A stretch of DNA of 64,000 nucleotides from Alphaproteobacteria bacterium (lineage in GTDB: Bacteria > Pseudomonadota > Alphaproteobacteria > UBA8366 > GCA-2717185). Position 1 is the first letter of the stretch. Each line of letters opens with the position of its first letter. A model generated the notes under the pieces. It had not been told where the DNA came from. It did not search any database and was given only the letters and a program-made list of their open reading frames with translations. The position numbers and the translations under genes are program-made. Positions 1 through 64,000 of the stretch are shown here, in pieces. The DNA is taken from positions 1 to 64,000 of the forward strand of contig JBBDQU010000058.1 of assembly GCA_040905865.1 (NCBI GenBank), written 5' to 3'.

Positions 1-68
1 CGGCATTCCGCGCCGAAATCCTCGCACGTTAACGATTCATGATTGTACCCTGGCGCCGGCGGCGCGAT

Positions 69-872
69 CTATCCGGCCGCCTGCCGCGGCTGGTAGATCG
101 CGGTGTGGTGGATGCGGGCGATGCAGGCCGCGCCGTCGGCGATGGCGCACACGTCGATCTCCACGAAGCGGTGGCCCTTGTGCTCGTATTCCTTCAGCAC
201 CCGGGCGCGAGCGGACAGCCGGGCGTCGAAGGCGGCGGTCGCGTAATTGCGGATATGGCTGCCGACATGCATCCACGGGCCCATCCGCACATTCGATCCC
301 AGCGCCCGGTTGGCGAGCCGCAGGATCAGGCCCGGATGGGCGATTCTTTCGTCGGCATATATCGGCAGGGTCTCGCGCGCGTCGCGCAGATAGGCGAGGT
401 GTTCCTCCTCGCTGAACTGCGTCTCGAAGGTGCCGAGCACCGTGCCCGGCCGCAGCGGTTCCGGCGCGGCTTCAGGCCGTTCGGCGGGCAGCGGCGCGGC
501 GGGGATCGCATCGGCCGGGGGTGCGGTTTCCGGCGTTTCCAGCCGCGCCGAGCCGGTGGCGCACAGGATGTCGCCCATCGTCACCCGCAGGTCCAGCCCG
601 CCATTGGCGTCCGGCGATCCCGTGGCGGTGGCCTCCTTGCCGTCATAGACCGGCTTGAGCAGCCGGCATTCGGCGCTGCCATGGCGCAGCCAGTCGATGC
701 CGTAATGCCGCACCGCCAGATGGCTCATATAGGCGTAGACCTCGACCCCCGGCACCAGCCCGCCGGCGAAGCCGAATTTTTTCGCCACCGTATCGTCGTG
801 AATCCTGTTTTCCGACGCGGCGGAAAGATTATAGGCGGCGACGACATGCCGTAACTGCGTTGTCGTATTCAT
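69..872 (-). CDS. MaoC-like hot-dog fold protein
   Basis: 267 aa. Residues about 33-49 (FGFAGGLVPGVEVYAYM) look like the hot-dog helix of MaoC-type dehydratases, which hydrate enoyl thioesters or act as related thioesterases. A proline/alanine-rich linker near the middle separates two halves, as in double-hot-dog proteins. The ATG at 872 is preceded by an AAAGGAAC ribosome site. No clear catalytic Asp/His pair could be assigned by eye, so substrate and activity are open. It is transcribed away from the MoaD-like gene at 1029. Confidence 0.75.
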   Translation of the reverse strand: MNTTTQLRHVVAAYNLSAASENRIHDDTVAKKFGFAGGLVPGVEVYAYMSHLAVRHYGIDWLRHGSAECRLLKPVYDGKEATATGSPDANGGLDLRVTMGDILCATGSARLETPETAPPADAIPAAPLPAERPEAAPEPLRPGTVLGTFETQFSEEEHLAYLRDARETLPIYADERIAHPGLILRLANRALGSNVRMGPWMHVGSHIRNYATAAFDARLSARARVLKEYEHKGHRFVEIDVCAIADGAACIARIHHTAIYQPRQAAG

Positions 873-915
873 GCGTTGTTCCTTTCCGATATTCCGGATA
901 CGCGGCAGCGTCGGG

Positions 916-943
916 TGACATGAAAACGCCGCATGACATGAAA
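916..943. repeat. Two 10-bp direct repeats in divergent promoter region
   Basis: TGACATGAAA occurs at 916-925 and again at 934-943, a period of 18 bases, between the divergent MaoC-like and MoaD-like genes. The spacing would put both copies on nearly the same DNA face, so a regulator site is possible, but chance cannot be excluded. Confidence 0.3.
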
Positions 944-1028
944 TTGTACCACCCATCCCGGGGGACCCGTGGTAAAAACGTTGCGGGGTGGATTGTTTCA
1001 TGGATCCTGGGAAACAGGAAATCGGGCA

Positions 1029-1298
1029 GTGGCACGGGTCAGTTTCACGGAAAACCTTCAGCGGCACCTGTCCTGCCCCGTGGTATGCGGGGCGGGGGAT
1101 ACGGTGTCCGCGGTTCTGAACGATGTCTTCCGGGACAATGCCGCGTTGCGCAGCTACCTGCTGGATGACCAGGGGCGGCTGCGGCAGCACGTGGCGGTAT
1201 ACATCAACGACAGGCTCGTCGCCGACCGGGACCGCCTGACCGACCCGGTCGCGGATGCCGACGAGGTTTTCGTGTTTCAGGCATTGTCGGGAGGATGA
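1029..1298 (+). CDS. MoaD/ThiS-family ubiquitin-like sulfur carrier protein
   Basis: 89 aa, the usual size of MoaD/ThiS beta-grasp proteins, ending in the Gly-Gly pair that such carriers use for adenylation and thiocarboxylate formation (C-terminal LSGG). It starts at GTG 1029, with AGGAA seven bases upstream. The stop is followed one base later by the start of the propeller gene at 1300, so the two are almost certainly co-translated. No molybdopterin or thiamine gene adjoins it, so it may serve another sulfur transfer or a protein-modification role. Family assignment is firm; function is not. Confidence 0.8.
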   Translation: MARVSFTENLQRHLSCPVVCGAGDTVSAVLNDVFRDNAALRSYLLDDQGRLRQHVAVYINDRLVADRDRLTDPVADADEVFVFQALSGG

Positions 1299-1299
1299 G

Positions 1300-2379
1300 G
1301 TGACGGAGCGGCTCTATGTGGCGACCCGCAAGGGATTGCTGGAATATTCGATGCAGAATGGCGCCTGGGTATGCGGCCGGCAATCCTTTGTCGGCGATCC
1401 GGTGACGGCGGTGCTGCGGGACGGGCGCGACGGCAGCCTCTACGCCGCCCTGAACCTGGGACATTTTGGCGTCAAGATGCATCGTTCCGAAGACGGGGGC
1501 GCGACCTGGCGGGAATTGCCCGCGCCGGCATTCCCCGCCGTGCCGGACGGCGCGGACGGGCCGAGCGTCTCGCTGATCTGGACGCTCGTCGCCGGCGGGG
1601 CGGACCGGCCCGGCTGGCTCTGGGCCGGGACGCTGCCGGGCGGGCTGTTCGTGTCCCGCGACCGCGGCGAAAGCTGGGCGTTGAACGAGCCGCTGTGGAA
1701 TCATCCGCGGCGCGGCGAATGGAACGGCGGCGGCTATGACGATCCGGGCATCCATTCCATCTGCGTCGACCCGCGCGACAGCAGCCGGCTGGCGATCGGC
1801 GTGTCCTCCGGCGGGGTCTGGATGACGGCGGATGCGGGACAGACCTGGTCGCTGGGCGGCAAAGGGCTCCGCGCCGCATACATGCCGCCGGCGCTCGCCT
1901 TCGAGCCGATTGCGCAGGACCCGCACAGGCTCGCCCGCTGCCCCGCCGCGCCCGATGTCATCTGGTGCCAGCACCATAACGGGATTTTCCGTTCCGAGGA
2001 CGGCGGCGAAAGTTTTACGGAAATCGAAACGGCCTCGCCATCCGCCTTCGGCTTCGCTGTCGCGGTGCATCCCGCCGATCCGGATACCGCCTGGTTCGTG
2101 CCGGCGGTAAAGGATGAATTCCGTTACCCGGTGGACCAGCGGCTGGTGGCGACCGTGACGCGCGACGGCGGCAGGACGTTCACGACCCTCGATGCGGGAT
2201 TGCCGGACCAGCCGTCCTTCGACCTGATCTACCGCCATGCGCTGGATGTCGACGGCGCCGGGGACCGGCTGGCGATGGGGTCGACGACGGGCAATCTCTG
2301 GGTCGGCGAGGCGGGCGGGACCCGCTGGCAGCAGGTCAGCGGCTACCTGCCGCCCATCCACCAGGTCCTTTGGGCGTGA
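1300..2379 (+). CDS. Asp-box (BNR) repeat beta-propeller protein
   Basis: 359 aa with repeated Asp-box motifs, S/T-x-D-x-G-x-T/S-W/F: SEDGGATW, SRDRGESW, TADAGQTW, SEDGGESF and TRDGGRTF. This pattern is typical of sialidase-like or VPS10-like propellers annotated as exo-alpha-sialidase or glycosyl hydrolase-like. No signal peptide is visible, so it is probably cytoplasmic and unlikely to be a true sialidase. The GTG at 1300 follows GGGAGGATGAG and lies one base after the MoaD-like stop. The pairing suggests a shared function, which is unknown. Confidence 0.75.
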   Translation: MTERLYVATRKGLLEYSMQNGAWVCGRQSFVGDPVTAVLRDGRDGSLYAALNLGHFGVKMHRSEDGGATWRELPAPAFPAVPDGADGPSVSLIWTLVAGGADRPGWLWAGTLPGGLFVSRDRGESWALNEPLWNHPRRGEWNGGGYDDPGIHSICVDPRDSSRLAIGVSSGGVWMTADAGQTWSLGGKGLRAAYMPPALAFEPIAQDPHRLARCPAAPDVIWCQHHNGIFRSEDGGESFTEIETASPSAFGFAVAVHPADPDTAWFVPAVKDEFRYPVDQRLVATVTRDGGRTFTTLDAGLPDQPSFDLIYRHALDVDGAGDRLAMGSTTGNLWVGEAGGTRWQQVSGYLPPIHQVLWA

Positions 2380-2431
2380 CTATCCGGTCGCCGTATTTTG
2401 CGGGGCGCGGCGCCGTCCTGAAATCCGCGCA

Positions 2432-4186
2432 TTGACCGGTCGCGAAAAGCCCCCCGAGGACAGCGCCGCCCTGCTGCGGCGGGCGACCGAACTGCATGGA
2501 GCGGGCGATGCGGCGGGCGCGGCCGCGCTTTTCAGGCAGATCGCGTCCGCGCATCCGGATCAGCCCGCCGCCTGGGCGCTGCTGGGAGGCGCGCTGCTGG
2601 ATGCGGGGCAGGCGGAAGAGGCGGTAGACGCCCTTGGCCGGGCCGCGGCCCTCGCGCCGGACAATGACGATATCGCCATTGAACTGGCCGTTGCATCGCA
2701 TGCATCGGGCCGGCCGGAAGCGGCCGTTGGCGTGTTGTCGGGGCGGCTCGCGCGGCTGCAGGAATCGGAACGGGCGCAGGCGGTGCGGGCGGAAGCGTAT
2801 CGCAGCCTGTCGCGACTGGATGCGGCGATCGCCGGATACCGGCGGGTTCTGGAGATCAATCCGGATAACAATGCCGCGCGGGTGGCGCTGGGCGCCTGCC
2901 AGCAGCGCGCGGGAGATTTGGCCGGCGCCGTGCAGTCCTATCGGGAGGCGCTGGCGCGCGATCCGCTGGCGGACGACGCATGGAGCAATCTCGGGCTGGC
3001 GCTGAAGGCGGCGGGGCGTTTCGACGACGCGGTGACGGCGCTGGAAAATGCGGTGGCGCTCAACCCGGACGACCCCGCGACGCTGTGCAACCTTGGTGTC
3101 GTGCTGATGGATGCGGGCCGGATGGATGACGCCGCCCGCGCGCTGGAATCCGTGACGGGGAATCATCCGGCGTTCGTGGGCGGCTGGAGCAATCTGGGCA
3201 ACCTGCGGCAGGAAGAAGGCCGGCTGGACGCGGCGCTGGAAGCGCATGGCCGGGCGTTGGCGCTGGATCCCGATAACGCCGAATGCCACTGGAACCGGGC
3301 GATGACCCTGCTGCTGTCGGGCGATTTCACAAGCGGATTCGCCGAATATGAATGGCGCCGGCACACCCCGGACCATGCACCGCCCGTACACGATTCGCCG
3401 CTATGGGACGGCAGCGATCCGTCAGGGCGGCGCATCCTGTTGCTGGCGGAGCAGGGTTTCGGCGACGCGATACAGTTTGCCCGCTACGCGCCAGTTCTGC
3501 GGGAACTGGGCGCCGACGTGACAATCGGCTGCCACGCGAAACTGGCCGGGCTTTTCGGGACGTTGCCGGGTAGCCCGCGCATTGTATCGACCGGCGGCGC
3601 CGTGCCGCCCGTCGATTGCCATGCGCCGTTGATGAGCCTGCCGCATCTGCTCGGTTCCGGGACGGAAACAATCCCGGCAAACGTGCCCTACCTGTTCCCG
3701 CCAATAGATGCGAAGCCGCCGCCCGCCGGAAACGGACGGCGGCGAATCGGGTTGTGCTGGACCGGCAATCCGAAACATCCCGACAACGCACAGCGTTCCG
3801 TAACGCCGGCGGCGCTGTCGCCGCTGCTGGCGCGCGATGACGTCGAATGGATCAGCCTGCAATTCGGCCCCGGTTCGGAGCAGGCGGCCGGAACATGCCT
3901 CGCCGACTGGTCGGCGCATCTCGACGGATTCGCCGATACGGCGGCGGCGCTTTCGGCGCTCGACCTCGTCATTACCGTCGATACGGCCACCGCGCACCTT
4001 GCGGGGGCGCTCGGCCGTCCGGTCTGGCTGCTGCTGAAATATTCGCCGGACTGGCGCTGGATGCTCGCGCGCGCCGACAGCCCGTGGTATCCGACCATGC
4101 GCCTGTTCCGGCAGGACGCGCCCGGCGACTGGGCGGATGTGGTGCATCGCCTCGGCGAGGCACTGGAAATGTGGGTGGAGAACTGA
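2432..4186 (+). CDS. TPR-repeat protein with C-terminal GT9/OGT-like glycosyltransferase domain
   Basis: About 584 aa. The N-terminal 300 residues are tandem 34-residue TPR units, with ALDPDNAECHWNRA and LNPDDPATLCNLG as typical helices. The C-terminal part (RILLLAEQGFGDAIQFARY, then LVITVDTATAHLAGALGRPVW) matches the nucleotide-sugar-binding half of glycosyltransferase-9/O-GlcNAc-transferase-like proteins seen in bacterial TPR fusions. The start is uncertain: TTG 2432 is the first initiator in frame after the preceding stop, with only a weak ribosome site. The stop overlaps the next ATG (TGATG). Likely role is glycan or protein glycosylation; the acceptor is unknown. Confidence 0.75.
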   Translation: MTGREKPPEDSAALLRRATELHGAGDAAGAAALFRQIASAHPDQPAAWALLGGALLDAGQAEEAVDALGRAAALAPDNDDIAIELAVASHASGRPEAAVGVLSGRLARLQESERAQAVRAEAYRSLSRLDAAIAGYRRVLEINPDNNAARVALGACQQRAGDLAGAVQSYREALARDPLADDAWSNLGLALKAAGRFDDAVTALENAVALNPDDPATLCNLGVVLMDAGRMDDAARALESVTGNHPAFVGGWSNLGNLRQEEGRLDAALEAHGRALALDPDNAECHWNRAMTLLLSGDFTSGFAEYEWRRHTPDHAPPVHDSPLWDGSDPSGRRILLLAEQGFGDAIQFARYAPVLRELGADVTIGCHAKLAGLFGTLPGSPRIVSTGGAVPPVDCHAPLMSLPHLLGSGTETIPANVPYLFPPIDAKPPPAGNGRRRIGLCWTGNPKHPDNAQRSVTPAALSPLLARDDVEWISLQFGPGSEQAAGTCLADWSAHLDGFADTAAALSALDLVITVDTATAHLAGALGRPVWLLLKYSPDWRWMLARADSPWYPTMRLFRQDAPGDWADVVHRLGEALEMWVEN

Positions 4187-4767
4187 TGCTGCGCCGTACC
4201 TATGACTGGACCATGGATCTGGCCGCGCGGCCGCATGCAATGTTCTGGCTGTTCGTCATCGCCTTCGCCGAAAGTTCCTTTTTCCCGATACCGCCGGATG
4301 TGCTGATCATTCCGATGGTGCTGGCGGCGCCGACCCGGGCCTGGCGGATCGTCGCCGTGGCGACCGCCGGTTCCGTGCTGGGCGGGCTGGCCGGATACGG
4401 CATCGGCTATTTCCTGTTCGAGACCGTAGGGCAGGTCATTCTCGACTTCTACGGTTATGCTGCGAAGTTCGAGCGTTTTCAGGACTGGTACCGGGAATGG
4501 GGCGGCTGGATCGTATTCGCCGGCGGGTTCAGCCCGGTGCCCTACAAGGTGATCACGATTGCCAGCGGTTCGGTGAATCTGGACCTGACGACCTTTACGG
4601 TGGTCTCGGTGATCAGCCGCGGCGGCCGGTTCCTGCTCGTCGCGGTCCTGTTGTGGAAATTCGGCGCGCCGATCCGCGCCTTCATCGAACGCTGGCTCGG
4701 GCCGCTGACGCTGGCCTTCGTCGTATTGCTGGTATCCGGCTTTGTCGTGCTTAAGTATCTGGCATGA
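4186..4767 (+). CDS. YqaA/DedA-family (VTT domain) membrane protein
   Basis: 193 aa. It has several hydrophobic segments and the motif FPIPPDVLIIPMV near residue 30, plus FSPVPYKV, characteristic of the YqaA branch of SNARE-associated/DedA proteins, which are inner-membrane proteins linked to lipid flipping and membrane homeostasis. The ATG at 4186 overlaps the stop of the TPR gene by one base, so translation is coupled. It is followed by dsbB and coq7 in the same direction. Confidence 0.85.
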   Translation: MLRRTYDWTMDLAARPHAMFWLFVIAFAESSFFPIPPDVLIIPMVLAAPTRAWRIVAVATAGSVLGGLAGYGIGYFLFETVGQVILDFYGYAAKFERFQDWYREWGGWIVFAGGFSPVPYKVITIASGSVNLDLTTFTVVSVISRGGRFLLVAVLLWKFGAPIRAFIERWLGPLTLAFVVLLVSGFVVLKYLA

Positions 4768-4785
4768 CATGATGGAAACCGCCGT

Positions 4786-5277
4786 ATGAACCTGCAGAAT
4801 CCGTATCTGGCCCCGATCCTGCTGCTTGTCATGAGCGCCGGGACGCTGGGTGGCGCATATGCCTTTCAATACTGGGGCGGGCTGCAGCCGTGCGCCCTGT
4901 GCCTGTACCAGCGCTGGCCCTGGTGGATCGCGGGCGCCCTCGCCATCGTGGCGATCGTCGCGGTCCGGGACCGGCGGCTGCATGCGGCGGCGTTGTCCCT
5001 GGCGACCCTGGCGGTCTGGGTCGGCGCCGGAATTGCCGTTTATCATGTCGGCGTCGAACAGCGCTGGTGGGAAGGACCGTCGGCCTGTTCCGGCGCGGCC
5101 ACCCCGGCGACGCTGGAGGAATTGCGCGCCATGGTGCTGGCCGCGCCGGTCGTCCGCTGCGACGATGTCGCCTGGTCGCTGTTCGGCATTTCGATGGCGG
5201 GGTATAATGCGCTGCTGTCGCTGGCGACCGGCGGCGGCGTCGTGTGGCTGTTGCGCAACGAACGGAGGCGGCAATGA
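4786..5277 (+). CDS. dsbB: Disulfide bond formation protein DsbB
   Basis: 163 aa, four hydrophobic segments. The first redox pair is Cys36-x-x-Cys39 (PCALC) after the first membrane helix. The second pair is Cys101 and Cys125 in the second periplasmic loop. This is the arrangement used by DsbB to pass electrons from DsbA to ubiquinone. It sits directly before coq7, a ubiquinone biosynthesis gene, with an ATGA overlap. Confidence 0.9.
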   Translation: MNLQNPYLAPILLLVMSAGTLGGAYAFQYWGGLQPCALCLYQRWPWWIAGALAIVAIVAVRDRRLHAAALSLATLAVWVGAGIAVYHVGVEQRWWEGPSACSGAATPATLEELRAMVLAAPVVRCDDVAWSLFGISMAGYNALLSLATGGGVVWLLRNERRRQ

Positions 5278-5825
5278 CGGAAAAGGGACCCGCCTACCTG
5301 CCCGGCGATCCGGCGCCGAAGGGGCTGGTCGACCGCATCATCCGTGTCGACCAGGCCGGCGAATTCGGCGCGGTGCGGATCTATGCCGGCCAGCGCAGCG
5401 TGATCCGCGACGGGGCGGCGGCGGATCTGATCGACCATATGGCGGAACAGGAAGCACGGCACCTCGCCACCTTCAACCGGCTGGTCGCCGAACGGCGGGT
5501 CCGGCCCACGGCGCTGGCGCCGCTGTGGCATGTGGCCGGCTTTGCGCTGGGCGCGACGACGGCGCTGCTGGGCGACAAGGCGGCGATGGCCTGCACGGCG
5601 GCGGTCGAGGAAGTGATCGACGAACATTACGGCGGGCAGCTCGACCAACTGGGCGAGCGCGAACCGGAACTGCGCCAGGTGATCGCGGAATACCGCGCCG
5701 ACGAAGCCGAACACCGCGAAACCGCGCTGGCCCACGGCGCGGAAGAGGCGCCGGCCTATCCGGTCCTGTCCGCGGCGGTCAAATCCGCGTCACGACTCGC
5801 AATCTGGCTTTCGGAACGGTACTGA
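5274..5825 (+). CDS. coq7: Demethoxyubiquinone hydroxylase (COQ7)
   Basis: 183 aa, the size of bacterial COQ7. It carries the two di-iron ligand motifs: E-x-x-H in MAEQEARHL and again in DEAEHRE. The N-terminal RVDQAGEFGAVRIYAGQ is a family signature. It hydroxylates 2-polyprenyl-3-methyl-6-methoxybenzoquinol at the membrane face in ubiquinone synthesis. The ATG at 5274 overlaps the dsbB stop. Confidence 0.93.
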   Translation: MTEKGPAYLPGDPAPKGLVDRIIRVDQAGEFGAVRIYAGQRSVIRDGAAADLIDHMAEQEARHLATFNRLVAERRVRPTALAPLWHVAGFALGATTALLGDKAAMACTAAVEEVIDEHYGGQLDQLGEREPELRQVIAEYRADEAEHRETALAHGAEEAPAYPVLSAAVKSASRLAIWLSERY

Positions 5826-5849
5826 CCCGTCAGGCGGCGTCGCGTTTCA

Positions 5850-6413
5850 TCAAACAGGGTCCAGTTCCGCGTCCCAGTACAGGAAATCGCGCCAGCTTTC
5901 GTGCAGGAAGTTCGGCGGGAAATGCCGACCGTTGGCCTGCAACTCGTGCGAGGTGGGGCGGGTCGGGTGGCGCAGGGGCAGCATACCGGCGTGATGCGGC
6001 ATCCTTCCGCCCTTGCGCAGGTTGCAGGGCGCGCAGGCGGCGACGACATTTTCCCATGTCGTCCGGCCGCCGCGCGAGCGCGGGATGACATGGTCGAAGG
6101 TCAGTTCATGGGACGGCAGGTCCATGTCGCAATACTGGCAGGAGAACCGGTCGCGCAGGAAGACGTTGAAGCGCGTGAAGGCGGGCTGCCGCTGGGCGGC
6201 GATGTATTCCTTCAGCGAGATCACGCTGGGCAGTTTCAGCGAAAAGGACGGCGAGCTGATTTCGGTGTCGTATTCGGAAACGACGTTGACCCGGTCGGTG
6301 ACCACCGCCTTCACCGAATCATGCCACGACCAGAGCGACAGGGGAAAGTAGCTGAGCGGCTGGAAATCCGCGTTCAGCACCAGAGCCGGAAATGCGTTCG
6401 TTGCGACGATCAT
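5850..6413 (-). CDS. HNH endonuclease family protein
   Basis: 187 aa. The C-terminal half has an HNH fold: CQYCDM, then FDHVIPRSRGG (catalytic His), then ENVVAACAPC with the conserved Asn and second zinc-binding Cys pair. The N-terminal VLNADFQPLSYFPLSLWSW is typical of a conserved alphaproteobacterial HNH family found in ordinary chromosomal settings. ATG 6413 is used here; an upstream TTG at 6431 is possible. There is no phage or restriction context. Confidence 0.85.
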   Translation of the reverse strand: MIVATNAFPALVLNADFQPLSYFPLSLWSWHDSVKAVVTDRVNVVSEYDTEISSPSFSLKLPSVISLKEYIAAQRQPAFTRFNVFLRDRFSCQYCDMDLPSHELTFDHVIPRSRGGRTTWENVVAACAPCNLRKGGRMPHHAGMLPLRHPTRPTSHELQANGRHFPPNFLHESWRDFLYWDAELDPV

Positions 6414-6473
6414 ACCAGTTCTCACACTCAACCCATTGCATAAATATCTGATTCGACTGTCGCTTTCAAGGCG

Positions 6474-7091
6474 TCAGCAGGTAATATTTATGGACGGACG
6501 GTAACCTGCCTGTAACACGGCAACCGACGCGGGCGGCGTCAGGACGGTGACAGTTTCGTCGGCGGCGCAGGGTGACGGCGGCCCGTATCCCCGCCAGGAC
6601 CAGCCATGCAGCCCGCCGTCCAGGACCAGACAGGGACCCGTTTCGCGGGCAACGAACGTTCCGTCCGGCAGGCTATCGAACCGGGTCTGCCAGCGTTGCT
6701 GGCGGCGGGTGCGGGGGACGATACGTTCCGTATGCAACTGCGCATCGATTTCCCGTGCGCGCGGCGGTGTGTCCGGGGAATGCGCCATGCGCCATGCCGC
6801 CTGCCAGGCCAGGAAGGCGTCGCGCCGGCATTCGCAGCAGGGCCGGTGGCCGGCGGCGATGGCGGCGGCCTCGTCGAAGAAGAACAGTTCCGTATAGCGC
6901 CGCGGCGTCATGACCTCACGGTGTCGGCCGCGAAATTCCAGCCGGCAGATCAGCCAGGCCTTCAGCGCCCAGCGCCGCGCGCCCAGTTGACGGTGTTCGT
7001 CATGCAGGATGCCGCGATTGCCCATGAAAGCGCCGCGTTCGGGAACGGCGACGATATCGCCCTGGGGCGTGACGCGGTTCTGCAGCGGCAT
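6474..7091 (-). CDS. Conserved hypothetical protein with CCEC motif
   Basis: 205 aa, not assigned to a functional family. It starts MPLQNRVTPQGD and has a central RPCCECRRDAF cluster (three Cys in four residues) that may bind a metal. Similar proteins seem widespread in alphaproteobacteria from memory, but no function is known to me. Its end lies close to the esterase gene at 7095, and both read on the minus strand, so they may be co-transcribed. Confidence 0.6.
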   Translation of the reverse strand: MPLQNRVTPQGDIVAVPERGAFMGNRGILHDEHRQLGARRWALKAWLICRLEFRGRHREVMTPRRYTELFFFDEAAAIAAGHRPCCECRRDAFLAWQAAWRMAHSPDTPPRAREIDAQLHTERIVPRTRRQQRWQTRFDSLPDGTFVARETGPCLVLDGGLHGWSWRGYGPPSPCAADETVTVLTPPASVAVLQAGYRPSINITC

Positions 7092-7094
7092 CGG

Positions 7095-7754
7095 TCAGGC
7101 GGCGAAGGCGGCCTTCAGGAAGGCCCCGCCGTGCTGCAGCCCCGCCATGTCGATGCCATGGCCCAGGCGGGGGCGCGCCAGGGTCGTGACGGTGAAGTCC
7201 GCCGCCGACAATCCCTGTTCGGCCATGGCCATGGATTCGAAGGGCACCACCTCATCCGCGTCGCCATGCACCAGCAGGATCGGCGGCCGCGAGACGGCCT
7301 CGCCGGCCAACCGTTCCGGGGCGACCAGCCGGCCGGAATAGCCGACGACGCCGGCGATTTTTTCCGCGCGGCGCGGCGCGACATACAGGCTCATCATCGT
7401 GCCCTGGCTGAACCCGACCAGCGCCAGCCGGTCCGCCGTCAGGCCGGTCCGTTCCAGTTCGCTGTCGATGAAGGCGTTCAGGCTGCCCGCGGCGGCCTGC
7501 ACCCCGGCCAGCATTGCCGCCGGGGACCGGTCCTGAACGCTGAACCACTGGTATCCCATCGGCGACATGTCGCAGGGGAACGGCGCGTCCGGCGCGGCAA
7601 ATTCGGCGTCCGGCAGGATCTCGGCCCAGTGCGGCGCCAGCCCGATCAGGTCATTGCCATCCGCGCCCAGCCCGTGCAGCAGGATGACGAGCTGTCTGGC
7701 GGCGCCGGAAGCCGCGCCGTGGCGCGGGCCGTCCAGTGTCATGAGGTCTGCCAT
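7095..7754 (-). CDS. Phospholipase/carboxylesterase-type alpha/beta hydrolase
   Basis: 219 aa, typical of the small carboxylesterase/acyl-protein thioesterase family. The nucleophile Ser lies in GFSQG, the acid is in HGDADEVVPF and the His is in GHGIDM near the C-terminus. The ILLHGLGADGNDL oxyanion region is near the N-terminus. No signal peptide. It likely hydrolyses short-chain esters or lysophospholipids in the cytoplasm. Confidence 0.88.
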   Translation of the reverse strand: MADLMTLDGPRHGAASGAARQLVILLHGLGADGNDLIGLAPHWAEILPDAEFAAPDAPFPCDMSPMGYQWFSVQDRSPAAMLAGVQAAAGSLNAFIDSELERTGLTADRLALVGFSQGTMMSLYVAPRRAEKIAGVVGYSGRLVAPERLAGEAVSRPPILLVHGDADEVVPFESMAMAEQGLSAADFTVTTLARPRLGHGIDMAGLQHGGAFLKAAFAA

Positions 7755-7787
7755 CGTTCCGTCGTTCTCCCTTCTCCGGCGCGCCGC

Positions 7788-8417
7788 TTACAGCGCCGCC
7801 GTATTATAGTGATGCCACATCAGCAGCGCGACCACGCCGCGATGGGGCCGCCAGTCCTCGGCGATGCTGTCCATAAGCAGCCGGTTCGGCCGCGCCGCCA
7901 GTCCCTTCAGGCGCTGCACCGCCACCATCACGGCCAGATCGTCGGCGGGCCAGACATCGGACCGACCGAGCGCAAAGAGCATGTATATCTCCGCGCTCCA
8001 CCGGCCCAGACCCTTGCGCGCGACGATGGCGTCCATGATCGCCTCGTCTTCCAGGCGGTGCAGCCCGTCGGGATCGAACCGCCCCTCCAGAACGTCCCGC
8101 GCCAGCAGGCGGCTGTATTCCATCTTGCGGCGGCTCAGCCCGACCGCCTTCAGGGCGTCGTCGTCCAGCGCCAGCAGTGTTTCCGGCGTCAGCGGATTGG
8201 TCGCCGCCAGCAACCGGCCGCGAATCGCCGCCGCCGCATGGACCGATACCTGCTGGCCGATGATGATGTTCACGAAGGTCTCGAACCCCGGGTCCCGGTT
8301 GCGCGGCGCGGGATAGCCGACCTCGCGGATCGCGCGCGCGATATCGGCGTCGCGGGCGGCGAGTTCGTCCAGCGCGGCGGCAATCGCCCGCTTCGTCATT
8401 TTTTTCGGTCGGGTCAT
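7788..8417 (-). CDS. DNA-3-methyladenine glycosylase II-type (HhH-GPD) repair enzyme
   Basis: 209 aa, lacking the N-terminal domain of E. coli AlkA but with the whole HhH-GPD core: IIGQQVSVHAA near residue 55, helix-hairpin-helix ARKGLGRWSAEIY at about 133-145, and the WPADD segment whose second Asp (about 160) matches the catalytic Asp. It excises alkylated bases in base-excision repair. It reads with the esterase gene 33 bases downstream. Confidence 0.88.
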   Translation of the reverse strand: MTRPKKMTKRAIAAALDELAARDADIARAIREVGYPAPRNRDPGFETFVNIIIGQQVSVHAAAAIRGRLLAATNPLTPETLLALDDDALKAVGLSRRKMEYSRLLARDVLEGRFDPDGLHRLEDEAIMDAIVARKGLGRWSAEIYMLFALGRSDVWPADDLAVMVAVQRLKGLAARPNRLLMDSIAEDWRPHRGVVALLMWHHYNTAAL

Positions 8418-8482
8418 GGTGATTAACTAAACCATTCCGGCTAGGCTACCGCCAGCCCGGTATTACCTGTCGAGTCAAAAAC

Positions 8483-9328
8483 ATGGAAACCGTAACCCGC
8501 TTTGCGCCCAGCCCGACCGGCCGGCTGCATCTCGGCCATGCCTTCAGCGCGCTGTTCGCCGAGGCGGCGGCGCTTGCGGCCGGCGGGCGGTTCCTGCTGC
8601 GGATCGAGGATATCGACCGGGGCCGCTGCCGGCCGGCATTCGAGGACGGTATTTACGAGGACCTGGCCTGGCTGGACCTGCGATGGGAGAAACCGGTCCG
8701 CCGCCAGTCCGACCACATGGCGGATTACCGGCAGGCGCTGGACCGGCTGGAGGCGGACGGGCTGCTCTATCCCTGTTTCTGTACCCGCAAGGATCTGCGG
8801 GCGGAGGCGGAAGGCTCGGTGCGCGCGCCGCACGGGCCGGACGGGCCGCTGTATCCCGGTATCTGCCGGGGTCTGGCGGGCGCCGCCGCGGCGGAACGTA
8901 TCGCGGCGGGCGAGGCCTTCGCGCTGCGGCTCGATATGGCGCAGGCGGCGGCGCGGGTCGGGCCCCTGACCTTTACCGACCGGGCTCGCGGGACGATCAT
9001 GGTCGAACCCGAAAGCTGCGGTGACGTGGTGCTGGCGCGCAAGGACGTGGCGACCAGCTATCACCTGGCGGTGACCTGGGACGATGCGCTGCAGGGCGTG
9101 ACCCTGGTGACGCGGGGGGAAGACCTGCTGCACGCGACCCATGTCCACCGGGTGCTTCAGGCGCTGTTCGGCCTGCCGGAGCCGGAATACCATCACCACG
9201 AATTGCTGACGGATGATGCGGGGCGGCGCTTCGCCAAGCGCGACCGGGCCGAAACGATCCAGGCCATGCGCGACGGCGGCGGAAGCGCCGATGCGGTCAG
9301 GGCCCTCGCCGGTTATCCGGCTGTCTGA
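8483..9328 (+). CDS. gluQ: Glutamyl-Q tRNA(Asp) synthetase
   Basis: 281 aa, the size of GluQ, a truncated GluRS paralogue lacking the anticodon domain. It has a HIGH-like motif (PSPTGRLHLGHA, residues 9-20), zinc ligands in the CFCT...YPGIC segment, and a KMSKS-like RFAKRDRAET near the C-terminus. It glutamylates queuosine in tRNA(Asp) rather than charging a tRNA 3' end. Confidence 0.92.
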   Translation: METVTRFAPSPTGRLHLGHAFSALFAEAAALAAGGRFLLRIEDIDRGRCRPAFEDGIYEDLAWLDLRWEKPVRRQSDHMADYRQALDRLEADGLLYPCFCTRKDLRAEAEGSVRAPHGPDGPLYPGICRGLAGAAAAERIAAGEAFALRLDMAQAAARVGPLTFTDRARGTIMVEPESCGDVVLARKDVATSYHLAVTWDDALQGVTLVTRGEDLLHATHVHRVLQALFGLPEPEYHHHELLTDDAGRRFAKRDRAETIQAMRDGGGSADAVRALAGYPAV

Positions 9329-9343
9329 TTTCCGCTGAGGCGG

Positions 9344-10096
9344 CTAGTGAAAAAAGCGCCCGGAATCGATGACGGTCGTCTGTCCCGTCATCGTGCTGGT
9401 GCGGCACATGGTCACCACCATGTCGGCGCAATCGTCCTTGTCCGCCACCTTCTTCAGCACGGCCCCCGCCGCCGAACGCTCGATATGTTCGGGCAGCAGA
9501 TTGGCGGTCGCGCGGGTGCCTTCCAGCAGTCCCGGCGCAACGCAGTTCACCAGCGTTTCCGGCGCCAGCGCCACCGCCATGCAGCGCGTCAGGTGGTTCA
9601 GCCCGGCCTTTGCGACGGCATAGGCGATGGACGAGCCCGTCGGCGTCAGCCCGGCGACCGACGAGATGTTGACGATGCGGCCCTGGCCCTGCGCCTTCAT
9701 GACGGGGGCGACGGCCTTGATCAGCCGCATGGGGCCGGTCAGGTTGACCGCGAATATCCGGTCCCAGATTTCGTCCGTCAGGCCGTCGAGATCCTGATAG
9801 GGGACCGATTTGTTGTAAGCGGCGTCGTTGACCAGGATATCGAGCCGGCCGAACCGTTTCGTGATCGCTTCGACCAGCGCCTTGATCGCCGCGCCGTCGG
9901 TGATGTCGCAGGCGAAGGCGGCGGCGTTGACCTGGTGGCGCGACGTCAGGTCGCGGGCGACCTCTTCGGCCTGGTCCCTGCTCTGCGCGTACATCACCGC
10001 GATATTCACGCCTTCGCGGGCGAGCGCATGGCAGATGCGCTGCCCCAGCCCGCCATTGCCGCCCGTCACCAGCGCGACCGTGCCTTCAAGCTCCAT
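9344..10096 (-). CDS. Short-chain dehydrogenase/reductase (SDR)
   Basis: 250 aa classical SDR. TGGNGGLGQ near the N-terminus binds NAD(P), NDAAY replaces the usual NNAG, Ser is in NISSVAG, and the YAVAK motif gives Tyr and Lys. It starts at ATG 10096 behind GGGAGGGAG. Substrate unknown; 3-oxoacyl reductase-like. It converges with gluQ at its 3' end. Confidence 0.87.
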   Translation of the reverse strand: MELEGTVALVTGGNGGLGQRICHALAREGVNIAVMYAQSRDQAEEVARDLTSRHQVNAAAFACDITDGAAIKALVEAITKRFGRLDILVNDAAYNKSVPYQDLDGLTDEIWDRIFAVNLTGPMRLIKAVAPVMKAQGQGRIVNISSVAGLTPTGSSIAYAVAKAGLNHLTRCMAVALAPETLVNCVAPGLLEGTRATANLLPEHIERSAAGAVLKKVADKDDCADMVVTMCRTSTMTGQTTVIDSGRFFH

Positions 10097-10183
10097 GAGT
10101 TTCTCCCTCCCGTTGGCGGATCCCCGATATTGGCCGGCAGTGTGCAACCGGACGGGCGCTGCGAACAAGGGGCCTTTTCGCCG

Positions 10184-10729
10184 TCAGAGTTCCAGCGTTT
10201 CGTGCTTCGGGTTCGGTTCCAGTTCCACCGCGTTCACCGTCATCGCCAGCATCGCGTAGTAACCGATGCAGGTGGTCAGCTGCACATACCGGTCGGCGCC
10301 CAGCCGCGCCATCACCGCCTGCGCCAGCGATTCCTCGATGCGGTTCCGGCGCAGCAGTTGCCGGGTAAAGTCGATGATCTGCAGGTCTTCCGGCGGAATG
10401 CCGTCGGAACGGTCGTCGCGGATCGCATCGATCGTCGCGCGGGGAACCGCCCGCTCGGCGCCGATCACGCCCTGGATGCCCCAGACATACTGGGCCTGGA
10501 AGTGCCGGCCGGCGACAAGGGCGGCCAGCGTGCGGATGCGCAACTCAAGCGTCCCTTCCCAACGCACCAGCGTGCCCAGATGCGCGACGCGTTCGGCCCA
10601 TTCCGGCGCGTGCATCCAGACGGAAAAGGGGCCTTCCAGCGATTTGCGCGTATCGACGATCTTTTCCGCGATGCGCCGGGCCTCGCCGGTGAATTCGTCG
10701 GGGGATTTCAGGACGGGAACACGGGCCAT
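10184..10729 (-). CDS. Carboxymuconolactone decarboxylase (CMD) family protein
   Basis: 181 aa. The central region LAALVAGRHFQAQYVWGIQ matches the CMD helix pair, with His but without the CxxC of AhpD-type peroxidases, so a redox role is unlikely. Members include gamma-carboxymuconolactone decarboxylases and many uncharacterised proteins. It follows the MFS gene on the same strand, 143 bases downstream. Confidence 0.78.
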   Translation of the reverse strand: MARVPVLKSPDEFTGEARRIAEKIVDTRKSLEGPFSVWMHAPEWAERVAHLGTLVRWEGTLELRIRTLAALVAGRHFQAQYVWGIQGVIGAERAVPRATIDAIRDDRSDGIPPEDLQIIDFTRQLLRRNRIEESLAQAVMARLGADRYVQLTTCIGYYAMLAMTVNAVELEPNPKHETLEL

Positions 10730-10872
10730 GGGAAGTCCTCGGTTTTGATTGTTTCTGGCGGCCGGCGGCCTGCCGGCAGGGGATGAACGGGCGATCCGCC
10801 CCGGACGGGGGACACTAACCGATCGTCCGGGCAATCGGCAACGCCGCCACCCGTATCGCGCCTGGCATCGGC

Positions 10873-12159
10873 TTATCGGGTCTCCGGCCCGCTGGCCGGC
10901 TCCACCGCCGCGTCGCGCGCCGGAGCTTCGAGGACGGCGGCGAGGCGCCGCCGCCGGAGGAAGATGTACAGGCACAGCAGCATGGCGATGCCGCCGCCGA
11001 TGGCGACCGGAATATGCAGGCCGATGCGGTCCGCCGCCCAGCCCATGACAAAGGTGCCGATCCCCGGCGAGGCGCCGAAGATCATGCCGTAGACGCTGAA
11101 CACCCGCCCGCGCACGGCGTCGTCCACCGCGGTCTGGATCAGCGTCTGCGAGACGATCCCCAGCAGCACGATCCCCCAGCCGGCGAAGACGACGCAGACG
11201 AGCGCGAAGGGGAAACTGTCGGTCAGCGCGAACAGCAGGGTCGCCGCGCCGCCGATGCCGCTGGACCATGCCAGCAGCGCGGTCAGCCCGCGCAGCCCGC
11301 TGCGCCACGATGCCCAGATCCCGCCCAGCACCGCGCCGAGTCCGAGCATGGCGTTCAGCGCGCTGAGTCCGCCGGCACCCCGTGCGAAGTTCACATCGGC
11401 GAAGGCGGGGAACAGGTCGATGATCGGCCGTACCGACACGCAGAAGATCAGGACGATGAGGATCAGCGGTCCGATCCCCGGATGCCGGGCGATATAGCGC
11501 ATGCCATCCAGCGATTCGCGGACGATGCCCGTGCGCGCCGCCCGGCTCGCCCGCCCCGGCGACAGCACCATCAGCGACAGCGCGACGATAACCGCGAGGA
11601 AGGAGAACGCGTTGACCGCGAAGGCCATTGTCGGACCGGAAAAAATGATGATGAGGCCGGCCAGCGCCGGGCCGAGGATGCGCGACGACTGGGCGCCGAC
11701 AGAGTTCAGGGCGACAGCGGGCGTCATGTCCGCGCGCGGCACCACCTGCGACAGCAGCGCCATGCGGGACGGCTGCCAGAATCCCTGGCAGGCGCCAAGC
11801 ACCGCGTGCACCGCCACGATCATCCACACCTGGATATGCCCCGTGGCATTGACCAGCGCCAGCGACCCGGCGGCGAGGAAGGCGATGGACTGGAAGATGA
11901 AGGCCATGCGGCGCCGGTCCATGCGGTCGGCCAGCACGCCCGCGACGGGCCACAGCAGGATGCGCGGCAGCATCTGGGCGACCGCCAGCGCGCCCAGCCA
12001 TGTGGCCGACCCGGTCAGCGTCCAGACAAGCCATCCCGCCGCGATTTCGTGGATGCGCGTGCCCAGCAGGCTGACGAGGTTGCCGGTGATGAACAGCCGG
12101 AAATTCCGGTGGCGCAGCGCGCGCCCCGGCGCGCTGCCGCGCAGTTTGGTCAGCCACAT
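10873..12159 (-). CDS. MFS transporter, EntS/MFS_3-like
   Basis: 428 aa with about twelve hydrophobic segments. The N-terminal RNFRLFITGNLVSLLGTRIHE and the cytoplasmic loop GVLADRMDRRRM (motif A) mark an MFS_3/EntS-type exporter. These export siderophores, drugs or other small molecules; no substrate gene adjoins. The ATG at 12159 is on the opposite strand to the NIPSNAP gene, leaving about 230 bases of divergent promoter space. Confidence 0.85.
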   Translation of the reverse strand: MWLTKLRGSAPGRALRHRNFRLFITGNLVSLLGTRIHEIAAGWLVWTLTGSATWLGALAVAQMLPRILLWPVAGVLADRMDRRRMAFIFQSIAFLAAGSLALVNATGHIQVWMIVAVHAVLGACQGFWQPSRMALLSQVVPRADMTPAVALNSVGAQSSRILGPALAGLIIIFSGPTMAFAVNAFSFLAVIVALSLMVLSPGRASRAARTGIVRESLDGMRYIARHPGIGPLILIVLIFCVSVRPIIDLFPAFADVNFARGAGGLSALNAMLGLGAVLGGIWASWRSGLRGLTALLAWSSGIGGAATLLFALTDSFPFALVCVVFAGWGIVLLGIVSQTLIQTAVDDAVRGRVFSVYGMIFGASPGIGTFVMGWAADRIGLHIPVAIGGGIAMLLCLYIFLRRRRLAAVLEAPARDAAVEPASGPETR

Positions 12160-12390
12160 GAACGCAACTCACTCAGGCCGGGACGCCCGCATCGGCCAGA
12201 CAGGTTCAAAGGGGGCGGGCGGTGTGGCGCAGAATACGTCGGCATGCGGGTTTTGAACAGGGGCAGTCCGGACAGGGGAGTCGGGATTTCCGTTCGGCAC
12301 GACGCAGGTTTCGGATTGACGCGCCGTGTGCGCCGGTGTGGCATGGTATTCGCCGGAACAGACGGCAATCGTATGGGAGGAACCAGCACC

Positions 12391-13086
12391 GTGATCTATC
12401 AGCATCGCCAGGTCATCGCGCGCGGCGGCCGGCTCGAAAAGCGGCACGAACAATTCCAGAAGGCGGCCATGCAGGCGCTGGACGAGCACGGCTCGACCCT
12501 GGTCGGCGCCTGGGAAATCTGGGTCGGGCCGGAGGCAGGCTGCGCCGTCTGGCAGTTGCGCGAACACGAAAGCCTCGCGACCTGGGAACAGCACCGTGAA
12601 CGGGCGATGGCCGACGCGGCGCTGATCGGCCGGCAGAACCAGGCGCTGTACCCGGCGCTCGATTTCGTCGACACGGCGATCCTGCGCCTGACGGATTTTT
12701 CGCCGCCCATGCCGGCGGACTGGCCGGATTTCGTTGCGGTGCGCGGTCGGCCGCGCGGCTTCATCGAGCAGCGAATTCTCGGTTTCAAGCCGGGTACGGC
12801 GGCGACGCACCATGCGCTCTACAGGGAAAAGGTGATGCCGGCGCTGGCGCGCGAAGGTGCGGAACTGGTCGGGTTCTTCGATACGGTGATCGGCCCCGGC
12901 ACCACAAATACCGGTTCGCACCGCAGCGTCGAAATCCGCCGCTTCCCCGACATGGCCGCCTGGCAGCGCTGGCGCGAGGCGCAGGAACGCGAACTCGCCC
13001 CGTTGATCAAGGCGGAATGGCTGGCGACCGTGGAGCGCGTCGACAGCACACTGCTGCGCCCGATGGATTACAGCCGTATCCGATAG
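12391..13086 (+). CDS. NIPSNAP-family protein
   Basis: 231 aa. Two ferredoxin-like halves are visible: the first has LVGAWEIWVGPEAGCAVW, the second IEQRILGFKPG then LVGFFDTVIGP, the alpha+beta dimeric-barrel layout of NIPSNAP proteins. The GTG at 12391 is preferred because GGGAGG lies about ten bases upstream and gives the family N-terminus (M/V-IYQHR). An ATG at 12373 is the alternative. Cellular role in bacteria is unclear. Confidence 0.8.
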   Translation: MIYQHRQVIARGGRLEKRHEQFQKAAMQALDEHGSTLVGAWEIWVGPEAGCAVWQLREHESLATWEQHRERAMADAALIGRQNQALYPALDFVDTAILRLTDFSPPMPADWPDFVAVRGRPRGFIEQRILGFKPGTAATHHALYREKVMPALAREGAELVGFFDTVIGPGTTNTGSHRSVEIRRFPDMAAWQRWREAQERELAPLIKAEWLATVERVDSTLLRPMDYSRIR

Positions 13087-13122
13087 ATCGGATCGCGGTT
13101 TGCCGGAATCGCCCCTGTCGTC

Positions 13123-13911
13123 CTATGCCGCCAGCGACCCGAGATAGTCCAGCAGCAGCGCGTTGAATTTTTCCGGCTGTTCCCAGGGCAGGGCATGGCC
13201 GGCGGCGGGAAATTCGTGGAAATCCACGTCGGGGACATGCGCGGCCCACATTCTCATCAGCGCCGGCGGCGCCAGCATGTCGGCGCATCCGGAGACCACA
13301 AGCGCGCGGCAGCGGATTGTCGCCAGCTTCGCAAAGGTATTCGGTGTCCGCAGCGCCTGCAACGGCTGGTTCTGGGCGCGCGAATGGTCCTCCAGCGCGA
13401 TCCACCGCGCGAGGCCGTCGGGGTCCGTCAGCCGGTAGGTGGGGCTGACCTCCAGGAAATGCCGGTTGGTATCGTCGATGAAGGGGGCGTGCAGCCGCTT
13501 GTAGGCCGCCTGCATTTCCGGTTCGCTGATCGATCCGTTGGAGGCGACAATCGCGAGGCCGCGCAACTGTTCCGGCTTCCAGGCCGCATAATCCAGCGCC
13601 TGGAACCCGCCGCCGGCGACGCCCACAAGCACGAAGCGCGCGAGGCCGAGATGGTCGACGAGCGCCGCCAGATCCTCGCCGACGCTACCCGGCTGCGGTC
13701 CCGTTTCCGCGACGGGGATACTGCCGCCGCGCCCCCGGCGGTCGAAGGCGATGATCCGGTATCCCGATTCGATCAGCGGGCCGAATTGCGGCGCCCAGCT
13801 TTCGCTCGTGCCCGTATTGGCATGCAGGAAAACGGCGGCAGGCCCGTCTCCGCCGCTGTCGCGGTAGAGCAGGCGGACACCGGGCAGGTCGGCGAATTTC
13901 GGCTCAAGCAA
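13123..13911 (-). CDS. Alpha/beta hydrolase fold protein with Ala in place of the nucleophile Ser
   Basis: About 262 aa. The fold is clear: AVFLHANTGTSESW oxyanion loop, FDRRGRGGS, and a late GHALPWEQPEKF His. The nucleophile elbow reads LVGVAGGG where G-x-S-x-G is expected, so the Ser is Ala. The protein may be catalytically dead for ester hydrolysis or use another chemistry. TTG 13911 with AGGAG nine bases upstream is chosen; ATG 13977 (284 aa) is possible. A neighbouring Asp lies in SGCADMLAP. Confidence 0.75.
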   Translation of the reverse strand: MLEPKFADLPGVRLLYRDSGGDGPAAVFLHANTGTSESWAPQFGPLIESGYRIIAFDRRGRGGSIPVAETGPQPGSVGEDLAALVDHLGLARFVLVGVAGGGFQALDYAAWKPEQLRGLAIVASNGSISEPEMQAAYKRLHAPFIDDTNRHFLEVSPTYRLTDPDGLARWIALEDHSRAQNQPLQALRTPNTFAKLATIRCRALVVSGCADMLAPPALMRMWAAHVPDVDFHEFPAAGHALPWEQPEKFNALLLDYLGSLAA

Positions 13912-14071
13912 GGGAAGGGCTCCTGAATATGGCGGCAAAGGGATGGCCCATGATAGCGGGGGCGGTGAAAAATGCACTGTCGAGGCCTCCCGGCGGGACG
14001 GGACCCGTCATCCCGAAGATCGAAGACCCAGGAGCCGTTTCCATTCCGTGATCAGGTCCTGAAGCCTGGGG

Positions 14072-14671
14072 TCATGCGTAGCCCATCGGATCCTTGGTCA
14101 AAACGCAGCAGCACGCATCGACCACCCGTTTGTCATAGAGTCTGTCGCGATTTTCGGAAAGTTCGTCCAGCGCCTTCCTGAGGCCGAACGCCGGGCGGTA
14201 CGGGCGAAATGCCGCTATGGAATCGACGACATCGGCAACGGCGACAATCCGGGCTTCGAGGAGAATGGAGTCGCCGGAAAGGCCATTCGGATAGCCGGAG
14301 CCATTCAGACGTTCGTGATGCTGATGAATGATATCCGCAATCGGCCAGGGCAGGTCGACGTCGCCCAAAATCTCGAAACCGACAACGGCATGGGTCTTGA
14401 CCAGGCCCATTTCGTGCGCGCTCAGTTTCAATGGTTTGGTGAGGATTTCCGAGGGCACGGCAATCTTGCCGATGTCGTGCAGTGTTCCGCCAAGGCGGAT
14501 ACCGTCGACCTGATGCTCCGGCAGGTTCATGCCCTGGCCGATCCGGCGCGCCAGTTCGGCGACCTTGCGCTGATGATCCGCCGTGTAGGAATCGCGCGCC
14601 TCCACGGCCCGGGATATCGCGCTGATGGCGCGAAGCAGTGATCTGTGTTCCCTCTCGGAACTCTTTGCCAT
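14072..14671 (-). CDS. HD-GYP domain cyclic-di-GMP phosphodiesterase-like protein
   Basis: 199 aa, almost entirely an HD-GYP domain. The HD pair is at about 65-66 (LHDIGK), HHE at 118-120 and GYP at 126-128 (GSGYP), so the metal and substrate motifs are complete. It predicts hydrolysis of cyclic di-GMP to pGpG or GMP. It is last in a three-gene signalling operon; the start at 14671 lies seven bases past the stop of the cyclase gene, suggesting coupled translation. Confidence 0.88.
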   Translation of the reverse strand: MAKSSEREHRSLLRAISAISRAVEARDSYTADHQRKVAELARRIGQGMNLPEHQVDGIRLGGTLHDIGKIAVPSEILTKPLKLSAHEMGLVKTHAVVGFEILGDVDLPWPIADIIHQHHERLNGSGYPNGLSGDSILLEARIVAVADVVDSIAAFRPYRPAFGLRKALDELSENRDRLYDKRVVDACCCVLTKDPMGYA

Positions 14672-14678
14672 TACGGGG

Positions 14679-15839
14679 TCAACCGGAAATAGGGACGATA
14701 CGCATCGGCCCGGTTGTGATGCCGCGTATTTCATGCTCCTGCGTTTCACCCAGCGCCGCCGAATCTTCCTCCGCCAATGTCCCTTCTGCCCTTGCCTGAT
14801 TTACGAGCACTTCGGAAACGATGAACGGCGACCCGACGACCTTGCCCAGCGCTTCGAGCCGCGAAGCGATATTGACGGTGTCGCCTATCGTCGCGAATTC
14901 CAGCCGGCTTTCGTCACCGATATTGCCGACCATTACCGGGCCGTAATGGGCGCCGATGCGAATGCCCAGCGGCCCTTTCGTACCCATCGGATGATTGGCA
15001 AAGAATTCGTCGATGACCTTGAGCATGTGCCGGCCGCAACTCAGCGCGGCGCCGCTGTGTGACGACTTGTCGACCACCGTGCTGAACACCGCCATCAGTC
15101 CGTCGCCAAGATACTTGTCGACATGGCCGCCATGCTCGAACACGAGAGTCGCCAGATGCCCCTGAAAATCGCGCAGAAAAGCAAAGACTTCCAGGGGGGT
15201 GCACAATTGGGACAGTTGCGTGAAACCGGCAAGGTCGACGAACATCACCGCCGCATTTTCTTCATGCGGCGTGCCGAATATCTCCCTGCTCGCCATTACC
15301 TCACTCAAACGGTGCGCCGGGAAATATCTGGACAGGGCGCGTCGCGCCGCTTCCGCGGCGTCGCGCTGGCTTTGCATCTGTCGTTCTTGGTACAACTGAT
15401 CGATGGCGCGTTTCATCGTCATCAGCAGGTCGGTGAAGTCCAGCGGTTTCACGATGAAGTCGAAGGCGCCGTGGTTCATGGCATTGCGAATGTTCGCCAT
15501 GTCCGAATAGGCCGTGATCATGACGACCTTGCTGTCCTGTTCGCCAGACTCCAGGTGGTCCAGCAGTTCGAGACCGCTCATGCGGGGCATGTTGATATCG
15601 CACAGAATCAGGTCGGTATCTTTTTTCTGCATCAGAAACTCCAGGGCTTCGGCGCCATCGTGACAGAACGAGAATTTATACTCCTTCCGGTCGATTTCCC
15701 GGCGGAACCGGCGCCGCATCAGGCTTTCAACTTCCGCTTCGTCATCGACGACAAGGATTTTGACGGCATTGTCATCGACTTCCTTCCCGGAACCATTAAT
15801 TTCCCCCATGCCGCGACTCGACGTTTGGTAATTGCTCAT
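14679..15839 (-). CDS. Response regulator-adenylate/guanylate cyclase fusion
   Basis: 386 aa. The N-terminal receiver domain has the acidic pair in VVDDEAE, phospho-acceptor Asp81 (CDINMP), Thr/Ser in MITAYSD and Lys in VKPLD. A coiled-coil-like linker (about 145-170) joins a class III nucleotide cyclase domain with metal Asp202 (FVDLAGFT) and Asp246 (KYLGDGLMAVF) and TIGDTVNIASRLE. Phosphorylation by the adjacent kinase probably controls cyclic nucleotide synthesis. The ATG is one base past the kinase stop. Confidence 0.9.
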   Translation of the reverse strand: MSNYQTSSRGMGEINGSGKEVDDNAVKILVVDDEAEVESLMRRRFRREIDRKEYKFSFCHDGAEALEFLMQKKDTDLILCDINMPRMSGLELLDHLESGEQDSKVVMITAYSDMANIRNAMNHGAFDFIVKPLDFTDLLMTMKRAIDQLYQERQMQSQRDAAEAARRALSRYFPAHRLSEVMASREIFGTPHEENAAVMFVDLAGFTQLSQLCTPLEVFAFLRDFQGHLATLVFEHGGHVDKYLGDGLMAVFSTVVDKSSHSGAALSCGRHMLKVIDEFFANHPMGTKGPLGIRIGAHYGPVMVGNIGDESRLEFATIGDTVNIASRLEALGKVVGSPFIVSEVLVNQARAEGTLAEEDSAALGETQEHEIRGITTGPMRIVPISG

Positions 15840-15840
15840 T

Positions 15841-17478
15841 TTATAATTTGCCCCCTGTCGCATTCATGCCGTCTTTCTGCGGCAAATTGAGCGGCAATCC
15901 GATGTTAAATGACGTGAATTCTCCTTCCTCCGAGATCGCGTCAATCGTCCCGTGATGCTCCGTGACAATCGTCTCATGGCAGATCGACAGGCCGAGGCCC
16001 GTCCCTTCGCCGCTTGGCTTCGTCGTGAAGAATGGCGTAAAGAGCCTGTCGCGAACCGCCTTCGGCATACCGGGTCCGTTGTCGCGCAATTCGATTTCCA
16101 GACGCTCCCCCGCACATCGGCTGCTGATCAGGATTTCCGGCACGAACGATGTGTCTTCCGCCTTGCGCTTGCGCAGCACGTACAGCCCGTTCTCGAGGAT
16201 GTTCAGGAAGGCCCGCGCCAAGTCCGCCGGGCGACCTTGCAGGGTCGGGTCGCCGGGGTCGAGGGCGAACCGCATGACATCGCCCAGTTCGACATTTTCC
16301 TTGCGCCGAGCCTGCACCGCGAAATTCGCGGTTTCCCGCAGCAGTTCGTTGATCCGGAAGCGCTCGACGGGCCCCCGCTCGCTGCGGGCCAGCAGCATCA
16401 TGGACCGGACGATGTTTTCCAGTCGAAGGCTGTTCTCCTGGACCTTGCCGATATCCTCGCGGATCAGGTCGATTTCCCCGACAATTTCCGCCGTTTGCGG
16501 AATCTCGTCGCGCAGCACCGCCAGATCCTGAGCCGCGGCTTCCGCGTAATTGCGGATGAAGTTCAGTGGATTGCGGATTTCATGCGCCACGCCCGCTACC
16601 GTCCGCCCCAGCGCGGCGCGGCGTTCGGCGTCGAACAGGTTGGCGCGCGCCTGGGTCAACTCGGTCAGCGCCTGCTCGGCGCGATCTTTTTCTTCCCGCA
16701 GGTTCCGCTCCGCCTGCTTGCGGTGGCTGATATCGCGGCAGACCAGGAAGATGGAACCCAGGTTGCCGTCGTCGGCGACGAGCGGCGTCAGCGCGAATTC
16801 GGCTTCGAACGATCCCTTGCCGGGCGGCGTGAACACCGCCTCGCCAGTTGCCGGTATCGCCTCCCGGACACACTGTACGAAGCGTGACAGGAACGCCTTC
16901 CGCAACCCGGCGTCTGATTGCAGCACTGTCGCGATGCCGGCGCCCCGGGCGTCCAGCCGTCCGTCCTCGCCGAACAGGCGTGCCGCGGCCGGGTTATGCG
17001 CGCGGACCGTACCGTCGGGATTGACCAGAAAATAGGCCTCAGGCGACGCCGCGAAGATGAGGTCGAACTGTTCTTCTGTGTCGCTCAGGCGGCGCTCGAC
17101 CTGCTTGCGCGCCGAAATATCCCGGACGGCCGCGACGACGAACAGCACATCTTCCCTTCGGTAGGGGCTCAGGCTGATTTCGCAGGGGAACGCCGACCCG
17201 TCGCGCGTCCAGCCGTGCAGTTCCCGGTCGCCCATCTTCCGGGTCGCCGGGTTGGCCGTAAATTCGTTGAATTTCTTCCCGTGCCCGGCCCTGTCTTCCG
17301 GCGGCATCAGGGTCTCGACGGGCTGCCCGATCAGTTCCTCGGCCCGGTAGCCGAACAGTTGCTCCAATTGTCCATTGACGGAAGCAATGTTTCCCCCGGC
17401 ATCGGCAACCAGCATCGGGTCCGGTGCAAGGCGCAAAAGTAGGTCCACTTCGCTGGGCAAATCGGCACGTCGCAGCAT
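15841..17478 (-). CDS. PAS-domain sensor histidine kinase
   Basis: 545 aa. Two PAS domains (about 10-130 with NGQLEQLFGYRAEELIG, and about 135-260) lead to a HisKA helix with H299 in AHEIRNPLNF and an HATPase domain (DNGPGMP, GTGLGLSIC). There are no membrane helices, so this is a cytoplasmic sensor, perhaps of redox state or a small ligand. It is first in the operon with the receiver-cyclase and HD-GYP genes. Confidence 0.92.
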   Translation of the reverse strand: MLRRADLPSEVDLLLRLAPDPMLVADAGGNIASVNGQLEQLFGYRAEELIGQPVETLMPPEDRAGHGKKFNEFTANPATRKMGDRELHGWTRDGSAFPCEISLSPYRREDVLFVVAAVRDISARKQVERRLSDTEEQFDLIFAASPEAYFLVNPDGTVRAHNPAAARLFGEDGRLDARGAGIATVLQSDAGLRKAFLSRFVQCVREAIPATGEAVFTPPGKGSFEAEFALTPLVADDGNLGSIFLVCRDISHRKQAERNLREEKDRAEQALTELTQARANLFDAERRAALGRTVAGVAHEIRNPLNFIRNYAEAAAQDLAVLRDEIPQTAEIVGEIDLIREDIGKVQENSLRLENIVRSMMLLARSERGPVERFRINELLRETANFAVQARRKENVELGDVMRFALDPGDPTLQGRPADLARAFLNILENGLYVLRKRKAEDTSFVPEILISSRCAGERLEIELRDNGPGMPKAVRDRLFTPFFTTKPSGEGTGLGLSICHETIVTEHHGTIDAISEEGEFTSFNIGLPLNLPQKDGMNATGGKL

Positions 17479-17824
17479 ATTTCATTTCTAACTAATAAGT
17501 GTTGTACCCGTTCTCCAGGCTTGTTAACCAAATATTAATTGTATTCAACGGCATGAATACTTCATTTAATTGAAGTGTAATCATGGCGTTTTAGACAAGT
17601 CAAGGGTTTGTCTTGTCGTGTGGCAGTAGATTCAATCGGTGCGCTTTCCGGGAATTGTCCGTCCCCGAAAATTCCCGGCAGTTTTTCTCAAAACCGGACT
17701 TCGCCTTGTTCTCGATCTTCGGTTTGACAATGGCGCCCGGGTCGCCTTCAGGAAATCGCCGAATTTTGTTGCGTCGACGGATAGGGATAGCATTTTCAGC
17801 TCAAGCGAAATTCCAGATCGAAGG
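17479..17824. promoter_or_regulatory. AT-rich intergenic region with inverted repeats, upstream of the kinase operon
   Basis: 346 bases without a convincing gene. The kinase-proximal part is markedly AT-rich and carries two adjoining inverted repeats: GTATTC/GAATAC (17541-17560) and ACTTCA/TGAAGT (17559-17576). These are candidate operator or promoter elements for the minus-strand signalling operon. No confident -35/-10 pair was fixed. Confidence 0.4.
17648..17678. repeat. 9-bp inverted repeat
   Basis: CCGGGAATT (17648-17656) pairs with AATTCCCGG (17670-17678) around a 13-base loop, downstream of the DUF421 gene. On the plus strand it is followed by a run of five T. On the minus strand, the direction of the DUF421 gene, there is no T run. 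It may be a weak or antisense terminator. Confidence 0.35.
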
Positions 17825-18313
17825 CTACTGTACCCGATCCCGGGGGATTACGGTTATCGATCCGTCGGTTTCCAGCACGACCGATTGGACTTCGGAGACA
17901 TCATTCTTGCCGCTTTGCCGCAAGGCCGCGCCGATCTCTTCGCGCGTCACGCGTTGCTGCCGCAGGGCCGCATCGAGGTAGCGGCTTTCGTGGACCAGAA
18001 GCGTCGGCTCGGACTTGACCAGATTCTGGAACCGGTTGGACCGGACCGACAGCCAGGAGATTGCAAATTGCAGAAATACCAGCAGCGCAAGCCCCAGTAG
18101 ACCCTCGAGCAACGGCACATTTGCGTTCAGAATCAGAGTGGCGAGCGTCGATCCAAGCGCGACCGTCACCACAAAATCGAAAGCGTTCATTTTGCTGAGC
18201 GTGCGCTTGCCCGATATGCGCAGCATGAGTATGAGAATCGGGTAGGCGGCAATCCCGACGATGACTATGCGTAGCAACCCGGGCCAGCTGTTGAAGAAAA
18301 TGGGTTCGGACAT
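17825..18313 (-). CDS. DUF421 (YetF-like) membrane protein
   Basis: 162 aa. Three hydrophobic helices at the N-terminus (IVIVGIAAYPILILMLRISGKRT, then FDFVVTVALGSTLAT) precede a soluble domain containing LVHESRYLDAALRQQRVTREEI. This is the layout of DUF421/YetF proteins, inner-membrane proteins of unknown molecular function. The ATG at 18313 is preceded by AGGAAAGG. Confidence 0.87.
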   Translation of the reverse strand: MSEPIFFNSWPGLLRIVIVGIAAYPILILMLRISGKRTLSKMNAFDFVVTVALGSTLATLILNANVPLLEGLLGLALLVFLQFAISWLSVRSNRFQNLVKSEPTLLVHESRYLDAALRQQRVTREEIGAALRQSGKNDVSEVQSVVLETDGSITVIPRDRVQ

Positions 18314-18606
18314 GGCCTTTCCTACTCGCGAATTCCCGTAAATCCAAAGCCCGGAATATCGTAGGCCATGCGATGGTTGCCCGTAAATGGATCAACCGCG
18401 ACGGCCATGTCAAATCGGCATCGGAGAATGCAAGCCGTATCGACCGCCATGTATGGACGGCCCGTTGAAAGCAGGTATTTTTTGCTCCGAGGCCTTTCCG
18501 GGATATCGCCAACGCGACAAACTGACAAGGCTCGCGCGGCCTCCGTGCCGCGGGCATTACCGATTGTGCTGTTGTCCGTTTGCCGGGCGCCGGCTGGTAC
18601 CTGTCA
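18314..18606. other. Intergenic region, no supported gene
   Basis: 293 bases between the antiporter gene and the DUF421 gene. A 68-codon minus-strand open frame (18322-18528) is present, but its third-position bases are mixed rather than GC-biased as in neighbours, and it resembles no family. No terminator or promoter was clear. Confidence 0.4.
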
Positions 18607-20325
18607 TCAATCGCTTTTTTCCTCCGTTCCAATTTCGGGAATGGCGGTGCGCTCCATTTGCTCGCCGCCCGTGAGCAGATCCACGGCGCGGTCGGCCGCG
18701 TCCTGAAACGGTTCCAGAACGATATCGGCGCCGGAAACCAGCAGGTCTTCCGTATCGGGTTTGCTGTGGGAGGTCACCGCGATCCGTCCCTGGAACCCGG
18801 CGGTGCGGGTGATCTGAAGCAGCGTCATCCGGGTGTCCTCGTGAGTCAGGCCGGTGGGATGGACGGGGACTGTGGCGACCACCCATGCGGCGCCCTTCAG
18901 GGGCAGGGCGGCCATGAACTCCGGATCCGTCGCATCGCCGTATTCCGTATCGAGCCCGAGGTTGCGCCAGCGCCGGACGGCGAGTGGATTGAAGTCGATA
19001 CCGAGAACGCGCAGCCCCTTGTTCTTGAGGCGCAGGCCGATGGCCGTGCCGAAACGTCCGAGGCCGAATATCAGCACATCGTATTGATTGCCGCCGTGAT
19101 GGACGGCATCGCCCGGTTCGCGGGGCGTCCCCGTCCGCTCGAAGATGCCGAGCAGCGGCTCGAACAGCCTGTAGAGTTGATGGGAATAGGTGATCATGTA
19201 GGTGGAGGCCGCGATCGTCACGAGCCCCACCATGGTGACAAGCCCGAGCGCGTCCTCGCTGACGTGTCCGAGCGTCAGCCCCATGGCGATGAAGATAAGC
19301 GAGAACTCGCTGATCTGCGCGACGGTCAGGCCCGCCAGAAAACCGGTGCGCTTGCGGTAGCCCATCAACCCCATGATGACGAGGACGATGAGCGGGTTGC
19401 CGATCAGGACGAACAGCGAGAACACGATGGCACCGGAAACATGGGCGCCGAGCAGAGACAGGTCCAGGGCGGAGCCGAGGCCGATAAAGAAGAACAGCAG
19501 CAGGAAATCGCGCAGCGGCGCCAGCCGCGCGGCGATGGTCTCCCGGTATGGAGTGGACGCCAGCGACACGCCGGCCAGCAGGCCGCCTACTTCCTTGCCG
19601 AGTCCGACAAAGTCGCCGATGGCGGCGAAGATTGCCGCCTGCGCGATGGCGAAGATAACCAGCAGTTCCGGCGCCCGGGCCAGCCGTTCCGTGAGCGGGT
19701 TGGCGACGTACCGGACGAACAGCGCAACCAGTCCGACCAGCACGAGGCCTGCGCCCAGGACCGCGAAAATGTTGTCGGGGCCGTGCCCTTTTCCTGTACC
19801 GATGCCGATAGTGGATAGCACGATCATGGCGAGGACGACCACAAGGTCCTGCACGATCAGGAAACCCAGGGCAATCTGGCCATGCAGCGAGTCGATCTCG
19901 CGCTTGTCCGAAAGCAGTTTCACGATGATGATCGTGCTGGAGAAGGTCAGCGCCACCGCGACATAGAGACTGGTCAGCGCGTCCAGGCCGAGCGCCAGAC
20001 CGATAACATAGCCAAAAATAGAGGTGAAGGCGACCTGCCCGAGACCCGTCATGAGGGAGACCGCGCCCAGCGATCGGATGAGCTTGATGTCGAGCTTGAT
20101 GCCGACCAGAAACAGCAGCACGGCGATGCCGAGTTCCGACAACAGGTCGATCTGCGCATCGGATCGCACCACGTCGAACGCCGAGGGTCCCGCGATCAGG
20201 CCGACGGCGATGAAGCTGACGATCAGCGGCTGGCGCAGGATGATGCCGACAAAGCCGATAGTGGCCGCCATGACCAGCAGGGCGGCAACCTCTCCGAATG
20301 CGGACTGCGCGATGAGCTCTATCAA
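18607..20325 (-). CDS. KefB-like cation:proton antiporter with TrkA-N (RCK) domain
   Basis: 572 aa. About twelve hydrophobic segments form a CPA2 antiporter (SELGIAVLLFLVGIKLD, SSTIIIVKLLSDKREIDSLHGQ). A Rossmann RCK/TrkA-N domain follows at about 420 (VLIFGLGRFGTAIGLRLKNKGLRVLGIDFNP). The family extrudes K+ or Na+ in exchange for protons, gated by NAD(H) or ligand. The start is probably TTG at 20325 with GAGG upstream. Confidence 0.9.
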   Translation of the reverse strand: MIELIAQSAFGEVAALLVMAATIGFVGIILRQPLIVSFIAVGLIAGPSAFDVVRSDAQIDLLSELGIAVLLFLVGIKLDIKLIRSLGAVSLMTGLGQVAFTSIFGYVIGLALGLDALTSLYVAVALTFSSTIIIVKLLSDKREIDSLHGQIALGFLIVQDLVVVLAMIVLSTIGIGTGKGHGPDNIFAVLGAGLVLVGLVALFVRYVANPLTERLARAPELLVIFAIAQAAIFAAIGDFVGLGKEVGGLLAGVSLASTPYRETIAARLAPLRDFLLLFFFIGLGSALDLSLLGAHVSGAIVFSLFVLIGNPLIVLVIMGLMGYRKRTGFLAGLTVAQISEFSLIFIAMGLTLGHVSEDALGLVTMVGLVTIAASTYMITYSHQLYRLFEPLLGIFERTGTPREPGDAVHHGGNQYDVLIFGLGRFGTAIGLRLKNKGLRVLGIDFNPLAVRRWRNLGLDTEYGDATDPEFMAALPLKGAAWVVATVPVHPTGLTHEDTRMTLLQITRTAGFQGRIAVTSHSKPDTEDLLVSGADIVLEPFQDAADRAVDLLTGGEQMERTAIPEIGTEEKSD

Positions 20326-20353
20326 TCGACCGTGCCTCTGATCTATCTTGTTG

Positions 20354-20368
20354 AAGACATAGTGTCTT
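20354..20368. promoter_or_regulatory. Short palindrome upstream of the antiporter gene
   Basis: AAGACA (20354-20359) and TGTCTT (20363-20368) form a 6-bp inverted repeat with a 3-base centre, about 30 bases upstream of the antiporter start. It could be an operator in the leader, but is short enough to occur by chance. Confidence 0.3.
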
Positions 20369-20518
20369 TACAGGTTTACAGGGAACCTTTGACGGTTTCG
20401 TTCAAACCTGATGTGCTATAACAGAGTTGCAGGCCATTTGGCATTTTTTTGTGCGGGTTCTCGTTCAACAGGACGTTCAGCGGCCATGTGAAGCAACGCG
20501 GAGCCGCGGCAGGTGGAC

Positions 20519-21271
20519 TTATTCCGGCGGCGGCTCCCGCCGCACCATGGCGTTACCGCCCGGCACCTGTTCCGTTGCCATCAGCTCCATCAGGGTGACG
20601 TCGACCCGGGCGGGGGCGTCCAGCACGTAGACGATTGCGTCCGTCACGTCCGCCGGCGTCAGCACGTCGTAGGAATACATCGTCCGATCGATCTCGTCCT
20701 GAGCGAGGTCGCGGGCGAGCGCGTGAAACTCGGTCCGGGTCCCGCCGGGACAGATCTCGCTGACGCGGATGCCCGTGCCCTGGACTTCCAGCCGCAGGTC
20801 CTGGCTCAGCATGTGGATGGCTGCCTTGGATGCGCCGTAAACCGATCCGGGCGTGGCGTGAAGCCCCGTGATCGACCCGATATTCACGACATGTCCGCGC
20901 CGGCGGCGCACCATGCCCGGCAGGACGGCGCGCAGCACCCGGGTCGCGCCGAGGACGTTCGTTTCCAGGACATCGTCGATCTGGCCGGGCGACAGTTCGT
21001 GCAGACCCACTCTTTTCTGCCCCACGCCGGCGGCGTTAACGAGAATATCGATTTCGAGCGCGCCGAACGCGGCCGCCACGGCGCCGCCGTCGCGAACATC
21101 CACCGCATGGATAACGCAGTTTCCCGGCGCGGACAGCGCTTCCAGCCGGTCGCGGCGGCGCGCCACGGCATGCACCGTGAGGCCCCGGCCGAGCAGGCGC
21201 TGCGCCACGGCGAGGCCGATGCCGCTGGAGGCGCCGGTGACGAGGGCGGAGGTGTAGTCGGTCAGGGGCAT
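20519..21271 (-). CDS. Short-chain dehydrogenase/reductase (SDR)
   Basis: 250 aa. TGASSGIGLAVAQRL binds the dinucleotide, followed by NAAGVG, Ser in NIGSITG and the YGASK catalytic motif, so the active site is complete. The overall pattern resembles serine 3-dehydrogenase/YdfG-type SDRs. It starts at ATG 21271 with GGAG seven bases upstream. It is divergent from pgi. Confidence 0.88.
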   Translation of the reverse strand: MPLTDYTSALVTGASSGIGLAVAQRLLGRGLTVHAVARRRDRLEALSAPGNCVIHAVDVRDGGAVAAAFGALEIDILVNAAGVGQKRVGLHELSPGQIDDVLETNVLGATRVLRAVLPGMVRRRRGHVVNIGSITGLHATPGSVYGASKAAIHMLSQDLRLEVQGTGIRVSEICPGGTRTEFHALARDLAQDEIDRTMYSYDVLTPADVTDAIVYVLDAPARVDVTLMELMATEQVPGGNAMVRREPPPE

Positions 21272-21424
21272 GGGAGTCTCCGATGGATGGTCGGGTTGCG
21301 GCCGCCATGGTAGCGGCATCCGCCGCGCCGCGACAGGGGCCGGCACAGGCGGGGCGTTGGTTGCAGACGCCGAAGCCTCGCTGCCGCGTTGCACATTCAC
21401 GAGTCATGGGCGACAATGCGTCCC

Positions 21425-22720
21425 ATGATCTACAGCCAGACCATCGACAACTGCCTTGCCGACGCCATCGGGCCGGCCGGCCTCGCCGATTCCGAACTGG
21501 CCGCCATGCTGGCGCGGACGGATGGGGCGCTGGCGCAATTGCGCGACTGGAAGCGCGATGGCGGGCTGCCGCTGCTCGACCTGCCCGCCGCGCGTGACGA
21601 CCTCGCGGCGCTGGCGCCGGTGGCGGCGCGCTATCGCGAAAATTTCAGCGACGTGGTCATCCTCGGCACCGGCGGGTCCAGCCTCGGCGGGCGCAGCCTC
21701 TATGCGCTGGCCGACCGGGGTTTCGGACCGCCCGCCGGGTCGCCGCGCCTGCATTTCATGGACAATGTGGACCCGGACAGCTTTGCCGCAATGTTCGCGG
21801 CGCTGGACCCGGCGCGCACCGGCATCCTGTCCATCTCCAAATCCGGCGGCACCGCCGAGACCCTGTCCCAGACGATGCTCTGCATGGCCTGGCTGCGCCG
21901 GGCCGGGCGGCGGTTTGCGGACCATGTCACCATTATTTCCGAGGATGCGGACAATGCGCTACGCCGCCTCGCCGCGAAGCACGGGCTGCCGGCGCTGACC
22001 CATGACCCGGGGGTTGGCGGGCGTTACGCGGTGCTGTCGCTGGTCGGCATGCTGCCGGCGCTGATCATCGGGCAGGATGCGGCCGCGATCCGCGAAGGCG
22101 CGGCGGCCGTGCTGGACGCGACCCTGGCCGCCGCGCGGCCCTGCGACAGCGCGCCTGCGGTCGGGGCCGCGGTATCGGTCGCGCTGGCGGTGGAGCGCAA
22201 TGTCGCGGCGACGGTGCTGATGCCCTATTGCGACCGGCTGGTCTGTTTCGCGTCCTGGTTCCGCCAGCTCTGGGCGGAGAGCCTGGGCAAGGAGGGCAGG
22301 GGCACGGTGCCGATCGACGCCGCCGGCACGGTGGACCAGCACAGCCAGTTGCAGCTCTATCTCGGCGGGCCCAACGACAAGATGTTCACCATCATCCGCG
22401 GGCCGGGCGGCGGCGACGCGCTGGACGGCGCATTGGCGGATGACCCGTCGCTGGATTACCTGGCCGGGCGCAGCCTGGGCGACCTGCTGAACGCCTGCGA
22501 ACAGGGCACGGCGGACAGCCTCGCCGCCAAAGGGCGGCCGGTGCGGTTGATGGAGGTCGAGGCCGTCGATGAGCGGACGCTTGGCGCGCTGATGATGCAT
22601 TTCATGCTGGAGACGATCATCGCGGCCCATCTGCTGGGGGTGAACCCGTTCGACCAGCCGGAGGTGGAGGACGGCAAGCAGCGGGCGCGAGCCTACCTGG
22701 AGGCCATGGCACCGTCGTGA
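21425..22720 (+). CDS. pgi: Glucose-6-phosphate isomerase
   Basis: About 431 aa, the short form common in alphaproteobacteria. The sugar-phosphate-binding SIS folds carry VVILGTGGSSLGGRSL and ILSISKSGGTAETLSQ. FRQLWAESLGKEGRGTVP and QHSQLQLYLGGPNDK hold the catalytic Glu and His regions. It interconverts glucose-6-phosphate and fructose-6-phosphate. ATG 21416, three codons upstream, is an alternative start. Confidence 0.92.
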   Translation: MIYSQTIDNCLADAIGPAGLADSELAAMLARTDGALAQLRDWKRDGGLPLLDLPAARDDLAALAPVAARYRENFSDVVILGTGGSSLGGRSLYALADRGFGPPAGSPRLHFMDNVDPDSFAAMFAALDPARTGILSISKSGGTAETLSQTMLCMAWLRRAGRRFADHVTIISEDADNALRRLAAKHGLPALTHDPGVGGRYAVLSLVGMLPALIIGQDAAAIREGAAAVLDATLAAARPCDSAPAVGAAVSVALAVERNVAATVLMPYCDRLVCFASWFRQLWAESLGKEGRGTVPIDAAGTVDQHSQLQLYLGGPNDKMFTIIRGPGGGDALDGALADDPSLDYLAGRSLGDLLNACEQGTADSLAAKGRPVRLMEVEAVDERTLGALMMHFMLETIIAAHLLGVNPFDQPEVEDGKQRARAYLEAMAPS

Positions 22721-22721
22721 G

Positions 22722-22748
22722 GATCCGCCGCCGGCCGATTTGCGGATC
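22722..22748 (+). terminator. Possible hairpin after pgi
   Basis: GATCCGC (22722-22728) and GCGGATC (22742-22748) form a 7-bp stem immediately after the pgi stop. No T run follows, so it may only stabilise the transcript end. Confidence 0.3.
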
Positions 22749-22845
22749 AGCAGCCCGTCAGGGCGCCGTCCACACCATCACAGTAACTCCTTAATTCGAA
22801 CATCGCCCTGGGACCGCAGGCTCGCAATTTTGAGCGGGTTTTCGG

Positions 22846-22874
22846 TTGACTCTGGTTACCTTTAATTGTATCTC
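22846..22874 (+). promoter_or_regulatory. Predicted promoter of the antitoxin gene
   Basis: TTGACT (22846-22851) and TATCTC (22869-22874) are separated by 17 bases, a sigma70-like layout. The -10 box lies inside the palindrome at 22868-22885, so a repressor bound there would block RNA polymerase. Confidence 0.5.
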
Positions 22875-22885
22875 ATTTGAGATAC
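22868..22885. promoter_or_regulatory. Perfect palindromic operator of the RelB-type antitoxin
   Basis: GTATCTCA-TT-TGAGATAC is an inverted repeat with perfect 8-bp arms and a 2-base centre, about 30 bases upstream of the antitoxin ATG and overlapping the predicted -10 box. Ribbon-helix-helix antitoxins of the RelB/DinJ family autorepress by binding such palindromes. Confidence 0.65.
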
Positions 22886-22915
22886 ATAATGGAATATCGA
22901 GTCAGGAGTCCGGAA

Positions 22916-23221
22916 ATGGCCGCCCGCACGTCGATGCTGCATGTTCGTGTTGACGAGGACCTCAAGTCGCAGGCCTCGGAAAAGCTTGCCTCTGTTGGGC
23001 TTACGGTGTCCGATGCCGTGCGTATCCTGCTGACACGCGTTGCGAAGGAAGGCGGACTGCCGGCCGGCCTTACGGCCGATCCCGAGGCTTACGATGTCTG
23101 GTTTCGCGCAAAGGTGCATGAAGCGCTCGCCGATACCGGCCCTGCCGTGCCGCACCGACAGGTGATGGACGATGTCCAGGCGCGGATCGACAGGAAGCGC
23201 CGTGGCCGCGCTAAACGTTGA
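22916..23221 (+). CDS. RelB/DinJ-family antitoxin
   Basis: 101 aa. The N-terminal 50 residues ([18 protein letters not shown], then [19 protein letters not shown]) form a ribbon-helix-helix DNA-binding domain typical of RelB/DinJ antitoxins. The basic C-terminal tail would bind a toxin. ATG 22916 has AGGAG upstream. The expected RelE/ParE toxin gene overlaps its 3' end but survives only as a short remnant (23202-23282), so this is now an orphan antitoxin, perhaps still a repressor of its own promoter or an anti-addiction factor. Confidence 0.85.
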
Positions 23222-23282
23222 ATGGCGAGAAGCCGCACGTCAACGCCGGAAATGTTATCCTGCGCAACAATGGCCGCGTTAG
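23202..23282 (+). pseudogene. Gutted ParE/RelE-family toxin remnant
   Basis: A GTG at 23202, preceded by AGGA and overlapping the antitoxin end, opens a frame reading [14 protein letters not shown]... and closing with ...AQQWPR and TAG at 23280-23282, only 26 codons. The beginning resembles the N-terminus of ParE/RelE toxins (LxVEWxxAAR) and the final AQQWP resembles their C-terminus (recalled family pattern). The roughly 70 residues expected between are absent, so an internal deletion has destroyed the toxin. The VILR coded just before in another frame may be a further trace. Confidence 0.6.
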
Positions 23283-23343
23283 GGACTGCCGCCCGCCCTT
23301 CTGCCGCATTGCACCGCGGCGAATCGTCGGCAATGATGCCGCC

Positions 23344-25152
23344 ATGACCATCCGCCGCCTGCCCGAATCCCTCATCAACCGCATCGCCGCGGGCGAGGTC
23401 GTGGAGCGGCCGGCCTCCGCGGTGAAGGAACTGGTGGAGAACAGCATCGATGCCGGCGCGCGGCGCATCGATGTGGCCATCCGCGACGGCGGCAAGTCGC
23501 TGATTTCGGTCAGCGATGACGGTTCCGGCATGACCCCCGACGAATTGCAACTCGCCATCGAGCGGCACGCGACCTCGAAGCTGGCCGATGACGACCTGTT
23601 CGACATCCACACCATGGGGTTCCGGGGCGAGGCGCTGCCCTCGCTCGGCGCGGTCAGCCGGCTGTCCATCGTCAGCCGGCCCGAAGGCGCGGAATCCGCC
23701 TGGTCTATCGCGGTGGAGGGGGGCGCGGTATCCGCCCCGCAGCCCGCCGCCCATCCGCGCGGGACCCGGATCGATGTGCGCGACCTGTTCTATGCGACGC
23801 CGGCCCGGCTGAAATTCCTCAAGGGGGACCGGGCGGAAACGGCGCAGATCCTGGATACGGTGAAACGGCTGGCGATGGCGCGGCCGGATATCGCCTTCAC
23901 GGTGCGCGACGATGCGCGCGAACGGTTCCGCTGCGACGCCGCGAACGGCGACCTGCTGGACACGCGGCTGGCGCGGCTGGGGGCGGTGATGGGCCGGGAA
24001 TTCGCCGACAACGCGCTGCGGATCGACGCGGAGCGCGAGGGCATCCGCCTGACCGGCTATGCGGGCCTGCCGACGCTGAACCGCTCCAACGCGATGCAGC
24101 AGTTCCTGTTCGTGAACGGCCGTCCGGTGCGGGACAAGCTGCTGCATGGCGCGGTGCGCGGCGCCTATATGGATTTCCTCGCCAATAACCGGCACCCGAT
24201 GGTGGCGCTGTTCGTCGCGATCGAGCCGCGCTCGGTGGATGTGAATGTCCACCCGGCCAAGGCGGAGGTCCGGTTCCGCGACGCGGGGCTGGTGCGCGGG
24301 CTGATCGTCGGCGCGCTGAAGCATGCGCTGGCGGAAGCGGGGCATCGCGCCTCGACCACCGTCGCCGATGCGGCGCTGGGCGTGGTCCGGCCGGGAACGG
24401 GATCGCTGCCCTATGGCGGGGGCGGCGGCAGCTACGCCTACCGCCCGTCCACGCCGCCGCAGGGACTGGCCGCCAGCGCCGCGGCGTTCCAGTCGCCCTT
24501 CGGCGGCAATACGCTGGCGCAGCCTTCCGTGACGCCGCAAGCCGGCGGGGAAGACGCGGCGGCGCAGGGGGCGTATCCGCTGGGCGCGGCGCGGGCGCAG
24601 TTGCACGAAACCTATGTCGTCGCGCAGACCGCCGACGGTATCGTTATCGTCGACCAGCATGCGGCGCATGAACGGCTGGTCTATGAGCGGATGAAAAAGG
24701 CGCTGGGCGAATCCGGGGTGGCGCGGCAGTCGCTGCTGATCCCCGAAGTCGTCGAACTGGATGAATCCGCCGCGGCGCGGCTGGTGCAGCGGGCCGGGGA
24801 ATTGCAGGAACTGGGGCTGGTCGTCGAGGCCTTCGGCGAAGGGGCGGTACTGGTGCGCGAAGTGCCGGCGATGCTGGGACAGGTCGATTCGCGGGCGCTG
24901 GTGCGGGACCTGGCGGACGAACTGTCGGAATTCGGCGACGCCTTCAGCCTGAAGGAAAGGCTGGAGGATGTCTGCGGCACGATGGCCTGCCACGGATCGG
25001 TGCGCGCGGGGCGGCGGCTCAACGGCGATGAAATGAACGCGCTGCTGCGGGAAATGGAGGTCACGCCCCATTCCGGCCAGTGCAACCACGGCCGCCCGAC
25101 ATTCGTCGAACTCAAGCTCGCGGACATCGAAAGGCTGTTCGGCCGGCGCTAA
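23344..25152 (+). CDS. mutL: DNA mismatch repair protein MutL
   Basis: 602 aa. The GHKL ATPase domain begins [21 protein letters not shown] and has DDGSGM and GFRGEALPS. The C-terminal domain contains [12 protein letters not shown], matching the metal-dependent endonuclease motif DQHA(x)2E(x)4E, plus ACHGSVRAG and CNHGRPT. It is therefore the nicking type of MutL found in organisms without MutH. A low-complexity Gly/Ala/Pro linker separates the domains. Confidence 0.95.
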
Positions 25153-25208
25153 TCCATCGGAATAATCGGAATATCAGTCAGTGCTTTGACCGGCCGTACC
25201 TGCTAACA

Positions 25209-25269
25209 AGAGCACATCAGGATTGATTAGAACCGCATCAGGTTCTAATCAATCCTGTGAAGGTGCTCT
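25209..25269. repeat. Long hairpin 1 of a tandem pair
   Basis: A perfect 16-bp inverted repeat (25219-25234 with 25241-25256, loop GCATCA) is extended outward by AGAGCAC (25209-25215) pairing with GTGCTCT (25263-25269) across a small internal bulge. It is much longer than a normal terminator and has no T tract at its base, so it looks like a REP-like or mobile palindromic unit between mutL and the MFS gene. Confidence 0.75.
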
Positions 25270-25282
25270 GTTTTCAATAATA

Positions 25283-25344
25283 AGATCAGATTCACGTGTT
25301 TTTTGGATCGCCGAAGGCGATTCCAACAAAACACGATCTGATCT
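25283..25344. repeat. Long hairpin 2 of a tandem pair
   Basis: AGATCAGAT (25283-25291) pairs with ATCTGATCT (25336-25344); inside it CGTGTTTT pairs with AAAACACG and GGATCGCC with GGCGATTCC (one bulged T) around a GAA loop. The whole 62-base unit folds into one long imperfect hairpin, only 13 bases from hairpin 1. Sequences of the two hairpins differ, so they are not copies of each other. Confidence 0.75.
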
Positions 25345-25376
25345 AGCGCCGGTCCCAACAAGGAGTTTGCACCCGC

Positions 25377-26519
25377 ATGGTGCCGGTAATCCTCACCACC
25401 TGCGTCAACCTGATCGCGCTCGGCGTCGTCCTGCCGGTGCTGCCGTTCTACGTGACCGCCTTCGACGCGGGCCCGGAAATCGCGACGCTGATCTTTTCGG
25501 TTTTTTCGGCGGCCAGCCTGTTGACGGCGCCGGTCTGGGGCCGGTTGTCGGACAGGATCGGCCGCAAGCCGGTGATGCTGTTCAGCGTGGCCTGCACCTG
25601 CGTGTCCTATATCTGGCTGGCGCAGGCGGATTCGCTGTGGGAAATATTCGCCAGCCGCTGTTTCGCGGGGGCCACGGCCGGCTGGCTGACGGTCTCGCAG
25701 GCCTATATCGCCGATGTGACGACGGCGGATAACCGGGCCAGGGGGCTCGGCTTCCTGGGCGCGGCCTTCGGGGTCGGCTTCGTGATCGGTCCGGCGATCA
25801 CCTTCGGCGTTCTGGGCGGCGGCGACAGTCTGGCGCTGCCGGCAATGGTCGGCGCCGGCTTCACCGCAATCGGTTTCGTGCTGACAATAATCTTCATCCG
25901 GGAGCCGGAACGCCGCGAGGAAGCGAACCTGTCGCGGTTCAACCTGGCCGTGTTCCGGGAGGCTTCGCTGGCGCGGATGTTCCTGGTCTATTTTCTCGTC
26001 TATCTGACATTCACGGGACTGGAGGCGACGTTCGCACTTTGGACGCTGGACAAATTCGGTTTCGGCCCCCGGGAGGTCGCGGCCTATTTCGTGTTTATCG
26101 GCGTTGTCGTGGCGATCGTGCAGGGCGGCATGATCGGCCCGGTCGTCAAGCGGCTGGGCGAAGCGCGGGCCGTGTTCGTCGGCGTTGTCCTGCTGGGGCT
26201 TGGTATGGGGACGCTGCCCTTCGCGGTAACACCGTATCTGGTGCTGCTGCCCTTGCTGCTGGTCGTCGTCGGGTTCAGCATTATCGGTCCGGCGATCCAG
26301 AGCCTGATGATCCAGGTGGCGCCGCAGGACGTGAAGGGCGGCGTCATGGGGTTGGCCCAGTCGACGGCCAGCGCCGCGCGGATCGGCGGCCCCGCCTGGG
26401 CCGGGTTCGTCTTCGCCGCGATAGGGGCGGACTCGCCGTATTTCATCGCCGGCCTGGCGCTGCTGCCGGTCGCCGTGATGGTCGTGCCGCTAATCCGCAG
26501 GATTCCGGCGGCGCAATAG
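25377..26519 (+). CDS. MFS transporter, DHA1/TetA-like
   Basis: 380 aa with about twelve hydrophobic segments. Motif A is GRLSDRIGRKPVM and the third helix region has GWLTVSQAYIADVT. N-terminal NLIALGVVLPVLPFY is typical of DHA1 drug:H+ antiporters related to tetracycline exporters; the substrate cannot be predicted. ATG 25377 follows AAGGAG by eleven bases. Its 3' end overlaps the convergent rsmD by 30 bases. Confidence 0.87.
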   Translation: MVPVILTTCVNLIALGVVLPVLPFYVTAFDAGPEIATLIFSVFSAASLLTAPVWGRLSDRIGRKPVMLFSVACTCVSYIWLAQADSLWEIFASRCFAGATAGWLTVSQAYIADVTTADNRARGLGFLGAAFGVGFVIGPAITFGVLGGGDSLALPAMVGAGFTAIGFVLTIIFIREPERREEANLSRFNLAVFREASLARMFLVYFLVYLTFTGLEATFALWTLDKFGFGPREVAAYFVFIGVVVAIVQGGMIGPVVKRLGEARAVFVGVVLLGLGMGTLPFAVTPYLVLLPLLLVVVGFSIIGPAIQSLMIQVAPQDVKGGVMGLAQSTASAARIGGPAWAGFVFAAIGADSPYFIAGLALLPVAVMVVPLIRRIPAAQ

Positions 26520-27065
26520 CATGAACCGCGCCGCGCCATAGCGGCGCTCGTCGAGCGGTTCCAGGAAATCCGGCGGGGTGAAGCTTTCGCCGGCGCCGTA
26601 TTCCACCACGATCAGGGTGCCGTCATGGAACCAGCCCCGGTCGTTCAGCGCGACCAGCGCCGGAACCGGAAGCGCCGCGCCATAGGGCGGATCCAGCAGG
26701 GCAAGGTCGACGGGGGCGCGCGCCGGGGGCGGGCTGGTGGCGTCGGCGTCGAGGATTTCGACAGAATCGCCCGCCCTGCAGGCGGAAATGTTTTCCTCCA
26801 GCGCGCGCCGGGCGACCCGCGCATTCTCGATGAAGGCGACATGGGCGGCGCCCCGGCTCAGGGCTTCCAGCCCCAGCGCGCCGGTCCCGGCAAAGGCATC
26901 GAGCACATGCGCGCCCGGCAGGCGCAGCCCTGTGACACGGGCGGCGCGGCCGTTTTCGAGGATGTTGAACAGCGATTCCCGCGCCCGGTCCGCCGTCGGC
27001 CGGACGGCCTTGCCCGGCGGCGCGGTGAGCAGCTTGCCGCGCAGCCTACCCCCGACGAGTCGCAA
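26490..27065 (-). CDS. rsmD: 16S rRNA (guanine966-N2)-methyltransferase RsmD
   Basis: 191 aa. It begins RLVGGRLRGKLL with RPTADRARESLFNIL, the RsmD signature. The SAM-binding motif I is VLDAFAGTGALGLEALSRGA and the catalytic motif IV is LLDPPYG. The start is TTG 27065, chosen because family members begin M-R-I/L-VGG and GGAG lies about ten bases upstream. It overlaps the end of rluB by 20 bases. Confidence 0.92.
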   Translation of the reverse strand: MRLVGGRLRGKLLTAPPGKAVRPTADRARESLFNILENGRAARVTGLRLPGAHVLDAFAGTGALGLEALSRGAAHVAFIENARVARRALEENISACRAGDSVEILDADATSPPPARAPVDLALLDPPYGAALPVPALVALNDRGWFHDGTLIVVEYGAGESFTPPDFLEPLDERRYGAARFMLLRRRNPAD

Positions 27066-27825
27066 TGCCGATTTTCTCCGCCGTCGCCTTGCCCAGCTGG
27101 TCGCGTAGGACATGGGTCGGCATTTCCTCCACGACTCCCCGCTCCAGCCCGCCGAGCTGGAAGGGGCCGAACGAGATGCGGATCAGCCGGTTCACTGTAT
27201 AGCCGAGATGCGCCATGACCTTGCGCACCTCGCGGTTCTTGCCCTCGCGGATGCCGATGGCGACCCAGGCGTTGGCGCCTTCCTGATGCTCCAGTTTCGC
27301 CTCTATCGAACCGTATTTGATGCCCTCGACCGTGACGCCCTTGCTCAGCGCCTCCAGCTTCCCGACCTCGACCCGGCCATAGACCCGCGCCCGGTAGCGG
27401 CGCGTCCAGCCGGTCGTCGGCAGTTCCAGGTGGCGTTTCAGTTCCCCGTCATTGGTCAGCAGCAGCAGCCCCTCCGAGGTGATATCCAGCCGGCCGATGG
27501 GCATGACGCGCGGCATGCCCGCGGGCATCTTGTCGCTGACCGTCGGGCGTCCCTCGGGGTCGCGGGCGGTCGTGACGATGCCCGGCGGCTTGTGGTAGCG
27601 CCACAGCCGCGGCGGCTCGGTATTCGGCAGCGGCCTGCCGTCGACGCGGATGGAATTGAGGTCGGTGATGTTCAGGGCCGGCGAGTCGATGACCTTGCCG
27701 GCGACGGCGACGCGGCCCTCGGCGATCCAGCGTTCGGCATCGCGGCGCGAACACAGCCCGGCGCGCGCCATGATCTTGGCGATCCGGTCGCCCTTGGGGG
27801 TCGGTTCGGGGGTTGGCGTATTCAT
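27046..27825 (-). CDS. rluB: Ribosomal large subunit pseudouridine synthase B-type
   Basis: 259 aa. An S4 RNA-binding domain (RIAKIMARAGLCSRRDAERWIAEGRV) leads to a pseudouridine synthase core with the catalytic Asp in PIGRLDITSEGLLLLTNDGEL. RYRARVYG and REGKNREVRKVM are typical of the RsuA/RluB group. It modifies 23S rRNA near position 2605 in homologues. It is translationally linked to rsmD. Confidence 0.92.
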   Translation of the reverse strand: MNTPTPEPTPKGDRIAKIMARAGLCSRRDAERWIAEGRVAVAGKVIDSPALNITDLNSIRVDGRPLPNTEPPRLWRYHKPPGIVTTARDPEGRPTVSDKMPAGMPRVMPIGRLDITSEGLLLLTNDGELKRHLELPTTGWTRRYRARVYGRVEVGKLEALSKGVTVEGIKYGSIEAKLEHQEGANAWVAIGIREGKNREVRKVMAHLGYTVNRLIRISFGPFQLGGLERGVVEEMPTHVLRDQLGKATAEKIGIATRRG

Positions 27826-27905
27826 GGGGCGTCTGATACAGGCAATGGAGGGGCCGCGCAACGCTGCGATTGACCCGGATGAATCGGCGCGGCAGGGTGC
27901 GCGGC

Positions 27906-28358
27906 ATGACAGGCGATTCCCATATGGCGCAGGCGCTGGCCGAGGCGAAAGCGGCGGCGGCGCGCGGCGAGGTGCCGGTCGGCGCGGTGCTGGTGGACAG
28001 CGTCACCGGCGCGGTGCTGGCGCGGGCCGGCAACCGGACCGAGGAACGGCACGACCCGACCGCGCACGCGGAAATCCTGGTCATTCGCGAGGCGGCGGCG
28101 AAGGCCGGGGCGGCGCGCCTGCCCCTGGCGGACCTGTATGTGACGCTGGAACCCTGCGCCATGTGCGCGGCCGCTATTTCCTTTGCCCGTATCCGGCGGC
28201 TCTATTTCGGCGCCTATGACCCCAAGGGCGGCGGGGTCGAACACGGCGCCCGGTTTTTCCTTCAGGATACCTGCCACCACGCGCCGGAAGTCATCGGCGG
28301 CCTTGCGGAATCGCAGGCGGCGGCGCTGCTGCGCGACTTCTTCGCGGCGCGGCGCTAA
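27906..28358 (+). CDS. tadA: tRNA-specific adenosine deaminase TadA
   Basis: 150 aa. The zinc site has HAE (in PTAHAEILVIREAA) with the proton-shuttling Glu, and PCAMC (LEPCAMCAAA). It converts the wobble adenosine of tRNA(Arg) ACG to inosine. ATG 27906 is used; ATG 27924 is possible. It is divergent from rluB with about 80 bases between them. Confidence 0.93.
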   Translation: MTGDSHMAQALAEAKAAAARGEVPVGAVLVDSVTGAVLARAGNRTEERHDPTAHAEILVIREAAAKAGAARLPLADLYVTLEPCAMCAAAISFARIRRLYFGAYDPKGGGVEHGARFFLQDTCHHAPEVIGGLAESQAAALLRDFFAARR

Positions 28359-28366
28359 AGTAAATC

Positions 28367-28867
28367 GTGTTTGAAACGATTATATTGACGCTGGGGCCGG
28401 CGCCCGGACTGCTCGGCGATGTCGCGGCGATGCATGGCCGGTACTATGCGCGGGAATGGGGGTTTCCGACCTGTTTCGAGGCAATGGTCGCGCGTGAAAT
28501 GGGCGACTTCCTGTTGCGGTATGAGCCGGCGCGGGACCGGATCTGCTCGGTTGCGGAACATGGTCGCATCCTGGGTTCGATCACGATAGACGGCAGCGAT
28601 CCGGGCGCGGCGGAAGGCCAGGGGCATCTGCGCTGGTTTATCCTGGACGAATCGCTGGCGGGGCAGGGGCTGGGCGGGCGGATGCTCGGCGAGGCGGTCG
28701 AATTCGCGCGGAATGCGGGGCTGTCCTCCCTCTACCTGACCACGTTTCGCGGGCTGGAACCGGCCGGTACGCTGTATGCCCGTGCGGGTTTTCATGTTGT
28801 GTCGGAATGCACCGGCGAAACCTGGGGGCGGGCCGTCATGGAACAGCGGCTGGAAATGGCGCTGTAG
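28367..28867 (+). CDS. GNAT-family N-acetyltransferase
   Basis: 166 aa. The acetyl-CoA-binding motif A reads LAGQGLGGRML (Q-x-x-G-x-G/A), preceded by a beta strand HLRWFILDE, and the C-terminal YARAGFHVV is typical of GNAT proteins. It starts at GTG 28367, eight bases after the tadA stop, so it is probably co-transcribed. Substrate unknown; members of this type often follow MarR-like domains. Confidence 0.82.
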   Translation: MFETIILTLGPAPGLLGDVAAMHGRYYAREWGFPTCFEAMVAREMGDFLLRYEPARDRICSVAEHGRILGSITIDGSDPGAAEGQGHLRWFILDESLAGQGLGGRMLGEAVEFARNAGLSSLYLTTFRGLEPAGTLYARAGFHVVSECTGETWGRAVMEQRLEMAL

Positions 28868-28874
28868 CCGTCGG

Positions 28875-30164
28875 TCAGGCTGGACCGTTCCTTTCCCGCG
28901 CGACGGCGCGCCAGCCGATGTCGCGGCGGCAGAACCCGCCGGGCCAGTCGATCCGGTCTATCGCGGCATAGGCCCTGGCCTGCGCCACGGTGACGGTCGG
29001 GCCGATGCCCGTGACATTCAGCACGCGGCCGCCATTGGCCCGCAGCCGCCCCGCATCGTCCCGCGCGGTGCCTGCGTGGAAGACGACAAGGTCCCTGTCG
29101 CCCAACCCGTCCACGCCCCTGATCTCGTCGCCCCTGGCGTAATCGCCGGGATAGCCGCTGGCGGCCATGACGACGGACAGCGCCGAACCCTGCCGCCAGC
29201 GCAGGGCGAAGCTGTTCAGCACCCCGTCGCAGGCGGCGATCATGGCGGTGAGGATATCGGACATCAGCAGGGCCATCAGCACCTGGCATTCCGGATCGCC
29301 GAAGCGGACATTGTATTCGATCAGCTGCGGGTCGCCGTTTTCGATCATCAGCCCGGCATAGAGGATGCCCTTGTAGGGGCGGCCGTCGGCCTTCATGCCC
29401 GCGACCGTCGGCCGTATAATCCGCGCCATCACGGTTTCCGCCAGGGCGTCCGTCATCACCGGCGCCGGGGCATAGGCGCCCATGCCGCCGGTATTCGGGC
29501 CCTTGTCGCCGTCGAAAACGGGTTTGTGGTCCTGGGCGGAAATCAGCGGCAGGGCGTGTTCCCCGTCGCAGAGCGCGAAGAAGCTGGCTTCCTCGCCGCG
29601 CAGGAAGGCCTCGACCACGACTTCCGCGCCGGCATTGCCGAAGCGGCTGTCGACCATGGCGTCATCGATGGCGGCAATCGCTTCCGCGACCGTCGCGGCG
29701 ACGGTGACGCCCTTGCCGGCGGCCAGCCCGTCCGCCTTGACGACGATGGGCGCGCCCTGCCGCCGGACATAGGCGCGGGCGGCTTCGGCGTCGGTAAAGC
29801 GGCCATAGGCGGCGGTCGGGATATTGTATCTGGCGCAGAAATCCTTGGTGAATCCCTTGGACCCCTCCAGCGCGGCGGCGGCGGCGCTGGGGCCGAAGGA
29901 TTTGACGCCGATGGCGTCCAGCCGGTCGACGAGGCCCAGGACCAGCGGCCCTTCCGGCCCGACGACGACGAATTCGACGGCGTTTTCCTGCACGAAGGCG
30001 ATCAGGGCCCCCAGGTCGTCGGCGGCAATCGGCACGCATTCGGCCTCCCGCGCGATGCCGGCATTGCCCGGGGCGCAATACAGCTTGCTGCACAGGGGCG
30101 AGGCCGCGATGGCCCAGCACAGGCTGTGTTCGCGGCCGCCGGAACCGACCACCAGAACTTTCAT
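28875..30164 (-). CDS. purD: Phosphoribosylamine-glycine ligase
   Basis: 429 aa. N-terminal [15 protein letters not shown] and a central ATP-grasp domain ([41 protein letters not shown]) identify PurD, the second step of purine synthesis. It joins phosphoribosylamine and glycine. ATG 30164 follows GGAGGGAGAG. It diverges from xseA over 67 bases. Confidence 0.95.
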
Positions 30165-30231
30165 ACTCTCCCTCCACGCGATGACATATCGAGGTATACT
30201 CAGGGACCCTACATATCACGCAGCCTCAGTA

Positions 30232-31785
30232 ATGCCTGAAATTTCCGCCGAACCCGCGCCCAATCTTCCCGAATACTCCGTATCGGAGCTGTCCAGCGCG
30301 CTCAAGCGGACAGTCGAGGACGCCTATTCCTATGTCCGGGTGCGGGGGGAGGTTTCGGGCTTCAAACGCGCCGCTTCCGGCCATCTGTACCTGGCGCTGA
30401 AGGATGAGGATGCGGTGCTGGACGGGGTGTGCTGGCGCGGCGTTGCGGGGCGGCTGGCGGTCAAACCCGAAGACGGCATGGAAGTGATCGCGACGGGGAA
30501 ACTGACGACCTATCCCGGCCGCTCGAAATACCAGATCGTGATCGAATCGATGGAGCTGGCGGGCGAGGGCGCGCTGCTCAAGATGCTGGAGGAAAGGCGT
30601 CGCAGGCTCGCCGCCGAAGGGCTGTTCGACGACGCGCGCAAGAAGCCGATTCCCTATCTGCCGGCGGTGATCGGCGTCGTGACCTCGCCGACCGGCGCGG
30701 TGATTCGCGATATCCTGCATCGGCTCGCCGACCGGTTCCCCCGCCATGTCCTGCTGGCGCCGGTCCTGGTGCAGGGCAATACGGCGGCGGCGCAGGTCGT
30801 GGCCGCTATCGAGGGATTCAACCGGCTGGCGGCGGGTGGCGATATCCCCCGGCCGGATGTGCTGATCGTCGCGCGGGGCGGCGGCAGCCTGGAGGATCTC
30901 TGGGCCTTCAACGAGGAAATCGTCGTGCGCGCCGTCGCCGCCTCCGACATTCCGGTGATTTCGGCGGTCGGGCATGAAACCGACACCACCCTGATCGACT
31001 TCGCATCGGACCGCCGCGCGCCGACGCCGACGGCGGCCGCCGAAATGGCGGTGCCCGTGCGGGCGGAACTGCTGCAGGATGTGATGGATGTGGCGCGGCG
31101 GATGGTCGGCGGCATGACGCGGCTGATCGACCGGCGGCAGATGCAGGTCGACGGGCTGGCGCGCGGCCTGCCGGATGTCAGCGGGCTGCTCGGCGTGCAG
31201 ATGCAGCGGCTGGACGTGGCGGCGGAACGCTTCGCCAACGGGGGCGCCCGGCTGGTCACGCAGCGGCAGCAGGCGGTGGCGCTGCTCGCGGCGCGGCTGA
31301 AGAGCCCGGACCAGGTGATCGGCGCGGCGGCGAGCCGCGTGGAGAGCGAAGTCCGCGCCATGCAGGCGGCGGTCGCCCGGCTGCTGGGCCGCCAGGACGA
31401 CAGGTTTGCCGGCGTCGCCGCGCGGCTGTCCGTCGCGCCGGTCAACCGCGCCATGCGGGACGGTCGGGAGACCCTCGACGACCTGTCGCATCGGCTGGCG
31501 CAGGGCATGCGCCGCCCGCTCGACGACGCCCGGGGCCGGGTGAACCAGCTGGGCGGGCTGCTGGAAAGCTATTCCTTCGAGCGCGTGCTGGAGCGCGGCT
31601 TCGTTGTCGTTCGCGATGAAAAAAACGAACCGGTCACTTCCGCGAAACGCACGAAGCCGGGAGACGTTGTGACGTTGCAGTTTGCAAAGAAGGAAAGGGC
31701 GCAAGCCGTGATATCCGGATCCGGCACAAGGCCCCGCACGAGGGCGAAGGCGAAACCGCCGGAAGAGCAGGGCAAACTGCTGTGA
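30232..31785 (+). CDS. xseA: Exodeoxyribonuclease VII large subunit
   Basis: 517 aa. An OB-fold at the N-terminus ([41 protein letters not shown]) precedes the catalytic region (VITSPTGAV-like [46 protein letters not shown]). The C-terminal part is coiled-coil. With XseB it degrades single-stranded DNA. XseB is not in the window. Confidence 0.94.
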
Positions 31786-32588
31786 AGCTGCTCGGCATCC
31801 TGCTGCTGATGCTGGTCGCGCCTGTCGCCGATGCGCTGGAACTGCACGGGCGGATGACGCAGGGCGGCCTGATTCGCGGCAGGACCGAACCGCGCGCGGT
31901 GGCGATGCTGGATGGCCGGACCCTGCGGGTTTCGCCGAACGGCGATTTCATCTTCGGCTTCAACCGGGACGCGCCGCCGAAGGCGATCCTGTCGGTTCGC
32001 CTGCCCGATGGGACCGTGACCGAGAAGGTCCTGGACGTGACGCCGCGTGAATACGCGATCCAGCGGATTGACGGGCTGCCGGCGAAAATGGTGACGCCGC
32101 CGCCCGAAGTGCTGGCGCGGATCAGGGCGGAGAACGAAGCGATCGCCGCGGTGCGGAAAAGCGACCGCGACGCCACGCACTTCCTCGGCGACTGGATCCG
32201 GCCGGCGGACGGCCCGGTAACCGGCGTCTATGGCAGCCAGCGAATCCTGAACGGCGAGCCCCGCCAGCCGCATTACGGTATCGATTATGCGGGACCGGTC
32301 GGCGCGCCCGTGGTCGCGCCCGCGCCGGGCGTCGTCGTGCTGGCCCGGGACGATATGTATTACACCGGCGGCACGCTGATCCTGGATCACGGCCACGGGC
32401 TGACTTCCGCCTTCCTGCATTTGAGCAGGGTCGAGGTGAAACCGGGCGAAACGGTGGCGCGCGGCCAGCGTATCGGCGCCATCGGCGCGACGGGCCGTGC
32501 GACCGGCCCGCATCTGGACTGGCGCATCAACTGGTTCGACCGGCGGATAGACCCCGCCCTGCTGCTGTCGCCGCAGCCGGCGAATTAG
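31782..32588 (+). CDS. M23-family (LytM) peptidase
   Basis: 268 aa with an N-terminal signal peptide ([18 protein letters not shown]). The C-terminal LytM domain carries HYGIDY (zinc His and Asp), [12 protein letters not shown] and GPHLDW, so the zinc site is complete, suggesting true peptidoglycan endopeptidase activity in the periplasm rather than an EnvC-type activator. GTG 31782 overlaps the xseA stop. Confidence 0.9.
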
Positions 32589-33559
32589 GACCTGACGGCG
32601 CGCTTCAGCAGCGCGTCGATTTCCGCCTGGTCGCGCCATTCCAGGGTAACGCCGACCGTTTCGACCATGGCGCGCGCGTCCGGCGACAGGCGCGCGTAAT
32701 CCTTCGCCGTCGTGACGGGGACAGCGCCCGCCGCGTCGGCGGTTTCGGCGATCCGCATGATTTCCTCCGGCGTATAGTCGTGGTGGTCGGCAAAGCCGTA
32801 CCGCGCAACCAGGGTGCAGCCGAGTTCCTCCAGCGTCGCGAAGAATTTCTCCGGCCGGCCGATTCCGGCGAAACCCACGACCTTCCGGCCCGTCAGCCGC
32901 TCCGCCGATGGCAGGACGGCCAGCCGGGCCTGCAGCACCGGTACACCGGCGTTTGCCAGCGACGCCATGACGTCGCGCGTGTCCGGCGTCATGACGATGG
33001 CGGCGTCGGCGCGGGCCAGCCCCCCGGCAACGGGTTCGCGCAGGGGGCCGGCCGGCATCACCCGGCCATTGCCGAAGCCGTAACCGCCATCGATGACCAG
33101 CAGGCTGAGCGATTTGGCGAGCGCATTGTTCTGGAAGCCGTCATCCATCACGATCACGTCGGCGCCGGCGGCGATGGCGGCCTTCGCGCCGGCGACGCGG
33201 TCGCGCGCGACCCAGCACGGGGCGAGTTCCGCCAGCAGCAGCGGTTCGTCGCCGACCTCCCGGGCGGTGTGGCGCGCGGGATCGACCCGGACGGGACCCG
33301 CCAGCCGGCCGCCATGGCCGCGGCTGAGGAAATGGATATCGCGTCCCCGTTCGCGCAGCAGCAGGCCCAGCCCCAGGGCGACCGGCGTCTTGCCCGCGCC
33401 GCCGGCCACGAGATTACCGACGCAGATGACCGGCACCGGGGCCCGCCAGGGCGTTGCCAACCGGCGGCGAAGGCCCGAAACGGCGGCGAAGGCGCAGCCC
33501 AGCGGCGCCAGGAACAGTCCCGGACCGCCGGACCGCGTCCAGAATTCAGGGGCGCGCAT
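32585..33559 (-). CDS. lpxK: Tetraacyldisaccharide 4'-kinase
   Basis: 324 aa. A P-loop-like segment (CVGNLVAGGAGKTPVA) is the LpxK hallmark, with DVIVMDDGFQN and PAGPLREP following. It phosphorylates the lipid A precursor disaccharide at the 4' position on the inner membrane. The ATG at 33559 lies within the end of waaA (14-base overlap), so the envelope operon is translationally coupled. Confidence 0.93.
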   Translation of the reverse strand: MRAPEFWTRSGGPGLFLAPLGCAFAAVSGLRRRLATPWRAPVPVICVGNLVAGGAGKTPVALGLGLLLRERGRDIHFLSRGHGGRLAGPVRVDPARHTAREVGDEPLLLAELAPCWVARDRVAGAKAAIAAGADVIVMDDGFQNNALAKSLSLLVIDGGYGFGNGRVMPAGPLREPVAGGLARADAAIVMTPDTRDVMASLANAGVPVLQARLAVLPSAERLTGRKVVGFAGIGRPEKFFATLEELGCTLVARYGFADHHDYTPEEIMRIAETADAAGAVPVTTAKDYARLSPDARAMVETVGVTLEWRDQAEIDALLKRAVRS

Positions 33560-34841
33560 CCGGTTCCTCGGCGGGCAGCGCGTCGATAAAGGGCTGAAGG
33601 TGTTCCATGACGCGGTCGACGACTTCGGCATTGGCCAGCGCGACATCCGCCGCCGCCCGGGCGACGGTTTCGCGCCGTAGCGGATTGTCCAGCAGCGCCT
33701 GCACCGCCGCCGCCAGCGACGCCGCGTCCGTGACGACCTGCGCGGCGTCGGCTCGGGCCAGTTGCTGCGCGACCGTCGTGAAATTCGCCATGTCCGGACC
33801 ATGCAGCACGGCGCAGTCCAGCTGCGCCGCCTCCAGCGGATTGTGGCCGCCATACGCATCCATCGTGCCGCCGATGAAGGCGATGTCGGCCAGTCGGTAA
33901 AGCAACCCCAACTCGCCCAGCGTGTCCGCGACATAGATATCGGTCGCGGGCTCGATGTCGTCGCCGCCGGCCCGCCGCGCCACGCGGAGCCCGGATTTGC
34001 CGAGCTCCGCCGCGATGCCCGGGCCCCGCGCGGGATGACGCGGCGCGACGATGGTCAGCAGGTTCGGATACCGTTGCCGCAACAGGCGATCCGCCTCGGC
34101 GGCCAGGGCTTCCTCGCCGGGATGGGTGCTGGCGGCGATCCATCGCGGCCGCCCGTCCACCCGGGTCGCCAGGCGGCGCAGTTCGGGTTCCTCCGCCGGC
34201 AGGGCGGCGGCGGAGAATTTCAGGTTGCCGACGCATCGCACCGGGTCGGCGCCGAGGCGGCGAAACCGGTCGGCCTCGTCGTCGCTCTGCGCCAGACAGA
34301 GCCGGAAATTGCCGATGATGCCGCGGATGAAACCGGGCAGGAATTGCCAGTTGGCGACCGATTTCCGGGAGATCCGGCCATTGACCAGGATCGCGGGAAT
34401 GTCCCTACTCGCGGTTTCGGATATCAGGTTCGGCCAGAATTCCGACTCGATCCACACGGCCATGTCCGGGTCCCAGTGGTCGAGGAACCGTCGAACCCAG
34501 GGCAGGTAGTCGACGGGGACGTACTGGTGAAAGCTTCGCGGCGGCAGCCGGTCGGCCAGAATGCCGGCCGAGGTTACGGTGCCCGTGGTCACCAGAATAT
34601 GGAGATCGGTCCGGACCCGCAGCATCCGGGCGATCAGCGACAGGGCCGATTGCGCCTCGCCGACGCTGGCGGCATGCATCCAGACCAGCGGGCCATAGGG
34701 CCGCGGCCGCGAGGCAATGCCGCGGCGTTCGGGAAAGCGTGCCGAATCCTCCTTGCCGGCGTTCAGGCGCCGGCGCAGCAGGTGGACGATCAGCGGTGCG
34801 CCGAGCCCCGTGAGGCCGCGATACAGCGCCAGGCCGGTCAC
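33546..34841 (-). CDS. waaA: 3-deoxy-D-manno-octulosonic acid (Kdo) transferase
   Basis: 431 aa. N-terminal membrane anchor, then WMHAASVGE, VWIESEFWPNLI and the GT-B donor-site motif GGTMDAYGGHNPLEAA (GG-x-GG-x-NPLEA in KdtA proteins). It adds Kdo to lipid A. The start GTG 34841 is five bases from the stop of the DUF374 gene upstream. Part of the operon ABC exporter-DUF374-waaA-lpxK. Confidence 0.93.
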   Translation of the reverse strand: MTGLALYRGLTGLGAPLIVHLLRRRLNAGKEDSARFPERRGIASRPRPYGPLVWMHAASVGEAQSALSLIARMLRVRTDLHILVTTGTVTSAGILADRLPPRSFHQYVPVDYLPWVRRFLDHWDPDMAVWIESEFWPNLISETASRDIPAILVNGRISRKSVANWQFLPGFIRGIIGNFRLCLAQSDDEADRFRRLGADPVRCVGNLKFSAAALPAEEPELRRLATRVDGRPRWIAASTHPGEEALAAEADRLLRQRYPNLLTIVAPRHPARGPGIAAELGKSGLRVARRAGGDDIEPATDIYVADTLGELGLLYRLADIAFIGGTMDAYGGHNPLEAAQLDCAVLHGPDMANFTTVAQQLARADAAQVVTDAASLAAAVQALLDNPLRRETVARAAADVALANAEVVDRVMEHLQPFIDALPAEEPDARP

Positions 34842-34845
34842 GCTG

Positions 34846-35571
34846 TCACCGCTTCGCCGGGGCGACCGGGGAAACGCCGTCGGGCGCAACGACCGGCTGC
34901 CCGGTGAGCCTGTCGGCTTTTTCCGTTACCGCGTTCAGCGCGTCCTCGATCCTCAGTCGCATGGTTTCGACCGTTTCCCCGTCGCGCTGCGGACCGGCTT
35001 CGATGGGCGCGCCCCAGACGAAGACGCCGCGCGAAAACGGAAGCGGCAGCACGAAGCGGTCCCAGCTTCCCAGCACCCTGCGGCGCGAGGTTGAAAAGGC
35101 GACGGGATAGACCGGCGCCCCCGTAAATCGCGCCAGCACCGCCACGCCGTCGCTGGCCCGCATGCGCGGTCCGCGCGGCCCGTCCGGGGTGATGGAGAGG
35201 ATCGCATTGTCGCGCAGCGCCCGAACCGCGCTGCGGAATGCCGAGGCGCCGCCTTTCGACGTCGATCCCGCGATAACCGCGATGCCGAAGAATTTGACCG
35301 CGCGGGCGATCATGCGGCCGTCCCGGTGGTTGGAAATCATGACGGTGATATCCTGCGCCGCGCCGCCCAGCGCATACGGCATCATCGCCAGCCGTCCGTG
35401 CCAGAACGCCGCGATGAACGGGCGCCGTTCCCGGTTGCGCGCCAGCGGACCTTCCCCGTCGACGATGGTCCAGCGGCCGGTGCGCCACACGAGCCTGATA
35501 TAGCACGCGACGATCCAGCACAGCGCGGACTGTGCGAGGGGATGGCCAAGAACCGGTCGCAAGGCCCGCAT
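34846..35571 (-). CDS. DUF374 lysophospholipid acyltransferase-family protein
   Basis: 241 aa. It has FIAAFWHGRLAMMPYA, MISNHRDGRMIARAVKFFG and ITPDGPRGPRM, the DUF374 pattern related to LPLAT acyltransferases. Its place between an MsbA-like exporter and waaA suggests an acylation step in lipid A or LPS assembly. ATG 35571 is preferred; ATG 35604 would overlap the upstream gene by 29 bases. Confidence 0.85.
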   Translation of the reverse strand: MRALRPVLGHPLAQSALCWIVACYIRLVWRTGRWTIVDGEGPLARNRERRPFIAAFWHGRLAMMPYALGGAAQDITVMISNHRDGRMIARAVKFFGIAVIAGSTSKGGASAFRSAVRALRDNAILSITPDGPRGPRMRASDGVAVLARFTGAPVYPVAFSTSRRRVLGSWDRFVLPLPFSRGVFVWGAPIEAGPQRDGETVETMRLRIEDALNAVTEKADRLTGQPVVAPDGVSPVAPAKR

Positions 35572-35575
35572 GGCG

Positions 35576-37435
35576 TCATGCGCCCACCCGAGCCGTCGCG
35601 GCATCGGGGTCCGTGACTTCCGCCGGTTCCGGCGCGAACTGCATGCGGCTCAACGTCGCATACAGGCCGTTCAGGGCGAGAAGTTCCTGATGGGTGCCCT
35701 GTTCCGCGACGCCGCCCCTGTCCAGGACATAGATGATATCGGCATCGATCACGGTGGAAAGGCGGTGGGCGATGACAAGGGTCGTTCGATTTGTCATCAG
35801 CCGCTTCAGCGCGGCCTGGACCTGTCGCTCCGACTGGGTGTCGAGCGACGAGGTTGCCTCGTCGAGCAGCAGGATCGGCGCATCGCGCAGCATGGCCCGG
35901 GCAATCGACAGGCGCTGCCGCTGACCGCCGGACAGGCGCAGCCCGCGTTCGCCGATCATCGTGTCATAGCCAGCGGGCAGTTCCATGATGAATTCGTGCG
36001 CCGCGGCGGCCTTTGCCGCCGCGATAACGGCGTCCTCGCCGGCATCCGGATCGCCATAGGCGATGTTTTCGCGGACCGTGGCGTCGAACAGGCCGGTTTC
36101 CTGGCTGACCAGGGCAGTCGACCGTCGCAGGGATTCAATCGTCACAGTGCGGATATCCTGGCCGTCGATGGCGATACTGCCGGCGGTGATGTCGTAAAAC
36201 CGCAGCAGCAGGTTCAGCACCGTGGATTTGCCCGCCCCGGACGGACCGACAAGCGCGACCATCGATCCCGCCGGGGCATCGATGGAGACGCCCCGCAATG
36301 CCGGAATGTCGTCGCCATAGGAGAAATGAACGTCGTCGAACCGCACGGCGCCCCTGTCCACCGCCAGCGGCCGGGCGTCCGGGCTGTCGAAAATCCGCGG
36401 CTTGTTGTCGATCATATGGAAAATCCGCTGGGCTGCGGCGAGTCCTTCCTGGAGGCTCGCATTCATGGCCGCGAGGCTGCGCACCGGCTGATAGGCCATG
36501 ACCAGCGCGGTCAGGAACGCGATCAGCTTGCCGACCGTCGTTTCGCCGCTCAGGACCTGATACCCGCCGAAGCAGAGGACGACAGCGATGGCCAGGCCGC
36601 CCAGGCTTTCCATGATCGGATAGGAACGGGAGCGCACGCTGGCCGCCTTGAGAATATACCGGTAGATCGACTCGAACATCGAATCCGCCCGGCGCTGCTC
36701 GTGGTCTTCCATGCCATAGGCCTTGACCTGGCGAATGCCCTTGAAGACGTCGTCCAGCAGCGCCGTCAGCGATCCCAGTTCGACCTGGGTATCGGCCGAA
36801 ACGCGGCGCAGCCGCCGGCCGATATAAATGATGGGCCACAGGCTGACCGGAAAGACGAAGAACGCCAGCGCCGCCATCATCCAGTGCGTGTAGAACATCA
36901 CGCCGACCAGCACGATCACGGTCAGCAGGTCGCGCACCGATGCGGTCACCGTCTTGACCACGGCTTCGCGCAGGAAGTTCACATCGTTGGTGAATCGGGA
37001 AATCAGCCGGCCCGTCGCGTCGCCATGCAGAAACGCCATGTCGGCGTGGATAATTCTGGCGAACATCTGGCTTTGCAACGTGGTGACCACGCGCAGGCCG
37101 ACGGTCTGCATCAGGACGGACTGGCCGTAGCTGGCGCATCCCTTGATAACCGAAATCGCAAAGAACGCCAGCGGGATGATCCACACCAGTTGCGCATCGC
37201 CGGTGACGAGAACGCGGTCGAGCGCCGGTTCGATCAGCCGCGCCTGTCCGCCGGTCGCGGCCGCCACAACGACCATGCAGAGGACCGCGAGCAGGATCTT
37301 GCCGGTATGCTGACGCACGTATTCGCGCCAGATCCGGCGCACCAGCGCCCGGGTCGATTCATCCAGTTCAAGTTTCCGCCGGGAGCGCTTCGCCAATGTC
37401 AGGCCATCCTGTTTGCACTGGCGCAGATATAACAT
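35576..37435 (-). CDS. MsbA-like ABC exporter (lipid A flippase type)
   Basis: About 619 aa, a half-transporter with six membrane helices then an ATPase domain: Walker A GPSGAGKST, signature LSGGQRQ, Walker B ILLLDEATSSLD and switch HRLST, all canonical. Being upstream of DUF374, waaA and lpxK, it probably flips the lipid A core across the inner membrane. The start is uncertain: ATG 37435 has no ribosome site, while TTG 37396 follows AGGATG. Confidence 0.88.
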   Translation of the reverse strand: MLYLRQCKQDGLTLAKRSRRKLELDESTRALVRRIWREYVRQHTGKILLAVLCMVVVAAATGGQARLIEPALDRVLVTGDAQLVWIIPLAFFAISVIKGCASYGQSVLMQTVGLRVVTTLQSQMFARIIHADMAFLHGDATGRLISRFTNDVNFLREAVVKTVTASVRDLLTVIVLVGVMFYTHWMMAALAFFVFPVSLWPIIYIGRRLRRVSADTQVELGSLTALLDDVFKGIRQVKAYGMEDHEQRRADSMFESIYRYILKAASVRSRSYPIMESLGGLAIAVVLCFGGYQVLSGETTVGKLIAFLTALVMAYQPVRSLAAMNASLQEGLAAAQRIFHMIDNKPRIFDSPDARPLAVDRGAVRFDDVHFSYGDDIPALRGVSIDAPAGSMVALVGPSGAGKSTVLNLLLRFYDITAGSIAIDGQDIRTVTIESLRRSTALVSQETGLFDATVRENIAYGDPDAGEDAVIAAAKAAAAHEFIMELPAGYDTMIGERGLRLSGGQRQRLSIARAMLRDAPILLLDEATSSLDTQSERQVQAALKRLMTNRTTLVIAHRLSTVIDADIIYVLDRGGVAEQGTHQELLALNGLYATLSRMQFAPEPAEVTDPDAATARVGA

Positions 37436-37508
37436 GCAGGGGAATACAGGGCTATTGGCGTGCTCTGTATCGAACGCTTTTCGTGCGTTCGTTTCATCAC
37501 GACGTGTT

Positions 37509-37859
37509 TTACCGTGATTCCAGCGGCGCTGCGGGCTTGCCCTCGGATTGCCGCGGAACATATCCGAGGCTGCGCAGGCAGTTTTCGTACAGCGATTGCT
37601 GGTACTGCCTGGCGTCGCGCCGGGCGATATCGGTTGCGATCGACTGCCGACCGAAGACGCCGACCTGGCCGCGGTCGAGATGCTGCGTTTCCAGTTCGAA
37701 ATCCCGTTCGGCCCGGCGCTTTGCTTCGCTGCGGCAGGCGGCGGTATCGCGGGACCAGGCGGCGTTATCGTCGCCGGCGGGACGGGACCAGTGCCCGACG
37801 GGTTCCGGCGCGCAGGCGGCCAGAAGGGGAATAATGGCTATCAGAATGCTGCGATGCAT
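37509..37859 (-). CDS. Small predicted lipoprotein
   Basis: 116 aa. The signal sequence MHRSILIAIIPLLAAC ends in a lipobox (LAAC), so the mature protein should be lipidated at Cys16. The mature part is charged and rich in Arg/Gln/Glu, with QYQQSLYENCLRSLGY near the end. No family recognised. Start ATG 37859 follows GGGAG. Located just upstream of the MsbA-like exporter on the same strand. Confidence 0.65.
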   Translation of the reverse strand: MHRSILIAIIPLLAACAPEPVGHWSRPAGDDNAAWSRDTAACRSEAKRRAERDFELETQHLDRGQVGVFGRQSIATDIARRDARQYQQSLYENCLRSLGYVPRQSEGKPAAPLESR

Positions 37860-37892
37860 GCGCGATGCTCCCTTTCGGTGTGGCGGACGGGC

Positions 37893-37922
37893 TTGCAATT
37901 TCGGAAACGATGTTGATATAAC
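37893..37922 (+). promoter_or_regulatory. Possible promoter for the ACT-like/Nudix pair
   Basis: TTGCAA (37893-37898) and TATAAC (37917-37922) are 18 bases apart on the plus strand, between the lipoprotein gene and the ACT-like gene, about 120 bases before its ATG. Reasonable match but unproven. Confidence 0.35.
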
Positions 37923-38041
37923 CCGCACCATGTGCCTGCAATCTCATATCGGGTCCCGCATCCGAATTACCACCCCGGTCCTCGTAGGGGATCGGACGGG
38001 TGGCGTTCGTCTTGCGGTATCGATAATTGAGGTTGCACATC

Positions 38042-38332
38042 ATGACCATAAGCAGATTTGATCAAACAGGGCCCGTTGCGTGTTTTTCGGTGACCGCGGT
38101 TGCGGATCCGGGCGCGTTGCCGCGTATCCTTGAACCGTTCGCCAAGCGCGGCCTCGTGCCTGCGCAGATGAACGTGACCCGGGCGGGTTCCGGCGATGGC
38201 GGACTATGCGTCGAAATCCGGATGACGGACATGGAACCGTCCCTGGCCGCCTATATCGGCGAATGCCTGCGCGCGATGTTCTGCGTCGAAGAGGTCTTCG
38301 TTTCGGAATCGCGGCGCCGGAAGGTCGCCTGA
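38042..38332 (+). CDS. Small ACT-like domain protein
   Basis: 96 aa. The pattern FSVTAVADPGALPRILEPFAKRGLVPAQMNV resembles the beta-alpha-beta of an ACT domain (ADPGxLxRxLxxFxxRGL), often an amino-acid-binding regulator such as the acetolactate synthase small subunit. Free-standing copies are usually regulatory. GAGG lies ten bases before ATG 38042. It is followed 13 bases later by the Nudix gene. Confidence 0.6.
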   Translation: MTISRFDQTGPVACFSVTAVADPGALPRILEPFAKRGLVPAQMNVTRAGSGDGGLCVEIRMTDMEPSLAAYIGECLRAMFCVEEVFVSESRRRKVA

Positions 38333-38345
38333 CGCACGGGGCGCG

Positions 38346-39203
38346 ATGAGCTACCTGGACCATATAAATGCGTGCAACAACGCCGACCTGTCGCAGTTCC
38401 TGCCCTTCGTGACCGGCGCGCAGCGAATCGGCTGGCTCGACCGGTCGTTCGCGGCGCGACTGTCGGCCTGGCCGGACGTGTTCGTGACGAATCCGGAACA
38501 GATTGGCCTGTCGCCCGCGTTTGGCGATTTCGCATCGCGCAGCGCGGCTATGGACGGGGTTCTGCGCGAACTGTCGGCGGCGGGCGAGGTGACCGGCTGG
38601 CGCGACGAAGCCTATCCGGTCATGCGGAACTGGCGCGATGCGCCCCTGTTGCAGATGGAGCGCGCGGCCTGCCCCCGGTTTGGCGTGCGGGCCTGGGGCG
38701 TACACATGAACGGCTATGTCCGGCGCAACGGCGCGCTTTTCCTCTGGGTGGCGACCCGCGCGAAGGACAAGCCGACCTTTCCCGGCATGCTGGACAATAT
38801 GGTCGCCGGCGGCCAGCCCATCGGTATCGGCACGCGCGACAATATCATCAAGGAATGCGCCGAAGAGGCAGGAATACCGCGGGAACTGGCGGCTTCGGTG
38901 CGGCCGGTGGGGGCCCTGTCCTATTGCCACCAGGCGGGCGATACGCTGAAACCTGACCAGATATTCTGCTACGACCTTGAACTGCCCGGCGATTTCACAC
39001 CCGTGAACCAGGACGGGGAGGTCGACCGGTTCGAATTGTGGCCGATTGAGGATGTCGCGGCGCGGATCCGGGATTCCACCGATTTCAAGTTCAACTGCAA
39101 CCTTGTTATCATGGATTTCATGATACGCCATGGCGTGCTGACGCCGGAAAACGAACCGGATTACATGGCCATCGCCCATGGTCTCCACCGTTCGGCGGAC
39201 TGA
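38346..39203 (+). CDS. Nudix hydrolase with DUF4743-type N-terminal domain
   Basis: 285 aa. The N-terminal half (INACNNADLSQFLPF, then GWLDRSFAARL) resembles DUF4743, found fused to Nudix domains in thiamine-related hydrolases (yeast YJR142W/TPK3-like). The Nudix box reads GGQPIGIGTRDNIIKECAEEAGI: the catalytic KECAEE is intact, but the first Glu of the classic G(x5)E is Ile, which seems usual for this subgroup. Likely a (oxo)thiamine diphosphate phosphatase; inference only. Confidence 0.8.
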   Translation: MSYLDHINACNNADLSQFLPFVTGAQRIGWLDRSFAARLSAWPDVFVTNPEQIGLSPAFGDFASRSAAMDGVLRELSAAGEVTGWRDEAYPVMRNWRDAPLLQMERAACPRFGVRAWGVHMNGYVRRNGALFLWVATRAKDKPTFPGMLDNMVAGGQPIGIGTRDNIIKECAEEAGIPRELAASVRPVGALSYCHQAGDTLKPDQIFCYDLELPGDFTPVNQDGEVDRFELWPIEDVAARIRDSTDFKFNCNLVIMDFMIRHGVLTPENEPDYMAIAHGLHRSAD

Positions 39204-39383
39204 CCGGGGGCGGTTGGCCCGAGACGGGATATTGTCACGGCCGGGCGCATGTCCTACATGCCTTGTTTGTGGCGATGTGCCGCATCGTCTATTCTGCCCT
39301 TAACCCGTTCCGCATCTTGAAGGACCGTGAGGGTGATGGCCGCGAATATGCGACCGATTGCCTTGTCGCGGGAAGCTGTGTGC

Positions 39384-41288
39384 ATGACAGAGAGCGAAGT
39401 ATCGCAAAAAAACCGGCCAGGTGATCAGAAACCGCGCGGCGCGGTGCGGGCGTATGGCGGGTTCTCGGTCGAGGACGAGCGCGGGTTCGCCAACGATACC
39501 GCGACCCTGATGCGAATCCTGCGGCTCAGCTTCCGCTACAAATGGCGCCTGTCCGCCGCCATCGCGGCAACCCTCGTCGCCGCGGCCTTCCAGCTGATGA
39601 TTCCGCAGTATCTGGGGGCGGCGGTCGACAGCGCCCTTGGCCTGCTGGGCGAGGGCGTGGCCACGCCGGAGGAAGCGGAGGCCGCGCTGTGGCGCACGGC
39701 GGCAATCCTGCTGGGCGTCTCGGTTATGCGCGGCGTCTTCACGCTGATCCATAACTATAACGGCGAGGCGCTGGGCCATCTGGTCGCCTATGACCTGCGG
39801 CGGGAATTCTACGGCAAGCTGCAGCAGCTCAGTTTTTCGTTCCATGACCGGGTCCATACGGGCGAGCTGATCACGCGCGGCATGCTGGACCTCGAAGGGG
39901 TCCGGATGTTCATGAATACGGCGGTGCTGCGCGTTTTCCTGCTCAGCGTCCTGATCGGCGCCGGGACCTATCTGCTGTTGTCCATCGATGTTTCGCTGGG
40001 TCTGCTGAGCCTGAGTTTCGTGCCCTTCGTGGCCTGGCATTCGTCGGTAACGCGGCTCAGGCTGCGGGGGTTATGGCTGTCGCTGCAGGACCGGATGGCC
40101 AATCTCGGCCGGGTCATGGACGAAAACCTGACCGGGATTCGCGTCGTGCGGGCCTTCGGCGCCGAACCCCATGAGATGCGCAAATACGACGAAGCCTCCG
40201 GCGAGGCGATGGCGCTGGCGGATGAGCGGATCAGGGTCCGTGTGTCGTCGGTCGCGGTCATGACCTTCTCGTATTTCGTGTCCATGGGGCTGGTGCTGTG
40301 GGTCGGCGGGTTGCGGGTCATCGACGGCAGCATGACGGTCGGCACGCTGACCGTCTTCCTGACCTTCATCACGATTCTGCAACTGCCGGTGCGCCAGCTG
40401 GGCATGGTGGTGAACTCCATTGCCCGCGCCTCCACCTGCGGCGCGCGGCTGTTCGCCGTGCTCGACCTGGAGCCGGCGATCCGGGATGCCGCGGATGCAA
40501 AACCGCTGGACCTGTCGGACGGGGCCGTTGAATTCCAGGACGTTTCCTTCGCCTACCAGGGCGAGGGCGCGCCGCCGGTGCTGAACGGCGTGAGCTTTCG
40601 GGTCGAACGGGGCAAAACCCTCGGCATCGTCGGGCCGCCGGGCAGCGGAAAATCGACCGTCGCACATCTGCTGCCGCGCTACTATGACGTAACGGGCGGC
40701 CGAATCCTGATCGGCGGCCAGGATATCAGGACCGTGACCCTGTCCTCGCTGCGCGATGCGGTGAAGGTTGTCCAGCAGGACCCGTTCCTGTTTACCTCGT
40801 CGCTGGAAAACAACGTCGCCTATGGCGACCCCTGGGTCGACGACGAATCGATTGAGCGGGCCGCGTCGCTGGCGCAGATCGACGGGTTCGTGAACCAGTT
40901 GCCGGATGGTTACCGCACGCTGGTGGGGGAACGCGGGGTGTCGCTGTCGGGCGGACAGAAGCAGCGGCTGGCCATCGCCCGCGCCGCCATCCTCGACGCA
41001 TCCGTCATGGTGTTCGACGATGCGACGGCGGCCATCGATGCGGGGACAGAGCGCCGGATCCGGCAGGCGCTCAAGGCCCATACGGACAAATGCGCGACCA
41101 TCATCATTTCGCACCGGCTCGGCGGATTGCGCCATGCCGATGAAATCGTCTTCCTGGAAGCCGGGCGCATCGTGGAGCGCGGCACGCATGAGTCGCTGGT
41201 GGCGTCGGGCGGGCGCTATGCGGCGCTGTTCGCCCTGCAAAGCCGGACCAGCGACGACCAGGCCCTCGAAGGAGTAGTAGCGGAGTGA
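39384..41288 (+). CDS. ABC exporter half-subunit with degenerate Walker B
   Basis: 634 aa. Membrane domain (about 45-350) then ATPase: Walker A GPPGSGKST (about 416), signature LSGGQKQ, Walker B VFDDATAAID where Asp546 replaces the catalytic Glu, and switch HRLGG. This is the classic noncanonical site of heterodimeric exporters such as TM287/288. The partner subunit follows with a GTGA overlap. ATG 39384 is preferred with GGAAG upstream; an upstream start at 39327 is possible. Probable exporter of lipids, peptides or drugs. Confidence 0.88.
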   Translation: MTESEVSQKNRPGDQKPRGAVRAYGGFSVEDERGFANDTATLMRILRLSFRYKWRLSAAIAATLVAAAFQLMIPQYLGAAVDSALGLLGEGVATPEEAEAALWRTAAILLGVSVMRGVFTLIHNYNGEALGHLVAYDLRREFYGKLQQLSFSFHDRVHTGELITRGMLDLEGVRMFMNTAVLRVFLLSVLIGAGTYLLLSIDVSLGLLSLSFVPFVAWHSSVTRLRLRGLWLSLQDRMANLGRVMDENLTGIRVVRAFGAEPHEMRKYDEASGEAMALADERIRVRVSSVAVMTFSYFVSMGLVLWVGGLRVIDGSMTVGTLTVFLTFITILQLPVRQLGMVVNSIARASTCGARLFAVLDLEPAIRDAADAKPLDLSDGAVEFQDVSFAYQGEGAPPVLNGVSFRVERGKTLGIVGPPGSGKSTVAHLLPRYYDVTGGRILIGGQDIRTVTLSSLRDAVKVVQQDPFLFTSSLENNVAYGDPWVDDESIERAASLAQIDGFVNQLPDGYRTLVGERGVSLSGGQKQRLAIARAAILDASVMVFDDATAAIDAGTERRIRQALKAHTDKCATIIISHRLGGLRHADEIVFLEAGRIVERGTHESLVASGGRYAALFALQSRTSDDQALEGVVAE

Positions 41289-43168
41289 CGGTCCCATTCG
41301 ATACCGCGACGCAGGAACGGCCGCCCCGGGCGGTCGTGGGCTCGCAGATCAGCCATGACGAGGAAATGTTCGGCGCGGCGTTCGACGGCCATGTGATCCG
41401 GCGTTTCTTCGCCTATGTCCATCCCTACAGGAAGCGGATCTATATCGCGCTGCTCGCGGTCCTCGCCTTCACCGGCGCGCAGCTGGTGATTCCCCTGATC
41501 ATCCGCTACGCCATCGACAACGCGCTTGTATCCGACAGCGCCAGCGTGTCCCTGCTGGGGTTCGCCGTGGCCGCGTTCGGCGCCGCCATCCTGCTGAGCT
41601 ACGCGTCGAACTGGGTGCAGGACCGTATCGTCGGGCTGACCGGCGAGCGCGTCATCTTCGATCTCCGCCGCGCCATGTTCGCGCATCTGCAGAATGTGTC
41701 GCTCAGCTTCATGGACCGGACGGAAATCGGCCGCATGATGTCGCGGCTGCAGGGCGATGTGAACTCGCTGCAGGAATTCCTCGAAAACTCGATCACCGTC
41801 GTGGGTGACCTGGTGCTGCTCGTCGGCATCATCGTCATCATGCTGTCGCTCAACTTCAATCTCGGGCTGGTCACGCTGTCCGTCGTGCCGGCGCTGCTGA
41901 TCGTTCGGCTGATCTGGCTGCCGCCGGCCCGCCGGGCGTTTCGCCGGGCGCGGGAAACCAATTCCATCGCCAATGGCGCGCTGGCCGAAGGAATCCACGC
42001 GGTCCGCACCGTGCAGGGGATGGGACGCGAGGACGTCAATTTCCGGCTGTATGACGACAAGGCGAAGGAAAACCTGTTCGCCCATCTGCGCTCGGCGAAA
42101 TTCGCGCAGATCATGGTGCCGATCGTCGATACGCTGACCGGCGCCGCGATGGGCATCGTGGTCGTGGTCGGCGGTACGCTGGTGCTGGAGGACGCCCTCG
42201 ATGTCGGCGTGATGGTGGCCTTCCTGTTTTATGTGCAGCGGTTTTTCGATCCCATTCGCTCGCTGACGATCCAGTACAGCGTCATGCAGCGGGCCATGGC
42301 CTCCGGCCAGCGCATTTTCGAGGTGCTGGAAGTCCCGCTCGCCATTACCGACAAGCCGGACGCCATCGACCCGGAAACCATCGAGGGCAGTATCGCCTTC
42401 GAAAACGTGACTTTCGGCTATGTGCGGAACCAGCCGGTGCTGAAGGACATATCGTTTGAGGTCAGGCGCGGCGAAACCGTGGCGCTGGTCGGGCCGACGG
42501 GATCGGGAAAGACCAGCATCACCTCGCTGATCCACCGGTTCTACGAAGTCTGGGACGGCGCGGTCACGATCGACGGGCGCGATGTGCGGGACTACACCAA
42601 GGCGGCGCTGGGCCGCCATATCGCCATGGTCCTGCAGGACCCGTTCCTGTTCACCGGCACGATTTTCGACAATATCTGCTACCGGACCACAGGCGCGACC
42701 CGCGCGGATGTGGAAAGGGCCGCAAAAATCGTCGGCGCGCACGGCTTCATTTCGCAACTGCCGCGGGGCTATGACACCGTGCTGGACCAGCAGGGGCGCA
42801 ACCTGTCGCTGGGCCAGCGGCAGCTCATCAGCTTCGCCCGCGCGCTGGTCGCGGATGCGCGGATCCTGGTGCTGGACGAGGCGACGGCCAGCATCGACAG
42901 CTATACCGAGCGCGAAATCCAGATCGCGTTGAAACGGCTGCTGGAAGGCCGCACGGGGATCGTGATCGCCCATCGGCTGGCCACCATCCGCGGCGCCGAC
43001 CGGATCATCGTGCTGCAGGAAGGCCGCATCGTCGAAACCGGCGCCCATGAATCCCTGCTGGAGCGGAACGGGTTGTATGCGCGGCTCTATGCGCTCAACT
43101 ACGCATCCTTCGACGATATTCCCGACGACGAAATCCGCGAGGCGCTGGCCGCGCCGGCCACGACGTAA
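41285..43168 (+). CDS. ABC exporter half-subunit with altered signature motif
   Basis: 627 aa. Canonical Walker A (GPTGSGKTS) and Walker B (VLDEATASID), but the signature reads LSLGQRQ (residues 507-511) instead of LSGGQ. With the degenerate Walker B of the preceding subunit this reconstructs one non-hydrolysing site and one active site, as expected of a heterodimer. The GTG start overlaps the previous stop, ensuring 1:1 synthesis. Confidence 0.9.
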   Translation: MTVPFDTATQERPPRAVVGSQISHDEEMFGAAFDGHVIRRFFAYVHPYRKRIYIALLAVLAFTGAQLVIPLIIRYAIDNALVSDSASVSLLGFAVAAFGAAILLSYASNWVQDRIVGLTGERVIFDLRRAMFAHLQNVSLSFMDRTEIGRMMSRLQGDVNSLQEFLENSITVVGDLVLLVGIIVIMLSLNFNLGLVTLSVVPALLIVRLIWLPPARRAFRRARETNSIANGALAEGIHAVRTVQGMGREDVNFRLYDDKAKENLFAHLRSAKFAQIMVPIVDTLTGAAMGIVVVVGGTLVLEDALDVGVMVAFLFYVQRFFDPIRSLTIQYSVMQRAMASGQRIFEVLEVPLAITDKPDAIDPETIEGSIAFENVTFGYVRNQPVLKDISFEVRRGETVALVGPTGSGKTSITSLIHRFYEVWDGAVTIDGRDVRDYTKAALGRHIAMVLQDPFLFTGTIFDNICYRTTGATRADVERAAKIVGAHGFISQLPRGYDTVLDQQGRNLSLGQRQLISFARALVADARILVLDEATASIDSYTEREIQIALKRLLEGRTGIVIAHRLATIRGADRIIVLQEGRIVETGAHESLLERNGLYARLYALNYASFDDIPDDEIREALAAPATT

Positions 43169-43180
43169 CCCGCTTCGCGT

Positions 43181-44326
43181 TCAGTCGCGGTAGGTCGACG
43201 GCGTGAAATCCTGAACGGCACTGTCGCGCTTTTCCAGCCAGTAGCGTTGGGGCGGCGGCACCGTGTCGAAGGGGTTGCCGACGCCCAGCTTGCGCGCCGC
43301 ATCCATCGGCCAGTTCGGATTGTACAGCGCCTCGCGGGCGATCGCGATCAGGTCCGCCTTGCCCTGGTTCAGGATTTCCTCGGCATGGTCGGGATGCACG
43401 ATCAGCCCGACGGCCATGGTCAGGATATCGCCGTCGCGCTTGACCTTGTCCGCATAGGGCACCTGGTAGCCATAGGTGATGGGGCCGGTATCGACGACCG
43501 GCGCGCCGCGCATGCCGCCCGAGGAACAGTCGATGACATCGACGCCGAGGGGTTTGACGATGCGGGCCAGGGCTGCGCTCTGGTCCGGGCCCCAGCCGGC
43601 GTCGTCCTCGACGGACAGCCGCATGAACAGGGGTTTTTCGTCCGGCCAGACGCGGCGGATCGCCCTGACGACCTCGGTCGCGAAACGCATGCGGTTTTCT
43701 TCCGATCCGCCATATTCGTCGTTGCGCCGGTTGGCGAAGGGCGACAGGAACTGGTGGATCAGGTAGCCATGCGCCGCGTGGATTTCCAGCACATCGAATC
43801 CGGCGGCATCGACGCGGGCGGCGGCCTGTCCCCAATGTTCGATGACCTCATGAATTTCATCGATGCTCAGCGCGCGGGGGACCGGATCGATGTCATTCGC
43901 GGCCTCCGCGCTGGGCGCGACCAGTTCCCAGGCGTCCCAGTCCCTGACCTCCGGCTGCGGCGTCAGCGGCCTGCCGCCTTCCCAGGGCCGGAACCGCCGC
44001 GCCTTGCGGCCGCTATGGCCAAGCTGGATCGCGGGCACCGCGCCGTGTTGCCGGATGAAATCGGCCAGCCGTTTGTAATGCGGGATGAAATCGTCGTGCC
44101 ACAGCCCGGTATCGCCGACGGTGCCGCAGCCCCGTCGCTCCACCTTGGTCGATTCGACAAAGACCAGCCCGGCCCCGCCGGCGGCGAACCGGCCCACATT
44201 CATCAGGTGCCAGTCCGTCGGATAGCCCTCGACGGCGGAATACTGGTGCATCGGCGCGATGACCACACGGTTTTTCAGGGTGACGCCGCGAATCTGGAGC
44301 GGTGAAAACAGCAACGGGTCGGCCAT
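43181..44326 (-). CDS. NADH:flavin oxidoreductase, old yellow enzyme family (YqjM-type)
   Basis: 381 aa. TIM-barrel FMN enzyme: VVIAPMHQYSAVEG (flavin), IQLGHSGRKA, EIHAAHGYLIHQFLSPFANRRNDEYGGS and the C-terminal ARE region. The central HGYLIHQFLSP is diagnostic for the OYE/NamA class, which reduces activated C=C bonds with NADPH or NADH. It converges with the ABC operon, 12 bases apart. Confidence 0.9.
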   Translation of the reverse strand: MADPLLFSPLQIRGVTLKNRVVIAPMHQYSAVEGYPTDWHLMNVGRFAAGGAGLVFVESTKVERRGCGTVGDTGLWHDDFIPHYKRLADFIRQHGAVPAIQLGHSGRKARRFRPWEGGRPLTPQPEVRDWDAWELVAPSAEAANDIDPVPRALSIDEIHEVIEHWGQAAARVDAAGFDVLEIHAAHGYLIHQFLSPFANRRNDEYGGSEENRMRFATEVVRAIRRVWPDEKPLFMRLSVEDDAGWGPDQSAALARIVKPLGVDVIDCSSGGMRGAPVVDTGPITYGYQVPYADKVKRDGDILTMAVGLIVHPDHAEEILNQGKADLIAIAREALYNPNWPMDAARKLGVGNPFDTVPPPQRYWLEKRDSAVQDFTPSTYRD

Positions 44327-44411
44327 GGCTGGACTTTCTGCATGTTGGGAGAAAAAGGAAATCGACTTTAGCGACAGAGACGCTTCCGGCAAAACACTCT
44401 GTTGCAGGGTG

Positions 44412-45761
44412 TCAGCGGCGCCTTCGCCGCGCCTCGCGCAGGGTGCGCTTCAGGGAACCGAGATAGGGGACGTGCTCCTCCTCGATCGTATGGCGGGGCG
44501 AATCCCGGTAGTTGTTTTTGACCCAGTGCTTGTGTTCCGCGATGGCGGTGCGCATTTCCGCTTCGCCGGGCAGGACCGCGTTGCCCAGTTCCATTTCCCG
44601 GATCCAGCGGGCCTGGTGCTCGAAGACCATATTGAGCGCCGTATCCGTATTGAACATGCCCATGAAATACAGCCCGGGCCAGCCCGGCGGCACGATGCGC
44701 TCGTACAGGTCGATCGCATTGTCCCGGATCGGTACGACCTCCGGCGAGAGGAAGGGCAGGTCGATCAGATAGCCGGTCGCGGCGATCAGCGTATCGAATT
44801 CCTCCGCCGTGCCGTCGACGAAGTGGATCGTTTTGCCCTCGATTCTTGCGATGCCCTGTTTCACCTCGATTCGGCTGTAGGCGATGTGATTGACGACGGT
44901 GGCGTTGCTGGTCACATGGGCGCGCTCGGTCAGCGGCCTGAAGCCCAGATCGGTCATGCGGCCATGCACCAGGAAGGTCAGCCACCGGGTCAGCTTGCGC
45001 CGCAGGAAACCGGGTATCCAGGGCCGCTGGATCTTGCGCGTGATATCGGTGAACGGGATGCCGCAGAGCAGCTTGGGCAGGATCAGGACCCCGGAGCGCG
45101 CGACCAGCACGGTGCGGGGCGAGGTGACGCAGATATCGCTGACGATGTCGCAGCCGCTGTTGCCGACCCCGACCACGCAGATCCGCTTGCCGACGAAATC
45201 TTCCGGCTCCCGGTAATAATGGGAGTGGACGTATTCGCCCTTGAAATTGTCCCGGAATTCCGGGATGTGCAGCGGTTCGGTCAGGTGGCCGGTCGCGACG
45301 ATGACCGTATCGAATTCCGCGGTCTCGCCATCCGCCGTTTCCACGGTCCATTTCGGCGCGTCCCGGCCGGGCGTGAATTCCGGGCGGATATCCGTGACCG
45401 TCGCATTGAAGCGGATGCGGCGGCGCAGGTCGAAATGGTCCGCGTAGGATTCCAGATAATTGTGCATGTCCCGATGGTCGGGAAAATCCTGCACGTCCGG
45501 GGCGAAGTCCAGGTCGCTGAACCGCGTGACGTTCCGCGAGGTGTTGATATGCAGCGTGCGGTAGGCGGAGGATCGGTTGTTGTCGTTCCTGTAGCACCAC
45601 ATGCCGCCGATTTTCGTGCCGATCTCGAACAGGGTGACGTTTTCGAATCCGGCCTCGGTCAGGTATTTGGCGCAGCAGATTCCCGCCGCGCCGGCGCCGA
45701 TGATGGCGATGCGCTTCGCCGTCGCGGCAGTCGCGGTTTCTGCGGTTGCTGCATCCGTCAT
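44412..45761 (-). CDS. Flavin-containing monooxygenase
   Basis: 449 aa. FAD site GAGAAGICCAK, FMO-identifying segment FKGEYVHSHYY, NADPH site VVGVGNSGCDI and a later ATGYLIDLPF. This set is typical of class B flavin monooxygenases that oxygenate N- or S-containing soft nucleophiles or do Baeyer-Villiger chemistry. The alanine-rich N-terminus (residues 1-16) is probably disordered. It reads with the LLM gene upstream. Confidence 0.9.
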   Translation of the reverse strand: MTDAATAETATAATAKRIAIIGAGAAGICCAKYLTEAGFENVTLFEIGTKIGGMWCYRNDNNRSSAYRTLHINTSRNVTRFSDLDFAPDVQDFPDHRDMHNYLESYADHFDLRRRIRFNATVTDIRPEFTPGRDAPKWTVETADGETAEFDTVIVATGHLTEPLHIPEFRDNFKGEYVHSHYYREPEDFVGKRICVVGVGNSGCDIVSDICVTSPRTVLVARSGVLILPKLLCGIPFTDITRKIQRPWIPGFLRRKLTRWLTFLVHGRMTDLGFRPLTERAHVTSNATVVNHIAYSRIEVKQGIARIEGKTIHFVDGTAEEFDTLIAATGYLIDLPFLSPEVVPIRDNAIDLYERIVPPGWPGLYFMGMFNTDTALNMVFEHQARWIREMELGNAVLPGEAEMRTAIAEHKHWVKNNYRDSPRHTIEEEHVPYLGSLKRTLREARRRRR

Positions 45762-45765
45762 GGCG

Positions 45766-46632
45766 TTATCGCGGCGCCAGGGTTTCCAGGGCTTTCCAGT
45801 CCGGCGCGGCGCCGCCGTCGGGGTTTAGCGGCTGAATGCAGACATGGGTCGCCCCGGCGTCGAAATGCGCCTTGATCCGCGCCTCGATGTCGGCGGCGCT
45901 GCCCCAGGCGACCATGGCGTCGAGGAAACGGTGGTTGCCGCCGCCGGAAAGCTCGTTTTCGGAAAAGCCGCAGCGCAGCCAGTTGTTGCGATAATTGGGC
46001 AGCGTCATGTAGCGGCTCAGCCCCTGGGCGGCCACGTTCCGCGCCGTGCCCGCATCGCCGGTCAGGCATATTTTCTGTTCGATGCAGAGCCAGGCATCGG
46101 GGCCCATGATCTCGCGCGCCCGCGCCGTGTATTCCGGCGTCACGTTATAGGGCAGGGCGCCCGAGGTCCGGTCCCGGGACAGGGCCAGCATGTTCGGACC
46201 CAGCGCGCCGATCACGATATTCCGCGCCGGCGCGGAAATGGCGATATTGGCGGCGTCCATGGCGTCGATATAGGCGCGCATCGTCGTCACCGGCTTGCCG
46301 TATTGATGGCCGCGCGCCCCTTCGACCAGCGGCATGTGCGACACGCCAAGCCCCAGCACGAAGCGGTCGTCATACAGCGTGTTCAGCGTATTATGCCCGG
46401 CCATCGCCGACAGCGCGTCGCGGGCGTATATATTGGCGATACCGCTGCCGACGGCCAGCGTTTCGGTTTGCGCCAGCAGGTAACTGCCCAGCGCCATCGA
46501 CTCGTAGGACGTCGATTCCGGGTACCACAGGACGCCGTAACCCAGTTTTTCGACGGTTTTCGCCAGTTCCGAAATCTGTGGCCGGGTCAGCGCGTTGCAT
46601 GAATGCCAGACCCCGTATTTGCCCATTTGCAT
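45766..46632 (-). CDS. LLM-class (F420- or FMN-dependent) oxidoreductase
   Basis: 288 aa. Luciferase-like barrel: LGYGVLWYPES, GSGIANIYARDALSAMAGHNTLNTLYDDRFVLGLGVSH. The pattern fits the F420-dependent LLM subfamily often labelled TIGR03620. Cofactor cannot be settled here, since no F420 synthesis gene is in the window. ATG 46632 follows GGAAG. It lies four bases before the monooxygenase gene, so the two probably work together. Confidence 0.85.
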   Translation of the reverse strand: MQMGKYGVWHSCNALTRPQISELAKTVEKLGYGVLWYPESTSYESMALGSYLLAQTETLAVGSGIANIYARDALSAMAGHNTLNTLYDDRFVLGLGVSHMPLVEGARGHQYGKPVTTMRAYIDAMDAANIAISAPARNIVIGALGPNMLALSRDRTSGALPYNVTPEYTARAREIMGPDAWLCIEQKICLTGDAGTARNVAAQGLSRYMTLPNYRNNWLRCGFSENELSGGGNHRFLDAMVAWGSAADIEARIKAHFDAGATHVCIQPLNPDGGAAPDWKALETLAPR

Positions 46633-46749
46633 GATTTTGTTCTTCCCCGCAGAATACCGGCCGGCGTCGATGGCCGCGCCATGCCGGATTGCCATGATTG
46701 CATGTTGGCCCGAGTATGGCGCGCCAGGGGGATAGAGGGAAGGCGGACC

Positions 46750-47481
46750 GTGACGGAAACGCAATCGGGCAAATCGCTGCGGGTCGATATCTGGCGCGGC
46801 GGCGATGATGGCTGGCTGGACACCTTCAATGTGCCGCGCCAGCCCAGCCAGACGATCCTGGATGTGGTCACCTATGTGCAGCGGAAACTGGATGCGACCC
46901 TGTCCTACCGGTTTTCCTGCCGGGTCGGGATGTGCGGATCCTGCGCGATGACCGTGAACGGCAAGCCGCGCTGGACCTGCCGCACCCATGTGGACTCGGT
47001 TGCGGAAGACGGGCGGATCGAAATCCGGCCGCTGCGCAATTTCCCCATCGTCAAGGACCTTGCCGTCGATATGACGGTGTTCTTCGACAAATGGCGCGAT
47101 GCCGGCGCGCGTTTCGCGCCGCGCGACGGCGCCTCGCTGGAATTCGCAAACGTGGACCCGCAAAGCCCGGCGCGCCGGGAAGCCACGGCCGCCATCGAAT
47201 GCATCGGCTGCGGCGTCTGCTATGCGGCATGCGACGTGGTTGCGTGGAAACCGGATTACCTGGGCCCGGCCGCGCTGAACCGGGTCTGGACGCTGGTCAA
47301 TGACGAGCGGGACGCCGACCCCGAAGCGCATCTCGGCCCGGTCGCGGGGGATGCGGGCTGCCATGCCTGTCACAGCCAGCAGGGTTGCTCGACCCACTGT
47401 CCGAAGAATCTCAGCCCGACGGCGGCGATTGCCGGGCTGAAACGCCGGACGCTGGCGGCGCTGCTGAAGGGCCGGCTATGA
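46750..47481 (+). CDS. Succinate dehydrogenase/fumarate reductase-like iron-sulfur subunit
   Basis: 243 aa. A plant-type 2Fe-2S site (CRVGMCGSCAM then C) and the C-terminal ferredoxin part CIGCGVCYAACD with CHACHSQQGCSTHCPKN supply ligands for three clusters. It is the electron-transfer subunit between the flavoprotein and a membrane cytochrome b. GTG 46750 follows GAGGGAAGG. First gene of an unusual B-C-D-A order operon. Confidence 0.9.
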   Translation: MTETQSGKSLRVDIWRGGDDGWLDTFNVPRQPSQTILDVVTYVQRKLDATLSYRFSCRVGMCGSCAMTVNGKPRWTCRTHVDSVAEDGRIEIRPLRNFPIVKDLAVDMTVFFDKWRDAGARFAPRDGASLEFANVDPQSPARREATAAIECIGCGVCYAACDVVAWKPDYLGPAALNRVWTLVNDERDADPEAHLGPVAGDAGCHACHSQQGCSTHCPKNLSPTAAIAGLKRRTLAALLKGRL

Positions 47482-47813
47482 GCGGACGGCTGGAGCTGTG
47501 GCTGTTCGCGGCGCAGCGGCTGACCGCGATGATCCTGGCGCCGCTGGTGCTGCTGCATCTGGCCGTCATGATCTATGCGGTACAGGACGGGTTGTCGGCC
47601 GCTGAAATCCTGGGCCGAACCCGGGGCAGCGTCTTCTGGGGCGGCGTCTACGGGCTGTTCGTCCTCGCGGCGGCGGTGCATGGCGCCATCGGGCTGCGGG
47701 TGGTGATGCGGGAAATGACCGCCTGGCGCGGCGCGGTCCCCAATATCGTCGCGGCGCTGTTCTGTGTCGCGGTGCTGGCGCTCGGCATCCGCGCCGTCGG
47801 GGCGATCACATGA
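47478..47813 (+). CDS. Succinate dehydrogenase/fumarate reductase-like membrane subunit C
   Basis: 111 aa, three hydrophobic helices. His residues in LVLLHLAVMIYA and AAVHGAIGLR could ligate heme b. The ATG overlaps the iron-sulfur subunit stop. It anchors the complex and exchanges electrons with quinone. Too small and variable for a firm name beyond anchor subunit. Confidence 0.82.
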   Translation: MSGRLELWLFAAQRLTAMILAPLVLLHLAVMIYAVQDGLSAAEILGRTRGSVFWGGVYGLFVLAAAVHGAIGLRVVMREMTAWRGAVPNIVAALFCVAVLALGIRAVGAIT

Positions 47814-48157
47814 GTACGATTGCCGCGCATCGCAATCACCCGACCTACTGGGCCTTCGTCCTGCACCGGGTGTCGGGGCTGGCGCTGGCGCTGTTCCTGC
47901 CGGTGCATCTGTATGTGCTGTCGCTGGTCATCGACGGCGGCGCGCGGTTCGACGCTTTCATCGACTGGACGGCGCATCCTTTGGTCAAGGCGGCGGAAAC
48001 CGGGCTGGTGGTCCTGCTGGCCCTGCACATGGCCGGCGGGCTGCGCCTGCTGGCGGTCGAATTCCTGCCCTGGCATGACCGGCAGAAGACGCTGGCCGCG
48101 CTCGCCGCCGGTTTCGCCTTCGCCATCGGCATCCTCTATCTGCTCAACGTGGTCTGA
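47810..48157 (+). CDS. Succinate dehydrogenase/fumarate reductase-like membrane subunit D
   Basis: 115 aa, three hydrophobic helices with FVLHRVSGLALALFLPVHLY and LLALHMAGGLRLL, the HRxSG and His patterns of SdhC/SdhD-type cytochrome b anchors. It overlaps the preceding gene by four bases (ATGA). Together with subunit C it forms the quinone-binding membrane domain. Confidence 0.85.
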   Translation: MSTIAAHRNHPTYWAFVLHRVSGLALALFLPVHLYVLSLVIDGGARFDAFIDWTAHPLVKAAETGLVVLLALHMAGGLRLLAVEFLPWHDRQKTLAALAAGFAFAIGILYLLNVV

Positions 48158-48163
48158 AAAAGC

Positions 48164-49885
48164 ATGGTCGACATCGCAAGACGCCAGACGGATATCCTGA
48201 TTCTCGGTTCGGGCGGGGCGGGGCTGTTCGCCGCGCTGCACGCCCACAAGATCGATCCGGCGCTGGATATCACCATCGCGGTCAAGGGGCTGCTGGGGAA
48301 ATCCGGCTGCACAAGGATGGTGCAGGGCGGATACAATGTCGCCCTGTCGAAGGACGATTCGGTCGAGCGCCATTTCATGGACACGATCGAGGGCGGCAAA
48401 TGGCTGAACAATCAGGACCTGGCCTGGGCGCTGATCACCAATGCGGTGATCCGGATTCACGAGCTTGAAAACGAACTCGGCTGTTTCTTCGACCGGAACC
48501 CGGACGGCACGATCCACCAGAAAGCCTTCGCCGGGCAGACCTTCGACCGCACCGTGCACAAGGGCGACCTGACCGGGATCGAGATCATCAGCCGCCTGGC
48601 CGAACAGGTCTGGGCGCGCGACATCAACCGGCTGGAGGAACACCGGGCCTTGGCGCTGATCCGCAGCGTCGACGGCAAGCGGCTGGCCGGCGTGCTGCTG
48701 GCCGATATGCGCGACGGGGCGCTGGTCTTCGTGCAGGCGAAGGCGGTGCTGCTGGCGACCGGCGGCGGGCCGACCATGTACCGCTACCACACACCGTCCG
48801 GCGACAAGAGCTGCGACGGCATGGCGATGGCGCTGCGCGCCGGGCTGCCGCTGCGCGACATGGAAATGGTGCAGTTCCACCCGACCGGGCTGATCGCGGG
48901 CAAGGATACGAGGATCACCGGCACGATCATCGAGGAAGGACTGCGCGGCGCCGGGGGGCACCTGCTGGACGGCGCCGGGGAACGCTTCATGCACAGGTTC
49001 GATCCGCGCGGCGAGCGGGCGACCCGCGATATCGTCAGCCGCGGCATGTTCGAACAGATGCGCCACGGCCATACCAGCCCCAATGGCGGCCTCTATATCA
49101 CCATGCGGCATCTCGATCCGGCGATGGTCCGCAAATCCTTCAAGGGCATGGTCGAACGCTGCCACGATGTCGGTTTCGATCTCGTCGGCGGGCTGGTCGA
49201 GATCGTGCCGACCGCGCATTACATGATGGGCGGCGTGGTCTTCGGGGTCGATGGCAAAACCGAACTGCCCGGCCTGTTCGCGGCGGGCGAGGATACGGGC
49301 GGGGTGCATGGCGCAAACCGGCTGGGCGGCAACGGCGTCGCCAATTCGACCGTGTTCGGCGGGCTGGCCGGCGATGCGATGGCGCCCTTCGTAAAGGCGG
49401 AAGGCGAATTTTCCGAACCGGACGATGCCGCGCTGCAAGCCGCCGCCGCCCGTGCGCTGGCGCCGTTCGGCCGGCCGGCGGGCGACATGAACGCGGTGCG
49501 CGACCGGCTGTACGACATGATGTGGGACGACGCGGGCATCGTGCGGACCCGCGACAGCCTGACCCGCGCGCTGGGGGCGCTGGATGAACTGGATGCGGCG
49601 CTGGGCGAAATCGGCCTGGCGGAACAGGACCCGGCCTTCAATCTCAGCTGGCATGACTGGCTGAACATGGAGAACCTGATCCTGGTCAGCCGGTCCATCT
49701 GCCACGCGGCGATGGCGCGGGAAAATTCGCGCGGCGCGCATTTCCGCGAGGATTTCCCCGAACCGGGCGACCTGGAAACTTCCTATTACACGGTCGTGAC
49801 GCTGGCGGAGGGCGGCCTTTCGGTTGCCACGAACCCGGTCGATTTCACCCGCGTCCGGCCCGGCGAAAGCCTCATTACGGACTGA
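48164..49885 (+). CDS. Succinate dehydrogenase/fumarate reductase-like flavoprotein subunit
   Basis: 573 aa. FAD fold LGSGGAGLFAALHA; substrate site His in QFHPTG, Arg in RATRDIVSR, His in HYMMGG and Arg in ANRLGGN are all present, so dicarboxylate chemistry is expected. However the FAD-linking His of SdhA/FrdA (S-H-T) is replaced: SGCTRMVQGG has Cys there, so FAD is probably not linked through His. It ends the B-C-D-A operon, seven bases after subunit D. Confidence 0.88.
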   Translation: MVDIARRQTDILILGSGGAGLFAALHAHKIDPALDITIAVKGLLGKSGCTRMVQGGYNVALSKDDSVERHFMDTIEGGKWLNNQDLAWALITNAVIRIHELENELGCFFDRNPDGTIHQKAFAGQTFDRTVHKGDLTGIEIISRLAEQVWARDINRLEEHRALALIRSVDGKRLAGVLLADMRDGALVFVQAKAVLLATGGGPTMYRYHTPSGDKSCDGMAMALRAGLPLRDMEMVQFHPTGLIAGKDTRITGTIIEEGLRGAGGHLLDGAGERFMHRFDPRGERATRDIVSRGMFEQMRHGHTSPNGGLYITMRHLDPAMVRKSFKGMVERCHDVGFDLVGGLVEIVPTAHYMMGGVVFGVDGKTELPGLFAAGEDTGGVHGANRLGGNGVANSTVFGGLAGDAMAPFVKAEGEFSEPDDAALQAAAARALAPFGRPAGDMNAVRDRLYDMMWDDAGIVRTRDSLTRALGALDELDAALGEIGLAEQDPAFNLSWHDWLNMENLILVSRSICHAAMARENSRGAHFREDFPEPGDLETSYYTVVTLAEGGLSVATNPVDFTRVRPGESLITD

Positions 49886-49886
49886 T

Positions 49887-50717
49887 CTACGCCGGCACGT
49901 CGCCTTCCAGGATGATCCGGTGCATGACCCTTCCTTCCGAATGGTCGTAATCGCCATAGGCCAGGTGCAGGACCGCCCGGTTGTCGCACAGCAGCAGGTC
50001 GCCGACCCGCCATTTGTGCCGGTAACAGATTTCCGGCCGGATGATGCTGCTCATCAGATCGTCCATGAAGCGGTGGCTTTCCTCCGGCGCCATGTCGACG
50101 AACCGCTCGGTCTTGCCGGGATGGATATAGATCGCTTTCCTGCCGGTTTCCGGATGGGTGCGGATCAGCGGGTGGATCTGTCCGCCGCCGTATTTCTGCT
50201 TGTCCTCGTCGCTGACATAGATGCGGTTTTCGATCTTGTTGACCGTCTTTATGCCCGCGAGCTTCGAACGCACGGTGCCCGGCAGCGCGTCATAGGCCAT
50301 ATGCATGTTGGCGAAACCCGTATCGCCGCCCGATGAGGGCAGGGCGACCGCGTACAGCGCCGTGACCTTGGGCGGCTTCGCATGGTTTGTATGGTCGGTA
50401 TGCCAGTCCCGGGAGCCGGGCTGCTTCACGGTGCCGTCCGGGTCGGGCGGAATCCGGCGGCTGTCCAGCACGGCGATTTCGGGGTGTTCCGGCATCAGCC
50501 AGTCGGTCAGGTGCTGCGCCATGGTGTCGCCGAACAGCCGTATCGCGGCGAGATACTGTTCCGGGTTCAGCTTCTGGTCGCGGATCACGAGGACAAGATG
50601 GTCCCGCAGCGCCGTCTGCATCGCGTCGATATCGGCGGGATCGACCGGACGGCTCAGGTCGACGCCCGTGACGGCGGCGCCGAGCGCATCGCCCAGCGGT
50701 GTGATGGTCATGGCCAT
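49887..50717 (-). CDS. TauD/TfdA-family 2-oxoglutarate-dependent dioxygenase
   Basis: 276 aa. The iron ligands are in DWHTDHTNHA (H-x-D) and in MHRIIL near the C-terminus, with the family opening LGAAVTGVDLSRP and THPETGRKAIYIHP. It couples substrate hydroxylation to 2-oxoglutarate decarboxylation to succinate. ATG 50717 follows AGGAGAAC; ATG 50711 is possible. It converges with the flavoprotein gene one base apart and diverges from the hydratase genes. Confidence 0.9.
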   Translation of the reverse strand: MAMTITPLGDALGAAVTGVDLSRPVDPADIDAMQTALRDHLVLVIRDQKLNPEQYLAAIRLFGDTMAQHLTDWLMPEHPEIAVLDSRRIPPDPDGTVKQPGSRDWHTDHTNHAKPPKVTALYAVALPSSGGDTGFANMHMAYDALPGTVRSKLAGIKTVNKIENRIYVSDEDKQKYGGGQIHPLIRTHPETGRKAIYIHPGKTERFVDMAPEESHRFMDDLMSSIIRPEICYRHKWRVGDLLLCDNRAVLHLAYGDYDHSEGRVMHRIILEGDVPA

Positions 50718-50868
50718 AAGGTTCTCCTCTCTTCGGGTCCGCAACGGCGAAAGCCTAAACCGCCTGGGGGCTTCCTGCCAAATGTCATGTATTATATCGC
50801 GGACAGGCGGACAGGTCCTGCTTGACCGGGCGGGCAAAGCGGGCAAGCTTGGGGGAAGGGAGAAAGCC

Positions 50869-51831
50869 ATGATCAGGATCGAAGCGATAGAGGAAGCGGC
50901 GTTCGAGATCACCAGCCGCGCCGCGATTGAAATCCCCGAGGACTACCGCACGGGGCTGCGGGAACTGGTGAAGGGCGAAAAGGCGGAACTGAGCCGCTTC
51001 GTGCTCGAGGCGATGCTGGACAATTACGAGGCCGCCGAGCAGGACCGCCGCGCGATGTGCGCCGATACCGGCGTGCCGCGGTTTTTCGTCAAGGCGGGGA
51101 ACGAGGCCGCCATCGAAGGCGGTTTCGTGTCGCTGGAAGCCGCGCTGCGCCGCGCGCTGGCCCGGGCGACCCAGGAGGTGCCGCTCCGCCCCAACCGCGT
51201 CCACCCGCTGACCCGCCAGGACAACAACAACAATGTCGGCATCAACGCGCCGGAAATCGACTATTCCTTCGAACCGGGCGGCGACTGGGTGGATATCACC
51301 ACGGTGCACAAGGGCGGGCTGTTCGGGTCCGACTACCGGATGCTGTTCCCCGGCGACGGGATCGACGGCATCAAGCGGTTCTTCCTGGACGTGATGTATG
51401 AATTCGGGCGGCGCGGCCTCGCCTGCCAGCCGGCCATCGTCGGCGTCGGGATTGGCGGCAGCAAGGATGTCGCCATGACGCTGGGCAAGCAGGCGGCCTG
51501 CCTGCGGGTGGTCGGCGACCGCAACCCGGACCCGGCGGCGGCAAAGCTGGAGGACGAGCTGAAGGAAATGGGCAACGCCATCGGCATGGGGCCGATGGGC
51601 TATGTCGGCAGTTCGATGGTCGTCGATTGCCATGTGGAGCTGGGCTACACCCATACCGGCGGCATGCCGATGAGCGTGCACAGCTTCTGCCTGTCGTCGC
51701 GCCGGGCGGTGGCGCGGCTGCATGGCGACGGCCGGGTCGAATACCGCACCGACCCCAACTGGTTCACCCCTTACATGCGACGGGAGAGTGTCGAATGGCA
51801 GACGACGGAAAAGGCGCAGGCGGCGGGCTGA
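50869..51831 (+). CDS. Class I fumarate hydratase-type, alpha (N-terminal) subunit
   Basis: 320 aa. Fe-S hydro-lyase N-terminal domain with Cys in MCADTGVPRFF, ACQPAIVGVGIGGSKD and a later CHVELGYTHTGGMP, the cluster ligands and substrate loop of class I fumarases and L-tartrate dehydratases. ATG 50869 follows GGGAAGGGAG. It overlaps the beta subunit gene by 37 bases, so the two form one enzyme; substrate may be fumarate, tartrate or mesaconate. Confidence 0.9.
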   Translation: MIRIEAIEEAAFEITSRAAIEIPEDYRTGLRELVKGEKAELSRFVLEAMLDNYEAAEQDRRAMCADTGVPRFFVKAGNEAAIEGGFVSLEAALRRALARATQEVPLRPNRVHPLTRQDNNNNVGINAPEIDYSFEPGGDWVDITTVHKGGLFGSDYRMLFPGDGIDGIKRFFLDVMYEFGRRGLACQPAIVGVGIGGSKDVAMTLGKQAACLRVVGDRNPDPAAAKLEDELKEMGNAIGMGPMGYVGSSMVVDCHVELGYTHTGGMPMSVHSFCLSSRRAVARLHGDGRVEYRTDPNWFTPYMRRESVEWQTTEKAQAAG

Positions 51832-52487
51832 GGCATCGCCGCCTGACCGTCCCGGTCAGCGATGAAGACCTGCGCGACCTGAAGCTGGGCGACATCGTCT
51901 ACCTGGACGGGGTGATCTATACCGGCCGCGAAGGCATGTATCAGCGCTATCTCGGCGACGGGGCCGAGCCGCCGGTGCCGCTGGCGGAAATCTCGAATGT
52001 GAATTTCCACTGTTCGCCGGCGGCGTCGGTGAACGCGGACGGAACCTTCAATGTCGGCGCGGTGACCGCGACCGCCAGTTTCCGGTTCTCCAAATGGCTC
52101 GACGCCTGGTTCGCGAAATCCGGCTGCAAGCTGATCGTCGGCAAGGGCGGCATGTCGCCCGCCGATTACAAAAACCAGCTGGTGCCGAACGGCGCGCTCT
52201 ACCTGACCACGGTCGGCTACGGCACCGGCGCGCTGCTGGGGCGGGCGATAAAGCGGGTGGTCGATGTCCACTGGCTGGAGGAACTGGGCATCGCCCAGGC
52301 AATCTGGGTGTTCGAGGTGGAAAATTTCGGCCCGCTGATCGTCGAAAGCGACATGGACGGCAACAGCCTGTTCGAACAGCAGGCCGCCATCGTGAACGAG
52401 AAGGTCGACGCCGCCTATGGCGACCTGAAACGCCCGGCGCTGGCGCGCTACGGCGAAACGACCAACCGCAAGGACGAGGTCGTTTGA
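51795..52487 (+). CDS. Class I fumarate hydratase-type, beta (C-terminal) subunit
   Basis: 230 aa. The C-terminal hydro-lyase domain begins with LRHRRLTVPVSDEDLRDLKLGD and contains GKGGMSPADYK and NGALYLTTVGYGTGA, the swivel-domain motifs of fumarase beta chains. ATG 51795 lies inside the alpha gene with GGAGAG upstream. It ends where base composition shifts to the AT-richer island. Confidence 0.9.
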   Translation: MADDGKGAGGGLRHRRLTVPVSDEDLRDLKLGDIVYLDGVIYTGREGMYQRYLGDGAEPPVPLAEISNVNFHCSPAASVNADGTFNVGAVTATASFRFSKWLDAWFAKSGCKLIVGKGGMSPADYKNQLVPNGALYLTTVGYGTGALLGRAIKRVVDVHWLEELGIAQAIWVFEVENFGPLIVESDMDGNSLFEQQAAIVNEKVDAAYGDLKRPALARYGETTNRKDEVV

Positions 52488-52783
52488 CGGCGGGGCGTGC
52501 AGAGGTCACAGCACGAGACGGTACAATTGCAATCCCTGTCACGGCCAATCCGCGGTAACAGCAAGTGTTTGACTTATGGGGAGCTCGATTCGCGGCTTGC
52601 AAACAAATTCTCTACGAATGACCCGATACCAAAATCCGAAATTGTTAAGGGTATTAGCGGGTTAGATTTATGGTTTGACGATTGACAGGGTTTGAATATG
52701 ATTAAGTAGCCCTGTTGCGCACGAAGTCTCTAGTGCCACTAAAGATTCGTTGATGCGTTGACATCAACATAGTGCCAATGGGG
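52488..52783. other. AT-richer intergenic stretch at island left edge
   Basis: 296 bases with no convincing gene; one plus-strand frame (52497-52685, 62 codons) has no recognisable content. Composition changes from GC-rich to AT-rich within about 70 bases of the hydratase stop. A hairpin lies at 52749-52768, just past the DUF3800 stop. Confidence 0.4.
52749..52768 (-). terminator. Possible terminator hairpin of the DUF3800 gene
   Basis: GTTGATG (52749-52755) and CATCAAC (52762-52768) form a 7-bp stem with a 6-base loop, sixteen bases past the minus-strand stop. The stretch after it is not a T run, so termination would be weak. Confidence 0.35.
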
Positions 52784-53614
52784 CTACCGCTTCCCTCGAT
52801 CACGGTCAATTTTCATATCTGTTGGGATGAACCGCCAGTGTCGGTACGGGTGATCCCAACGGTTTCGCTTTTCTCCCTGAGTCCCGGTTGTGATTCCGAT
52901 GTTGAAATTCGGGTAGATATTTCGAATTTTTTGGCTGATATGTTGGTATACACGCTCTTTGGCGCGAGTTCTCTTGCCTCGTTGCGCTGCACCATCAGGC
53001 TTGATCTGATGTTTGTTGTTAAGCCGGAATTGTATGCTTCCAAGAACAATATCCAAGCATTGCAGCACATCGTGTTCGTGTGACACTACTTCGGTGATAT
53101 CATCTTTTTGTATAGTTATCCCGGCCTTTCGGAATGGGGGATACCGCTCTAAGCTTAAGATGAATGATTTGAACTGTTCGATTTTCTCTTCGTTATCTGG
53201 GATTTTATCAAGATACAAGCGCAGCCTCGGGGATACTGGTGGCGAATAGCTTAACCCGAAAGCGTGCTTGAGAAACTGATAATATAGCAAAAAGTATTTG
53301 AGGTCATAGTGGTCTGCTGTTAAATTTTGTGCAACATGTATATTTTGAGTGAACATTATTCTTATTTTTATAATATCTTGCGCTACGAAATCGAAGAAAA
53401 GGTCTAATATTTCCTTATATTTACTTTCGTAATTCTCAGTTATTTTATTCCATTTTATTTCGCCATTGAAATTTAGATCATTTTTTTTCTGTGCAATGCT
53501 ATTCCTCACATGGTCAATGTGATCAGAACGAACCAATGCGCCACCGAAAAAATTAGAAAACAAATTTCCGTCATCTTCAGATTCGTCGCAGTAAATAATA
53601 TATTCTTTTGTCAT
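52784..53614 (-). CDS. DUF3800 domain protein
   Basis: 276 aa. The N-terminal IIYCDESEDDG gives the DES start of DUF3800, a family proposed to have an RNase H-like fold. LRLYLDKIPD and VLQCLDIVLGSI (LQ-x-x-D) supply further acidic residues. Codon use is AT-rich and unlike the flanking genes, a sign of transfer. Members are common in accessory and defence-rich regions, but function is unproven. ATG 53614 is preferred to TTG 53638. Confidence 0.82.
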   Translation of the reverse strand: MTKEYIIYCDESEDDGNLFSNFFGGALVRSDHIDHVRNSIAQKKNDLNFNGEIKWNKITENYESKYKEILDLFFDFVAQDIIKIRIMFTQNIHVAQNLTADHYDLKYFLLYYQFLKHAFGLSYSPPVSPRLRLYLDKIPDNEEKIEQFKSFILSLERYPPFRKAGITIQKDDITEVVSHEHDVLQCLDIVLGSIQFRLNNKHQIKPDGAAQRGKRTRAKERVYQHISQKIRNIYPNFNIGITTGTQGEKRNRWDHPYRHWRFIPTDMKIDRDRGKR

Positions 53615-53801
53615 CTTGCCGAGGAAATGCTGTGTCAAGAAAGCTAGAAGAGTCTGGCATGGAGCGCCGAGAATGCAAACTTATTCCCTTCGCTGATGCC
53701 TTGCGAATCCTTGTAACCACGCAACCGATGCCCAAAAAGATGGATACCCCAGCATAGTCTCGCACAGACTGGGCCACCAAGGATTAACAACTGGTTAGCC
53801 A

Positions 53802-54515
53802 TTATTTGTCGACTTCAATATACCCTGTCGGTGGTGGGACGTTAGGCCAACGTTGAACTATTTCGTTACAAGCCTCCACTAAATGCTGACGGCGACGTTT
53901 GTAAGTAGCGGGGGGATTATAGGCAGTGGCCGTTGGAACATCGACGGCGTGGCAGAGGCGCATATCGGCTCTCCCCAAATTCCCAAGGTGCTGTTCGCAG
54001 TGCCAGTGGATGAGCGTGGACAGGTAACCAGCGGCGGTCTCGATTAACGGATGTGTTTTTGGGAAACTGAATTTTATCCCTCCAACAACACGATCACCTT
54101 TACGTGTCACACCCTCTAAGATCACTTGGGGAAGAACACTTACGTCAACGCCGTTCATGTGTATTGGCATTCCGCGCTGCATAGGACCGAGGCTTCGGCG
54201 AAAGTCAGTGAACTGCATTTGATTCGAAAGTAGTTTAAAGTTTTGTAGCGCCTCAACACAGAGATCTCGGTTTTGAATTTTAAAATCTGTATCTGGAGTT
54301 AAGGTGTTTAGTTTATCGATTTCATTGTCAAGAAACCCAAGATCGCTAGTCCCCTTTGTCACGAATTGGGAAACAGGGCGTTCAGCCTGTGTCCAGCGGA
54401 CCATCACAACTTCTTGTGGGTACTTGTTTTCTTGTAAAATTGCCCGTTTCCGGGCAAACGATGCAGTCATATACTCTGCGAGTTTGGTCGCAGTGATACG
54501 AGGGTCAGCACGCAT
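53802..54515 (-). CDS. Unrecognised island protein
   Basis: 237 aa, no family recognised. N-terminal helix-rich segment (ITATKLAEYMTASFARKRAIL), a middle region with PIHMNGVDVSVLPQVILEG and a C-terminal basic tract (YKRRRQHLVEACNE). A strong ribosome site GGAGG lies five bases before ATG 54515. AT-rich codon use matches its neighbours. Its start codon overlaps the start of the divergent gene at 54514. Confidence 0.72.
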   Translation of the reverse strand: MRADPRITATKLAEYMTASFARKRAILQENKYPQEVVMVRWTQAERPVSQFVTKGTSDLGFLDNEIDKLNTLTPDTDFKIQNRDLCVEALQNFKLLSNQMQFTDFRRSLGPMQRGMPIHMNGVDVSVLPQVILEGVTRKGDRVVGGIKFSFPKTHPLIETAAGYLSTLIHWHCEQHLGNLGRADMRLCHAVDVPTATAYNPPATYKRRRQHLVEACNEIVQRWPNVPPPTGYIEVDK

Positions 54516-54825
54516 GATTACCTCCGGGCAAGTGGATATAATTGACGGTGACCGCTACTTTAGCGGGAAATCCGATAATGGAACAATGATTTATATTGGT
54601 CCGATTACTCGTAACCAGTTGCAAGATGCTGAAGTCGTGGGTGTTTCTACTGGTTATTATTTATGTGAATTTGATGTTAGCGACCCTATCGGGGGGCTAG
54701 ATGTACTGGCGTCATTTACGACAATTGAATCAGCATACCGTTTTGCAGTCATCCTTGGACTCTCTGAAATAGATGGGCCAATTACAGACTTTGAAGACCC
54801 TCTAGGGTCTCTGTCTGGATTCTGA
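54514..54825 (+). CDS. Unrecognised small acidic island protein
   Basis: 103 aa, acidic, no family recognised. It contains VDIIDGDRYFSGKSDNG, IYIGPITRNQLQDAEVVGVSTGYYLCEFD and TTIESAYRFAVILGLSE. ATG 54514 shares bases with the minus-strand ATG of the gene at 54515 (CATG). GAGGG lies nine bases upstream. Shorter starts, such as GTG 54532, are possible. Small size and position suggest a partner or regulator of the divergent gene. Confidence 0.65.
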   Translation: MITSGQVDIIDGDRYFSGKSDNGTMIYIGPITRNQLQDAEVVGVSTGYYLCEFDVSDPIGGLDVLASFTTIESAYRFAVILGLSEIDGPITDFEDPLGSLSGF

Positions 54826-54842
54826 GTATATTATTGCGCAAC

Positions 54843-54872
54843 AAAAAGGGCCGGTGCGAGGTGCACCGGCCC
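54843..54872 (-). terminator. Rho-independent terminator of the oxalyl-CoA decarboxylase-like gene
   Basis: GGGCCGGTGC (54848-54857) and GCACCGGCCC (54863-54872) make a 10-bp GC-rich stem with a 5-base loop. On the minus strand it is followed by five T (54847-54843). It lies 28 bases past the stop of the gene at 54900. Confidence 0.85.
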
Positions 54873-54899
54873 GGATTGCATCTGGTATGACGCGCGGGA

Positions 54900-56567
54900 T
54901 TACGCTTGCGCTTTGGTCATGTTCCAGTGGAATTCCTGCGGCTTCCGGGTCGCATCCGGGAGCAGCTTGACGTTGACGAGCGCCGGGCCGTCAAAGGCCA
55001 TGGCTTCGTCCAGCGTCTTGCGCAGGTCTTTCGGGTCGGTGACGAAGAAACCCTTGCCGCCGAACGCTTCCATCATCTTGTCGTAACGCGCGTCGACGGA
55101 CAGCACGTGCGGCGCCGCCGAGCCATCCTTCGGATAGACTTCGACGCCCTTGCCGATGCCGCCGTTGTTCAGCACCACGATCTTGACCGGCAGGCCGAGA
55201 CGGCAGCAGGTCTCGATCTCCATGCCGGAGAAGCCGATGGCCGAATCGCCCGATACCGAAATCGTCGGAATGTCCGGGTTGACGACCGCGGCGGCAATGA
55301 CGAAGCCCATGCCGATGCCCATCGTGCCGTAGCTGCCGGCGTCGAGACGGCGGCGCGCCTTCGCGTTCGGCAGCTGGGTGCGGCCGATATCCATGGTATT
55401 GGCGCCTTCGCCGATGATCATGGCGTCTTCGCCGGCCCATTCGCGGATGTCCTTCAGCGCGCGGTAGTAGTTGAACGGCGAGGAATTGTCGTCGATCTGC
55501 GGCTGGATGGCGGCCGCGTTATCCGCCGACTTCTTCGCAATCGCCTGACGCCATGGCGTGTCCTTCGGATAGAACCACTGACGGCCGTCCAGCGCGGCGT
55601 TGCACTGGGCCACGACCGCCTTGCCGTCGCCGACCATGGCGACCGTTGCCGGCCGGTTCTGGTGCATGGCTTCCGGCGCGATATCGAGCTGGATGATCTT
55701 GACGTCCTTGTTGAAACGCGGCGCCAGACCGAAATGCATGATCCAGTTGAGCCGTGCGCCCATCAGGAAGACGACATCCGCCTCCTTCAGCGCCAGGCTG
55801 CGCGCGGCGCCGACCGACAGCGGGTGGTTGTCGTCCATGACGCCCTTGCCCATCGGGGAGGCGAGGAAGGGAAGCTGCGTGCGTTCGATGAATTTCCGGA
55901 CCTCTTCTTCGGCGCCGGAATAGGCCATGCCCTTGCCGACGATGACCAGCGGCTTCTCGGCCTTTTCCAGAAGATCGAGCGCCTGGTCGACATATTCCGG
56001 CATGGTCTGGACCCGCGGAGGGGCCGGGACGCGCGCGACGGCCGACACTTCGGATTCGTCGATTTCGCCGAGGATGATGTCGTCGGGCATGTCCAGATAG
56101 ACCGGGCCCGGACGGCCGTAGATCGAGTGGCGGACCGCCATTTCGACGTAGAACGGAATGCGGTAGCCGTGTTCCACGTTATGCGCGAACTTGCAGTACG
56201 GTGCGGCCAGTTCGGTCTGCCGTTCTTCCTGGAAGGCGCCCATGCCGTTCTGATACACCGGCGACGCGCCGCCGATCAGGATCATCGGCCAGAAGTTTTC
56301 CTTGGCGTTCGCCAGGCCGGCAAAGGCGTGAATGACGCCGGGGCCGGAAACGGTCAGGCAGGCGCCCGGGCGCCCCGTCAGGTAACCGACGGCCTGCGCG
56401 GCATAGGAGGCCGACTGTTCGTTGCGCATGCCGACATAGTTGATGCCGACTTCCTGTGCGGCGGCAGCGATTGGTTGCACGGGAAAACCGACGATCCCGA
56501 ACATGTGCTCTACACCCTGTTCCTTCAGGGATTTCGCCAACAACATGGCGCCTGTTACCTTACCCAT
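54900..56567 (-). CDS. Oxalyl-CoA decarboxylase/2-hydroxyacyl-CoA lyase-like ThDP enzyme
   Basis: 555 aa with the three-domain layout of thiamine diphosphate enzymes. MFGIVGFPVQPIA and GMRNEQSASYAAQAVGYLTGRPGACLTVSGPG, with the activating Glu, match OXC/HACL proteins rather than acetolactate synthase. The ThDP-Mg site is SGDSAIGFSGME...LNNGGIG. ATG 56567 follows AAGGAGAC. Oxalyl-CoA decarboxylation or cleavage of a 2-hydroxyacyl-CoA are both possible; no formyl-CoA transferase is nearby. Confidence 0.85.
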   Translation of the reverse strand: MGKVTGAMLLAKSLKEQGVEHMFGIVGFPVQPIAAAAQEVGINYVGMRNEQSASYAAQAVGYLTGRPGACLTVSGPGVIHAFAGLANAKENFWPMILIGGASPVYQNGMGAFQEERQTELAAPYCKFAHNVEHGYRIPFYVEMAVRHSIYGRPGPVYLDMPDDIILGEIDESEVSAVARVPAPPRVQTMPEYVDQALDLLEKAEKPLVIVGKGMAYSGAEEEVRKFIERTQLPFLASPMGKGVMDDNHPLSVGAARSLALKEADVVFLMGARLNWIMHFGLAPRFNKDVKIIQLDIAPEAMHQNRPATVAMVGDGKAVVAQCNAALDGRQWFYPKDTPWRQAIAKKSADNAAAIQPQIDDNSSPFNYYRALKDIREWAGEDAMIIGEGANTMDIGRTQLPNAKARRRLDAGSYGTMGIGMGFVIAAAVVNPDIPTISVSGDSAIGFSGMEIETCCRLGLPVKIVVLNNGGIGKGVEVYPKDGSAAPHVLSVDARYDKMMEAFGGKGFFVTDPKDLRKTLDEAMAFDGPALVNVKLLPDATRKPQEFHWNMTKAQA

Positions 56568-56716
56568 CCTTGTCTCCTTGTGATTGACGGCATTCGTCGC
56601 CGCGGGAAAACCGCGATCAATGCCGCTTCTTGATGAAAAATGCGCCGTGAAAACAGATCTCCCTCCAGGCGCGCGCGCGAAGCTTAACGGTTTTTTCCGC
56701 AAGGGGAAATGCAATG

Positions 56717-58873
56717 TTACTCATGGTTACCCATTGCGGCGGCGCGCAGGGCGTCCGGCGTGAACGGCATCCGCCGCAGCCTGAGCCCTGACGCATTCCT
56801 GACGGCATTGGCGATCGCGCCGGCAATCGGGCCCGACGTCGCCTCGCCGGCGCCGAGGAACGGTTCGCCGGGCCGGTCGATCAGGACCGTTTCGATGACC
56901 GGGACATTGCCGAAACGCAGGATCGGATAACTGTCCCAGTCGCGGCTGGTGATGCCGTCGCGGTCGAATTCGACCGATTCGTACAGCGCCCAGCTCGCCG
57001 ATTGCAGCAGCCCGCCTTCCAGCTGCGCCGTCAGCCCGTCGGGATCGACGATCTGCCCGGCATCGGCGGCGACGACCGCCCGCTTCAGGACGATCTCGGC
57101 CGCGTCGGTCACTTCCAGTTCGATGCCGACCGCCGCATAGGTCTTGACGTTCTTGTACTGCGAAAAGGCGAAGCCCCGGCCCTGGCCTTCCGGCAGGGGC
57201 GCATTGCCCAGCTTCGCCGCCATGGCGTTGAGCACGTCGCGGGCGCGCGGATTGCCGAGGTGCCGCAGGCGGAATTCCAGCGGGTCGATGCCGGCGGCCT
57301 CGGCCAGTTCGTCCATGAAGGATTCGATGGCGAAGATATTGGCGAAGGCGCCCAGCGTCCGCATCGAGGATGTCCGCAGCGGCATGTCCCGGACCAGGTG
57401 CTTGACCAGCCGCTTGTTCGGCAGGTCGTACAGCGGGTCCATGTTGCGGTGGATCCCGCCATGCGTCTGCATGTTGGGCTGCGGCGCATAGGGCTGGATC
57501 GCATCGGCGAGGTAGCGGGTCGCCAGCAGCCGCGCCGGTCCCGCGCCGCCGGCGCCGGGCCGGGGCCGCATCGAGTGCGTGTCGCTGTGGGTTTCCTGCG
57601 CCCAGGCGATGACGGCGCCGCTGTTGTCGAGGCTGGCGCTCAGGTCCATGGCCATGCAGGACCCGTAGGGTTCCCAGGCGTTTTCGTCCTCGCGCGTCCA
57701 TTTCAGCAGGACGGGCACGCCGGGAATGGCGCGCGCCGCCAGCACGGCGTCGAAGGCCGCGTCATCCGCGCCGTTATGACCGTAGCATCCGGCGCCGGGC
57801 ACATGATGGATATGGATCGCGGTTTCCGGCAGGTTCAGCGCCCCGGCCATGGCGGCCCGCAGGATGTAGATGCCCTGGCTGTGCGACCAGACGGTGAGTT
57901 CGCCGTCCCGCCACAGCGCCGCGCCGGCGGATGGGGCGATGGAGGCGTGCATGTGGTAAGGGCGCTCATAGCGGGCGGACAGGGTCACGGCCGCATTCGC
58001 CGGCGGTTCCGTCGCGGGCGGCAGCGGCGCGTCCTGCGGCGTGCCGTCGACCACCGGCAGGCTCGTGCGTTCGTTGCCGCGCAGCCGTTCGAAGATATCC
58101 TGCGGCTCCAGCCCAGCGCCCCTGTCCCAGTCGGCGGCGTTGAACAGCCGGGTTGCCGCCCTGATCACGGCGTATTCGTCGGCGCCGGCGACGGCGAGGA
58201 AGCTGCCGTCGCGGATGACGCGGATCTCCTCCGATTCGAGGCGCCGCGGCACCGCGTCGTCGAGGCCGCGCAGCGTCGCGTGATAATGCGGCGGCCGGAC
58301 GACGCGCGCATGCAGCATGCCGGGCAGTTCCATGTCCTGCAGGAACTGAAATTTCCCGGAAACGATTTCCGCCATGCCCCGCGCGGCGGCCGGGCGGCCC
58401 ACAAGGCGGTATTGCGCCGCCGGCTTGGAGGCGATGCCGAGGTCGATGGCAATGCCGAACGGCCTGCCGCCCTGCAGTTCCGCGAAGGTCAGCGTCCGGT
58501 TCGTCGCCCGGGACTGGATCAGCCCGTCCTCGATCTCCAGCGTCGCGGGATCGACGTCGAGCAATTCGGCGGCGCGGGCGAGCATGTGGCGGCGCGCGGT
58601 CGCGGTCGCCAGCCGCACCGCATTGCCGGATTCCTCCATCGAATTGCTGCCCGACGTGATGCCTTCGTCCGGGGCGCGGTCGGTATCGGCCCGCAGCACA
58701 TCGACCGAATCGAGCGGCGCGTCCAGTTCCTCGGCGGCGATCAGGCCAAGCGCCGTCGAGACCCGCTGGCCGATATCGACCTTGCCGGTCCGCACCCGGA
58801 CCCGGCCGTCGGTATCGATGGCCAGCCAGTCATCCACGTTCGGCGCCTTGTCCAGGCTGGCGTTAGACGCCAT
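56717..58873 (-). CDS. Molybdopterin-binding subunit of a xanthine dehydrogenase-family enzyme (IorB-like)
   Basis: 718 aa. Two aldehyde oxidase/xanthine dehydrogenase domains; the C-terminal FLGAGEATSGPIAGAIANAV holds the catalytic Glu. Domain order and size resemble isoquinoline 1-oxidoreductase beta subunits. No Tat signal is visible, so the enzyme is probably cytoplasmic. Its start overlaps the 2Fe-2S subunit by 11 bases. Substrate (an N-heterocycle or aldehyde) is unknown. Confidence 0.87.
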   Translation of the reverse strand: MASNASLDKAPNVDDWLAIDTDGRVRVRTGKVDIGQRVSTALGLIAAEELDAPLDSVDVLRADTDRAPDEGITSGSNSMEESGNAVRLATATARRHMLARAAELLDVDPATLEIEDGLIQSRATNRTLTFAELQGGRPFGIAIDLGIASKPAAQYRLVGRPAAARGMAEIVSGKFQFLQDMELPGMLHARVVRPPHYHATLRGLDDAVPRRLESEEIRVIRDGSFLAVAGADEYAVIRAATRLFNAADWDRGAGLEPQDIFERLRGNERTSLPVVDGTPQDAPLPPATEPPANAAVTLSARYERPYHMHASIAPSAGAALWRDGELTVWSHSQGIYILRAAMAGALNLPETAIHIHHVPGAGCYGHNGADDAAFDAVLAARAIPGVPVLLKWTREDENAWEPYGSCMAMDLSASLDNSGAVIAWAQETHSDTHSMRPRPGAGGAGPARLLATRYLADAIQPYAPQPNMQTHGGIHRNMDPLYDLPNKRLVKHLVRDMPLRTSSMRTLGAFANIFAIESFMDELAEAAGIDPLEFRLRHLGNPRARDVLNAMAAKLGNAPLPEGQGRGFAFSQYKNVKTYAAVGIELEVTDAAEIVLKRAVVAADAGQIVDPDGLTAQLEGGLLQSASWALYESVEFDRDGITSRDWDSYPILRFGNVPVIETVLIDRPGEPFLGAGEATSGPIAGAIANAVRNASGLRLRRMPFTPDALRAAAMGNHE

Positions 58874-59336
58874 CGGAAGCGCCCTCCCGGGCCAGCGACG
58901 CGATTGCCCTGATCACGCGGGTATGCGACCCGCAGCGGCACAGATGCCCGTCCAGCGCATCGCGGATATCGCCGGCGTCCGGGTTCTTCCTGCGCCGCAA
59001 CAGCGCGGTCGTGGCGACGACGATTCCGGGCGTGCAATAGCCGCACTGCGCCGCGTTCCCGGCGATGAACGCCCGTTGCACATCGCTGGCCGCGCCGTCA
59101 CCGGCCAGCCCTTCCACGGTGACGATGTCGCTTTCCGCGAATTCGGAAACCGCCCGTACGCAGGTCGGGACGGGCTCGCCATCGACCAGCACCGCGCAGG
59201 CGCCGCACTGTTCGGCGCCGCAGCCCAGTTTCGCGCCCTTCAGCCCCAGGCTGTTGCGCAGGATGAATAAAAGCGGCGTGGCCGGGTCGGCGTCGACCTT
59301 GCGGACCGCGCCGTTGACGCGCAGCGAAATTTCCAT
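58863..59336 (-). CDS. 2Fe-2S subunit of the molybdenum hydroxylase (IorA-like)
   Basis: 157 aa. Plant-type cluster KLGCGAEQCGACAVLVDGEPVPTC and the second cluster QCGYCTPG...HLCRCGSH are complete. It passes electrons from the molybdenum centre of the large subunit to an acceptor. No separate FAD subunit is adjacent, consistent with the two-subunit IorAB type. Confidence 0.92.
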   Translation of the reverse strand: MEISLRVNGAVRKVDADPATPLLFILRNSLGLKGAKLGCGAEQCGACAVLVDGEPVPTCVRAVSEFAESDIVTVEGLAGDGAASDVQRAFIAGNAAQCGYCTPGIVVATTALLRRRKNPDAGDIRDALDGHLCRCGSHTRVIRAIASLAREGASDGV

Positions 59337-59525
59337 CCCTGTATCTCTCGGTTTTCGTATCTGGCGGATGCGATCATTGTTGCGGGCGCCATCATGGGCA
59401 ATCGTCGCGGCCTTGTCGATACGTCGCTATCAGCCGAAGATATGGCCGTTGCCTGTTTCGGTGGGTAATCTGTCGGCAGGGGCCGATATCCGGCCGGCCG
59501 GTATTTGTCAGAAAGGGAATGTGGA

Positions 59526-59867
59526 ATGACGTGGAAACGTGTGGTTCTCGAAATCGGCATGGGGACCGATATACGCGGCGCCGAACCGACCAAGGCCGCG
59601 GTGCGGGCGCTGCGCGACGCGCTGTGGCACAACTCGCTGAGTATTGCCAACGCGCTTGGACAGGATACGGATTCGATGCGGGTGGAGGTGACCATCGGCA
59701 TTCCCTATCCGGACAAGGTCGACAAGGTCGCCGTACTGGCGGTGCTGCCGCATGGCACCGGGACCGTGAATGTCGTGGAGGGCGGCCTTGAAATTCCCAA
59801 CGATGCGGGAACCGATTCGACCCTGATCGCCCATGCCGCCGCCGTCGTGCGGCTCGACCTGCCGTAA
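59526..59867 (+). CDS. Lin0512-family protein, copy 1
   Basis: 113 aa. RVVLEIGMGTDIRGAEPTKAAVRALRDALWHNSL and the C-terminal AAAVVRLDLP match the Lin0512 family, small cytoplasmic proteins of unknown function found as single or tandem genes. It has the same length as, and clear similarity to, the next gene, so a tandem duplication is evident. GGGAA precedes ATG 59526. Confidence 0.8.
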   Translation: MTWKRVVLEIGMGTDIRGAEPTKAAVRALRDALWHNSLSIANALGQDTDSMRVEVTIGIPYPDKVDKVAVLAVLPHGTGTVNVVEGGLEIPNDAGTDSTLIAHAAAVVRLDLP

Positions 59868-59879
59868 GGAAGACATCCG

Positions 59880-60221
59880 ATGACATACAAACGCGTCATA
59901 CTCGAAATGGGCGCCGGCAATGACCTGCATGGCGGCGATTACACCAAGGCGGCGATCCGCGCGGTGCAGGACGCCCTGCATCACAGCTCGCTGGCGATGG
60001 TCCGGACCCTGGGGGTCGACAAGGACAGGATGAAGGTCGATGTCACCATCGGCGTGCAGCAGCCCGACAAGGTCGATACGCAGGCGGTGAAGGCAACGCT
60101 GCCGGTCGGCGTGGTGACCGTAAAGGCGGTCAGGGGCGGGCTGGACGTGGCCGATGACGGCCGGGACGATACCGCCGTGATCGCCAGCGCGGCCATCGAG
60201 GTCCGGCTGGACCTGCCGTAA
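59880..60221 (+). CDS. Lin0512-family protein, copy 2
   Basis: 113 aa, the paralogue of the preceding gene: RVILEMGAGNDLHGGDYTKAAIRAVQDALHHSSL and AAIEVRLDLP. Both keep VTIG, PDKVD and the VRLDLP ending, but copy 2 is more hydrophilic in the middle. Likely subunits of a hetero-oligomer, as the equal lengths and 12-base spacing suggest; function unknown. Confidence 0.8.
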   Translation: MTYKRVILEMGAGNDLHGGDYTKAAIRAVQDALHHSSLAMVRTLGVDKDRMKVDVTIGVQQPDKVDTQAVKATLPVGVVTVKAVRGGLDVADDGRDDTAVIASAAIEVRLDLP

Positions 60222-60238
60222 CAGCTTTCAGGCGCGGG

Positions 60239-61843
60239 TCATGCATCCGAAAGGATCATGCCCGCCGCCTTTTCCGCGATCATCATCGTCGGCGAATTGG
60301 TATTGGCCGAGGTGATATTGGGCATGACGGAGGCGTCGACGACCCGGACATTCTCGATGCCGCGCAGCCGCAGCCGCGCATCGGTGACGGCCATGGGATC
60401 GCTGTCGATGCCCATTTTCGCCGTGCCGACCGGGTGGAAGATCGTGGTGCCGATGTCGCCGGCCGCCTTTGCGAGGTCCGCCTCGCTCGTCACATGCGCG
60501 CCGGGCAGGTATTCCTCCGGCCGGTATTGCCGCAGGGCAGGCGATTCGACGATCCGGCGCGACAGGCGGATCGAATCCACCGCGACGCGCAGGTCTTCCG
60601 CCGCCGACAGGTAATGGGGCGCGATGCGCGGCGCATCATCAGGGTTGCGCGATACCGCGTGGATCGAGCCCCGGCTGGCCGGGCGCAGGTTGCAGACGCT
60701 GACCGTGAAGGCGTCGAAGGTGTGCAGCGGGTCGCCGAACTTGTCGAGCGACAGCGGCTGGATGTGATATTCGAGATTCGGCGTCTCGTAATCCGGTGAC
60801 GAGCGCGTGAACGCGCCAAGCTGCGACGGCGCCATGGTCAGGGGACCGGTCCGGAACAGCGCGTAGCGGATGCCCATGCCGGCCCGCCTGATAAGCGACC
60901 GGTAGACCGAGTTCATCGTCGGCACGCCGTTGACCTTGTAGATCAGGCGCAACTGCAGATGGTCCTGCAGGTTTTCGCCGACGCCCGGCAGGTCATGCAC
61001 GACATCGACGCCAAGCTGCCTGAGCCGCTCCCCGCCGCCGATGCCGGAACGTTCCAGGATGGCGGGGGAGGCGACGGCGCCGGCGCTGACGATGATTTCT
61101 TTCGCGGCGTGAATGGTGCGTTGCAGGCCAGTGTGATGGATGACAACGCCGGTCGCGCGCCTGCCCTCGAAGACCAGCCGGTCGGTAAGGGCCCCGGTGA
61201 TCAATGTCAGGTTGGGGCGGTTCAGCACCGGTTTCAGGAAACCGCGCGCCGCGCTCCAGCGGCGGCCGCCTTCCTGGTTGACCTGGAAATAGCCGCAGCC
61301 TTCGTTGTCGCCGGTGTTGAAATCGTCGGTGCGGGGGATGCCCGCCTGTTCGGCGGCGTCGATGAAGGAATCGAGGATCTTCCAGCGGACGCGCGGCTTG
61401 TTGACCTTCCATTCGCCGCCCGCGCCGTGGATTTCGCTGGCGCCGAGATAGTGATCTTCCTGGCTTTTGAAGGCGGGGAGGACATCGTCCCAGCTCCAGC
61501 CCTCGAGGCCCGACTGGCGCCAGCGGTCGTAATCGGCGGTCTGGCCGCGCTGGTAGATCATCGCGTTGATCGCGGAACAGCCGCCGATCACCTTGCCGCG
61601 CGGATAGGCGAGGCTGCGGCCGTTCAGCCCGGGCTCTTCCTCCGTGCGGAACATCCAGTCGGACCGGGGATTGCCGATCGCGAACAGGTAGCCGACGGGG
61701 ATATGGAACCAGATCCAGTTGTCGCGCCCGCCCGCCTCGACGACCGCGACGCGATGCCTGCCGTTCGCGCTCAGCCGGTTGGCGAGGACGCAGCCGGCGG
61801 AACCGGCGCCCACGATCACATAGTCGAATGTTTCGTCGCTCAA
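60239..61843 (-). CDS. GMC-family oxidoreductase, choline dehydrogenase-like
   Basis: 534 aa. FAD site IVGAGSAGCVLANRLS, GMC signature GGCSAINAMIYQRG and a C-terminal FHPVGTAKMG active-site His. Oxidises an alcohol, polyol or amine to the carbonyl. The start is TTG 61843 behind GGGAGGG; a three-codon ATG ACT TGA mini-frame overlaps it. Divergent from the TauD gene. Confidence 0.9.
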   Translation of the reverse strand: MSDETFDYVIVGAGSAGCVLANRLSANGRHRVAVVEAGGRDNWIWFHIPVGYLFAIGNPRSDWMFRTEEEPGLNGRSLAYPRGKVIGGCSAINAMIYQRGQTADYDRWRQSGLEGWSWDDVLPAFKSQEDHYLGASEIHGAGGEWKVNKPRVRWKILDSFIDAAEQAGIPRTDDFNTGDNEGCGYFQVNQEGGRRWSAARGFLKPVLNRPNLTLITGALTDRLVFEGRRATGVVIHHTGLQRTIHAAKEIIVSAGAVASPAILERSGIGGGERLRQLGVDVVHDLPGVGENLQDHLQLRLIYKVNGVPTMNSVYRSLIRRAGMGIRYALFRTGPLTMAPSQLGAFTRSSPDYETPNLEYHIQPLSLDKFGDPLHTFDAFTVSVCNLRPASRGSIHAVSRNPDDAPRIAPHYLSAAEDLRVAVDSIRLSRRIVESPALRQYRPEEYLPGAHVTSEADLAKAAGDIGTTIFHPVGTAKMGIDSDPMAVTDARLRLRGIENVRVVDASVMPNITSANTNSPTMMIAEKAAGMILSDA

Positions 61844-62028
61844 GTCATGGCCCTCCCTGGAAAGGCCAATCTAGCCCACGGGGCGGAACGCCAAAAGGCG
61901 TAATGCCGACGGCCCGGCCGGCGGCGATTGCGGGCCGGGTTTGCGCAAACGGGAGGATAGGATAGGCTGTTCGCCATTCCCTGCCGGATGCATGTTCCCG
62001 GCGGGTCAACGCGAACGGGATGCTATCG

Positions 62029-62865
62029 ATGACCGAATACAGACATATCGCCGTGGAGCCCATTGCCGGCGCGCTGGGCGCGGAAATCGGCGGTGTCGAT
62101 ATCGCCGAAGATCTGGACGACGCGGTGATTGCCGAAATCCGCCAGGCGCTGCTCGACAATCTGGTGATCTTCTTCCGCGACCAGGACCTGCCGGTCGACC
62201 GCCACAAGGCGTTCTCGCGGCGGTTCGGCGATCTTTTCGTCCACCCCAACTACCAGCTTGGCCAGGAAGACAAGGAGACCGTCTACCTGCTGCGCAAGCC
62301 GGGGGATACCGGCGCGGCCGGGGAATGGTGGCACGCGGATACGACAATGATGGAAACGCGGCCCATGGGGGCGATCCTCTATGCGCTGGAGACGCCGGAT
62401 TATGGCGGCGACACGATGTTTTCCAACCAGTACATGGCGTATGAAACCCTGTCCGACGGATTCAAGGCGACGCTGGAGGGGCTGAAGGCCGTGCACAGCG
62501 ACATCCGGGTCGCCGGGCCGCAGTCCGACGTGAACAAGAAACGGTCCAGCAAGGTGCGCGACGATTCGAACTGGCAGCCGACCGTGCATGCGCATCCGGT
62601 GGTCGCGGTCCACCCGGAAACCGGCCGCAAATGCCTGTATGTGAACAGCGTCTACACGGTCGGCCTGGAAGGGATGACCGAGGCGGAGAGCGCGCCGATC
62701 CTGGAATACCTGTATGAGCACCAGAGCCGGCCGGAATTCACCTGCCGCTTCCGCTGGCGCAAGGGATCCGTGGCGTTCTGGGACAACCGCTGCACCGTGC
62801 ACTACGCCATTCACGACAATTTCGTCAGCGTCCGCCATATGCAGCGCACGCAGATCGCCGGCTAG
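62029..62865 (+). CDS. TauD/TfdA-family 2-oxoglutarate-dependent dioxygenase
   Basis: 278 aa. LGAEIGGVDIAEDL opening, iron ligands in WWHADTTMM (H-x-D) and HMQRTQIAG near the end, and VVAVHPETGRKCLYVN. It couples 2-oxoglutarate decarboxylation to hydroxylation of a small acid or sulfonate. ATG 62020 is an alternative start. It resembles the dioxygenase at 49887 in family only, not as a recent copy. Probably in one operon with the metallo-hydrolase 33 bases downstream. Confidence 0.9.
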   Translation: MTEYRHIAVEPIAGALGAEIGGVDIAEDLDDAVIAEIRQALLDNLVIFFRDQDLPVDRHKAFSRRFGDLFVHPNYQLGQEDKETVYLLRKPGDTGAAGEWWHADTTMMETRPMGAILYALETPDYGGDTMFSNQYMAYETLSDGFKATLEGLKAVHSDIRVAGPQSDVNKKRSSKVRDDSNWQPTVHAHPVVAVHPETGRKCLYVNSVYTVGLEGMTEAESAPILEYLYEHQSRPEFTCRFRWRKGSVAFWDNRCTVHYAIHDNFVSVRHMQRTQIAG

Positions 62866-62898
62866 CCCGGCAAGCCATCGAGGGGGGAACGGGAAAAA

Positions 62899-63696
62899 AT
62901 GTCACTGCCGGAATATGAAATCTTCGCCATAAAATACGGCGATCGGGTCGGCAACCGGGGATCGATCTTCGTCCATGGCGATCCGCATGAGGCGCCGCTG
63001 GCGATGGACTATTTCGTCTGGGTCATCAGAAACGCCGACCGCACGGTTGTCCTCGATATCGGGTTCAGCGAGTCCGAGGGCAAGCGCCGCAAGCGGAACT
63101 GCCTGCGCTGCCCGGCGGATTCGCTGAAGCTCGTCGGGGTGGACCCGGACACGGTCGAGCACGTGATTATCTCGCACATGCATTACGACCATGTCGGCAA
63201 TATGGAGAAATTCCCCAGGGCGACGTTCCACATCCAGGACGAGGAAATGGGCTTCGTGACCGGGCGCGCCATGACCCATCCGCCGCTGCGCCATTCCTTC
63301 GTGCTCAGCGAGGTCGTCAACATGGTCTCCGCCCTGTATGGCGACCGGGTCGTCTTCCATGACGGCGACGAGGAGGTCTTCCCCGGCATTTCCGTGCATC
63401 ACATGCCGGGCCATACGCGGGGGCTGCAATCGGTCAGGGTGCACACCAAACGCGGCTGGGTCGTGCTCGCCTCCGATGCGGCGCATTACTATGAAAGCAT
63501 CACCGAGGGCACGCCCTTCATGACCCACGAAAACCTGTTCCTCATGCTGGAAAGCTTCCGCAAGCTGCGCAAGCTGGCGGTTGACGACCGGCATATCGTG
63601 CCGGGGCACGATCCGCTGGTCATGAAGCGCTATCCGGCGCCGTCGCCGGACCTGGAAGGCATCGTCATAAGGCTCGACGTGGCGCCGAGCGAATAA
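62899..63696 (+). CDS. Metallo-beta-lactamase-fold hydrolase (AHL-lactonase-like)
   Basis: 265 aa. Zinc motif SHMHYDHVGN (H-x-H-x-D-H), then HMPGHTRG and SDAAHYYES and PGHDPLV complete the two-zinc site. The arrangement resembles N-acyl-homoserine-lactone lactonases, though many relatives are other lactonases or esterases. ATG 62899 follows GAGGGGGGAACGGG. Its neighbour TauD suggests a catabolic role rather than quorum quenching. Confidence 0.82.
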   Translation: MSLPEYEIFAIKYGDRVGNRGSIFVHGDPHEAPLAMDYFVWVIRNADRTVVLDIGFSESEGKRRKRNCLRCPADSLKLVGVDPDTVEHVIISHMHYDHVGNMEKFPRATFHIQDEEMGFVTGRAMTHPPLRHSFVLSEVVNMVSALYGDRVVFHDGDEEVFPGISVHHMPGHTRGLQSVRVHTKRGWVVLASDAAHYYESITEGTPFMTHENLFLMLESFRKLRKLAVDDRHIVPGHDPLVMKRYPAPSPDLEGIVIRLDVAPSE

Positions 63697-63789
63697 TGAA
63701 TCCGATTTATCCCTCAACTGCTCAATTTTATTAGATTGAATCGTCTCTGCCAGATTGAGCTTTTTAGCGCGAGCCTACTTATTAGTCTG

Positions 63790-64000
63790 CTATCGCAGTT
63801 CTGTCCAATTTGACCCATGGACGTTGCCGTTTCCGTCAAACCCTATGTTGATTTTTAACTTCTTTCCGAGCGTGCAGTTTAGCTGCCCTGGCCTCCCATA
63901 GCAGACCTCAAACTTGATGCTTCCCTCAATTGCCTGATTCCTAGGAGGATCAGGCATTTCTATGTGAAAGTCATCAAACCAAGCGTTCCCATTTGCTGCG
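63790..64000 (-). CDS. Partial gene running off the right edge
   Basis: The last 69 codons of a minus-strand frame, ending at TAG 63790-63792, with the start beyond the window. The reading starts AANGNAWFDDFHIEMPD and ends FDGNGNVHGSNWTELR. Two Cys lie in FEVCYGRPGQLNCTLG. Codon use is AT-richer than nearby genes, suggesting acquired DNA. Family not recognised; Asn/Gly-rich spacing suggests a beta-rich, perhaps extracellular, protein. Confidence 0.55.
   Translation of the reverse strand, partial: AANGNAWFDDFHIEMPDPPRNQAIEGSIKFEVCYGRPGQLNCTLGKKLKINIGFDGNGNVHGSNWTELR

Follow-up and report, generated by a model that had tools for sequence, protein, structure and literature searches.

The RelB/DinJ–RelE/ParE modules of Proteobacteria, such as those of Phenylobacterium (L012) and of Xanthomonas fragariae plasmids, carry the same operator as the locus described here, and the closest of them also have in common with it a 20-nt gene overlap and the start and end of the toxin. 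The PaaR2-PaaA2-ParE2 system of Escherichia coli O157:H7 is related through its ParE2, which matches the toxin family, and its PaaA2, which matches the carboxyl-terminal half of the antitoxin (PDB 5cw7/5czf/3zbe). PaaA2 has no DNA-binding domain and a separate regulator is used (PMC8630535); the target of ParE2 has, according to the same source, yet to be found and is probably topoisomerase-related (PMC8630535). It is established that chromosomal modules decay and that antitoxins can be orphaned, and the idea of anti-addiction is likewise an accepted one (PMC7192599; review PMC7167474, which cites a study of ccdO157 decay and a 2008 anti-addiction study). Orphan antitoxins numbered 2253 in Klebsiella genomes, and those of Klebsiella pneumoniae were read as possible degraded pairs or as anti-addiction genes (PMC7192599).

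The window analysed here is a stretch of 64,000 nucleotides from an alphaproteobacterium. It carries an antitoxin that, like the K. pneumoniae orphans, has no partner toxin, but whose toxin remnant is still recognisable and its lesion readable. The best explanation, with a probability of about 0.9, is that a type II module was acquired between pgi and mutL and that its toxin was destroyed by internal deletion, the antitoxin and its operator being left intact. What speaks against it is that the remnant is short, that on its own it is not significant in any profile search, and that the -35 box is weakened. The features of the locus are listed in Table 1.

Table 1. Features of the antitoxin locus and its borders (window coordinates).
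Feature	Position	Strand	Remarks
Imperfect direct repeat, 35 nt	left 22702-22736, right 23329-23363	+	74% identity; flanks the insert
Core promoter around operator	22862-22890	+	from alignment with relatives; function putative
Palindromic operator TGTATCTCATTTGAGATACA	22867-22886		18/18 match to family operator consensus
AGGAGT	22904-22909		ahead of antitoxin ATG 22916
Antitoxin ORF	22916-23221 (22916-23218 without stop)	+	ATG start; 101 aa
Toxin remnant frame	GTG 23202 - TAG 23282	+	26 codons
Remnant head	23202-23239	+	GTG and first ~13 codons; like LEWREAAR of intact ParE toxins
Remnant tail	23254-23282	+	GTTATCCTGCG then CAACAATGGCCGCG; ends AQQWPR-TAG; aligns to intact toxin ends

The antitoxin has a RelB domain over residues 5-54 (Pfam PF04221, 2.4e-13; 50.2 bits against a cut-off of 22.4) and a PaaA2 segment over residues 58-84 (PF21217, 2.9e-9; 37.2 bits against 27), and it scores above the cut-off of NCBIfam TIGR02384 RelB_DinJ (53.4 against 45.65). 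It is thus a RelB/DinJ antitoxin, with the amino-terminal ribbon-helix-helix above the curated cut-off and the conserved palindromic operator upstream, and at the same time a PaaA2-type one, with the toxin-binding segment. A profile built from 26 aligned antitoxins, of which the window protein is one row, matches DinJ in the PDB over positions 3-54 and PaaA2 over 55-98. The protein therefore combines a DinJ-like DNA-binding half with a PaaA2-like toxin-binding half, a fusion that distinguishes it from PaaA2 of the O157:H7 system. All 28 invariant columns of the same alignment are kept in the window protein, which thus bears no sign of decay, and from these conserved residues binding to the operator and to a toxin is predicted. 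Its identity to the paired members of RelB/DinJ–RelE/ParE modules in alignment A2 is mostly 70-84%. The intact RelB-type antitoxin noticed in the initial annotation is accordingly borne out by domain matches and invariant residues alike.

The operator, built as TGTATCTCA-TT-TGAGATACA, was likewise correctly recognised upstream of the antitoxin. Each of the 69 relatives checked keeps between 14 and 18 of its 18 consensus positions, and no second site like it is found in the whole 4.37-Mb genome when up to 3 mismatches are allowed. The promoter claimed for the gene stands in part. Alignment with relatives gives the apparent family promoter as TTGACT, 17 nt spanning the operator, and CATAAT; the window keeps the spacer length, the -10 CATAAT and the operator, but its -35 is TTAATT, a weakened form, and a consensus scan reported no sigma-70 site at the antitoxin promoter. 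Expression and autorepression of the antitoxin are predicted properties of the locus.

Phenylobacterium and the other closest relatives have an intact toxin of ~95 aa after the antitoxin, at the same 20-nt overlap. This toxin family belongs to PF05016 ParE_toxin (4e-20), and its best solved relatives are the ParE2 chains of 5cw7/5czf (8.6e-19); it also matches TIGR02385, where the name RelE_StbE is a family label. The window frame differs from these toxins in that it retains the first ~13 and the last ~6 codons of a ParE-type toxin, ~68 of ~95 codons between them being missing. The adjacent frame has no complete PF05016 domain, only a head and a tail, and the locus is not a functional type II pair with two intact genes. 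The frame opens with a GTG that overlaps the antitoxin end by 20 nt, exactly as in L007 and L012, and runs as initially described. The head VEWREAAR aligns to LEWREAAR of the family with a score of 40, reached by none of 3000 dinucleotide shuffles, and the tail aligns to RVLHAAQQWP with a score of 35, reached by 4 of 3000, both figures standing before order, frame and position are counted. The ParE-like start and the AQQWPR ending without a middle were thus confirmed by alignment with intact toxin ends, the check that had been proposed for them. That the 26 codons are a chance ORF at a locus that never had a toxin is hardly credible. The frame is short and, alone, has no significant match in Pfam or NCBIfam profile searches, but the shuffles already largely refute such an origin, and head and tail lie in the expected order, in the same frame and at the exact overlap of the family.

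The lesion can be read against the closest paired relatives, such as L012, whose toxins begin at the same place, 20 nt inside the antitoxin gene as counted from its end; they open with ...LEWREAARADLL... and close with ...VILRVLHAAQQWPP. DNA alignment with L012 and L013 places ATCCTGCG and CAACAATGGCC of the window at the toxin 3' end, separated by a gap of ~16 nt. A gap of this length shifts the frame, yet VEWREAAR and AQQWPR share one reading frame; the large deletion (~190 nt) preceding the gap must therefore restore it. This suggests two deletions, one large and a second of ~16 nt, a history drawn from an alignment of ~25 nt; a single deletion plus divergence is a possible alternative.

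The position of the locus points to acquisition. In the window 623 bp lie between pgi and mutL. In G003, of the same genus, the two genes overlap directly by GTGA without an insert, and in several other genomes of the same family they are adjacent, abutting or overlapping. The G003 junction without insert marks the module as an acquisition within the genus, and no close antitoxin homologue was found among the genus relatives searched. The repeat that flanks the insert corresponds to the junction of the pgi end and the mutL start, the latter appearing duplicated, and resembles an old duplication produced as the DNA was inserted. The initial annotation had proposed that relatives with no toxin before mutL would speak against decay. 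No toxin is indeed found there in the genus, but the whole module is absent with it, so that this criterion was badly framed. In G001, also of the same genus, the amino-terminal region of MutL is 97% identical in protein to that of the window, and ~60 bp before mutL are shared and the sequence further upstream differs; this arrangement suggests repeated insertion or rearrangement at the junction upstream of mutL. No antitoxin match was found in G001. Note that upstream of its mutL (L088 1-1377) a response regulator and another gene are found instead of pgi or an antitoxin. As RNA, the downstream leader shows no better folding than shuffled sequence (z 0.60), and there is no Rfam match.

Close homologues of the antitoxin are present on 551 plasmid records; 188 of these cover 80% or more of the query, and identity reaches 83% in some. 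The plasmids come from many Proteobacteria. A phage origin was considered and rejected, phage records giving one weak partial match. Intact antitoxin, recognisable toxin remnant and paired orthologues elsewhere are all present, as for an orphan antitoxin from a decayed pair, and the intact orthologous pairs in many species, together with the lack of the module at the G003 junction, uphold the early view of a locus caught in decay with its antitoxin preserved. We propose that a horizontally acquired module, coding a RelB/DinJ-PaaA2-type antitoxin and a ParE2-like toxin, settled between pgi and mutL, and that internal deletion then destroyed the toxin gene, probably in the form of a large deletion and one of ~16 nt, leaving the 26-codon remnant. 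In all likelihood the antitoxin gene and operator continue to give an autorepressing protein, which could neutralise cognate toxins although its own is gone. Its persistence is most simply explained by a recent toxin loss and by the harmlessness of an orphan.

The same order of decay is seen across the antitoxin family. Loci of the family (89, including redundant loci and some metagenome assemblies) were classified by profile, and three toxins run off their contig, leaving 86 that can be scored. Of these, 59 have an intact toxin; in the other 27 it is missing or damaged by truncation, frameshift or a stop. An intact antitoxin frame is seen in 88 of the 89 loci, a count that favours intact antitoxins since 72 of the loci (genome contigs) were found through the antitoxin. 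A search that started from the toxin, in class and phylum samples, found an adjacent antitoxin for all 14 close toxins. The asymmetry of losses is as addiction predicts, because the toxin must go first. Among the sampled loci (L007-L078, L117-L171), the third or so with a broken or missing toxin have varied lesions, comprising stops, frameshifts and truncations. The relative L076 (around 2501-2800) has a frameshift at the end of its antitoxin and has lost its toxin as well, a later stage of decay. The window locus is a genuine, well-preserved instance of a toxin lost while its antitoxin was retained, an ordinary stage in the decay of a pair and a readable example of its order, toxin first. A single locus leaves accepted views unchanged; the family, with about one third of its sampled loci toxin-less, can be used to test whether orphans are retained by selection or merely linger.

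Selection may have retained this orphan as an anti-addiction factor that neutralises cognate ParE toxins brought in by plasmids, but this is doubtful. The plasmid-borne homologues and the intact toxin-binding half speak for it, and so does a pairwise dN/dS of 0.089, taken against the nearest relative with a paired antitoxin. This value falls within the spread of the paired antitoxins (median 0.101), and pairwise dN/dS is a weak measure that integrates time before the toxin loss. Orphan antitoxins taken together are under slightly weaker constraint than paired ones (medians 0.141 against 0.101; p=0.035, uncorrected), and no plasmid is known for the host. Broken toxins have a dN/dS of 0.16 against 0.12 for intact ones (p=0.14); as this value is barely raised, most losses look recent relative to divergence, and pairwise dN/dS has therefore little power to separate drift from selection. 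It does not show that selection maintained the antitoxin once the toxin had gone. A role in guarding the cell against plasmids that enter it would be plausible and compatible with the plasmid-borne homologues.

Use of the module at its new site can also be considered. Its autoregulated promoter might now drive mutL, the antitoxin persisting within a control element: mutL abuts or overlaps pgi in genomes of the same family while 623 bp intervene here, and no terminator-like site lies between operator and mutL. Such a role is unlikely; mutL may continue to be served by readthrough from pgi, the -35 box has degenerated, and in G001 mutL has a similar leader of 58 bp and other sequence upstream. 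More generally, that orphan and promoter have been put to use, whether as a guard under selection against plasmid addiction or as a promoter-regulator unit of the downstream mismatch-repair gene mutL, appears rather improbable. The antitoxin could also have become a transcriptional regulator of other genes, its RelB/DinJ ribbon-helix-helix half and operator being intact, but this earlier suggestion of a repressor is very improbable and is not supported, the operator being the sole site of its kind in the genome at up to 3 mismatches. Decay of an acquired pair is the preferred reading.

Five other ParE-family toxins are found in the genome of the window. C63, the best match to the toxin family profile in the class search, with 35% identity to the toxin of L012, is overlapped by a short antitoxin-like ORF of its own, which bears only a weak similarity to the window antitoxin. 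The latter is thus unlikely to act as a cross-antidote for another toxin of the genome. A ParE-family toxin of the same genome (L111 1483-1951, minus strand) overlaps a 62-aa ORF that weakly resembles a PaaA2-type antitoxin.
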